From positions 1 through 37,009 of the forward strand of contig CAUJDS010000034.1 in assembly GCA_963169695.1 (NCBI GenBank): DNA of 37,009 bases, given 5' to 3'. Below are positions 1-37,009 of this stretch, one piece after another (position 1 is the first letter of the stretch; each line of letters opens with the position of its first letter). The translations under genes were made by a program, and so were the position numbers. The notes beneath the pieces were generated by a model that searched no databases, was not told where the DNA came from, and was given only the letters and a program-made list of their open reading frames with translations. The stretch comes from Bdellovibrionota bacterium (GTDB lineage: Bacteria > Bdellovibrionota > UBA1018 > CAUJDS01).

Positions 1-177
1 TGGATTCGGGCATGGTCCAGGATTCCTTTCGTTGAATCAGTTCTTGTTAAACCAATTCTACGCATTGTTTCCTGACTGTGCCCTCCTTCTATTCACCCAC
101 CACTAAGCGAGAAGAGCCCAAAATTTTACGTCCGATTCAAAAATCTAGATTAAACTAAAACCAAAGGAACCCTTTTC

Positions 178-975
178 TTGAAAACTATCCATTTTAAAAG
201 CTGGTTTAATGAAGCTCTCGGTTTTTTAAAACCTAATCTAGGTGTTTGTGTTGTCATTACATTGGGAACCATCCTAATGAGCTTTACCTTAAACCAGTTA
301 TCGATTCCTGGAATGATATTGAATTGGGTTCTTACCCTCTATATCACCACTGGGTGGATACTCTCGTTCCAAAGTCACAAAGAAGGAAATCCTCTAACGC
401 TAGAAGCGTTTCCCGGTTTCTGCAAACAAACAAACTCGTTTCTCGTGAATTTTGTCTTTGCCCAAATGTATCTACACTTCTTAGGGCTATTGATGGGTGT
501 GATTCTTCTTACCCTTTTTGGAATCTATCTTTCTTTTTCGGCACCGAATTTTATTACTATATTTAGTGGCATTTTTGTAAATTCTGGTTCGCTCCTATAC
601 GACCTAAGAACGGAATACAGAGAATACTTAGAAAATTTTTCACGCTATGACTTAATTTTCTACCTAGTATTCTTTGGACTAGCCATTCTGCTTGGTATCT
701 TCTACGTGCTAGCTGGGTTCGTACTTTCAGCGGTAGTTGTTCTGGAAAAAAAGAAGCCTTTTCAATGCGTCGAACGCGCTATTGAATTGATGACTCCTCG
801 ATTGAAATCACTCTATTTCAATTTTTCAATTTTGATGATTATGGGCGTTGCAGCAATGCTTTTTACTCTTTTTCTAGGGAGTATCTTTATCATTCCACTT
901 TTTTCTGTGCTTCCCTATATTATCTATACGAATCTCACCAAGGAAGATGAATCAGCAAAAACCCTCGGTTTTTAG
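178..975 (+). CDS. Hypothetical polytopic membrane protein
   Basis: The 265-aa product has about five or six hydrophobic segments, at roughly residues 17-37, 44-64, 88-118, 157-190 and 210-245. The motif 'EKKKPFQCVERAIELM' precedes the last membrane segments. This layout, a basic amphipathic stretch before a terminal membrane hairpin, recalls YciC/DUF975-type membrane proteins, but I cannot assign a family with confidence. The start is a TTG at 178 preceded by AAAGGA about 9 nt upstream; no nearby ATG in this frame fits better. The gene is visibly richer in A+T than the rest of the window. The next gene is convergent, so it looks monocistronic. Function unknown. Confidence 0.75.
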   Translation: MKTIHFKSWFNEALGFLKPNLGVCVVITLGTILMSFTLNQLSIPGMILNWVLTLYITTGWILSFQSHKEGNPLTLEAFPGFCKQTNSFLVNFVFAQMYLHFLGLLMGVILLTLFGIYLSFSAPNFITIFSGIFVNSGSLLYDLRTEYREYLENFSRYDLIFYLVFFGLAILLGIFYVLAGFVLSAVVVLEKKKPFQCVERAIELMTPRLKSLYFNFSILMIMGVAAMLFTLFLGSIFIIPLFSVLPYIIYTNLTKEDESAKTLGF

Positions 976-1048
976 TGACTAGGGGATTCTTTTAAAGCAG
1001 GGGATTGCTGCAAATACTAGGCATAAGCCACACTCCGCAATATGGCCT

Positions 1049-2461
1049 TTACAGCACTTCGTAGACAACCAAGCCAGGATCCCTAAGCCGGGTTCGAAGA
1101 AACGATTCTAGCTTTTTCTTCCCCTGCTTTGTACTACGCCCTTTCCACTTTGCGAGAGCTACATGGGCAAGGTCTGAAGTTGAGTCTTGGACGGAGTCCT
1201 CCGACACCGAACTCTGATCTGCTTTGCCAAGACTCAAAAAGGTAAGTTTGAGGTCTTTGACTTCTGGCATGGTAATAGAAAGTTCTTCAAGAATTTGAAC
1301 GGAAAGCGCTCCCTGACTTCGATACTCCTGAACCTGAGCACGCAAGAGTTCCATTTCGCCAAAGGTCGTACCATTGGACTTCGATTTAATTGAAAGCTCC
1401 GACTCCAGTTTTTCATTGAGACGCCGTTCGAGGTCCTCTTCGAGGGTAGACTGATTGAGTTCTAAGGTCACTCCGGCCAAATCATAACGCAATTGCCGCT
1501 CTTTCAGTACTTCGATTTCGGCGGGAGCCAATTGCTTACCAATTAAGGACACGACAATAGATCGATTCTTTAGTGCAAATGAAAATTCATGATTCACTAC
1601 GGTCACACCGGGGAAGCGAAATTCTCGCTTTAAAAATTTAGAAGCGTTGGAATAAAAAGAAACTTCTTTGGTGTAATACCAAGCGAGTCCGAGGCTGGGC
1701 AGAAAGGTCAGCAAGGCAATGGAAGCCATTAGCTTTTGAATTTTATTTTTTCGTTTTAAATCCAAGTGGCGCGCACTCTTAAACTTCAAGAGCCGGACAA
1801 AAAGATAGGTCGTCAAACAGATATAAATAGAGTTGATCAAAAAAAGATACAACGCCCCAAAAAAATACTGAAACTGCCCCGAAGCCAAACCATAACCTGC
1901 CGTGCAAAGCGGGGGCATCAAAGCCGTGGCAATAGCCACACCAGGCACCGCATTCGTTTTGTCCTTTCGAGAAATGGCAACAATTCCCGTCGCTCCGCCA
2001 AAAATGGCTATCAAGACGTCGAATGCCGTTGGCTTTGTCCTTGCCAATAACTCAGACTGAGCTTCTCCGAGGGGAATAAGCGCGAAATAGAAGAATGAAG
2101 CCAATATGCTGATGGCTACAGCAATTCCAAAACTCCTCAAGGATTTCTTAAAAAGCTCTGAATCGTAAGTCCCCAAAGCCAATCCAGCCCCCAGAATGGG
2201 ACCCATTAATGGGGATATCAACATTGCGCCAATCACTACTGCAGTCGAATTGGTATTGAGCCCAATGGACGCAATAAAAATAGCAAATACCAGCGTCCAA
2301 GCATTTCCACTTCGAAACTCTACATTGCGCACAATGGAATCGACGGTCTCTTCCTCGGCGGTATCTGACTGAAGGCTAAACAGGCGGTACACGAAGTCAG
2401 CCATCCGATGAAGGCGCAACTTTATAGAAACGAGAGTGTCCGGGACTATTTGATCTTTCAT
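1049..2461 (-). CDS. DUF389 family membrane protein
   Basis: The 470-aa product matches the DUF389 family by its signature region: 'VVIGAMLISPLMGPILGAG' at about residues 75-95, followed by alternating membrane helices to about residue 265. After that comes a long soluble C-terminal half with coiled-coil character. DUF389 proteins are integral membrane proteins of unknown biochemical role, found mostly in Bacteroidota and environmental bacteria. I chose the ATG at 2461 because AGGTG lies 7 nt upstream; a GTG at 2470 is a possible alternative. It lies downstream of the antiporter gene on the same strand, about 60 nt apart, so the two are probably cotranscribed. The C-terminal soluble region resembles no enzyme I recognise. 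Confidence 0.85.
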   Translation of the reverse strand: MKDQIVPDTLVSIKLRLHRMADFVYRLFSLQSDTAEEETVDSIVRNVEFRSGNAWTLVFAIFIASIGLNTNSTAVVIGAMLISPLMGPILGAGLALGTYDSELFKKSLRSFGIAVAISILASFFYFALIPLGEAQSELLARTKPTAFDVLIAIFGGATGIVAISRKDKTNAVPGVAIATALMPPLCTAGYGLASGQFQYFFGALYLFLINSIYICLTTYLFVRLLKFKSARHLDLKRKNKIQKLMASIALLTFLPSLGLAWYYTKEVSFYSNASKFLKREFRFPGVTVVNHEFSFALKNRSIVVSLIGKQLAPAEIEVLKERQLRYDLAGVTLELNQSTLEEDLERRLNEKLESELSIKSKSNGTTFGEMELLRAQVQEYRSQGALSVQILEELSITMPEVKDLKLTFLSLGKADQSSVSEDSVQDSTSDLAHVALAKWKGRSTKQGKKKLESFLRTRLRDPGLVVYEVL

Positions 2462-2522
2462 TTTAAGCACCTAACTAAGACCGTTTTGGAAGAGACGCAA
2501 TGGATGCAGGCTCCAACAGATT

Positions 2523-3758
2523 CTAGGACGATCCATCGCTCTCCCAGGTTGATCCTCCAAGATTGCCCTCCGCCTCTGCCAGTGCTTTATACTCGGGAGC
2601 ATGCCAGAAAAATCGCATCAACAAAGGTGGCGCCAAAGTTGCGCCTAGTGTGTAGGTTATCAGTGCACCTTCGAACGGGGGAGGAAGCTTAAAAAGTGAT
2701 TGTATCAAATCTGCCAAAACGAGGCCGAACACCAGATTAGGTAGCAAAGAGGCAGCGATTGGGAAATTTTGAACGTTTCTCTCCCCAAAGAAAATCCTTC
2801 GATGCCAAACGACTGAAAAAAATCGCAACGGTATAAAGATGATAAGCAAGAGCAGACCTATTCCGATTGCTTTTAACGTAAACTGGTCTGGCGAGAGGAG
2901 AAAGCCGGCTCGAAAAAAGTAAAAAGGAATAAAAAAGCTTGAAAAGAATTTAATGGCCTTCAACATGGATTTGGATGTCAGACGAGGAAGACTTCCCTCA
3001 AATCTCCTTGCCACTATTCCTACGATAAACGCTCCAACCAGATAATAGGCTCCCAATTTCTTGGTAATCAGCCCTGATAGGAGAGCCGCCATAAGTAGAA
3101 AGCCAAATTCAGAGCGGGGAGCAAAAGGCGCAATCACTCGAACAAAAAAGCGAAAGCTAAATGGCAGCGCCAGAATGAGAAGGCCCATTCCTCCTGCCGC
3201 CAACAGAAACTCTGTAATACTCATCGACTTTACGAGCACAAACATCAACAAAAGCGCCACAATCTCAGCTGCGATAGCCTTGGACCGAATCCAGAATTTC
3301 GTGTCCTCAGGTACTTTGGAACTATCGAGTGAATCCAAGATAAATCCTGTCGAAGGGGTAAGTATGGCCAGTGCCAACAGTAGTCCCGGCCGAACGTCAA
3401 GACCCAGCCCCAAGACTAATACCAGGCCCGCTACAATAAAAGTCGCTAGATAGACCAGAACATGCTGAATGAGAAAGGTTTTACGCTTTTGAAGTTCCTC
3501 AACTTCAACTTCTAGTCCAGCCAAAAGAAACAGTGAAACGATACCTAAGGTAGCGAGAAGCTTCACCACGTCAAAATCAAAAAAATCAAATCCAATGGCA
3601 GATGCGCCAAACCCAAAACCAAAAGCTGAGATCGCAAAGGGTATGCCCAATCGTATGAGGAACTTTGGCAAAACAAAAAGCGCAAAGATCAGCACCATGT
3701 ACTGAGCTTCTGGAGATGAAAGGACGCTGCGAAATTCTAGTATCATACCGTTGAGCAT
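2523..3758 (-). CDS. Monovalent cation/H+ antiporter (CPA2/Kef-like membrane domain)
   Basis: This is a 411-aa protein with about 11-13 hydrophobic helices. It has the Na+/H+ exchanger-type segment 'SLFLLAGLEVEVEELQKRK', in which an acidic Leu-rich helix precedes a basic loop, and then 'LTPSTGFILDSL' and 'LVGAFIVGIVARRFEGSLP', all typical of the CPA2 (Kef/NapA-like) membrane domain. There is no C-terminal TrkA-N/RCK domain, so this is a bare exchanger rather than a KefC-type regulated channel. By family it would exchange Na+ or K+ for protons across the inner membrane. Starts at 3758 (ATG), 3746 (ATG) and 3821 (GTG) are all possible. None has a clear ribosome-binding site, so the N-terminus is uncertain. 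It is followed by the DUF389 gene. Confidence 0.8.
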   Translation of the reverse strand: MLNGMILEFRSVLSSPEAQYMVLIFALFVLPKFLIRLGIPFAISAFGFGFGASAIGFDFFDFDVVKLLATLGIVSLFLLAGLEVEVEELQKRKTFLIQHVLVYLATFIVAGLVLVLGLGLDVRPGLLLALAILTPSTGFILDSLDSSKVPEDTKFWIRSKAIAAEIVALLLMFVLVKSMSITEFLLAAGGMGLLILALPFSFRFFVRVIAPFAPRSEFGFLLMAALLSGLITKKLGAYYLVGAFIVGIVARRFEGSLPRLTSKSMLKAIKFFSSFFIPFYFFRAGFLLSPDQFTLKAIGIGLLLLIIFIPLRFFSVVWHRRIFFGERNVQNFPIAASLLPNLVFGLVLADLIQSLFKLPPPFEGALITYTLGATLAPPLLMRFFWHAPEYKALAEAEGNLGGSTWESDGSS

Positions 3759-3892
3759 ATCGAGTAAGGCGACTCTATCGAAGGAGTGAGCCAGCCGCAA
3801 TGGCAATGCGAGGCGCCTCACATGAACCTATCTGCTCCGCCGCTCACCCACTTCGCTTTATTAAAAGCGTGCAAACCGGCTCAAAAGTCCCT

Positions 3893-3898
3893 TATACT
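3893..3898 (+). promoter_or_regulatory. Candidate -10 element of the nitrilase-family gene
   Basis: TATACT matches the sigma70 -10 consensus at five of six positions. Its end lies 6 nt before the ATG at 3905, which would put transcription initiation at or next to the start codon. No convincing -35 hexamer is visible at 16-18 nt. Confidence 0.35.
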
Positions 3899-3904
3899 GG
3901 GCCG

Positions 3905-4795
3905 ATGGAAAGAATCAGAGTGGCCTCTTTGCAGTATTTTATTAGAAGCGTCAAGTCCTTTGAAGAATTCAGTCAGCAGGTTGCTGGCTTGATTGACACC
4001 GCAGCAGACTACAAGTGCCGACTGATCGTTTTTCCTGAATATTTCACTATCCAACTACTCACCCTAGGTAATGTCCAGCGCCCCATTAAGGAACAAGTAC
4101 GCGATCTTGCGAGGCAACGCGACCGTTTTGTCCAAATGATGGCGGGTTACGCGAAGAAAAAAAATGTCTATATTGTTGCAGGAACTATACCGGTCTTTGT
4201 GGACGGCACAGAAAATGAAATTCGAAATGAATGCTACTTCCTTTCTCCCAACGGTTCGATCGGAATGCAAGCGAAGCTACACATGACCCGATTTGAGAAA
4301 GAGGAGTGGTTTGTTTCTCCACACGACTCCCTCAAAATTTTTGAAACAGACTTTGGAAAAATTGGGATCAATATCTGTTATGACGTGGAATTTCCGGAAT
4401 TGTCCCGAGCGCTAGCCTTGGCCGGAGCGACCGTTTTAGTCGTACCTAGTTGCACGGACGATCGACAGGGATTTCTTCGAGTACGCTATTGCGCTCAGGC
4501 TCGAGCGATAGAGAATCAAATGTACGTGATACATTCGGGAACGGTAGGGTCGCTTCCCAATGTCCCTGCGGTTTCCCTCAATTATGGCCAAGCAGCCATA
4601 CTTACCCCGAGCGATTTCCCCTTCTCAAGAGATGGAGTTCTTGCGGAAGGAATACCTAATCAAGAGACCATGGTGATAGGCGAACTCAATCTGGTAACCA
4701 TCGAGGAATCTAGAACCCAAGGGACTGTTTTGCCCCTTTTAGATAGCGGCAGAACGAAAGGATTGGTTGGCTCTCTCAAGAGCGTGAAGCTATGA
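3905..4795 (+). CDS. Carbon-nitrogen hydrolase (nitrilase superfamily)
   Basis: The 296-aa product has the three nitrilase-superfamily catalytic positions: Glu45 in 'IVFPEYF', a Lys in 'AKLHMTRFEKEEW', and the nucleophilic Cys in 'NICYDVEFPE'. The superfamily hydrolyses amides or nitriles, or ligates amines, in the cytoplasm. The substrate cannot be read from sequence. The start at 3905 is chosen because the conserved fold begins at 'MERIRVASLQYF'; in-frame codons upstream encode unlikely sequence. TATACT lies only 6 nt before this ATG and there is no Shine-Dalgarno, so the mRNA may be leaderless. The gene overlaps the downstream acetyltransferase by ATGA. In YhcX-type proteins the same two domains are fused, so a joint role is likely. 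Confidence 0.88.
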   Translation: MERIRVASLQYFIRSVKSFEEFSQQVAGLIDTAADYKCRLIVFPEYFTIQLLTLGNVQRPIKEQVRDLARQRDRFVQMMAGYAKKKNVYIVAGTIPVFVDGTENEIRNECYFLSPNGSIGMQAKLHMTRFEKEEWFVSPHDSLKIFETDFGKIGINICYDVEFPELSRALALAGATVLVVPSCTDDRQGFLRVRYCAQARAIENQMYVIHSGTVGSLPNVPAVSLNYGQAAILTPSDFPFSRDGVLAEGIPNQETMVIGELNLVTIEESRTQGTVLPLLDSGRTKGLVGSLKSVKL

Positions 4796-5481
4796 CCGTT
4801 GCCATACGTAATTCTCAATCAAGTGACTATCCTGGAATTGCTGGACTCTGCGCTGCGGTGTATCCAGGCTCACCTACCTGGCAAAAAGATCAAATTCAAT
4901 CTCATCTCAACGTCTTTCCACAAGGTCAGTGGGTGGCTGAAAATACCTCGACCAAAGAAATAGTTGGCATGGCCGCAAGCCTCATCCTCAATTGGGACGA
5001 CTATGACTTTGAAGAAAATTGGAGAGACTTCACGGACCATGGAATGTTCACTAATCATGATCCCACTAACGGAAAAACCCTCTACGGAGCCGAGGTTATG
5101 GTCCATCCCAAAGCCCAAGGTCAGGGTATTGGAAAAATGCTTTACGCTGAAAGGCGCAAGCTCGTAAGGGAAATGAAACTCCTTCGTATACGCGCAGGAG
5201 CGCGCCTCAGAGGTTATGGAACCTATGCTAAGGAATGGACTCCAGAAGAATACGTCCTCCGATTGATTCGAGGCGAACTCTTTGACCCGACCCTGACGTT
5301 TCAACTTAAGCAGGGTTTTAGGGTCCTCTCCTTGGTTTCGAACTACCTCCGACATGATCCAGAGAGCCTAGGCTTCGCCGCTGTGATTGAATGGATCAAT
5401 GATGATGTCGCTAAACCCATTGATTATTTGCGAGGGAATCCAAAATTTAAAATCGACGGTCCTTGGTCGAAGGCTAAGTGA
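4792..5481 (+). CDS. GNAT family N-acetyltransferase
   Basis: The 229-aa product contains the acetyl-CoA binding motif A of GNAT enzymes, 'VHPKAQGQGIGKML' at about residues 104-117, including the QxxGxG/A-type loop. The C-terminal part is longer than in minimal GNATs. The start codon overlaps the stop of the nitrilase-family gene (ATGA), so the two are translationally coupled. In the YhcX-like family of Bacillus and others a GNAT domain and a carbon-nitrogen hydrolase domain occur in one polypeptide. This pair looks like the unfused counterpart. The acyl acceptor is unknown. The gene ends about 55 nt from a convergent kinase gene. Confidence 0.85.
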   Translation: MTVAIRNSQSSDYPGIAGLCAAVYPGSPTWQKDQIQSHLNVFPQGQWVAENTSTKEIVGMAASLILNWDDYDFEENWRDFTDHGMFTNHDPTNGKTLYGAEVMVHPKAQGQGIGKMLYAERRKLVREMKLLRIRAGARLRGYGTYAKEWTPEEYVLRLIRGELFDPTLTFQLKQGFRVLSLVSNYLRHDPESLGFAAVIEWINDDVAKPIDYLRGNPKFKIDGPWSKAK

Positions 5482-5536
5482 TTTTGGAATAAGGAATATA
5501 AAATGATCTATGATTTCATGGGCTGTTGGTTTGGAC

Positions 5537-6919
5537 TTAAGCCGCTGCCTCCATTGAGTTTACAAATGGAATTTGTACTGTAAAGGTCGTCCCAACGCCT
5601 ACCGTACTTTGAACATCAATGGTCCCGTGGTGCTTTTGAATGATCCCGTGGGTGATAGCAAGGCCTAGACCTGTTCCCTCTCCCACTGGCTTAGTAGTAA
5701 AGAATGGACTAAATATCTTGCTAAGATTCTCAGGGGTAATGCCCACTCCACTATCAGCGATGGTAATCTTTACCATTTCGCCAGCGTCCTCGGTAGATAC
5801 TTTAATAGTACCCTCGGGCTTGTTCACAGCTTGAGCTGCATTCATGATGAGATTGACGAAGACCTGGCTAAGCTCTCCTGGCATGCACTCGACTTCCTTA
5901 GTCGCCTTGAAATCAGTCTCGACTTGGCAGCGATACTTAATCTCACTTCGCAAAAGCATCAACGTGTTTTCTAACTCCTCATTGATTTGAACCTTCTTAA
6001 CTCCTGAATCATCGACTCTGGAGAAACGCTTCAGTCCATTGACGATTCCACGAATGCGCTCCAATCCAAACTTGGACTCCGCCAATAGTTTACGCGTGTC
6101 ATCTAGGATGAAAGCAATGTCTTCTTTTTGTTTAATTTCAGAAATCTTTGCCAGTTCCGTACGCGCTTCCTGACCTTTTCCTGTATGAAGCATATCCAGC
6201 AGTTGATCGTAGCTCAGTAAGAGCGAACGCATGGCATCGATATAGGAATTCAGTACATCGGTATTGCTCACAACAAAGGCGAGAGGGTTATTGATCTCAT
6301 GTGCGACACCCGCTGCCATCATTCCCAGTGACGCCATTTTCTCGGAGTGTACTAACTGAGTTTGTTGATCCTTCAACTTTCCATTGGCTACCACAAGGTC
6401 TTGATTGATTTGTTGAAGATCCTTGACTGCGTCCTTGTAGGACTCGGCAAGGTCTAGTCGCATTCGGTCGATGAAGAAGTAGGCATCCACTCGACCCTTG
6501 TTGGTTTCGACTAGGATAGGAAAATTCCTAACATGAGGATAATGCATTTCTCCCGAGATAGCCTTCGGTGGAGTAATAGTAACTTTTTGAAATCTTTCTG
6601 AAAGATCACCGAGCCGAGCTCCTGCAACCATATTCAGTGCTTCAGTAAGCGTCTCTCGAACTTCTTGCGCAGCTGCCTGATCTGAAACGAGATTTTTAGC
6701 GGCTTCTTGAGACAAACATAAAATAAATTCACCCGTGACCATTCCGACAAAGGAAATGGAAGCGATATAATCTGCTTTGACCGTAAGTCCTTTTTGCATT
6801 TCTCCCAGTTTCATTTGGGCACTCTCAACGCCGAAGAGAGCGGGCAATACTCGATTCAACTCTTCCCCAAATTTCTGGGCCTGACTTTTTAAGTAGTCAT
6901 CAAACTCTGAAGGATTCAT
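5537..6919 (-). CDS. Soluble histidine kinase with N-terminal CheX-like phosphatase domain
   Basis: The 460-aa protein has no membrane segment. Residues about 1-155 resemble CheX, and the CheC/CheX phosphatase signature ExxN is intact (Glu93 and Asn96 in 'TEALNMVAGARL'). A coiled coil (about 160-195) follows, then the dimerisation/phosphoacceptor region with His207 in 'GVAHEINNPL'. The HATPase domain has the N box 'NLIMNAAQAV', the G1 box 'DSGVGI' and the G2 box 'GEGTGLGL'. CheX proteins dephosphorylate CheY-P, so the protein may both phosphorylate and dephosphorylate a receiver. The CheY-like protein encoded 14 nt upstream in the same transcript is the obvious partner. Its kinase core is clearly paralogous to the kinase at 8547-9419. 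Confidence 0.9.
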   Translation of the reverse strand: MNPSEFDDYLKSQAQKFGEELNRVLPALFGVESAQMKLGEMQKGLTVKADYIASISFVGMVTGEFILCLSQEAAKNLVSDQAAAQEVRETLTEALNMVAGARLGDLSERFQKVTITPPKAISGEMHYPHVRNFPILVETNKGRVDAYFFIDRMRLDLAESYKDAVKDLQQINQDLVVANGKLKDQQTQLVHSEKMASLGMMAAGVAHEINNPLAFVVSNTDVLNSYIDAMRSLLLSYDQLLDMLHTGKGQEARTELAKISEIKQKEDIAFILDDTRKLLAESKFGLERIRGIVNGLKRFSRVDDSGVKKVQINEELENTLMLLRSEIKYRCQVETDFKATKEVECMPGELSQVFVNLIMNAAQAVNKPEGTIKVSTEDAGEMVKITIADSGVGITPENLSKIFSPFFTTKPVGEGTGLGLAITHGIIQKHHGTIDVQSTVGVGTTFTVQIPFVNSMEAAA

Positions 6920-6933
6920 AATTTTCTACCTGC

Positions 6934-7311
6934 TTATGCGGCCTTTTTCCTTAGGTAACGTGCTAGTTCTTTGGCAAGTCCGTCTTTTTCGGTAATCACG
7001 GATTTGTCGATAAATGCCTTCGCTCCGAGGGCTAGGCACTCTTTGATCACTTCACTGGAATTTAGAGCAGACAACATAATGACCGATGCCCTAGGATCTA
7101 TTGCGAGAATTTCCTTCAGGCACTCTCGCCCGTCCTTGTTTGGCATTGTCACATCAAGAAGGACGAGGTCAGGTCGAAGTTGCTTAAATTTCTCGACCCC
7201 TTCATCGCCATCTCCGGCTAAACCAACGACTTCCTCTTGAATCGCTTTCAGCTTTTCTGACACGACTCGCTGAATGACCTTGCTGTCATCAATAATCAAA
7301 ATTCTACTCAT
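6934..7311 (-). CDS. CheY-like single-domain response regulator
   Basis: The 125-aa product is a stand-alone receiver domain. The acidic pocket is 'IIDDS' (residues 7-9) and the phosphoacceptor is Asp53 in 'LVLLDVTMP'. The conserved Lys lies in 'AFIDKSVI', where Ser replaces the usual cis-proline neighbour. There is no output domain, so it works through protein contact or phosphotransfer, as CheY or Spo0F do. An AGGG 7 nt upstream supports the ATG at 7311. It is first in a two-gene minus-strand operon with the CheX-kinase and is transcribed divergently from the plus-strand signalling cluster. Confidence 0.92.
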   Translation of the reverse strand: MSRILIIDDSKVIQRVVSEKLKAIQEEVVGLAGDGDEGVEKFKQLRPDLVLLDVTMPNKDGRECLKEILAIDPRASVIMLSALNSSEVIKECLALGAKAFIDKSVITEKDGLAKELARYLRKKAA

Positions 7312-7387
7312 ACCGTTACCCTGACCTTATTCTTGAGATTCTCTTTGGGCTTGCTCGGACCATTGATTCCTCCTCATGAGACATTTA

Positions 7388-7403
7388 CTAGAGTCTCCTC
7401 TAG
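7388..7403. repeat. Short inverted repeat in the divergent signalling promoter region
   Basis: CTAGAG and CTCTAG are separated by TCTC. The repeat lies 76 nt upstream of the minus-strand receiver gene and may be an operator or a small hairpin. The evidence is sequence symmetry only. Confidence 0.3.
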
Positions 7404-7493
7404 GATCCATTGAATGACTCGCCGAATCAACTGTGTCAACGCTACATCAGTCCATTAAGCTATAAGTGATTGATATTACAGGTATGACAGTTT

Positions 7494-7503
7494 AGACCGG
7501 TCT
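7494..7503. promoter_or_regulatory. Palindrome AGACCGGTCT, candidate operator
   Basis: This perfect 10-bp palindrome lies 16 bp upstream of the -35 hexamer of the plus-strand signalling operon, inside the 266-nt divergent region. Its position suits an activator or autoregulator, for example the HTH-receiver protein encoded just downstream. Binding is inferred only from symmetry and position. Confidence 0.35.
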
Positions 7504-7519
7504 TAATGCTAAGAATTAA

Positions 7520-7549
7520 TTGACTCAAATAGTCATTTATTCATACAAT
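7520..7549 (+). promoter_or_regulatory. Sigma70-type promoter of the signalling operon
   Basis: TTGACT at 7520-7525 and TACAAT at 7544-7549 are separated by 18 nt. Each hexamer matches consensus at five of six positions. Initiation would fall near 7556, about 20 nt before the ATG at 7578. This is the best sigma70-like match seen in the window. Confidence 0.6.
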
Positions 7550-7577
7550 AAACTTAAGGGAAGGGTTTAAAGCAGAG

Positions 7578-8207
7578 ATGTCAGTCCAAGAATCATCAAA
7601 GAAAGCACGATTCTTAACCACCGGACAGGTTGCCGAACGCTGCGGTGTTAATTTTCGGACCGTCATCCGTTGGATTCAAAAGGGCTACCTCAAGGCGCAT
7701 CGCCTGCCTGGTGCCCGAGCTGATCACCGAATTGCTGCGGAAGAATTTGAGCGATTCCTTTCCGCTCAGGAATGGAACAGCTCCACTTCCAGCGAAGAAG
7801 ATAAAGAACCCATAGGAATCCTGGTAGTGGATGACGACCTTCAAGTCAGTCGATCCTTAGAAAGAACACTTAAGCGCCAAGGATTCAGAACTTGGGTCGC
7901 TAATGATGGATTCAGCGCAGGTGCCCTACTCAATCAGCATCACCCCCAACTCATGACACTCGACCTCAAAATGAAAGATATCGATGGAATTTCAGTATTG
8001 AAATCGGTGAGGCTCAATCCCGATCTCGTCGACCTTAAGATCCTTGTCGTATCAGGGGACCGTCCTGAGAAACTAGAGCAAGCCCTCAAGGCTGGCGCCG
8101 ATCGCACCCTGGCAAAGCCCTTCCGCGGTCAAGATTTGATTCAGAATATTATCGAACTTCTAGGAAAGGAGAAGTCCTATGGTAAATCCAAGCATTCTCG
8201 TCGTTGA
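7578..8207 (+). CDS. Response regulator with N-terminal excisionase/MerR-like HTH and C-terminal receiver
   Basis: The 209-aa protein begins with a BldC/excisionase-type helix-turn-helix at about residues 12-62 ('LTTGQVAERCGVNFRTVIRW'). An acidic linker follows, then a receiver domain at about 79-200 with the acidic pocket 'VVDDD', phosphoacceptor Asp129 in 'LMTLDLKM' and Lys in 'LAKPF'. Most DNA-binding response regulators carry the receiver first and the HTH last, so this order is reversed. By domain content it should bind DNA under control of phosphorylation. It is the first gene after the TTGACT/TACAAT promoter. Its 3' end overlaps the next receiver gene by 29 nt, so coupling is tight. 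Confidence 0.88.
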   Translation: MSVQESSKKARFLTTGQVAERCGVNFRTVIRWIQKGYLKAHRLPGARADHRIAAEEFERFLSAQEWNSSTSSEEDKEPIGILVVDDDLQVSRSLERTLKRQGFRTWVANDGFSAGALLNQHHPQLMTLDLKMKDIDGISVLKSVRLNPDLVDLKILVVSGDRPEKLEQALKAGADRTLAKPFRGQDLIQNIIELLGKEKSYGKSKHSRR

Positions 8208-8550
8208 GGACGACAGAAACCTCAGCAATGCGGTACACCGCGCACTCAAACGCGCGTTCAAGTCTGCCACTATTGTATGGGTGACTACCGCCGAGGAAGC
8301 CGAAACCAAACTGAGCCAACAATCATTCAATGTCGTACTATCTGATCTCACTCTCTGCGGAACTAAAACTGGAATTGACCTGTGGCGCACTTGTAAGGCG
8401 AATCATCAGACCACTCCCTTTGTTATGATGTCTGGTATGCCTGTTGCTCAGTTTTTAGATCGCATGAAGGCAGAAACCCAACCACCACCCTTCTTGCCTA
8501 AACCATTTCATGTTGAGGAACTCTTCCAAATGCTTCGGGAGTATCTATGA
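8179..8550 (+). CDS. CheY-like response regulator
   Basis: The 123-aa product is a single receiver domain: acidic pocket 'VVEDD' at residues 8-12, phosphoacceptor Asp56 in 'VVLSDLTL', and Lys in 'FLPKPF'. It begins inside the end of the HTH-receiver gene in another frame and overlaps the following kinase gene by ATGA. With no output domain it probably acts as a phosphotransfer partner or by protein binding. The neighbouring sensorless kinase is the natural donor. Confidence 0.87.
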   Translation: MVNPSILVVEDDRNLSNAVHRALKRAFKSATIVWVTTAEEAETKLSQQSFNVVLSDLTLCGTKTGIDLWRTCKANHQTTPFVMMSGMPVAQFLDRMKAETQPPPFLPKPFHVEELFQMLREYL

Positions 8551-9419
8551 AATCCTCAGCATTAAAAAAGAAACGTACGCCTCACCTTCAAGCCATCGAA
8601 GCCCAGGCTCAGCTTATTCAAACCGAGAAGCTTGCCTCCTTGGGTACGATGGCGGCAGGCGTGGCTCACGAAATCAATAATCCACTGAGCTTCATGCTCG
8701 GCAATATGGAAACCCTTGCAGAATATTCCGAAAGCCTTTCGAAAATCCTAGAAGCGTATCAGGATTTGGAGACCGCTGTGGAGAAAGAAAAATCTCCCGC
8801 AATCCATCTCAATATTAAGAAAGTACGGGAAACAAAAAGCAGAGAGGACTATTCATCCATCTCCTCAGACTATGAGTCTCTTATCCGTGAGAGCATCGAA
8901 GGCATCCTTCGCATTAAAGAAATCGTGAAGGGACTAAGCACGTTCTCTCGTGTCGATGGAGATGAGTCACAACTAGCCAACCTCAATGAAGTTCTGGATG
9001 CTTCCCTTCGAGTGGTTTGGAATGAACTTAAACATAAGGTTTCACTTACCAAGGATTACGGTTTGCTGACCCAGACCCTTTGTCATCCTGGCCAGCTCAT
9101 GCAGGTATTTTCGAATTTATTAATCAATGCCGGACAGGCCATTGAAGATAAGGGAGAGATCACTATTCGTTCTCGCAAAATCAAAAACAAGATACACCTC
9201 ACCTTTCAAGACACTGGTAAAGGAATATCTCCCGAGAACATGAAGCAGCTTTTTACACCGTTCTTTACGACTAAACCCGCAGGAACCGGCACAGGCCTAG
9301 GACTCTCTGTTTCTTACGGCATCGTCAAATCTCATAAAGGTACCATATCAGTGACAAGCAAAGTCGGCGTCGGAACCACCTTCGAAATTTCCATTCCGAT
9401 TCAAGGAGAATCTAAATGA
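8547..9419 (+). CDS. Soluble histidine kinase without a recognisable sensor domain
   Basis: The 290-aa protein has only about 25 residues before the phosphoacceptor helix: 'EKLASLGTMAAGVAHEINNPL' starts at about residue 27, with the His at 41. The ATP-binding half has 'NLLINAGQAI', 'DTGKGI' and 'GTGTGLGL'. It has no membrane helix, PAS, GAF or other sensor region, so any signal must arrive through a partner protein. Its core resembles that of the CheX-kinase at 5537-6919, including the 'FSRVD' and 'FTPFFTTKPAG' segments, which indicates duplication within the cluster. It is coupled on both sides by ATGA overlaps to receiver genes. Confidence 0.9.
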   Translation: MKSSALKKKRTPHLQAIEAQAQLIQTEKLASLGTMAAGVAHEINNPLSFMLGNMETLAEYSESLSKILEAYQDLETAVEKEKSPAIHLNIKKVRETKSREDYSSISSDYESLIRESIEGILRIKEIVKGLSTFSRVDGDESQLANLNEVLDASLRVVWNELKHKVSLTKDYGLLTQTLCHPGQLMQVFSNLLINAGQAIEDKGEITIRSRKIKNKIHLTFQDTGKGISPENMKQLFTPFFTTKPAGTGTGLGLSVSYGIVKSHKGTISVTSKVGVGTTFEISIPIQGESK

Positions 9420-9823
9420 ATTCAAAGCGTGTCCTCATCTGCATTGATGATGAAGAACCCATTCTTCGATCGCTCCAACGCTGCCTTCGAGGTCAGAGCT
9501 ATCAAGTCCTAACAACAACGGATCCCGATGAAGTACTTCGCTGGATGGATGAATATCCTGTCCAAGTAGTGATTTCGGACTTTAGGCTCATCAAGACGAA
9601 CGGCATCGAAGTGCTTAAGTCTGTGCAAGAAAAAGACCCCCGAATCACGCGGGTTATTCTATCCGGATATGCGGAAAAAACGATGATTAACGAAGCCGTA
9701 AAAAACGGCGACATTTTTAAGTACTTGCTTAAGCCGTGGAATACACTGGAGCTTCGATCAGAGGTGGAGTCCTTTTTTTCAGCCTATGACGCAAATACAG
9801 GAAAGGGGGCTCAACGTGTTTGA
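9416..9823 (+). CDS. Response regulator receiver protein
   Basis: The 135-aa product is a single receiver domain: acidic pocket 'CIDDEE' at residues 9-14, phosphoacceptor Asp55 in 'VVISDFRL', and Lys in 'YLLKPWN'. The 'DDEEPILRSL' and 'LKPWN' signatures are those of the receiver class found in RpfG-like HD regulators. It is a close paralogue of the receiver in the next gene and probably arose from it or gave rise to it. Both ends overlap neighbouring genes, so it belongs to the 7578-11072 operon. Confidence 0.87.
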   Translation: MNSKRVLICIDDEEPILRSLQRCLRGQSYQVLTTTDPDEVLRWMDEYPVQVVISDFRLIKTNGIEVLKSVQEKDPRITRVILSGYAEKTMINEAVKNGDIFKYLLKPWNTLELRSEVESFFSAYDANTGKGAQRV

Positions 9824-11072
9824 CGCTAAAAAGAACACCCTCATATTTATTGATGATGAAGAAAGCATTCTTAGCTCTATTGCTCGCGTCTTCCGAAAAG
9901 AGGGCTACGAAGTCCTCACGACAACCAAACCTGAACAAGTCTTTCAATGGCTAATAGAAAAAGAAGTGAGCGTTCTCATTTCCGACCAGCGCATGCCCAT
10001 TATGGCAGGTGTCGAAGTACTTAAAACCTCCAAGAACCTCTCGTTGAATACGATCAGAGTAATGCTCACGGGATACGCGGACATGCAATCGGCGATTGAA
10101 GCCGTGAACCAGGGCAATATTTTCAGCTTCCTTACCAAACCTTGGAACGAAGAGAACCTAAAGACCGCAATCCGAAATGCCGTTAATCAATTCAATCTCG
10201 TTAGTGAAGTAGAACGACTTGGCCAAGTGACTAAAACTCAAAACGCAGAACTGAGATCACTAAACGCGCACCTTGAAGATCGTGTCATTGAAAGAACCAA
10301 GCAAATCACCGACCTCAATAAGCGATTGGAACTAAGCCTTCTTGAATGCGTCAAAGTCATGGGAGGCCTAGCAGAGTACAGTGGTGCCCTTCCGAGCGGT
10401 CATGCCAAGCGAGTTTCACGATACGCGGGTGGTATTGCCAAGGAGTTGGGCGCCACGCGAGAGCGACTGGACATTCAGGTGGCGGCCTATTTGCACGATA
10501 TTGGCAAAGTTGGACTCAAAGGCAATGACACAAATCATCCTATCAAAGGAGCTGAGTTTGTACGCATGGTGCCGGGACTCGAAGGCGCCGCACTGTGTAT
10601 CCAGCACCTTTACGAAAGGGTGGATGGAAAAGGTACTCCTTCTCAATTGATCGGCGATCAGATTCCCCTAGGCGCGCGAATCATCGCCGTTGCCAATGCC
10701 TACGACAAGGCTCTTAACCTTGGCCCCTCACCTGAAAGAATGACCCCCAGGAAGGCGATCGATCTTTTGCTTGAAAAAAGAGGACAGGAATTTGAAGAAG
10801 GCATTATCTTTGCACTGCAGGCCTACCTCAAATCGTCCTCTCAATTTTCGGATGAACTTTCTGAAATCGAAATCGAAATCTATGAACTCAAGCCAGGAAT
10901 GATTCTCTCGAGGCCTATTGTTACGCGAGATGGCAGAGCACTACTGGGTGCCGATACGATGATGAATCGAGATATTCTCAGTCGACTTTGGAAAAAACAC
11001 CGTGAAATCCCGGTGAACAACGACGTCTTTGTGTATCGAGAAAAGAAGACTTCTACCAAAAAAGCCGCTTAA
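9816..11072 (+). CDS. Receiver-HD (HD-GYP-like variant) response regulator
   Basis: The 418-aa protein has an N-terminal receiver (acidic pocket 'FIDDEES', Asp57 in 'VLISDQRM', Lys in 'LTKPWN'), a coiled coil at about 135-170, and an HD domain with 'YLHDIGKVG'. The HD-GYP family hydrolyses cyclic di-GMP. Here the normally conserved segments are altered: GYP reads 'GTP' ('ERVDGKGTP'), the paired His of HHE is not at the usual place, and the loop after HDIGK is short. Activity is therefore uncertain. I chose GTG 9816 because AAAGGGGG lies 7 nt upstream; an ATG at 9786 is less likely. It is the last gene of the operon, and its stop overlaps that of the convergent nucleoside transporter. Confidence 0.85.
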   Translation: MFDAKKNTLIFIDDEESILSSIARVFRKEGYEVLTTTKPEQVFQWLIEKEVSVLISDQRMPIMAGVEVLKTSKNLSLNTIRVMLTGYADMQSAIEAVNQGNIFSFLTKPWNEENLKTAIRNAVNQFNLVSEVERLGQVTKTQNAELRSLNAHLEDRVIERTKQITDLNKRLELSLLECVKVMGGLAEYSGALPSGHAKRVSRYAGGIAKELGATRERLDIQVAAYLHDIGKVGLKGNDTNHPIKGAEFVRMVPGLEGAALCIQHLYERVDGKGTPSQLIGDQIPLGARIIAVANAYDKALNLGPSPERMTPRKAIDLLLEKRGQEFEEGIIFALQAYLKSSSQFSDELSEIEIEIYELKPGMILSRPIVTRDGRALLGADTMMNRDILSRLWKKHREIPVNNDVFVYREKKTSTKKAA

Positions 11073-12376
11073 ACTAAGATTCCCGCTACGCAAGCCATGA
11101 TGAAGGTCACCAGACTTCCGCCTACGACGGAAAGAATTCCGAGCTGGGCGAGGTCGCGTTTTCTTGTAGGGGCCATACCACCAATTCCACCAATTTGAAT
11201 AGCAATGGAAGAGAAGTTGGCAAATCCGCAAAGCGCATATGACAAAATGATCTGAGTGCGCTCGTCGAATACCCCTTTGCTGATTTGGGACATATGAACA
11301 TAAGCTACGAATTCATTGAGCACGAGCTTTTCGCCCAGCAAGCCTCCAGCAACCAGCGACTGTTGCCAAGGGATACCCATCAGCCAAGCGACCGGAGAAA
11401 AAGCCCAACCAAAAATAAGTTGGATAGAAAGATTTGCGGTTTCTCCGGCTTTAATCAAATCTGCAGGTACGAAACTCTTGCCCCAAACTGGAAAATTGAT
11501 CAGATGTCCAAACCATCCAATCACCCCATTGGCCATTGCTACTAGTGCAATGAAAGCCAAAAGCATTCCGGCCACATTCAACGCCAGGCTGAGGCCTTCC
11601 GAAGCGCCTCGTGCTGCAGCATCAATGACATTGTGATCAAGCTTCTGGGACTCCCTAGGAATACGCCCCAACGTTTCAGGCTTACCCGTCTCTGGCATCA
11701 AAAGTTTACTGATCGCAATGGTCGCCGGTGCAGACATAATACTCGCCGTTAGCAAATGACCCGCAATATTGGGCACAGTATCACGCAAGAGACCGACATA
11801 GGCTGCTAGCACTCCACCCGCCGTATTGGCCATTCCACCAATCATAATACAGAGAAGCTCTGAGCGAGTCATTCGCTCCACATAAGGCTTAATCAAAAGT
11901 GGTGCTTCTGTTTGCCCAACAAAAATATTAGCCGCGGTAGAAAGAGACTCGGCTCCGCTGATTCGCATCGTTTTTTGCATGATTACTGCAAAAACATGCA
12001 CGATCTTTTGCATGACACCCAGATGATAGCCCACGGCCATCAATGCACCCAGAGAGATAATCGTAGGAAGCACAACAAAAGCAAAAACAAAGCCAACACC
12101 GCTCGCGGGGCTGGCCAAGCTTCCAAAGATAAATCGGCTACCTTCTGCCGTGTAATCAATCACCGCAACAATGGCATCATTTGCCATCGAGAAAAAATCC
12201 AAGAAAGGCCCTCGGATCGAAAGGCTGGGAATACCCAAAACCAAGACTGCCGTGACAATCTGAAGGCCCATGCCCCAAACCACGGTTTTCCAATCAATGG
12301 CCTTTCGATTGGAAGAAAGCGCATAAGCCACGCCCAAAAAAGCAAAAATTCCCATAAGCCCGGCTAGTTTATTCAC
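11069..12376 (-). CDS. nupC: Concentrative nucleoside transporter (CNT/NupC family)
   Basis: The 435-aa inner-membrane protein has the CNT signature regions: 'GVGFVFAFVVLPTIISLGAL', 'SAANIFVGQTEAPLLIKPY' with the conserved GQTEAP, and 'SYALCGFANFSSIAIQIGG' near the C-terminus. These bind nucleoside and the coupling cation (Na+ or H+), so it should import nucleosides. I placed the start at GTG 12376 because GGAG lies 5 nt upstream; a TTG at 12388 is possible but lacks a ribosome-binding site. A promoter-like TTGACA lies upstream. It is convergent with the receiver-HD gene and divergent from the sigma54 activator. Nucleoside uptake fits salvage by a predator or scavenger. Confidence 0.92.
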   Translation of the reverse strand: MNKLAGLMGIFAFLGVAYALSSNRKAIDWKTVVWGMGLQIVTAVLVLGIPSLSIRGPFLDFFSMANDAIVAVIDYTAEGSRFIFGSLASPASGVGFVFAFVVLPTIISLGALMAVGYHLGVMQKIVHVFAVIMQKTMRISGAESLSTAANIFVGQTEAPLLIKPYVERMTRSELLCIMIGGMANTAGGVLAAYVGLLRDTVPNIAGHLLTASIMSAPATIAISKLLMPETGKPETLGRIPRESQKLDHNVIDAAARGASEGLSLALNVAGMLLAFIALVAMANGVIGWFGHLINFPVWGKSFVPADLIKAGETANLSIQLIFGWAFSPVAWLMGIPWQQSLVAGGLLGEKLVLNEFVAYVHMSQISKGVFDERTQIILSYALCGFANFSSIAIQIGGIGGMAPTRKRDLAQLGILSVVGGSLVTFIMACVAGILV

Positions 12377-12414
12377 GATGACTCCCAAGGATTTAAGTAC
12401 GAGGAGAAACTTCT

Positions 12415-12444
12415 CTCATATCCCGCTGAAATTCGGTTTGTCAA
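12415..12444 (-). promoter_or_regulatory. Sigma70-type promoter of nupC
   Basis: On the minus strand TTGACA (12444-12439) is followed after 18 nt by TATGAG (12420-12415). The -35 is a perfect consensus; the -10 matches four of six. Initiation would be near 12408, giving a leader of about 30 nt that contains a GAGAA/TTCTC symmetry. Confidence 0.5.
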
Positions 12445-12579
12445 AAGCAGACTCTCTGCACCAGTCCTGATCCTTGCTTCGATCAATCCAGACGCGGCGC
12501 CGAGCCAAACCTTCACTCAGCGCCAAGTTGGGACTGGCCCAGCAATTGCTATTCCGACTACACAACCTAAGGAGCCTCA

Positions 12580-13833
12580 ATGACTCTCACAAGCAATCTC
12601 TGTCTCCAAACCCGCCTTCCCACTGGCGAAGTAAGAACCCAGATTCTGGATGCTCAATCCCTAGCCTTTGGAATGGGAGTGGCTGGCAAGATCAAAGTCC
12701 AAAGAGAAAACCAAGGCCGCTTTTGGGTGCAAAACCAAATGCCGGAGGACCCCATCAAGATTCAAGATTTGGAAGTTCAGGCTGGAGAGTGGCCCATTGG
12801 CACCCTCCTTCTTCACGGCGACGCCGAATACCAGATCATTCGACAGCGAAGCGATTCCTCACTCGCGCGCTTTTCGCAGTTTCCTTGGAAGACTCAGTCC
12901 ACCCAAGGCCTAGAACTCCTCCGTCAGACGGAGTCGGCCGCGCGGACCCAGCTCCCCGTTTACCTACAGGGTGAAACCGGTACCGGTAAAGAAATCCTTG
13001 CCCGAGTCCTTCATGACCGGAGCGCCCAAGCCAAAGGGCCATTTACGCCCCTGAATTGCGGAGGCCTCCCAGAGAGCCTGGTCGATAGTGAACTTTTTGG
13101 TCACGTGCGAGGGGCCTTCACTGGAGCCTCTCAAAACCGCGCCGGCGCCCTTCTGAAGTCTCACCATGGAACGCTTTTTCTGGATGAAATGGGCGACCTG
13201 CCTCTTACCATCCAGGCCAAACTCCTCCGCTTCTTAGAAAGTGGAGAAATCCGTCCGCTTGGCTCGGATCAATTGGTTTTCTCGAAGGTCCGAATTGTCT
13301 GCGCCACTCACCATCCACTGAAAAGGCTAGTCTCTGAAGGCCGCTTTCGCGAGGACCTCTACTACAGGATTGCGTCCATTACCCTTCAGGTGCCGCCGCT
13401 TCGCGAGCGACCCCAAGACATTCGGCTCTTGGCTCAAAATTACTGCCAAGAGGAAGGAAAAACCCTCACCCATGCCGCCTGCCTGTACCTGCAAAGCCAC
13501 TCTTGGCCAGGCAATGTTCGCCAGCTTCGGCACGCCATACTGCGAGCATCCGCCCAATGCCCTATGGACCGAAATTTCATCCACAAGGCAGATTTTTCGT
13601 TTTTGGCCGAGAAGGATACGGACCTGGAAGGACTTCGGCCCTCCATGGAAGGCATCAACCAAATAAATGAGATGGAGAAACAGCTCCTAATTCGAGCCCT
13701 CAAAATCACACAAGGCAATCGGACTGCTGCGGCGAAGGTTTTGGGCGTGGCTCGCAGCACGGTTTTTGAAATGTTGAAGCGTCATCAACTCAAAATGCCA
13801 GCTCAGAGAGGATTTTCGAGTGCCTATCACTAA
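12580..13833 (+). CDS. Sigma54-interacting transcriptional activator (NtrC-type AAA+)
   Basis: The 417-aa protein contains the complete sigma54 activator core: Walker A 'GETGTGKE' (131-138), the sigma54-contacting loop 'GAFTGA' (178-183), Walker B 'LFLDEMGDL' (199-207), and 'FREDLYYRI' plus 'PPLRERPQDI' downstream. The C-terminus has a Fis-type helix-turn-helix ('GNRTAAAKVLGVARSTV'). The N-terminal 95 residues are not a receiver. They could be a degenerate FHA-like beta domain, but the FHA hallmark residues are not evident. AAGGAG 6 nt before the ATG supports the start. It would activate sigma54 promoters by remodelling the closed complex. Its targets are unknown, but a candidate sigma54 promoter lies at 24309-24325. 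The stop overlaps the convergent FliL-like gene by 4 nt. Confidence 0.92.
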   Translation: MTLTSNLCLQTRLPTGEVRTQILDAQSLAFGMGVAGKIKVQRENQGRFWVQNQMPEDPIKIQDLEVQAGEWPIGTLLLHGDAEYQIIRQRSDSSLARFSQFPWKTQSTQGLELLRQTESAARTQLPVYLQGETGTGKEILARVLHDRSAQAKGPFTPLNCGGLPESLVDSELFGHVRGAFTGASQNRAGALLKSHHGTLFLDEMGDLPLTIQAKLLRFLESGEIRPLGSDQLVFSKVRIVCATHHPLKRLVSEGRFREDLYYRIASITLQVPPLRERPQDIRLLAQNYCQEEGKTLTHAACLYLQSHSWPGNVRQLRHAILRASAQCPMDRNFIHKADFSFLAEKDTDLEGLRPSMEGINQINEMEKQLLIRALKITQGNRTAAAKVLGVARSTVFEMLKRHQLKMPAQRGFSSAYH

Positions 13834-14582
13834 CCCATCAAGACTTTGATAAAGAAGACCTTGCGAATCTTGCCGTGACCCACCCAACTCATGAGGTTGC
13901 GCTTGATGACTTCTTTGAGGCGAGTCTTGCCTTCCAGGCTAAGCAGTTCTTCCTTCGTCAAAGAAACTAAAATCTTCGTGACCTGATCTCGCATTCGCTC
14001 GTTGTTGGACTTCAGGTAAGCACAGGTTTCGTCCTCTTCGCACTCGACGACGATTTCTATTTCCGCCATATCCACGACGCCATAGTTTGGCGATTTGGGA
14101 TCGACTTCGGTTTGAAGTTCAACCAAGTACTTTCCAATATTGAGCTGGAAGCCTACTTTCTTATCTTCATCGACCTTCTGCTTCAAAATAAGGGCGGCCT
14201 CGGCCTTCAAGCGTTCGGCCTCCATCTGAGAATGGCTCGGATGAAATCGACTCAACATCCATTGAACGCTAGCGACCAAAGTGGCGCCTGTCCCGATGAG
14301 GGACAGAAAAAACAAAATCGCCATCCGGCGGGAGCGCCAATCCGATGCCAGCACAGTCACCGCGATCTCTCGCGTACCCTTCCCAAACGCAACCAGACCC
14401 TCCACCAGACGCGCCATCAGCGGGGGCTTTTTTGGTCCGGTATCAACGGGCTTTTTCTTCTTCTTCTTTTTCTTCTTCTTTTTGGGAGCGGGTGCGGCAG
14501 CCTCCGAAGGCACTTCGCCATCCGCGGGCTTTGGCGCTTCTTCTGCTGGTTTTTCGGCTTCCGCCTTTTTTTCTTCCGCCAT
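13830..14582 (-). CDS. FliL-like protein with Lys-rich cytoplasmic N-terminus
   Basis: The 250-aa product has a charged N-terminal region rich in Ala, Glu, Pro and Lys, including an unbroken run of 11 lysines at about residues 36-46. One membrane helix follows at about 90-112, then a periplasmic domain. The C-terminal part matches the FliL pattern: an acidic strand, then 'RMRDQVTKILVSLTKEELLSLEGK' in outline and 'IRKVFFIKVLMG' at the end. FliL proteins surround the flagellar stator and modulate torque. No other flagellar operon gene lies beside it, so it is probably an accessory paralogue. ATG 14582 is preferred over GTG 14603 because AAGG precedes it. Confidence 0.72.
   Translation of the reverse strand: MAEEKKAEAEKPAEEAPKPADGEVPSEAAAPAPKKKKKKKKKKKPVDTGPKKPPLMARLVEGLVAFGKGTREIAVTVLASDWRSRRMAILFFLSLIGTGATLVASVQWMLSRFHPSHSQMEAERLKAEAALILKQKVDEDKKVGFQLNIGKYLVELQTEVDPKSPNYGVVDMAEIEIVVECEEDETCAYLKSNNERMRDQVTKILVSLTKEELLSLEGKTRLKEVIKRNLMSWVGHGKIRKVFFIKVLMG
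14448..14483. repeat. TTC/CTT-rich simple repeat encoding a poly-lysine tract
   Basis: This low-complexity stretch of CTT/TTC/TTT units (AAG/AAA lysine codons on the minus strand) lies inside the FliL-like gene. Such tracts can change length by slippage and alter the tail or frame. Confidence 0.6.
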
Positions 14583-14666
14583 AGAAATTGCCTTAGATTT
14601 CACTCATATTCTAACACAGAACTTCCGAAGAGAGGGCAAGGCCAAATCGCAAGGAGGCGAATGACC

Positions 14667-15014
14667 ATGCTTAAACCCCTAAAAAACTTTTTCTTTTCCC
14701 TATTTCTAGCAACTCAACTTACTGCTTGCGCCAATCTTTTGATGATGGACCGTGAAACCGAATCCCCACAACCACAACCGACCTGGGTTCGATTACCTGC
14801 TGGAGACATCGCTTTAGGAATGACCGAAGGCGATGTCCTCCGGAATTGGGGAGACCCGCTCAAGGTCCAGCAGGCGGGAATTGACTCTACGCGTCGACAG
14901 CGATGGATCTACCTTGATGAGTCCACCAAGAGCTGGGGTAGCTCTCAAGCTCGCATCGTCTACTTTCGCCAGGGAGCCGTGGTTGGCTGGGAGACCACGA
15001 TGACTCCTGAGTAG
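14667..15014 (+). CDS. Small lipoprotein with a BamE/SmpA-like domain
   Basis: The 115-aa product begins with a basic and hydrophobic signal peptide ending in the lipobox 'LTAC' (Cys at about residue 21), so it should be lipidated and membrane anchored. The mature part contains 'GMTEGDVLRNWGDPLKV', an aromatic/Arg-rich strand 'RRQRWIYL' and 'RIVYFRQGAVVGWE', which recalls the BamE/SmpA-OmlA fold. AAGGAGG at 14651-14657 stands 9 nt before ATG 14667 but only 3 nt before ATG 14661, so 14667 is chosen. Gene-level function is unknown; a cell-envelope role is an inference. It lies 42 nt upstream of accA but is probably a separate function. Confidence 0.75.
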   Translation: MLKPLKNFFFSLFLATQLTACANLLMMDRETESPQPQPTWVRLPAGDIALGMTEGDVLRNWGDPLKVQQAGIDSTRRQRWIYLDESTKSWGSSQARIVYFRQGAVVGWETTMTPE

Positions 15015-15056
15015 AGCCTTTTAACGCTCCAAGAGGCATGCTACGGTGAGCCCACT

Positions 15057-16085
15057 GTGGAAGCGTATTTTGAGTTCGAAAAACCCATTGTTACCCTAGA
15101 AAAAAAACTGCAAGACTTGCGCGAGCTTTCTTCCCATGATGGCGTCGATCTCGGCGAAGAGATCACCATCATCGAAAAGAAGTTAGCCCAATTGGTGCAG
15201 AAGACCTTTTCGAATCTGACACCCTGGCAGCGGGTTCAAATCTCGAGGCACCCCAATCGTCCCTACACCCTCGATTATATCGAAAGACTCTTTCCTGATT
15301 TCATGGAGTTGTCTGGGGACCGATGTTTCTCGGAGGACAAGGCCATTGTCGGCGGAATTGCCAAATGGCCGGGCACTGAAAGTTCCTTTTTACTCTTAGG
15401 ACATCAAAAGGGTCGAAACACCAAACAGAAAATGGCCCGAAACTTCGGAATGGCCAAGCCTGAGGGCTATCGCAAAGCCATGCGACTTATGGAACTTGCA
15501 GATCGCACCAAGCTTCCGATTTTGACGTTTATCGACACCCCAGGTGCCTATCCAGGACTTGAAGCAGAAGAGCGGGGTCAGTCTCAGGCCATTGCTGAGA
15601 GCATTCGACTCATGTTTCGTGTTTCCACTCCTATTGTAAGTGTCGTCTTAGGAGAAGGCGGGTCCGGCGGAGCCTTGGCCATCGGTGTTGGAAATAAGGT
15701 ATTGATGCAAGAATTCAGCACCTATTCGGTCATTTCTCCAGAAAGCTGCGCCTCAATCCTTTGGAGCGATTCCACCTTGGCTGAGCGCGCGAGTGAAAAA
15801 CTAAAAATGAGCCCCATGGAACTCAAAGAGCTTGGTGTGATCGATTCCATTATCCCGGAACCCCAGGGCGGTGCCCACCGCAATTGGGATGCAGCTGCAA
15901 GCCTCCTCGGCACTGCTCTCGAGGAACACTTCCTACCGTTTCTTCAAGATTCACCATCCAAGAAAAAAGGCGCCTCGACCAAGTCTGACAGCCGCGCCAA
16001 CCGTTATGATAAATTTCGGGCGATAGGCGAACACGCCCTCATCAAAGACGCAACCCCATCGAAGAGCAATGGCACGACCAAATAA
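15057..16085 (+). CDS. accA: Acetyl-CoA carboxylase carboxyltransferase subunit alpha
   Basis: The 342-aa protein matches AccA throughout: 'FEKPIVTLEKKLQDLREL' at the start, 'RHPNRPYTLDYIERLFPDF', 'LLGHQKGRNTKQKMARNFGM', 'FIDTPGAYPGLEAEERGQ' and 'GEGGSGGALAIGVGNKVLM'. With AccD it transfers the carboxyl group from biotin to acetyl-CoA to make malonyl-CoA for fatty acid synthesis. accD is not in this window. The C-terminus is about 20-25 residues longer than the usual 315-320 and is rich in Lys, Ser and Thr. Translation starts at GTG 15057, which has no clear ribosome-binding site. The gene overlaps yicC by 17 nt and heads the accA-yicC-gmk-spoT operon. Confidence 0.96.
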   Translation: MEAYFEFEKPIVTLEKKLQDLRELSSHDGVDLGEEITIIEKKLAQLVQKTFSNLTPWQRVQISRHPNRPYTLDYIERLFPDFMELSGDRCFSEDKAIVGGIAKWPGTESSFLLLGHQKGRNTKQKMARNFGMAKPEGYRKAMRLMELADRTKLPILTFIDTPGAYPGLEAEERGQSQAIAESIRLMFRVSTPIVSVVLGEGGSGGALAIGVGNKVLMQEFSTYSVISPESCASILWSDSTLAERASEKLKMSPMELKELGVIDSIIPEPQGGAHRNWDAAASLLGTALEEHFLPFLQDSPSKKKGASTKSDSRANRYDKFRAIGEHALIKDATPSKSNGTTK

Positions 16086-17001
16086 CAGCGTGCTTCAGTC
16101 GATGACGGGATTTTCTCAGGCCGAAGGCACTCTGCTTCACCAAAAGGTTCGCATTGAAGTGCGGAGCTTGAATCACCGATTTCTTGAAATCAAGACTCGA
16201 CTTCCGCGTGAATTTTCGTCCCTCGAGCAGTTGGTTCGCAAAGAAATTCAATCGCACCTGACACGAGGTTCGGTAGACTTGAAGCTCGATTTCTTGTCGG
16301 CCCAGAAGACATCCCAACTCGAAAACACGATTCACCCGGACGTTGCTGCTCACTACTACAAGCAGTTGCAGCAGCTTCAAAAAAAATTGAAAATCAAATC
16401 ACCTATCCTCCTAAGAGACGTCCTGAGCTTTTCGGACGTGGTTTCACGCAAAGGAAATGATCGCGAAGCTCCTGAGGGCGGCGATTCAACTTGGAGCGCA
16501 CTTCAGCCCCTTATTTCAAAAGCACTTCAGGAACTCAAAGCTCAGAGAGAAAAAGAAGGCAAGAAACTTCAGGATTTTTATCAAAGCCAGATTCAAAAGC
16601 TCCGTCGCAATAGACAGTCACTCGAAGAAAAGCGCCTCGTCTACCAAAAATCACTCGATGAGAAGATCAGCGTACGCGTCCATGAACTCTACGAACGATT
16701 TCAACTCTCAGAATCCCAGGCTGATATTCGAATGAGGATTGCCTCAGAATTATCATTGATCATGGATCGATCAGATATTGCCGAAGAGCTTCACCGCCTA
16801 GAACATCATCTCAATGAATTTGATTCTACTGTGACGCAAGGTGGATCTATTGGAAAGAAACTAGAATTTATCAGCCAGGAACTTATGCGAGAGACCAATA
16901 CAATGGGCTCCAAGTCGCAGGACCTCCCCATGATGACGGACCTCTTAGATTCTAAGGTCCTTATTGAACAAATACGCGAGCAAGTCCTCAATACGGAGTA
17001 G
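16069..17001 (+). CDS. yicC: YicC/YloC family endoribonuclease-like protein
   Basis: The 310-aa product has the YicC N-terminal signature 'SMTGFSQAEG' followed by 'EVRSLNHRFLEIKTRLP', and the C-terminal block 'RETNTMGSKSQDLPMM' with 'VLIEQIREQVLN'. YicC-family proteins of E. coli and YloC of Bacillus have been reported to act in RNA turnover. The central region is strongly helical. The ATG at 16069 lies inside the end of accA, and gmk starts 2 nt after the stop. Linkage to gmk is common across bacteria. Confidence 0.94.
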   Translation: MARPNNSVLQSMTGFSQAEGTLLHQKVRIEVRSLNHRFLEIKTRLPREFSSLEQLVRKEIQSHLTRGSVDLKLDFLSAQKTSQLENTIHPDVAAHYYKQLQQLQKKLKIKSPILLRDVLSFSDVVSRKGNDREAPEGGDSTWSALQPLISKALQELKAQREKEGKKLQDFYQSQIQKLRRNRQSLEEKRLVYQKSLDEKISVRVHELYERFQLSESQADIRMRIASELSLIMDRSDIAEELHRLEHHLNEFDSTVTQGGSIGKKLEFISQELMRETNTMGSKSQDLPMMTDLLDSKVLIEQIREQVLNTE

Positions 17002-17003
17002 CT

Positions 17004-17576
17004 ATGCCAAAATTAATTATTCTATCAGCACCTTCGGGTGCAGGTAAGACGACCCTTTGCTCGATGCTGCTACGTGCTCACCCCAAGGCGCTCGCCCTTT
17101 CTATTTCTTGCACCACTCGCGCACCTCGGACGGGAGAAGTCGGAGGCAGAGAATACTTTTTTTTGACGAAGGAAGCTTTTGAAGCTCGTATTCAAAAGGG
17201 AGATTTTGCTGAATGGGCCCAAGTTCACGGCAATTACTATGGCACACTTAAAGAAACGCTCCTGTCTAATTTTGCCAAAGGACAGTCGGTCGTCTTGGAT
17301 ATTGACGTCCAAGGTTCCGCCTTGCTTCAGGCGGCGTTTCCGGATCAATGCGTTACTATTTTTATTACACCCCCCAATTTTGATGAGTTGAGGAGCCGAC
17401 TTGAAGCACGGGGACAGGACCCCAAAGAAGTGATTGATCGTCGCATGGCGAATGCCAAAAAAGAAATGGATCGAGCCAAAGACTTCCAACATCAGATCGT
17501 CAATGATGACCTTCAAAAGGCTTTTACTAAACTCAACACTTTGGTTTCGGCCATTCTCAATGAGGAAACTACGTGA
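17004..17576 (+). CDS. gmk: Guanylate kinase
   Basis: The 190-aa enzyme has the P-loop 'SAPSGAGKTTL' at residues 8-18, the GMP-binding segment 'SCTTRAPRTGEVGGREYFF', and the 'VLDIDVQGSALL' strand. It converts GMP and ATP to GDP and ADP and is essential for guanine nucleotide supply. The length is slightly under the usual 200-210. It overlaps spoT by GTGA at 17573-17576. In many proteobacteria rpoZ lies between gmk and spoT, but no omega-subunit gene is present here. Placing GMP metabolism next to (p)ppGpp metabolism makes biochemical sense. Confidence 0.96.
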   Translation: MPKLIILSAPSGAGKTTLCSMLLRAHPKALALSISCTTRAPRTGEVGGREYFFLTKEAFEARIQKGDFAEWAQVHGNYYGTLKETLLSNFAKGQSVVLDIDVQGSALLQAAFPDQCVTIFITPPNFDELRSRLEARGQDPKEVIDRRMANAKKEMDRAKDFQHQIVNDDLQKAFTKLNTLVSAILNEETT

Positions 17577-19768
17577 CACCTCCCGAACAAGTCACACTGA
17601 AGGATATCACCGAGGCCCTCCTCAAATACTACCCTGATGCCGATATAAGCATTGTCGAACGAGCCTACCAGTACGCCGACAAGGCCCACAAAGGTCAACT
17701 ACGATCCAGTGGCGAGCCCTATATTTCGCATCCCGCATCAGTTGCTAAGATCCTCGCTGATCTCAAATTAGATATTTCGAGCATCATAACCGGACTACTT
17801 CACGACACCGTAGAAGACACCTCTGCCACTCTTGAGGATATTGAAAAGCTCTTCGGCGCTGAAGTCGCCGAATTGGTCGATGGCGTTACTAAACTTTCAA
17901 AGATCCAGTTCAGAACCACGGAAGAAAAGCAGGCCGAGAATTTTCGAAAAATGTTTGTGGCTATGGCCAAGGACATCCGGGTTATACTGATCAAACTTTC
18001 AGACCGTCTCACCAATATGCGGACGCTCGAGCACCTCGCCGAACCCAAGCAAAAAATAATCTCTCAAGAAACATTGGACGTCTACGCGCCCATTGCCAAT
18101 CGTTTAGGTATGAGTTCGATGAAAGTGGAATTGGAGGACCTCTGCTTGAGGTACCTTCATCCTGACGTCTACACCAAACTCACTCAATTGGTGAATAAGT
18201 CCAAAAAAGAGCGCGAAAAATACATCGACGAAGTATGCGATATCTTGCGAATCAAACTGCAAGAATACAGCGTCAAATGTCAGGTGACGGGCAGAGCCAA
18301 GCATTTCTATTCCATTTTCAAAAAGATGGAGCGCCGAAAGGTGGACTTCGATCAGGTCAACGACATCATCGCATTTCGAATCACGACCGATAACATCACC
18401 GAGTGCTACAAGGCGCTGGGTGTGATTCATGCAATGTACAAGCCCGTACCCGGACGCATCAAAGACTACATCGCCATGCCAAAGGCCAATTCCTACCAGT
18501 CGCTGCATACGACCGTCATTGGTCCTTATGGTGAGCGTGTAGAAATTCAGATCCGCACAGAAGATATGGGCCTTGTTGCCGAAAGAGGAATCGCAGCTCA
18601 TTGGAGCTACAAAGAAGGCCGATTTGAGAAGAACACGCGCAACAACGTGGAATGGGTCAACCGCCTTCTGGAATGGCAAAAGGACCTTTCCGACCCCAAT
18701 GAATTTCTTGAGACGGTCAAAATTGATCTTTTTGTCGAAGACGTCTTTGTCTTCACACCCAAGGGCGAAGTCAAACAATTGCCTCACGGAGCTACTCCCA
18801 TCGACTTTGCCTATGCAGTACACACCGACGTCGGTCACCGATGCATTGGAGCAAAGGTCAATGGCAAGATCGTTCCTCTCAAACATCGCCTCAAGTCAGG
18901 TGACGCTATTGAAATCATTACTTCTCAGACGCAGAGTCCTTCCAAGGATTGGCTCAAGATTGTACGCAGCTCACGCGCCAAGGCCAAAATACGTGCCTTC
19001 ATTCAGCAGCGAGAGCGCGATCGATCTCGTTCGGCTGGAGAGGACCTGCTAGAAAAAGCGCTTCGAGCCATGAAGGCTAGCCTCAACAAGCTTACCAAAT
19101 CCGGTGAATTGCAAAAAGCTGCGGAGAAGCTCAATCGCAAAGCGCCCGAAGATCTCTTCATTTCCTTGGGCTATGGGCGACTCACCGTAGAAGATGTACT
19201 TCCCCACCTGATTCCAAAAGAATATCTGGAAGCGAATAAGGACAAGATTGCTGACGCTGCAGAAAACGAAGGCATCCTTAAGAAGTTCTTTAAGAACGCA
19301 GAAAAAAAGAGCACTGCCAAGCACGCTGTTGTTGTCAGCAATTACCACGACGTCTTGGTCCGATTTGGCCGATGCTGCAATCCACTTCCTGGCGATACGA
19401 TCATTGGCTTTATTACACGAGGACGAGGGGTCACCATTCATTCGGCCAATTGCACCAAGGCGTTAGACATGGATACCGAGCGGCGGGTAGAAGTGCGCTG
19501 GAATCGCGAAGTCATCGCCAAGCCAATCCTCCACCATGCAAAGCTTCGCATCCTAGCTCTGGACCAACCTGGCATCTTGGCGAATATGTCTCAGGCGATT
19601 AGTTCGGCGGGGGTGAATATTTCTTCTGCCCACATTAGAACAACGAAGGATCGCAAAGCCATTTGTGAATTTGATGTGGAAGTTCAAAGTTCGGACCAAC
19701 TCCAAAGAGTCATGAGTGGATTAGAGTCCCAAAAGGGCGTTATCTCGGTTGGGCGAAAACGCAGCTAG
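17573..19768 (+). CDS. spoT: Bifunctional (p)ppGpp synthetase/hydrolase (RelA/SpoT homologue)
   Basis: The 731-aa protein has the full long-RSH architecture: an HD hydrolase domain ('LLHDTVEDTSATLEDI' at about 73-88), a synthetase domain ('NDIIAFRITT' and 'SYQSLHTTVIGP'), a TGS domain ('DLFVEDVFVFTPKGEVKQLP'), a conserved-Cys region ('RCCNPLPGDTIIGFITRGRG') and a C-terminal ACT domain. The synthetase loop reads 'GRIKDYIA', the RxKD form seen in bifunctional Rel/SpoT enzymes rather than the ExDD form of synthetase-only RelA. Together with the intact HD motif, this predicts both making and degrading the alarmone. It starts at GTG 17573, coupled to gmk. Its last 48 nt overlap the convergent lipB gene. 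Confidence 0.96.
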   Translation: MTPPEQVTLKDITEALLKYYPDADISIVERAYQYADKAHKGQLRSSGEPYISHPASVAKILADLKLDISSIITGLLHDTVEDTSATLEDIEKLFGAEVAELVDGVTKLSKIQFRTTEEKQAENFRKMFVAMAKDIRVILIKLSDRLTNMRTLEHLAEPKQKIISQETLDVYAPIANRLGMSSMKVELEDLCLRYLHPDVYTKLTQLVNKSKKEREKYIDEVCDILRIKLQEYSVKCQVTGRAKHFYSIFKKMERRKVDFDQVNDIIAFRITTDNITECYKALGVIHAMYKPVPGRIKDYIAMPKANSYQSLHTTVIGPYGERVEIQIRTEDMGLVAERGIAAHWSYKEGRFEKNTRNNVEWVNRLLEWQKDLSDPNEFLETVKIDLFVEDVFVFTPKGEVKQLPHGATPIDFAYAVHTDVGHRCIGAKVNGKIVPLKHRLKSGDAIEIITSQTQSPSKDWLKIVRSSRAKAKIRAFIQQRERDRSRSAGEDLLEKALRAMKASLNKLTKSGELQKAAEKLNRKAPEDLFISLGYGRLTVEDVLPHLIPKEYLEANKDKIADAAENEGILKKFFKNAEKKSTAKHAVVVSNYHDVLVRFGRCCNPLPGDTIIGFITRGRGVTIHSANCTKALDMDTERRVEVRWNREVIAKPILHHAKLRILALDQPGILANMSQAISSAGVNISSAHIRTTKDRKAICEFDVEVQSSDQLQRVMSGLESQKGVISVGRKRS

Positions 19769-20431
19769 CCGAAGCATCTCGGTCTGAATATCCGCCTCGA
19801 GAAGACTCCTCCAGTTTTCGCTCTTCCATCGCTGATCTTCTGGCAAAAGTTTCTCCAAGCTCGTCATGACCTCTGACTGAAATCCGCACGGCTGAAAACC
19901 CGTAAACATCTTCAGGTCCGTATTGACGTTGATAGCTGCACCATGAAACGTCACCCACTTTCGAATAGCGATGCCAATGGATGCGACTTTGTGATCATCA
20001 ACCCATACTCCGGTAGCGTCGCTACGAGCTGAACCTTGGAGTCCGTATTTCTTCAATACGGAAATCAATACCTGCTCGATCCCGCGAAGGAAGACGTGAA
20101 TGTCTTTTGCAGGTGCCAAAGCATGCGATCCATCCAGCAAAAAAATGGGATAAAGAACCAACTGACCAGGACCGTGATAGGTAAGGTCTCCCCCGCGCTC
20201 CGTCGTCTCAAAGGCAACTCCCGGCAAAAGGACAGGATCGGGCATGGGTCCCTTGGCCTGCTGATCCGGGATCCGCTGAAGCCCTCTTCCGCGCGTCACT
20301 ATCGGTAGGTGCTCACAGAAAAGCAAAGTATCCGGTATAAGCCCGGCAAGTCGCTTTTCAACTAAGCCGTGCTGAATTTCTCGAACTTCGGCGTAGGCTA
20401 CCCTTCCTGGGAGAGACTGAAAATGAATCAT
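19721..20431 (-). CDS. lipB: Octanoyl-[acyl-carrier-protein]-protein N-octanoyltransferase
   Basis: The 236-aa enzyme has the LipB motifs 'RGGDLTYHGPGQLVLYPI', 'KVASIGIAIRKWVTFHG' with the catalytic Lys, and 'QPCGFQSEVMTS' with the acyl-accepting Cys. It moves octanoate from ACP to the lipoyl domains of E2 and GcvH, the step before LipA inserts sulfur. It is the last gene of the minus-strand operon lipA-E2-lpdA-lipB, 6 nt after lpdA. The final 48 nt overlap the 3' end of spoT on the other strand. Confidence 0.95.
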   Translation of the reverse strand: MIHFQSLPGRVAYAEVREIQHGLVEKRLAGLIPDTLLFCEHLPIVTRGRGLQRIPDQQAKGPMPDPVLLPGVAFETTERGGDLTYHGPGQLVLYPIFLLDGSHALAPAKDIHVFLRGIEQVLISVLKKYGLQGSARSDATGVWVDDHKVASIGIAIRKWVTFHGAAINVNTDLKMFTGFQPCGFQSEVMTSLEKLLPEDQRWKSENWRSLLEADIQTEMLRLAAFSPNRDNALLGL

Positions 20432-20437
20432 ATTTCC

Positions 20438-21874
20438 TTAAAGTGTTGCTTCAGCTTGCCCCTGGGGCTTCGACTTCTTTTGGAAGATATGGATGGCGTG
20501 CCCAAGCGTCGCTTCAGCACCTTCCATCAATGCCTCTGGCAGCGTCGGGTGAGCATGAACCGTAAGCGCTAAATCTTCTACGCTAGCTCCCATTTCGAGG
20601 GCCAAAGTAGCCTCCGCAATGAGATTAGAAGCTTCAGGTCCCACAATATGACAGCCTAAAAGTTGCTTGGTGTTTTTGTCTGCAATGATTTTTACAAATC
20701 CATCCGATTCTGAAATCGAAAGGGCTCGACCATTTGCTGCAAACGGAAACATACCGACGTCATAAGCGAGGCCCTTTTCTTTGGCCTCTTGCTCAGACAA
20801 ACCGACCGTAGCAATTTCAGGATCCGTAAAGATCACGGCTGGAATGGCTACAACATCCCAAACGGACTTCTTACCGCCAATCACTTCAGCAGCAATGATG
20901 CCTTCCTTGGAACCCTTATGCGCCAACAAGGGTTGTCCCGCTACATCACCAATGGCATAGATGGTTGGAATATTGGTCCTTCGAAATGCGTCAACATGAA
21001 TGAAACCTTTGGTGTCGAGCTTGACTCCCGCTTTTTCGAGGTCAATTCCGTCCGTATTGGGTTTTCTTCCAACCGTTACTAAAACTTTATCAAACGTCTT
21101 TGTCTGGTCGCCATAGGAAACTTCCACTGCATTCTTCTTCTTGGTGCATCCTTTGACTTTGGTATTAACCAAGACTTCGACCCCACGTTTTTTCAGACCT
21201 TTTTCTACTACCTTCACGAGCGCAGGATCCACGATTCCTAGTAACTGTGGGCCTGCTTCTACGACGGTAACTTTTGTTCCGATTTTGGCGAAGAACGTAC
21301 CAAGCTCAAGGCCAATATAGCCTCCACCAATGCAGAGTAGTGTTTCTGGAATACTCTCCTGCTCAAGGGCGCCCGTGCTATCCATGATCAATTCTTGATC
21401 AATCTCAAAACCTGGAATCGCAGTTGGACGAGAGCCCGTCGCAACAACACATTGGCTAAACTTTAAGGCGATCTTTTCTTTCTTTGGCGTCTCTATTTCT
21501 AAATCGGTAGGCCCCGTAAACTTAGCATAGCCTTGAATGACTTCGCAGCCATTGGCCTTAAGCAATGCGCCCACGCCGCCAGTCAATTGCTTCACTACCG
21601 TTTCTTTCCAGGCAATCAGCTTTGGCATATTGATCTTAGCGCCAGTAACGGTGATTCCCATGGTTTCTGCGTGTTGCATTTTCTCAAAAAGAGTTGCGGC
21701 ATAGATTAGCGCCTTGGAAGGAATGCATCCACGATTCAGACAAACTCCACCAAGCTCGGCTGTGTCTATGACCGTAACCTTCTTACCCAACTGTGCGAGT
21801 CGAATCGCGCAGACATAACCCGCAGGACCTGCACCTAAGACAACGACATCGGCTTGCTTCTGAGTTGCTGACAT
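20438..21874 (-). CDS. lpdA: Dihydrolipoyl dehydrogenase (E3)
   Basis: The 478-aa flavoprotein has the FAD dinucleotide fold 'VVLGAGPAGYVCAIRLAQLG' at residues 11-30 and the redox-active disulfide Cys45/Cys50 in 'GGVCLNRGCIPSKAL'. The NAD-binding fold is 'LCIGGGYIGLELGTFFAKIG', and the interface His-Glu dyad is in 'HAHPTLPEA'. It reoxidises the dihydrolipoyl group of E2, passing electrons to NAD+. It stands directly downstream of the E2 gene (17 nt) in the lipoate operon, which supports service to that complex. Confidence 0.97.
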   Translation of the reverse strand: MSATQKQADVVVLGAGPAGYVCAIRLAQLGKKVTVIDTAELGGVCLNRGCIPSKALIYAATLFEKMQHAETMGITVTGAKINMPKLIAWKETVVKQLTGGVGALLKANGCEVIQGYAKFTGPTDLEIETPKKEKIALKFSQCVVATGSRPTAIPGFEIDQELIMDSTGALEQESIPETLLCIGGGYIGLELGTFFAKIGTKVTVVEAGPQLLGIVDPALVKVVEKGLKKRGVEVLVNTKVKGCTKKKNAVEVSYGDQTKTFDKVLVTVGRKPNTDGIDLEKAGVKLDTKGFIHVDAFRRTNIPTIYAIGDVAGQPLLAHKGSKEGIIAAEVIGGKKSVWDVVAIPAVIFTDPEIATVGLSEQEAKEKGLAYDVGMFPFAANGRALSISESDGFVKIIADKNTKQLLGCHIVGPEASNLIAEATLALEMGASVEDLALTVHAHPTLPEALMEGAEATLGHAIHIFQKKSKPQGQAEATL

Positions 21875-21891
21875 ATTTTGATCTCCTTCAA

Positions 21892-23178
21892 TTAGCTCAT
21901 CAATAAGAGGCTTGGTGTTTCAATAATCTGAATAAATGCTTTCATAAATTCTGCGCCGACCGCTCCATCGACAATTCGATGATCAAGAGAAATCGAGAAA
22001 AGCGTCCACTGACGAATCACTATTCGATCCTGCCCGCCAATGGTTTTCACCACAGGCTTCTTCTCGATCTTATTGAAACCTAAAATCGCTACCTCTGGGA
22101 AATTGATAATCGGCGTAGCAAAAAGTCCACCAATAGATCCCGCATTGGTGAGTGTGATGGTTCCGTCTTTGAAGTCTTCCATCGTGAGTCGCTTGGTGCG
22201 TGCTCGCTCGACAAGGTCCTGAATCTCAGCTGCCAACTGAAGAATCGTCTTTTGCTCAACGTTCTTCACCACAGGCGCCGTCAGCCCATCGTCTGTTTGA
22301 ATCGAAAGCCCAATATTATAATAATATTTGTAAACCAACTCACCCGTCGTCTCATCGAGTGTGCTGTTCAGGATGGGATAGCGCTTCAAGGCAGCAACCA
22401 TCGCCTTCATGATGAAAGGCAGGTAGGTCACCTTGATTCCCTGTGCGGCACCCATTTCCTTGGCTTGGCTACGAAGCTTTACGAGATCGGTCGCATCGGC
22501 TTCTTCTACGTAAGTGAAGTGGGCAGCCTTATCCTTAGAGATTCGCATCTTCTCTGCGATTTTCTTTCGAAGTCCTTTAAACGGAACGCGTTCTTCTCCG
22601 CCAGTAGGATGAGCAGTGGCGCTCGGAAATCCAATGTTGGCCATCCCAGCGTAAGCACCGCCACCTGTTAGGAAACGTTCGACATCTTCCCGAAGTACTC
22701 TGCCACCTGGACCACTTGCTGAAACACGCTGGAGGTCTACACCAGCTTCTCTTGCAAAGCGCCGAGTTGAGGGAGCTGCCTGCACACTAAGTCCCCCACC
22801 TACTTGAACCGTTGGCAACGGTGCACGTACCGGAGCGGGTACAGGAGCCGCGCTCACGTTTGCGGCCACTGGAGCTTGCTTGGGAGCTGCGGGAGCAGGA
22901 GTTGCCACAGAAGTGGTCGTAGTTGGAGTGACAGTTGCAGAACCCGTTCCGTTATCAAAACTGATAATCGCCTGGCCTACTTTAACAACCGTTCCTTCTT
23001 TGACATGAATCTGAGTCACTTTGCCTGCGAATGGACTTGGAATTTCGATGGTGGCTTTGTCAGTCATGATTTCGCAAAGCGGTTGATCATCTTTGATAAT
23101 GTCTCCAACCTTGACTCGCCAGGTAACGAGTTCGCCTTCGTGAACACCTTCACCTAATTCGGGTAACTTAAAATCCAT
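21892..23178 (-). CDS. pdhC: 2-oxoacid dehydrogenase dihydrolipoamide acyltransferase (E2)
   Basis: The 428-aa protein has one lipoyl domain (residues about 1-76, attachment Lys41 in 'MTDKATIEIPS'), an Ala/Pro/Thr/Val-rich flexible linker, a peripheral subunit-binding domain ('RRFAREAGVDLQRVSASGPGG') and a catalytic domain ending in 'SLDHRIVDGA' with the HRxxDG motif. It is the acyltransferase core of a pyruvate or branched-chain 2-oxoacid dehydrogenase. Sequence alone does not decide the substrate, and the E1 genes are not in the window. ATG 23178 is chosen over 23202 because 'MDFKLPELGEG' is the standard N-terminus and AAAGG lies 9 nt upstream. It overlaps lipA by 11 nt. Confidence 0.94.
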   Translation of the reverse strand: MDFKLPELGEGVHEGELVTWRVKVGDIIKDDQPLCEIMTDKATIEIPSPFAGKVTQIHVKEGTVVKVGQAIISFDNGTGSATVTPTTTTSVATPAPAAPKQAPVAANVSAAPVPAPVRAPLPTVQVGGGLSVQAAPSTRRFAREAGVDLQRVSASGPGGRVLREDVERFLTGGGAYAGMANIGFPSATAHPTGGEERVPFKGLRKKIAEKMRISKDKAAHFTYVEEADATDLVKLRSQAKEMGAAQGIKVTYLPFIMKAMVAALKRYPILNSTLDETTGELVYKYYYNIGLSIQTDDGLTAPVVKNVEQKTILQLAAEIQDLVERARTKRLTMEDFKDGTITLTNAGSIGGLFATPIINFPEVAILGFNKIEKKPVVKTIGGQDRIVIRQWTLFSISLDHRIVDGAVGAEFMKAFIQIIETPSLLLMS

Positions 23179-24190
23179 TTTGATTCTGCCTTTCTTTTGC
23201 ACGGGCTTCCTTCAAAAAAAGCTCCGCAGCTTTGTAACTCGAACGTACCAAAGGACCTGCTGCGACATAGTGAAAGCCGCGCTTCAGAGCCTCTTCCTTT
23301 AAACGATCAAACTCTGAGGGTTCGTAGAATCGCTCGACAGGTAAGTGCTTGGCTGTTGGTCTAAGATACTGCCCTAAGGTGAGCACATCAACGTCAAACT
23401 GTCGGAGGTCATTGAATGCCTGAATCAATTCGTCCTTCTGTTCACCGAGCCCCACCATCAAGGAACTCTTGGTATACAGAGCAAGATTCTTTCGCTCAGC
23501 AAATGTCTTGGCATAACGAAGGGTGCCAAGCGATTGCTCATATCCTGCGCGTGGATCGCGGACTCGGTACTGAAGGCGCTTAACGGTTTCTACATTGTGC
23601 GCGTACACGTCTACGCCTGATAGAACCAAGGTCTCGACATCGTCCGGGTTGCCACGAAAATCAGGCACAAGGGCTTCGACCATGACCTCAGGAGTTCGCA
23701 CCTTTATTGCTCGGATGGTTTCTGCAAAATGGGCTGCTCCCCCATCCGTCAAATCATCGCGATCGACTGCAGTCAGTACGACGTACTTCAAATGCAAGGC
23801 TTCAACGGCCAGCGCAATTTTCTCGGGCTCTTTGGGATCAAGTGAAGGAGGGCGTCGCGCCGTTCTTATCGCACAAAACCTGCATGCGCGCGTGCAAACT
23901 TCAGTGCCCAACATAAAGGTTGCGGTGCCAGTAGCCCAACATTCTCCCAAATTCGGACATCGGGCTTCTTCGCAAACTGTATGAAGCTTGTGCTCGGCCA
24001 AGAGACTTTTGATTTTCTGGTAGGCTTCGCCACTTGGAAGCTGGGCCTTCAGCCAACTGGGCTTGCGAGTCGCCACTACTTGCGCAGCCTCTGCAGGACC
24101 CATCGGGCGCGCGAGCTCAACAGACTCCCATAGGGCAGACGAATCCTCACGGATGATTGGCAGAACGGGCAACTCACGTACGATAGCCAT
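23168..24190 (-). CDS. lipA: Lipoyl synthase (radical SAM)
   Basis: The 340-aa enzyme has both iron-sulfur clusters of LipA: the auxiliary cluster Cys73/Cys78/Cys84 ('TVCEEARCPNLGECW') and the radical-SAM cluster Cys99/Cys103/Cys106 ('CTRACRFC'). The C-terminal 'LVRSSYKA' supplies the conserved serine ligand. It inserts two sulfurs into octanoyl chains on E2 and GcvH. ATG 24190 is chosen because the longer reading frame starts at 24238, inside a perfect terminator-like stem-loop. The ATG has no good Shine-Dalgarno; TATAAG lies 11 nt upstream. It is the first gene of the lipoate operon and follows a candidate attenuator and sigma54 promoter. Confidence 0.95.
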   Translation of the reverse strand: MAIVRELPVLPIIREDSSALWESVELARPMGPAEAAQVVATRKPSWLKAQLPSGEAYQKIKSLLAEHKLHTVCEEARCPNLGECWATGTATFMLGTEVCTRACRFCAIRTARRPPSLDPKEPEKIALAVEALHLKYVVLTAVDRDDLTDGGAAHFAETIRAIKVRTPEVMVEALVPDFRGNPDDVETLVLSGVDVYAHNVETVKRLQYRVRDPRAGYEQSLGTLRYAKTFAERKNLALYTKSSLMVGLGEQKDELIQAFNDLRQFDVDVLTLGQYLRPTAKHLPVERFYEPSEFDRLKEEALKRGFHYVAAGPLVRSSYKAAELFLKEARAKERQNQNGF

Positions 24191-24213
24191 GGAGTCGCTT
24201 ATACCCTCTTCAA

Positions 24214-24252
24214 ACAAAAAAGTCCCCCATCGCACCACGCAACGGGGGACTT
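24214..24252 (-). terminator. Rho-independent terminator-like hairpin upstream of lipA
   Basis: On the minus strand AAGTCCCCC (24252-24244) and GGGGGACTT (24228-24220) form a perfect 9-bp stem with a 15-nt loop, followed at once by a T-rich tract TTTTTTGTTTG (24221-24211, the first T's shared with the stem). It ends about 24 nt before the lipA ATG. It could terminate the upstream gene 24449-24934, attenuate lipA, or form the 3' end of a small RNA. Confidence 0.75.
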
Positions 24253-24298
24253 GATTCTATGAGAGAGGAGAGTCGTCATGATCGCGTCTTGCGATCGC
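24214..24298 (-). ncRNA. Candidate sigma54-driven small RNA or attenuated lipA leader
   Basis: A sigma54 promoter match at 24325-24309 would start transcription near 24298, and the terminator hairpin would end it near 24214, giving an RNA of about 85 nt. The segment also contains GATCGC/GCGATC (24280-24296), which can form a small 5' stem. No open reading frame of note lies in it. This size and architecture resemble sigma54-dependent small RNAs such as Qrr. The alternative is a lipA leader whose readthrough is regulated. The call rests on motif reading only. Confidence 0.35.
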
Positions 24299-24308
24299 GT
24301 TCTCCTCT
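24264..24308. repeat. Nested inverted repeats upstream of lipA
   Basis: Outer arms AGAGGAGA (24264-24271) and TCTCCTCT (24301-24308) enclose inner arms GATCGC (24280-24285) and GCGATC (24291-24296). They overlap the predicted start region of the sigma54 promoter. They may be an RNA hairpin of a longer transcript or a protein-binding site. Confidence 0.5.
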
Positions 24309-24325
24309 TGCGAATCCAGTGCCAA
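24309..24325 (-). promoter_or_regulatory. Candidate sigma54 (-24/-12) promoter
   Basis: The minus strand reads TTGGCAC-TGGAT-TCGCA. The -24 box is perfect and the -12 box TCGCA differs from TTGCA at one position, with the required GG-N10-GC spacing. A partial scan for TGGCA-type -24 boxes on both strands turned up no comparable match. A sigma54 activator is encoded at 12580-13833. Confidence 0.5.
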
Positions 24326-24448
24326 CCCCATCCAGGGCAAGTAGATTTTTTCTAGATGGATATTGAAGGGTTAGCGATTCCCCAGACCTGAGCCCCTGGA
24401 CGTATTAACGCAGCGTGTATTTTTTTCCGGGTATTCAGTCCCAGTCCG

Positions 24449-24934
24449 TCACATAGCCGGATTACTGAGGAGCTTAAGCAGCTCGGGATCGTTTTTCACT
24501 GGCAGCTGGAATCCCTTGCGAGCTTCAAAAACGGTGTATTCTTTTTCGAGTGAGAAATTTTCGGCCGGCTTTTGAGCCGCACTGGCATCTCGCACGGATT
24601 GCAGCGAAGGCAGGACTACCAAATTCATATTGCTCAGAGGTGCTTCGGTTTGCTTGCGGGATAACTCTCCGAAATCCGGAAACTCAATCCTCGGTTGACC
24701 CATGAGTCCACCGGTCTCCATCCCTCGCTGAAACTGCATCCAATTCCAAAAGGGCGTGATGTTTTGATCCCCAATTCGAGGCAAAGGCTTTTCATTCGGT
24801 ACGGCCGGAGCAGTTGCGGTATTAATGACTCTGCTCGTATCCCTTGGCAACCGGGCCGGGATGTCACGGTCTTGCGCCCATCCCATCAAACTCCACAGGA
24901 TCAAACTTACGACTAGGCCTATCTGCTTCTTCAC
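24449..24934 (-). CDS. Hypothetical exported protein
   Basis: The 161-aa product starts with a clear Sec signal peptide ('MKKQIGLVVSLILWSLMGWA', cleavage probably before Gln-Asp). The mature part is Pro-rich at first and has no cysteine or motif I recognise. Phrases such as 'NITPFWNWMQFQRGMETGG' and 'KEYTVFEARKGFQLPV' suggest a small soluble periplasmic or surface protein. The start at GTG 24934 is supported by GGAG 8 nt upstream; a GTG at 24943 is less well placed. It stands alone. The terminator-like hairpin at 24214-24252 is the first obvious transcription stop downstream. Function unknown. Confidence 0.65.
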   Translation of the reverse strand: MKKQIGLVVSLILWSLMGWAQDRDIPARLPRDTSRVINTATAPAVPNEKPLPRIGDQNITPFWNWMQFQRGMETGGLMGQPRIEFPDFGELSRKQTEAPLSNMNLVVLPSLQSVRDASAAQKPAENFSLEKEYTVFEARKGFQLPVKNDPELLKLLSNPAM

Positions 24935-25095
24935 TGCTTCCACTCCACTGTATTCAACTCAACTAATTTAATCACAAAGTACTACAGCTATCGGAAGAGC
25001 AAGGTTCGTGCCTCTCGCTAGCCCCGTTTGAAAAGGAGAAGGAGCAAAAAGGGTGTTCAACAGTAGGACAACTGCCTAAGGTTCTCAGAGGTGCC

Positions 25096-25146
25096 ATTCA
25101 AAGGTGCAGTGCACCTTTGAATCCTTTTTGGCCCGAGGTGCGTCAT
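25096..25146. repeat. Dispersed palindromic repeat, copy A
   Basis: ATTCAAAGGTGCA (25096-25108) and TGCACCTTTGAAT (25110-25122) are perfect inverted arms around one G. A T5 run follows, then GGCCCGAGGTGCGTCAT. Copy B at 35117-35154 keeps the AAAGGTGC...CACCTTT core and the GGCCCGAaGcGCGTCAT tail. This suggests a REP-type mobile or structural repeat rather than an ordinary terminator. Confidence 0.6.
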
Positions 25147-25336
25147 TGTAAGGCACAACTCCAGAAGGGTGGCGCCGGAGGCAAAGGTTTAATTACCTAT
25201 CTTCAATGCATTTTAATAATTTATAACCGCCTCGTCGTTTGCCAAACAAAACATCTCCCAATTTCGTGCGCGCGAAGTGGCCGTCGTACAGTACGAGAAT
25301 TTGACGCAGCCGCATAAGAATATCCCCAAATTTTTC

Positions 25337-25345
25337 TGCTACACT
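25337..25345 (+). promoter_or_regulatory. Extended -10 element TGCTACACT before the TadG-like gene
   Basis: TG-N-TACACT ends 6 nt before ATG 25352, and no Shine-Dalgarno is present. This predicts initiation at or beside the start codon, so a leaderless mRNA. Confidence 0.4.
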
Positions 25346-25351
25346 GTCTCT

Positions 25352-27385
25352 ATGAACAGGGGCCAGATCTCTATCCTTGCAGCGCTCTTAATGATCTCCT
25401 TTCTGTCTCTTTTGCAGTTTGTGGTGAACACCGGATTGCTGATCAATGCGCGCATCAATATTCAGAATGCAGCAGATTTGGCTGCCTATGCTGGAGCTTC
25501 AACTCAGGCGCGCAACCTCAATCAAATTTCCTACCTCAATTACGAGATGAGAAGGCAGTATAAGAAGTTTCTTTTTCGCTACTACGTTCTAGGCAATATG
25601 GCTCAGAAAACTCATACGACCGATCCCCCCGGTGGTCCTCGGTCCTGGTCGCCCGATCCCGCTGCACCTGGGTACAATGTCCCAGCCGTCTGTGTGATCT
25701 TCAACCCCAATGACAACTACTGCCAAGTAGTGCGCACGCGCCCAATTGAAACCATTCCTTCGAACCCACTCGACAGCATCGGCGCAGTTTTGAATCAACA
25801 ACTCAAAGCGCTCGAAGCTATTCGACAACAGAATTGCAATAGCATTGGGCTTACCAATTTCAATATCCTCACCTTCTGGCTCTACAATACGGATCCAGAC
25901 TTAAGCCAGATTGAACAAGAAATTCGACAGGGCGGAAGCGGCGGCAATGGAAATGCTCCCAATCAAGAAATCGCCAACATCCTCTCTACGGTTCGAGGCA
26001 TTTCGTCAGGACTTGGATTGATCCCGAAGAACCTCCTGCTCTACCAGCGAATGAAGACGCTGGAATATTACGTTAATTTTCCGCGTCAGACTCAAGTCGA
26101 CCTGGATGTCCTGCAGAACCTTCGTTCGACGGGTGATCCCGGACGAAGAGAACGCACCCTACAGGCCTATATATCGGCGCAGCAAACATTGGGACAGTAC
26201 CTCTTCGACGACTCCTCGATTGTTCTCGATGAGCTCACACCAGATACCCTCTTACGATTGGAGCCACTCAGAACTAGTTTTGAGGCTTATTACATTCAGC
26301 TAAAAACTGGGGATAACAACAGCGAGAACCCCAACGACTGCAAGGGCATTGCAAGTCCCGTATTTGTAAAAGATGCTCCAGTCGGCGCATACAAAGACCC
26401 GACCATCATGACTTACTACGCACTTCGATTGAAGGCGAAGGTGCGAATTCCCTTTTGGCCTTTCTCTACCAACGATGGCGTGATCCTTAAGGCCTATTCC
26501 GCAGCCATGCCCTTTGGAAGCCGCATTGGACCAAGCCCTGCACGCATTGGAGGCGGAAACCTTCCCTTTGTCCGACAGGGAGTCAAGGCCGCGGGACTAA
26601 CCCTCTGCCCCGAATGTCAGGGGGTGCCCAACCTACCTGTCACTGAAGGAGACAGCGTTGGCCAAGGATGGAATCAAGTGGATGTCATCCAAGCCATGTA
26701 CAATGCGTTTCGAGATGCGGGAGGGAGTGTGGTCGACAAGCTCTCCGCACAGGACATGGAGCGCGCTTATCACACAGCCATGGCGCCCAATCCTTCCGAA
26801 CGAGGACTCTACAATATCCCCAACGACCTCGATGCTCCTCCCGATGATCCCACTCATAGCAACGCGGGGGATCCGTTTGTGAATTTCTTCGACAATGAAC
26901 ATGGGTATGCCTTTTGGGCGCCCGTGGTTTCGCCTGAGCAGCTGACAGGATCTCAAGACCTCAATGATATCCTGGCACGCAACCTTCCCAACGGACTAGA
27001 CCCCATCGCTCGGGAAGCGATACTCAATGGAATCCGCGCTTATCAAGGAAAGCTGGACCGCGGCGAAGGCGAAAACAGTGAAGGATTTTCGGTCGCTCGA
27101 ATCATGGATCCCATGCGACGACCAGCGTCAGGCACCGACACAGGGGAGCCTCGGCTATCGGATCGATTCATGATGCGCAGAGTGAGCGATATCAAAACCT
27201 CCTGGAACCGAGTGAAAAACTCGCTATTTTGGGGACGGGGTAGAAACGGATACAGCGTAAAATTTGTCTCGTTTCAGCTCCTGACCTCTAAAGCAGGAAT
27301 CACGACGGATGGACAAAACACCTGGAGCAATGACCTCTTGCTCGACTCGGAGGCCGAAGGCGACCTTCCTTTTGTGAAGCATTGA
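25352..27385 (+). CDS. TadG-like (Flp pilus assembly/Tad) protein
   Basis: The 677-aa product starts with the Tad N-terminal pattern: 'MNRGQISILAALLMI' leading into one membrane helix (about 6-28), then 'INARINIQNAADLAAYAGAS', which matches the TadE/TadG pseudopilin-like motif. The rest is a large exported domain with several Cys pairs ('CNSIGLTNFN', 'CPECQG') and no von Willebrand A motif that I can see. Tad proteins of this kind are minor components of tight-adherence or type II-like secretion machines. No other tad gene (ATPase, prepilin peptidase, secretin) is nearby. The start is fixed by the motif; the upstream in-frame residues look non-coding. Confidence 0.78.
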   Translation: MNRGQISILAALLMISFLSLLQFVVNTGLLINARINIQNAADLAAYAGASTQARNLNQISYLNYEMRRQYKKFLFRYYVLGNMAQKTHTTDPPGGPRSWSPDPAAPGYNVPAVCVIFNPNDNYCQVVRTRPIETIPSNPLDSIGAVLNQQLKALEAIRQQNCNSIGLTNFNILTFWLYNTDPDLSQIEQEIRQGGSGGNGNAPNQEIANILSTVRGISSGLGLIPKNLLLYQRMKTLEYYVNFPRQTQVDLDVLQNLRSTGDPGRRERTLQAYISAQQTLGQYLFDDSSIVLDELTPDTLLRLEPLRTSFEAYYIQLKTGDNNSENPNDCKGIASPVFVKDAPVGAYKDPTIMTYYALRLKAKVRIPFWPFSTNDGVILKAYSAAMPFGSRIGPSPARIGGGNLPFVRQGVKAAGLTLCPECQGVPNLPVTEGDSVGQGWNQVDVIQAMYNAFRDAGGSVVDKLSAQDMERAYHTAMAPNPSERGLYNIPNDLDAPPDDPTHSNAGDPFVNFFDNEHGYAFWAPVVSPEQLTGSQDLNDILARNLPNGLDPIAREAILNGIRAYQGKLDRGEGENSEGFSVARIMDPMRRPASGTDTGEPRLSDRFMMRRVSDIKTSWNRVKNSLFWGRGRNGYSVKFVSFQLLTSKAGITTDGQNTWSNDLLLDSEAEGDLPFVKH

Positions 27386-27412
27386 TCTCCCACTGAGGTG
27401 CCGACTAAGGGG

Positions 27413-27441
27413 TTGCAAGACCCTAGTAACTGAACTATTTT
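27413..27441 (+). promoter_or_regulatory. Weak candidate promoter before the Lys-rich/acidic protein
   Basis: TTGCAA (27413-27418) and TATTTT (27436-27441) stand 17 nt apart; each matches consensus at four of six positions. Initiation would be near 27448, 25 nt before the ATG. It is inferred from spacing only. Confidence 0.3.
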
Positions 27442-27472
27442 CGGTTTCAAGTTACACTTGCGAGGAGATCCC

Positions 27473-28042
27473 ATGGCAAAAAAGAAAAAACCGACTAAGA
27501 ACAAACCCAAAAAAGCCGCAAAAAAACCTGCGAAGCGGTCCGCAAAAAAGCCCCTCAAAAAAGTCGCAAAAAAATCCAAACCACTTTCCAAAGTAAAGAA
27601 GAAGCCCCTCCCACCGACTAAGAAAAAAGCAAAGGCTAAGGCCCCCAAGCAAATTTCAGCAAAAGCCAAACCCAAGGCACCAAAGAAACTTCAGGAAAAG
27701 AAAGCAGCCGCTCCGCAAATCTCCGCTCCGATCAGAAGAGCTTTGCCCGCAGCTAAGCCCCTCAGCGATCCCCCTTCGGGTGCTTCCTTTTCTGAGAACC
27801 CATATCCAGAAGCCGATGATTCGGATGGATCGACGGACATCATGGATACGGCAGAACGAGAAGAAGTACTTGAGGATGAGTTTGAAGAACCCTCTTTAGA
27901 AGACGAAGACGATTTTGTAATCTTCGAAGGTGAATCAGAGGAGCTTGAAGACGAAGAATCGGAAGAAGGCCTTCTCGAAGATGATGAAGTACTTGAGGAT
28001 GAAGCGTCGGACGACGACGACGACCGTGGTCACGACAATTAA
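27473..28042 (+). CDS. Charge-segregated histone H1-like / acidic-tail protein
   Basis: The 189-aa protein has two opposite halves. Residues 1 to about 85 are Lys, Ala and Pro repeats of the eukaryotic H1-tail type (AKKK, KKPAKR, AKKPLKK). Residues about 105-189 are strongly acidic, with Glu/Asp-rich repeats such as 'VLEDEFEEP' and 'DDEVLEDEASDDDDD'. Histone H1-like Lys-rich proteins bind DNA in several bacteria; the acidic tail could mask or tune that binding or recruit partners. GAGGAG lies 5 nt before ATG 27473. It lies 8 nt upstream of the HD phosphohydrolase gene and is likely cotranscribed with it. Low complexity makes homology uninformative, so the DNA-binding role is inference. Confidence 0.75.
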   Translation: MAKKKKPTKNKPKKAAKKPAKRSAKKPLKKVAKKSKPLSKVKKKPLPPTKKKAKAKAPKQISAKAKPKAPKKLQEKKAAAPQISAPIRRALPAAKPLSDPPSGASFSENPYPEADDSDGSTDIMDTAEREEVLEDEFEEPSLEDEDDFVIFEGESEELEDEESEEGLLEDDEVLEDEASDDDDDRGHDN

Positions 28043-28050
28043 GGCATTAC

Positions 28051-29394
28051 GTGGAAATTAGGGACATCCTCCACGGCGCCATTGAATTACGGAAGGAAGA
28101 ACTTCCGATCGTAGATTCCGCGGCTTTTCAGCGACTTCGTCTGATAAAGCAACTTGGATTTTCGGAGCACGCATTTCCAAGCGCGAGTCACAATCGATAC
28201 ATGCACAGCCTTGGAACACTCTCTACTGCGAGCAAGGTGTTTTGGAGCATATTTTCAAAGGATAGTGGCAAAGCACTTCCCACCGAGACCCTTCAGCGAT
28301 GGTCTCACGCTGTCCGCGTTGCGGCGCTGCTTCATGACATCGGACACGGCCCACTTTCGCATACGACTGAGATGGCAATGCCCCGAGTTCAGAAACTTCA
28401 AATTCCAGGGAAAGAAAAGGAGCCTGACCGTCAGGCAACCCACGAAGATTATACGCTTAAAATTTTACTCGATTCTTCACTCACACAGCATCTCAATCGC
28501 TGCGGAGAGAAGGACGGATTTTCTGCGCACCACCTTGCATCGCTGATTGATCCAAGCATAGCCATTGAAGACGACTTCTTCCAAGAGCGGGTTGACGGAG
28601 CGGTCATCGACTTTCAACCTCTCTTTCAGCAAATTATTTCTAGCGAGTTGGATGCGGATCGAATGGATTACCTTCGTCGAGACAGCCTACACGCCGGCGT
28701 AAGCTATGGTCAGTTCGATGCGGATTGGCTCATCTCAAGCCTCCGATTTCATATTCACGAACAAAAGGCTCATCTCTGCCTCGAGCATCGTGCACTTTAT
28801 GCATTTGAAGACTTTCTTATTTCTCGATTCCACATGTTCCTCATGGTCTACTTCCACCACAAAAGTGTCATCTTCGATGAAACACTATCTCGTTATCTAG
28901 GATCCAAGGACTGCGACTACGTGCTGCCATCGGACATTGAGACCTATCTCGGCTATCACGATGCCCACCTCTATGCGCACTTAGAAAAAAGCGCCAACCC
29001 TTGGGCCATGCAGATAGCACAGAAGCGCCCCTATCGAATGCTCTTAGAGCTTCATAGTGGAATTCCTTTTCATGATGAAAGCCAAGGCAAGCAAGACCGG
29101 CTATTTCTCCAAATGGAAGGTGAGTTGAAAGGAATGAATGCGGACTACCTCTCCATTCAATCGACGAGCGAACTTTCCAAATACGCACGTAAGGCCCGAA
29201 CGCCAATCTTTGTACGATACGACAATTTACTTACCCCAACGGAGTACATCCCACTAGAAGAGTGCACGGATCTTTTTCAACGCTATGAAAAGAAACGCAC
29301 CATCCGAAGAATCTACGTGGCTTCCGACACCCTGAAGAAAGTACGAAGCAAGCCTCGCGGCCTACCGTTCGGCCAAGAAGTCCACCTTTCTTGA
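28051..29394 (+). CDS. HD-domain phosphohydrolase (dNTPase/SAMHD1-like, COG1078 type)
   Basis: The 447-aa protein has the HD superfamily metal motifs in order: 'SHNRYMHSLGT', 'VAALLHDIGHGPLSH' and 'SSELDADRMDYLRRDS'. This set and the N-terminal 'DILHGAIELRKEELPIVDSAAFQRLRLIKQLG' (in outline) are typical of the COG1078 group, related to dGTPases and SAMHD1. It probably hydrolyses a nucleotide or phosphate ester; the substrate is not evident. The GTG start at 28051 has AAGG 6 nt upstream and stands 8 nt after the Lys-rich/acidic protein gene. The last 33 nt overlap the convergent protease gene. Confidence 0.9.
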   Translation: MEIRDILHGAIELRKEELPIVDSAAFQRLRLIKQLGFSEHAFPSASHNRYMHSLGTLSTASKVFWSIFSKDSGKALPTETLQRWSHAVRVAALLHDIGHGPLSHTTEMAMPRVQKLQIPGKEKEPDRQATHEDYTLKILLDSSLTQHLNRCGEKDGFSAHHLASLIDPSIAIEDDFFQERVDGAVIDFQPLFQQIISSELDADRMDYLRRDSLHAGVSYGQFDADWLISSLRFHIHEQKAHLCLEHRALYAFEDFLISRFHMFLMVYFHHKSVIFDETLSRYLGSKDCDYVLPSDIETYLGYHDAHLYAHLEKSANPWAMQIAQKRPYRMLLELHSGIPFHDESQGKQDRLFLQMEGELKGMNADYLSIQSTSELSKYARKARTPIFVRYDNLLTPTEYIPLEECTDLFQRYEKKRTIRRIYVASDTLKKVRSKPRGLPFGQEVHLS

Positions 29395-30300
29395 TGGCAC
29401 GATTGCCTCATATCCAGGAATGAGAAATTCAAACCCACCTTGCACCAAATACTCGTATACGTTTTTCATCTCGCTCATCAAGACTGTTGAATCCGACATC
29501 CGCGTGGACCCAAATCCGCCAGAGCTTACAAACAATTTAGAAAAAACTCCGATCAAGAAATTACCACTACGAGTATAGACACCACCGCCCGAAAATCCAA
29601 AATCACCCGGTGCACTCAGCATTCGATAGTCTACGTCTTTTACCTTCGCTAAACTGGTCAACTCTCCACGCGTAGTGTGTGGGCCATTGCCCAAAGGGTA
29701 TCCACAAATACGGACTTCGGTGGTTGCACCTACACTCTTCAACATCTGCGGATTCGGAGGCAATTTGGCAATATATTTGTATTCGGTATTGGATTCAAAT
29801 TGGTAAAGTGCCACATCGTATTTTTTTCCCAATTCATGAAACTTCATTTGCTTAGCATCGAAGTAACCACCATAGTTCACTGCTCCAAAAAAACGTGCCA
29901 CTGTCTCAATAAAGGTTTTTGGGAAAACCGAATGCCCCTCCTCCTTTTCTAAGTTATTACCGTCTTCATCTTTGAAGTGAATTTGCGCCGTATCATCTTT
30001 GGAGTCCTTGCTCCAATTGCTGTGAATTCCATCTCGAACCACGTGAAACGCGGTCAGTACAAAATAGGTAAAGCGGTATTTGGAATCCCAAGGATTCTTC
30101 TTTTGCCCAATGAGCGTGCCACTTCCCAATGGGTTCGTGCCAAAGTCGATTAGGACCGTGGGTCGAATGACTTGTTCGACAATCTCATTTTGCTTAAAAA
30201 CCTCCTCTCCACCTGGATACTGCCTCTGCGCACTAGCAAAACCTGGCACAAAAAGAAATAAAGCACCCCACAAGACTGAGCGTCCCCACTGATTATCCAT
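29362..30300 (-). CDS. Secreted trypsin-like serine protease
   Basis: The 312-aa product has a Sec signal peptide ending near 'PGFASA' and a chymotrypsin/HtrA-like catalytic triad: His86 in 'LTAFHVV', Asp162 in 'KYDVALYQF' and Ser237 in 'GDFGFSGGGVY'. There is no PDZ domain. By family it is an exported endopeptidase; Thr/Ser near 'TNPLGSGTLIG' fits the first beta barrel. ATG 30300 is preferred because GGGGGA stands 8 nt upstream, while ATG 30306 is too close to it. Two AAAAACGTC copies lie upstream. A predatory or scavenging lifestyle would use such proteases, but its target is unknown. Confidence 0.88.
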   Translation of the reverse strand: MDNQWGRSVLWGALFLFVPGFASAQRQYPGGEEVFKQNEIVEQVIRPTVLIDFGTNPLGSGTLIGQKKNPWDSKYRFTYFVLTAFHVVRDGIHSNWSKDSKDDTAQIHFKDEDGNNLEKEEGHSVFPKTFIETVARFFGAVNYGGYFDAKQMKFHELGKKYDVALYQFESNTEYKYIAKLPPNPQMLKSVGATTEVRICGYPLGNGPHTTRGELTSLAKVKDVDYRMLSAPGDFGFSGGGVYTRSGNFLIGVFSKLFVSSGGFGSTRMSDSTVLMSEMKNVYEYLVQGGFEFLIPGYEAIVPSRKVDFLAER

Positions 30301-30328
30301 CGTCATTTCCCCCGTCTTTATTGGTATC

Positions 30329-30347
30329 AAAAACGTCAAAAAACGTC
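30329..30347. promoter_or_regulatory. Tandem AAAAACGTC boxes, candidate operator
   Basis: AAAAACGTC occurs at 30329-30337 and 30339-30347, a 10-bp period that puts both copies on one face of the helix. It lies 29 nt upstream of the protease start, in the divergent region. Regulator binding is inferred from spacing only. Confidence 0.35.
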
Positions 30348-30402
30348 TATTTTTAGGTGCTTATGTCGTAAACTATTGTTATTTAAAGCATTTAAATTGA
30401 TA

Positions 30403-30431
30403 TTGTATAATAATATACGCCGCGTTATACT
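30403..30431 (+). promoter_or_regulatory. Candidate promoter of the small membrane peptide and FliG-like gene
   Basis: TTGTAT (30403-30408) and TATACT (30426-30431) stand 17 nt apart in a very AT-rich stretch. A second -10-like TATAAT lies at 30406-30411. Either would transcribe the 21-aa frame at 30486 and the gene at 30582. Confidence 0.45.
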
Positions 30432-30485
30432 GATAAGGACTCTTCACAATGCTTTTTTATTCTCGGCAAGAATAATGAGGTCACT

Positions 30486-30551
30486 ATGCAGTACGTAGGA
30501 TCATTTGTTTCAATAGGATTGCTCTCACTTATGATGGTCTTCTTGTTTTAG
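30486..30551 (+). CDS. Small hydrophobic membrane peptide (21 aa)
   Basis: The frame encodes MQYVGSFVSIGLLSLMMVFLF, one hydrophobic helix with almost no charge. GAGG stands 5 nt before the ATG. It lies between a likely promoter and the FliG-like gene, 30 nt upstream of that start. It may be a true single-span microprotein or a leader peptide that modulates the next gene. The length is below normal gene-calling cutoffs, so confidence is limited. Confidence 0.4.
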   Translation: MQYVGSFVSIGLLSLMMVFLF

Positions 30552-30581
30552 TGAACTACCCCCAGAGGAGACCTAGAACCC

Positions 30582-31022
30582 ATGGGTGTTTATAGTCGTT
30601 ACAAAAAAGACCCGGATGGCTTGCGCAAGCTTGTGCAGCTGCTTGAATCAACTCCCCTCGATCGCCGCAAACGCATGATTGACGTCGGTTATCAGGAGGA
30701 CGAAGCCTTTACTGAAGAAGCATTAAAATACCTTTTTTCTTTTGAAGACATACTGAATATGCCAGACAGCGAACTCTGCGAAGTTATGGCCAAGGCTCTT
30801 CCAAGAGTCATAGCCATGGCCATCTCAGATTTGGAGGCCTCGATTCAGGAGCGCTTTCTACGCTGTGCCAAACCCAAACAGTTGGGAGAGATTCGCGACC
30901 TCCTGGATCAAACACCTACGGCGCGTGAAGTGGGCGGCGCTCGCCTTCGGATGATCGAGGCTGCGCGTGAAGCCGAACGCGGTGGTTTTGTCCGCACCAA
31001 ACGCATTCCAATTGCTGCCTAG
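30582..31022 (+). CDS. Orphan FliG C-terminal-domain-like protein
   Basis: The 146-aa product resembles the middle/C-terminal part of the flagellar motor switch protein FliG: 'LDRRKRMIDVGYQED' then the hallmark 'LFSFEDILNMPDSELCEVM' (residues 51-69), helices with 'ALPRVIAMAISDL', and 'VGGARLRMIEAAREAERGGFV' at the end. In FliG this region contacts MotA stators and, with its conserved charged helix, generates torque. The protein lacks the FliG N-terminal half and stands away from any flagellar operon, so it is an accessory or divergent relative. GAGGAG stands 11 nt before the ATG. The function outside the motor is unknown. Confidence 0.72.
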   Translation: MGVYSRYKKDPDGLRKLVQLLESTPLDRRKRMIDVGYQEDEAFTEEALKYLFSFEDILNMPDSELCEVMAKALPRVIAMAISDLEASIQERFLRCAKPKQLGEIRDLLDQTPTAREVGGARLRMIEAAREAERGGFVRTKRIPIAA

Positions 31023-31033
31023 GCTTTTATTTT

Positions 31034-31270
31034 TTATTTTGCTCGATAGTTGGCGAGTGGCTCTGTTGCGTAGCGATTTTGCCAAAGTTCCGTAGAAAAG
31101 CGTCGAAATTGTTTGATCTGTTCGTAAAGCTCGGGCTGCCAGCCTTGCGATCCTTCAAAACACTCTTGTTCCATACGTTCCATATCGTGATGAAGGACGG
31201 TCAAGGCTGTATTCAATCCTTGTGTGCGCAGAATCTGCTCATATTTATGTCGATCAAACTTAAAAGCCAT
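31034..31270 (-). CDS. Small conserved-looking hypothetical protein (78 aa)
   Basis: The product is short, soluble and helical, rich in Gln, Glu and aromatic residues ('TVLHHDMERMEQECFEG', 'LYEQIKQFRRFSTELWQN'). No motif is recognised. GAGGG 7 nt before the ATG at 31270 supports translation. It ends only 11 nt from the stop of the FliG-like gene, tail to tail, with no visible terminator between. It might be a small regulatory or structural protein. Confidence 0.6.
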   Translation of the reverse strand: MAFKFDRHKYEQILRTQGLNTALTVLHHDMERMEQECFEGSQGWQPELYEQIKQFRRFSTELWQNRYATEPLANYRAK

Positions 31271-31336
31271 TCCGATTCCCTCGTCGATTTATTTTAGAAA
31301 CTACCAAAGTTTCTTCCGGGCTCAACTAGAAATATT

Positions 31337-31369
31337 CGGGCGCGATGAAAGTATATTCCATCGCGCCCG
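31337..31369 (-). terminator. GC-rich hairpin downstream of the exported protein gene
   Basis: CGGGCGCGATG (31337-31347) and CATCGCGCCCG (31359-31369) form a perfect 11-bp stem with an 11-nt loop. On the minus strand it stands 20 nt after the stop of the 31389-31739 gene and is followed by an AT-rich but not pure-T tract. It fits a terminator or an RNA-stabilising hairpin. Confidence 0.6.
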
Positions 31370-31388
31370 CGTTATCAGTTAGTTCAGT

Positions 31389-31739
31389 TCAGATTTCATT
31401 CGGCAAAACGCGAGATACTCGAATCACGTTTCCGATATCCAGCCTGCCTTCGACCGAAACGGATTTCTTTCCAGAGAAGAAAAGCCGCATTGCAGCGGTT
31501 GAATCTGCCAGCTGATAGGTTGCTCCCGTCTTGGTGTCTAGGAGTTTCAACTGACAGGCATCACCGGTATTTACTTCAGATAAGACACAGGTGAGGTTGC
31601 CGCTGACTGCAATCCCGACCTGCTCTCGCTCCTGCTCGATACTCGAACGGCTTAGCTCGCCTCGAGCCAAGGCCAGGTGAGTCATTACGCATAGAGTCAA
31701 TATTACGATGGATAGGTGAGATGTGATGGTTCGCTTCAT
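31389..31739 (-). CDS. Hypothetical exported protein
   Basis: The 116-aa product has a Sec signal peptide ('MKRTITSHLSIVILTL...' with cleavage near 'LALA') and a small mature domain with two cysteines ('LTCVLSEVNTGDACQL') that may form a disulfide. The pattern of beta strands ('GATYQLADSTAAMRLFF', 'SVSVEGRLDIGNVIRV') recalls small OB-like periplasmic domains, but I cannot name a family. GGAGGAAAT immediately upstream fixes the ATG at 31739. A TTGACA promoter lies about 100 nt upstream and leaves a leader of about 70 nt with a GC hairpin. A strong hairpin follows the stop. Confidence 0.72.
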   Translation of the reverse strand: MKRTITSHLSIVILTLCVMTHLALARGELSRSSIEQEREQVGIAVSGNLTCVLSEVNTGDACQLKLLDTKTGATYQLADSTAAMRLFFSGKKSVSVEGRLDIGNVIRVSRVLPNEI

Positions 31740-31817
31740 GAGATTTCCTCCGTGAGTGTGGGAATGGAGAGGAGCCCTGAAAGCGCCGCCTGCGCTTCCT
31801 AAACCCCCCTTCTCTCC

Positions 31818-31847
31818 ATGGTAGAGAAAATCGAAGGCGTTTGTCAA
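31818..31847 (-). promoter_or_regulatory. Sigma70-type promoter of the 116-aa exported protein
   Basis: On the minus strand TTGACA (31847-31842) and TACCAT (31823-31818) are 18 nt apart. The -35 is a perfect consensus. The resulting leader of about 70 nt contains AAGCGC/GCGCTT arms. Confidence 0.5.
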
Positions 31848-31872
31848 ATTGCTGAAGCAAAGAAACCTTCAG

Positions 31873-32808
31873 CTAGGGAATTAGGCCTAATATGGAGGCA
31901 AACATACGGTTGGCCGTCATAATTTCCCTTAGAAGAGCATCCTTGCCTTCGTCCGGTCGAAAGGATGCATCCCAATATGCCGCAGCAGCAAGGGCTCGCT
32001 CAAAGAACGCTGCCTTATCTTTGCTCACTTCTTCCCAATGATTGCCCACCTCTCCGCGAAGCCAACCAAAGTAGCCGTGGACTTCCGAAAATTCACCGTT
32101 CTTCGGGGATCGAGCTGCCGCCGCCCGACAGAGGCCTCTCATCCTCGTCTCAAACTGCTGAGGACTTTTCCACTGCTGATCGAATCCTCTCAAGTCACTC
32201 CAAGCATTTATAAAGGCTCTCTGAAATGGGCTATTTTGTTCACCCGACCAAAGTTCACGAACAACACTTCGGAAGACTCCGAAATTCTCCATCCAAAGCA
32301 CCGCATAGAGATCGGCTAAAAATTCCTCGATTCCCCTCGAAACTGGCGTCCGTTCTTCTCCTGAGAATGCTTTATTTCGATGCAATCGGATACCGATCAA
32401 ATGATGGGCCCACTCATGGAGGGCAATCGATCGGAAAATCTCGAAATTCGGGGAGTCGGGAACCTCTATCACTTCTAAGCCCCATTCCGTTCCAAAAAAT
32501 CCGTTCTTCTCTTCAGTAAGGATGACCTTGAGATTGAGCGGAATCAGAAGATAGGGATAGCGAGCACGAGTGCCCTGAATCATCTCCACGACCCAGGCTT
32601 CCTTTTCGACATTTCTATATGTCCCGGCTTTCCAAACAAAAGTGACTTCTACGTTGTCTAGGGCATTAATGGGCACCATCATGGTGCTCTGAAAATCAGG
32701 TCCAAAGGCCTTACCGCAACCAGTGAGCATCGAATCGGCTTCTGATGCCAAAACACTCAGCCCGAAAAAGCTCACCAAGAAAAGAAGATACGAAGTACGC
32801 AGTAGCAT
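31873..32808 (-). CDS. Exported protein with HExxH zinc-metallopeptidase motif
   Basis: The 311-aa product has a signal peptide ('MLLRTSYLLFLVSFFGLSVLAS') and a gluzincin-like active-site sequence 'ALHEWAHHLIG' (His131, Glu132, His135), followed about 25-30 residues later by 'GIEEFLADLYAVLW', where a Glu or Asp could be the third zinc ligand. This arrangement fits a secreted zinc peptidase, but I cannot name the family. GGAGGT 11 nt before ATG 32808 supports this start; an ATG at 32838 would add a less typical N-terminus. It is followed by the TTGACA promoter of the next minus gene. Substrate unknown. Confidence 0.72.
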   Translation of the reverse strand: MLLRTSYLLFLVSFFGLSVLASEADSMLTGCGKAFGPDFQSTMMVPINALDNVEVTFVWKAGTYRNVEKEAWVVEMIQGTRARYPYLLIPLNLKVILTEEKNGFFGTEWGLEVIEVPDSPNFEIFRSIALHEWAHHLIGIRLHRNKAFSGEERTPVSRGIEEFLADLYAVLWMENFGVFRSVVRELWSGEQNSPFQRAFINAWSDLRGFDQQWKSPQQFETRMRGLCRAAAARSPKNGEFSEVHGYFGWLRGEVGNHWEEVSKDKAAFFERALAAAAYWDASFRPDEGKDALLREIMTANRMFASILGLIP

Positions 32809-32920
32809 CAGAATCAGGTACCTCCAAATAATGCGCATAGTCAAATCAATTAGCAATGTCCAACATTGCATCTGCCCCCAATTTCGATTAGTTTGGCCAC
32901 TTCTCAATTTCAACTCGTGT

Positions 32921-32998
32921 CGGGGTGTAGCGCAGCCTGGCTAGCGCATCTGCTTTGGGAGCAGAGGGTCGCTGGTTCGAATCCAGTCACCCCGACCA
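32921..32998 (+). tRNA. tRNA-Pro (anticodon TGG)
   Basis: The 78-nt sequence folds as a cloverleaf: acceptor arms CGGGGTG and CACCCCG, D arm GCGC/GCGC, anticodon stem TCTGC/GCAGA around loop TTTGGGA (anticodon TGG, proline), T arm GCTGG/CCAGT around TTCGAAT, and an encoded CCA end. A strong intrinsic terminator starts 11 nt downstream. Its 3' end is duplicated at 33169-33189. Confidence 0.96.
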
Positions 32999-32999
32999 T
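32979..32999 (+). repeat. tRNA-Pro 3'-end sequence, source copy of a 21-bp direct repeat
   Basis: The 21 bp covering the T-arm 3' side, acceptor strand and CCA plus one T recur exactly at 33169-33189, 190 bp downstream. Tyrosine-recombinase elements commonly use such tRNA 3' ends as attachment sites. No integrase is visible nearby. Confidence 0.8.
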
Positions 33000-33008
33000 A
33001 AAAAAAGA

Positions 33009-33041
33009 GCCGTCAGCCCTTGGGTTGGCGGCTTTTTTTTT
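33009..33041 (+). terminator. Intrinsic terminator of tRNA-Pro
   Basis: GCCGTCAGCCC (33009-33019) and GGGTTGGCGGC (33022-33032) form an 11-pair stem with two G-T pairs, followed by nine T. This is a classical Rho-independent terminator immediately after the tRNA. Confidence 0.9.
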
Positions 33042-33118
33042 GTGTGGGTGTTTCTGGATTCGAAGGGAATGGTGCGGCCCGCAGTGCGGGCTTTGTGAGC
33101 GTGATGCGAACAAAAGCA
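33009..33118 (+). repeat. 110-bp tRNA-tail repeat, copy 1
   Basis: The block holds the terminator, then GTGTGGGTGTTTCTGGATTCG, then the palindrome CCCGCAGTGCGGG. It recurs at 33360-33469 with only two mismatches, and its central 49 bp recur at 35295-35343. Confidence 0.9.
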
Positions 33119-33168
33119 CCATGACCCGGCCCGAAGAGGATCGAGCCTGAAGCGAGATCCGATGAGGG

Positions 33169-33189
33169 GAATCCAGTCACCCCGACCAT
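33169..33189 (+). repeat. Copy of the tRNA-Pro 3' end (attachment-site-like)
   Basis: This is an exact 21-bp duplicate of 32979-32999 without the rest of the tRNA. It could be an att-like scar of an element that integrated at the tRNA, or a product of local duplication. Confidence 0.75.
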
Positions 33190-33193
33190 TTTT

Positions 33194-33223
33194 GCCGGAT
33201 GGAAAAAATCCGGAGCGCAGCGT
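33194..33223 (+). repeat. 30-bp direct repeat with internal hairpin, copy 1
   Basis: The sequence starts GCCGGATGGAAAAAATCCGG and continues to CGCAGCGT; CCGGAT and ATCCGG pair. It recurs exactly at 33279-33308, 85 bp downstream. Confidence 0.85.
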
Positions 33224-33278
33224 GGGTCCTGTGGACCCAGAAAATCGTAGGATGCGATTTTCTAGTGAGCACCGTAAA

Positions 33279-33308
33279 GCCGGATGGAAAAAATCCGGAG
33301 CGCAGCGT
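33279..33308 (+). repeat. 30-bp direct repeat with internal hairpin, copy 2
   Basis: This is an exact copy of 33194-33223. Between the copies lie two further palindromes, GGGTCC-TGT-GGACCC and an AGAAAATCG/CGATTTTCT pair. Confidence 0.85.
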
Positions 33309-33359
33309 CCGTGCAGCGCACGGCTGTGAGGCAGGAGCCGAACAGAGCGAGCACCTAAT

Positions 33360-33469
33360 GCCGTCAGCCCTTGGGTTGGCGGCTTTTTTTTTGTGTGGGT
33401 GTTTCTGGATTCGAAGGGAATGGTGCGGCCCGCAGTGCGGGCTTCGTGAGCGTGATGCGAACGAAAGCA
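33360..33469 (+). repeat. 110-bp tRNA-tail repeat, copy 2
   Basis: This copy of 33009-33118 has two substitutions and an intact terminator hairpin plus T9. No tRNA precedes it, so the terminator has no obvious gene to end. Confidence 0.9.
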
Positions 33470-33626
33470 GGCCTACGTAACGGTTTAGATATGGTTTGGG
33501 CGAGACAATTTGAAAGTACGACGACAGTGAAGGGAAAAGCCTTTTGGGCCTGAGGAAGCGTTAAAATCAATTTGGCTATATAAAAAGTCACTGAACACTT
33601 CGTTGGCAAGCGATAGAAAAAAACCA

Positions 33627-33635
33627 TGTTATAAT
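33627..33635 (+). promoter_or_regulatory. Extended -10 promoter TGTTATAAT
   Basis: This is a perfect TG-N-TATAAT extended -10 element ending 8 nt before the GTG start at 33644. No -35 at normal spacing and no Shine-Dalgarno are visible, so the transcript may be leaderless. Confidence 0.55.
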
Positions 33636-33643
33636 CTCATCAA

Positions 33644-35074
33644 GTGTTTCACCTTAAACGGGCCATTTTTTCGCTAATTGTTTTTCTTTTACCTCAAATG
33701 GTGGCGGCTAAAGATGAGTTCGAGGAGTTCAAGAAGCTCTTGGACCAGTTGGGAAAGAAAACCACTGTCTCACCTGGAGCGTATACGCTTAACGATTTAG
33801 CGATTGATTACAAGAAAATGGTGAGTGCTCCCAATCCTACACAGTACTTCGCAACCAAACCGGCCTCCGCTTCTCGAATCGTGGAAATTCTCGAACTGTA
33901 TCGAAAATTTCAGAGTGGAATCCAATTTCCAGTTCAGTTTTACCATTCCGCAGTGAGCAACAGAGAACCTATTAATGTACTTGAATACAGTGGACTAAGA
34001 GATCGACTGGCTTCAGTCATTGCACCCCTACATGGCGCTTGGCCTGATGTAATGCGTGTACCAACTCTAGGGAGTATTTTTGCAAATGCACCCATCGACC
34101 TCTCACCCCTACAAAAAAGGGCAATGCTAGAGATCGGTACATTCCTCTCTGGCGGCGGGCCACCCGAAACAAATTTATTCTCGCAGATTCGTGCCCTCGC
34201 AAATGGGGAATTTGTATCTCTTAGACCTAGTGAGGAAGAAGTTGCGGGTGTCATTGAGCGGGCACACTTGGAGCTGCGTTTCGACGAGCTGCTGGGGTCA
34301 GAGCCACTCAAGCGTGCAGTAGTTTCAAAAAAAATAGAAGGATTTGCTGAATTCTCAGCCACGTGTCCAAGGGAAGGAAAGCTTCTGCTTCAGCTTTTCT
34401 TACTGTCCGATTCCAATCGTTTTCCCACGGAAGGGTTGCGATTAGGCTCTAAAACTTCCTGCAATGCTGTGACTAGGAACACCTTTATGCAAACCTATGA
34501 AAGCCGACAAACTGGCAAGGAAGCCTTCGATCTCGCTGATCGTTATGGGATTGTGCTCAGTCCGGTAGACAGGTGGTCAATCATGGATCGCTATCGCTTT
34601 AGGAATATCTTCGGCGGCATGCCTACAACGATGTTTGAGGATATGCCTCCGGTTCTCATCGTACGCGATGTGACCCTGCCGGGAGCTAAGGGGTGGTATT
34701 GGCATACTTTTAATATCTTGAATGTTGGTAAGAAACCCGATGCGGCTACCGTTAGGCACGAACTGACGCACGGCTGGGATAAGGCGGTTGGAGGCTTTTC
34801 AGGTACTCCTCAGTGGCTAGAGTCTTCAGGTTGGAGAGAATTCACATATAATGGGAGTAAAATGGATCATCGGGTGTTGATTCCATACGGAGACAATTTT
34901 GTGAGCACGTATGCAAGCTATTCGCCAGCCGAAGATCTTGCCGAAAGCGTTGCTCGTCCTAAACGACTCGATTTATCTAAACGCGCTTTACTGGAGACGC
35001 GGGTGCTGCATCCACCCAGTTGCATCAGACGGATAGTTCGAGAATACCTGTCACGTCATAAAAGTTCGATCTGA
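33644..35074 (+). CDS. Exported protein with HExxH metallopeptidase motif
   Basis: The 476-aa product begins with a signal peptide ('MFHLKRAIFSLIVFLLPQMVAA'). The C-terminal half has the zinc-binding motif 'TVRHELTHGWD' (His372, Glu373, His376), and about 55 residues later 'YSPAEDLAESVA' offers a third ligand (Glu430 or Glu434). This is the gluzincin/M4-like order HExxH...E, so a secreted zinc peptidase is likely. The N-terminal 300 residues are helical and unrecognised. It starts with GTG 33644, directly after an extended -10. The gene lies between two copies of the tRNA-tail repeat, so it may have been gained or moved as a unit. It shares the HExxH idea but no obvious sequence with the gene at 31873-32808. 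Confidence 0.78.
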   Translation: MFHLKRAIFSLIVFLLPQMVAAKDEFEEFKKLLDQLGKKTTVSPGAYTLNDLAIDYKKMVSAPNPTQYFATKPASASRIVEILELYRKFQSGIQFPVQFYHSAVSNREPINVLEYSGLRDRLASVIAPLHGAWPDVMRVPTLGSIFANAPIDLSPLQKRAMLEIGTFLSGGGPPETNLFSQIRALANGEFVSLRPSEEEVAGVIERAHLELRFDELLGSEPLKRAVVSKKIEGFAEFSATCPREGKLLLQLFLLSDSNRFPTEGLRLGSKTSCNAVTRNTFMQTYESRQTGKEAFDLADRYGIVLSPVDRWSIMDRYRFRNIFGGMPTTMFEDMPPVLIVRDVTLPGAKGWYWHTFNILNVGKKPDAATVRHELTHGWDKAVGGFSGTPQWLESSGWREFTYNGSKMDHRVLIPYGDNFVSTYASYSPAEDLAESVARPKRLDLSKRALLETRVLHPPSCIRRIVREYLSRHKSSI

Positions 35075-35116
35075 CCATTTCTCCCTATTTTTTGAGTTGG
35101 CCGGACCTCATTCGCC

Positions 35117-35154
35117 AAAGGTGCCCGTCACCTTTCTGGCCCGAAGCGCGTCAT
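35117..35154. repeat. Dispersed palindromic repeat, copy B
   Basis: AAAGGTGCCCGTCACCTTT is an imperfect palindrome followed by GGCCCGAAGCGCGTCAT. Both parts match copy A at 25096-25146, although the flanking sequence between them differs in length. Confidence 0.6.
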
Positions 35155-35294
35155 AGCATTATCGAAGTAGCGGGTGAGATTTGTATAATCGCTGTGCACT
35201 TCTACTAAAAAGGGGCTTTGGGGGGGCGGCACTAACGCTCTGTGACTCGGGCTCTGTCTCAACGCTTATAGGGCGAACTTTTCTGAGATAGATT

Positions 35295-35343
35295 CCTTGG
35301 GTTGGCGGCTTTTTTTTTGTGTGGGTGTTTCTGGATTCGAAGG
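35295..35343 (+). repeat. tRNA-tail repeat, truncated copy 3
   Basis: The 49 bp match 33018-33066 exactly: the right arm of the terminator, T9 and the GTGTGGGTGTTTCTGG segment. The left terminator arm and the downstream palindrome are missing. With copy 2 it brackets the HExxH gene. Confidence 0.88.
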
Positions 35344-35419
35344 AAGTGATATCGCCAGCTGTAAATATCTGTGGTACCCACTGCCCAATCCAATGAACCT
35401 AAGAAAGGCTTCTACCAAA

Positions 35420-35938
35420 ATGAAAAATCTAGCTTCGCTCCTGATTCTATTTTTTGGCACCAGTACAGTCGCATTTGCAGATAGCACCACGCCATTGGAA
35501 CCTATAAAAGTAACCTGCAATCCATTCTACGTTTCGAAGGTTAAAAATGGATTCAAGTTTGATTTTTTTACGAAAGACAATTCCACTATTTCTCCTGATG
35601 AAACAAATATAGTGTATGAAGGGAAAGAAGATTACACCCTAGTTAGATTTGAAATACCCCAAGATGCTACGAGGACGGTAGGCTCAACTCAAAAGACCTT
35701 TACAAATGCAGATGATAGCATCTCTATTCGAGTCTCATTGGACTTCATTAAAGTACCGACGGAATTCAGCAATTTTACTATGAAAATTGAGCAATTGTCC
35801 CTTGAAAAGGAAACCAAAGGTGAAGTTCTTTCGTGGGGAACGTATAAATCCAGCGAAACGAATGCCAAGGAGTTTTCTTTGATCATCAACGCATTGGGTA
35901 AGCAAACAGCCCTTGAACTTCACTGCAGTATCAAATAG
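35420..35938 (+). CDS. Hypothetical exported protein
   Basis: The 172-aa product has a signal peptide ('MKNLASLLILFFGTSTVAFA') and a mature domain predicted to be mostly beta strands, with two cysteines ('VTCNPFYV' near the start and 'LHCSIK' at the end) that could pair. I do not recognise the family. AAAGG stands about 11 nt before ATG 35420; an in-frame ATG at 35393 has no ribosome-binding site. The gene is visibly AT-rich and follows the third tRNA-tail repeat, consistent with an accessory origin. It may be a small periplasmic or secreted protein. Confidence 0.68.
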   Translation: MKNLASLLILFFGTSTVAFADSTTPLEPIKVTCNPFYVSKVKNGFKFDFFTKDNSTISPDETNIVYEGKEDYTLVRFEIPQDATRTVGSTQKTFTNADDSISIRVSLDFIKVPTEFSNFTMKIEQLSLEKETKGEVLSWGTYKSSETNAKEFSLIINALGKQTALELHCSIK

Positions 35939-35957
35939 GCGACTCGAAGTACGCTAG

Positions 35958-37009
35958 CTAAGGCGCTCCGTACCCATAACCTGGAGTACGATAGTCATTG
36001 TTGAAGGGGTGATTCTGAAACCACGTTGCGAAATTGATTCGACCTTCACCTTGACCGATCGGTACCTGTTGCACGGGTCCAAAATTTACAAAAGGTGGAG
36101 GCTGTGTAAGTAATAGGTTCTGTGCCCACAGGAGCGGAAATTGCAGCTGCATATCGCGGACTAATCGAATACCTGTCAGTCCTCGACAATACAGCTCAGT
36201 AAAGGGTGTGCAAAACTTAGCACTCAAATTCTCAGGATAGATCGCGTTATGCTTCACTGAGAATCCATCCATCGTCCGAATGCCTCGATACTCCGCGGTT
36301 TCGTCGGCAATGGAAGTGCCCAAAATCTGACTCGCAATGCCGTATAAGATATTGTCTTCTATCTTGATATCCCAGGATGGATGCATCGCATATTCATTGA
36401 GTCCCGGGATGTATGGCCCATCAGTGGAAGTTACGATGACAGGGTAACTAGAAGGGCTATCCGTATTGGACATATCCCAAGACGTCGATTGAATAGCCAA
36501 AGTATTATTCCTCACCCAGTGATGAGAGGTGACTCGAAGATGTGCGGCTTGCCAATCTATCATGCCTCTTGGTCCATTGGTTGGATTGGTGAGGTCCCAA
36601 TAGGTAGGATCTACATAACTATATGCTAGGACGATCGCTTGCTTCTGATTCTCTACGATCGTGTTTTTCTGAATCAGAACATTGGCGTTACCCGTATCAG
36701 CAATACCACCCAACTTATTTCTTGCGATAAAGTTCGATTCAACTCGAATAAATTGATGGGAACCGTTGATCTGAAGGCCAAACCTGCTATTCCACATCAA
36801 CGTATTATAAGCGATCGTAATATACTTGCTCGCATTGCCGGCTACACCCAAGGCAGCAAAATAAATACCGTGCTCAAGCATCGTGCCCAATACAGTACAA
36901 CCTTCAATCACGACGCGACTAATTTCTCTGCCATAGGCCTGCATTCCCCACTTCATGGCATTGGTAATGGTGAGAAAGCGAAGCTTCACATCCTCGATAT
37001 TATCGATAT
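35958..37009 (-). CDS. Parallel beta-helix (pectate lyase-like) repeat protein, 5' partial
   Basis: The visible 350 residues end at a true stop at 35958, but the reading frame continues through the window edge, so the N-terminus is missing. The sequence shows regular short repeats of the right-handed beta-helix type: 'VVIEGCTVLGTMLEHGIYF', 'ITIAYNTLMWNSRFGLQI', 'IRVESNFIARNKLGGI' and 'VLIQKNTIVENQKQAIVL'. Each has an Asn-rich turn. Such helices occur in pectate lyases, adhesins and other carbohydrate-active surface proteins. No catalytic residues can be assigned. The apparent GTG at 36989 lies inside the helix and is not a credible start. Confidence 0.8.
   Translation of the reverse strand, partial: IDNIEDVKLRFLTITNAMKWGMQAYGREISRVVIEGCTVLGTMLEHGIYFAALGVAGNASKYITIAYNTLMWNSRFGLQINGSHQFIRVESNFIARNKLGGIADTGNANVLIQKNTIVENQKQAIVLAYSYVDPTYWDLTNPTNGPRGMIDWQAAHLRVTSHHWVRNNTLAIQSTSWDMSNTDSPSSYPVIVTSTDGPYIPGLNEYAMHPSWDIKIEDNILYGIASQILGTSIADETAEYRGIRTMDGFSVKHNAIYPENLSAKFCTPFTELYCRGLTGIRLVRDMQLQFPLLWAQNLLLTQPPPFVNFGPVQQVPIGQGEGRINFATWFQNHPFNNDYRTPGYGYGAP

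Follow-up and report, generated by a model that had tools for sequence, protein, structure and literature searches.

The window, i.e. the whole stretch of 37,009 nt that was analysed, contains one tRNA gene, tRNA-Pro(UGG), according to both ARAGORN and Rfam, and a series of repeats follows its 3′ end (Table 1). An earlier note on this DNA had described a 21-nt copy of the tRNA tail, a 110-nt block recurring with two mismatches and a further recurrence of 49 nt, and all of these were placed correctly. Its statement that the repeats do not form a tandem tRNA cluster also holds. Searches with ARAGORN and with Rfam gave no further tRNA. With up to three mismatches allowed, the tail has no copy in the 37 kb besides the one listed in Table 1, and shuffled sequences gave none. 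The two tail copies are separated by 169 nt of non-coding hairpin sequence.

The order of the unit is tRNA, terminator, an inverted copy of the tRNA tail (ANTI), a body of ~100 nt with nested hairpins, and a direct copy of the tail (TAIL). Positions 33034-33064 repeat the tRNA tail and its A-run in inverted orientation, with 77% identity over 31 nt. Downstream of TAIL lie two tandem units of a second kind, whose heads are identical and whose internal hairpins differ, with an AGGA loop in each; the first of them is related to the flank of tRNA-Val(GAC) (match at G000 C75). They are followed by a truncated copy of the first unit, in which the block 33009-33118, running from the terminator through the inverted tail to the middle of the body, recurs with 2 mismatches in 110 nt, and the second terminator copy at 33360-33383 is called by a terminator scan. 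The repeats of the window confirm the earlier view that the tail and the terminator are what gets copied; the inverted tail, the base-paired nature of the two mismatches and the tandem units had been missed.

Table 1. Features of the tRNA-Pro(UGG) locus and its downstream repeats.
Feature	Position	Strand	Basis
tRNA-Pro(UGG) gene, host of the unit	32921-32998	+	ARAGORN; Rfam RF00005, 64.8 bits
tRNA tail, T-loop to CCA plus one base (copied segment)	32979-32999	+	exact repeat at 33169
Intrinsic terminator of the tRNA-Pro gene, stem 33009-33032 plus T-run	33009-33041	+	sequence
ANTI, inverted tRNA tail; best-kept part CTGGATTCGAA at 33054-33064	33043-33064	+	inverted repeat; own-tRNA-specific inverted copies at many tRNAs
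Body, multi-hairpin module with three-way junction	33065-33168	+	MFE fold; related bodies at other tRNAs
Tandem-GA hairpin TTTGT-GAGC-GTGAT-GCGA-ACAAA, with compensatory pair 33094/33112	33092-33114	+	
Second tandem-GA hairpin GGATC-GAGC-CTGAA-GCGA-GATCC	33138-33160	+	
TAIL, direct copy of the tRNA 3′ end, paired with ANTI in the fold	33169-33189	+	exact 21-nt match; fold
Second kind of unit, copy 1: 30-nt head, hairpin GGGTCC-TGT-GGACCC, AGGA-loop hairpin 33239-33263	33194-33278	+	
Second kind of unit, copy 2: identical 30-nt head, other hairpins (CCGTGC-AGC-GCACGG; GGC-AGGA-GCC)	33279-33359	+	
Truncated copy of the first unit: terminator, ANTI (33405-33415) and first body half, without TAIL	33360-33469	+	98% over 110 nt
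Unit fragment: 3′ half of terminator plus ANTI, between two protein genes	35295-35343	+	49/49 nt

Among the protein genes of the region, the one at 33644-35074 (+), between the unit copies, encodes a protein with a HELTH zinc-peptidase-like motif and a weak Peptidase_Mx match below the cut-off. The last gene of the window, at 35958-36989 (-), encodes a beta-helix/NosD-like protein.

Predicted fold and hairpin motifs

Folded as RNA, positions 33040-33190 give an MFE of -69.8 kcal/mol with a z-score of -6.25; the z-score as DNA is -5.1. In the predicted structure ANTI pairs with TAIL, and a three-way junction and the two tandem-GA hairpins are formed. The two mismatches between the 110-nt copies (33094 T vs 33445 C, and 33112 A vs 33463 G) turn out to be the two partners of a single base pair, changed from T-A to C-G, in the first of these hairpins. 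The chance that two random substitutions compensate in this manner is ~0.002 in a simulation based on the MFE fold of the isolated block, where this stem is slipped by one base. Through a comparison of the bodies at different tRNAs, it was found that most pairs of helices P2-P4 vary while the pairing is kept. The MAFFT alignment of the bodies misplaced helix P2 between families, hence the helices were compared by hand; since they were read by eye, the retained pairing is partly by construction. The fold of the unit is maintained through compensating changes. The acceptor half of ANTI has drifted without compensation in some units, including that of the window, which counts against the explanation preferred below.

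The tandem-GA hairpin occurs 10 times in 35 kb of sequence after tRNAs, against 0 times in 267 kb of background. The same motif is present 4 times in the tyrT repeats of E. coli and 4 times in those of Klebsiella, and it has been reported in RtT RNA by a covariation study (PMC7657543).

Hairpins with an AGGA loop are enriched 6-fold on the sense strand after tRNAs (19 in 35 kb vs 17 in 195 kb, p 2e-7), and the antisense core TCCT shows no enrichment there. Such a sense-only enrichment is what CsrA-type sites would be expected to show, and we put forward the AGGA-loop hairpins, as a hypothesis, as candidate sites of this type.

Units at other tRNA and tmRNA genes

In the genome of the window the flanks of 34 tRNAs were read, and the 31 isolated ones were counted. 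Copies of the tRNA's own tail are found after tRNA-Pro(UGG), Pro(GGG), Met, Val(UAC) and three Ser tRNAs. Arg(ACG), His and Cys carry inverted copies without a good tail copy, two of them near contig ends or truncated. A TAIL matching its own tRNA follows 7/31 isolated tRNAs in this genome, 13/33 in G011 and 8/30 in G026 (23-39%), the latter two genomes, of which G026 is a pond metagenome bin, belonging to other families of the same order. The permutation means for this count are 0.3-0.6, with p ~2e-4 for each of the three genomes. An ANTI matching its own tRNA is present at 9, 8 and 11 isolated tRNAs, respectively, against 0.6-0.7 by permutation, and swapping the tails between tRNAs does not reproduce the signal. 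ANTI and TAIL usually lie 100-130 nt apart.

The same architecture is seen at a tRNA-Met of another order of the phylum (L210), with a direct repeat of 42/42 nt from the T-loop. It is also not confined to tRNAs: the tmRNA gene of G011 (L274:1155-2230) is followed by a unit array with two copies of its own tail and a third, truncated unit, and that of G027 (L275) by an array of such units with its own tail copied. The occurrence is patchy, with no unit at the sampled tRNAs of G004 and G022. The earlier note had proposed a search for matching tail, or tail-plus-terminator, repeats at other tRNAs, and such repeats are present at many of them, both in the window's own genome and in its relatives.

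The bodies are shared more widely than the tails. A near-identical stretch of ~40 nt is common to the body at the window genome's Val(UAC) and that at the tRNA-Asn of G026, and the tRNA-Met and Arg(ACG) units of the window genome have most of their bodies in common. Where the bodies are common, ANTI and TAIL differ by locus and are fitted to each tRNA. The direct repeats start in the T-loop and reach up to 53 nt in these genomes. Within one genus, a tRNA-Gln unit occurs in three genomes (G011, G016 and G021), where the bodies differ, and is missing from four (G005, G014, G025 and G029); a tRNA-Met unit is found in G011 only. This comparison of congeners concerns presence and absence with unmatched flanking genes, so the unoccupied loci are not proven empty sites; no clean pair of empty and filled sites with both flanks conserved was found. 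The tails are thus copied from the local tRNA, the bodies are common to different tRNAs, and the units come and go between close relatives.

Several further features of these flanks were observed. An insertion-sequence-like end, GGCTCTTCTCAGTTGATGGTGGGTCACCGTCACAAAG, lies downstream of six tRNAs of the window genome (L042, L043, L046, L052, L063 and L066; Phe, Ala, Met, Val(CAC), Arg(UCG) and Leu(CAA), in that order), and the contig ends within ~180 nt in 5/6 of these sites; given these contig ends, an assembly-breaking repeat seems to favour tRNA flanks. In relatives, at L138, L153, L163, L173 and L183, the interval between tRNA and ANTI holds an inverted repeat of 20-30 nt, often perfect, right after the CCA, which encloses a second structured insert and replaces the plain terminator. 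At L237, in G021, a unit lies beside an apparently partly deleted tRNA-Arg and the last flank copy is inverted, which is possibly a trace of hairpin-driven rearrangement.

Relation to the tRNA-linked repeats of Escherichia coli

The existence of tRNA-linked repeats (TLRs) in E. coli has been recognised since 1978. They lie in operons of tRNA or rRNA genes, singly or several at a locus. In strain K-12 there are 22 of them at ten loci; their hallmark is that the unit closes with 18-19 bp identical to the end of the RNA gene immediately upstream, and they have no known function (PMC8144298). In the window the tail copy is identical over 20-21 nt and is accompanied by genome-wide specificity for the own tail. 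The unit immediately follows tRNA-Pro and is joined by further copies in an array, and its counterparts follow other tRNAs and a relative's tmRNA. The inverted tail and the multi-hairpin body reproduce the layout of the K-12 tyr, lys and arg units. Among the 48 K-12 tRNA genes that we examined, tyrT/V, lysT/W/Y/Z/Q/V and argV/Y/Z/Q have a window-like layout; their tails and ANTI match Tyr, Lys or Arg, and they have in common a core around GTTGC-loop-GCAAC-GGCCCGAAGGGCGAG. At lysQ and lysV (L277, L281 and L282 being K-12 lys/arg loci) the terminator is repeated after the tail copy, as in the window; direct repeats of tail and terminator (~61 nt at lysV) lie on either side of the units there, and a model organism thereby offers a clear-cut case of target duplication.

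The E. coli TLRs, including rttR and the 178-bp repeats of tyrT, thus resemble the window-type units in ending with a copy of the 3′ end of the upstream gene, and in the inverted tail closing the fold, the multi-hairpin body with tandem-GA motifs, the arrays, the repetition of tail plus terminator at lysQ/lysV, and the presence at several tRNA types with locally fitted tails. The window unit is very probably a TLR-type element, a kind of element known from E. coli that the earlier note did not recognise.

The two sets differ in that the body sequences are mostly different and that RF00391, the Rfam model of RtT, does not detect window-type units: it gives no match over the cut-off in the window genome or in 20 relatives. 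The strict 3′ module of E. coli (CCCGNAGGG-hairpin-GAGT-ATCC before the tail) is likewise absent from the window unit, which has the looser form GGCCCGAAGAG-hairpin-GATGAGGGGAATCC. As the model gives no match, the unit is not filed as RtT itself; with the strict module absent too, the case for common descent with the E. coli TLRs rests on architecture and short motifs. The strict module pattern matches 5/369 genomes of the phylum (reversed control 0), and 4/5 of these matches, in four relatives of this order, fall on units adjacent to tRNA tails, the tRNA being tRNA-Pro in three cases. At a relaxed threshold, Rfam finds no convincing family besides tRNA in 13 unit loci. A conserved 46-nt body module gave nothing above noise in plasmids; its pattern gave nothing in viral contigs, and a looser pattern one G026 contig only. 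The E. coli unit, searched for in phage and plasmid collections, gave enteric records only. Compared with the E. coli TLRs, the window-type units lie mostly after a terminator, turn over fast between species, and occupy about a quarter or more of the tRNAs, of many types, plus tmRNA. That the unit is a divergent, expanded form of a known kind of repeat, far outside the enteric bacteria, is well supported.

Three TLRs in rRNA operons, RrA, RrB and RrF, lie between two terminators (T1 and T2). They are made as read-through transcripts that undergo processing, and in vitro they bind Hfq and CsrA (PMC8144298). They share with the window unit the position between two terminators, the tail copy of the upstream RNA gene and GGA motifs (PMC8144298); their host is 5S rRNA and their conservation is confined to Enterobacteriales, whereas the hosts of window-type units are tRNAs and tmRNA. 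The annotated 3′ end of rttR RNA coincides exactly with the CCA of the tail copy. An RNA with its 3′ end at the CCA of TAIL may be released from the units described here, the odds of which we put at slightly below even. Given the strong terminator before it, transcription of the window unit is uncertain.

Proposed origin and spread of the units

We propose that a body reaches a new tRNA or tmRNA 3′ end in an event that would duplicate the target between its T-loop and its CCA, often with additional sequence past the CCA (up to ~50-60 nt, terminator included). Because the target tail is duplicated, the tRNA would stay intact. Recombination between the tail or terminator copies may then give rise to arrays and to incomplete copies like those at 33360-33469 and 35295-35343. 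As a whole, a divergent TLR-type element that spreads and recombines in this way is the likely explanation of the locus; for the step of spread between tRNAs by target-tail duplication, considered singly, we infer only a slight balance in favour. The unit may be a processed RNA module spread by this route between tRNA 3′ ends. The earlier reading of the layout as insertion scars or repeated local duplication is borne out as far as repeated copying is concerned, given the arrays in the window, at a relative's tmRNA and at E. coli tyrT. It is incomplete as regards scars: rather than being bare scars, the copies mark where a conserved, folded unit begins and ends, one that has an inverted tail and a hairpin body common to several loci.

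A point against the preferred explanation is that no recombinase or transposase could be linked to the units, and the lack of a clean pair of empty and filled sites is another. Most unit-rich genomes have no reverse transcriptase, and the presence of Y1 transposases does not track the units; for these reasons no enzyme is named here. A Y1 transposase (REP/RAYT) was considered as the driver and rejected, as PF01797 is absent from the unit-rich G026 and present in G004 and G022, which are unit-free as sampled. REP/BIME hairpins with RAYT are likewise short dispersed palindromic elements; they differ from window-type units, which are tied to tRNA ends, have locus-specific tails and do not follow the presence of Y1.

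An alternative interpretation might be that the host itself makes palindromic copies through template switching during replication, with no mobile element involved. Snap-back at the terminator hairpin and then at the body hairpin would convert a tail into tail, inverted tail and tail, which agrees with the order tail, hairpin, inverted tail, hairpin, tail. The AT-rich flank beside the tail is also inverted in the G011 and G026 relatives, as a perfect inverted repeat of 20-30 nt, the last copy is inverted in G021, and no enzyme correlates with the units. However, local copying does not explain the long body stretches conserved across tRNAs and families, nor the motifs common to these bodies and E. 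coli, and template switching seems to us unlikely as the origin of the units.

It is also conceivable that the unit is a vertically inherited functional small RNA, either a regulator or a CsrA sponge, whose ends are matched by gene conversion without any mobility. The conserved fold with its compensating changes and the 6-fold sense-strand enrichment of AGGA-loop hairpins after tRNAs would fit such an RNA, as would the binding of CsrA and Hfq by three E. coli TLRs in vitro (PMC8144298). The deletion of rrA, rrB and rrF in E. coli gives modest phenotypes only (PMC8144298), which speaks against it. Presence and absence within one genus, the different bodies at the same tRNA there and the location of the units mostly behind a terminator argue in the same direction, and we consider this origin quite improbable.

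Att cores of some tyrosine integrases run from the T-loop past the CCA, as do the direct repeats found here, which would suit scars left at the attachment sites of tRNA-targeting integrative elements. Unlike att-site duplications, the inserts at the tRNAs studied are small and non-coding, have both a conserved folded body and an inverted tail, and contain neither integrase nor cargo between the tail copies in the loci read, which makes scars of this sort, the nested insertion scars of the earlier note, very unlikely. A tRNA-primed retroelement, with ANTI corresponding to a retroviral primer-binding site and TAIL to the copied primer end, would match the span of ANTI from CCA to T-loop in the best-kept cases (e.g. 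L180 and L183), but it is scarcely credible when no reverse transcriptase (PF00078) is found in any of five genomes with units or parts of them (the window genome, G026, G023, G016 and G021). The possibility, raised earlier, of a remnant of one deleted tRNA duplicate, which the exact 21-nt copy of the tRNA end might suggest, has virtually no chance, as each TAIL is preceded by ANTI and a body rather than by the 5′ half of a tRNA, and the layout recurs at unrelated tRNAs, at tmRNA and in E. coli.

Returning to a mobile TLR-type element, the idea may be extended to TLRs as widespread tiny mobile RNA modules at tRNA, tmRNA and rRNA 3′ ends, with the tail copied in both orientations at each new site and with AGGA loops in the present lineage, so that read-through would produce a CsrA sponge. 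This extension is doubtful; if it is true, growth-rate-linked read-through of tRNA genes would yield a CsrA sponge in this lineage. Such regions can also interrupt assemblies and pass for attachment sites. For the TLRs of E. coli, neither function nor origin has been settled so far, and the order-wide set described here makes comparison possible. The inverted tail, the tandem-GA hairpin, the AGGA loops and the breakpoints in the T-loop are testable features, and a set in which bodies are gained, lost and swapped and tails are local can separate the mobile, processed-RNA and replication-slip models.
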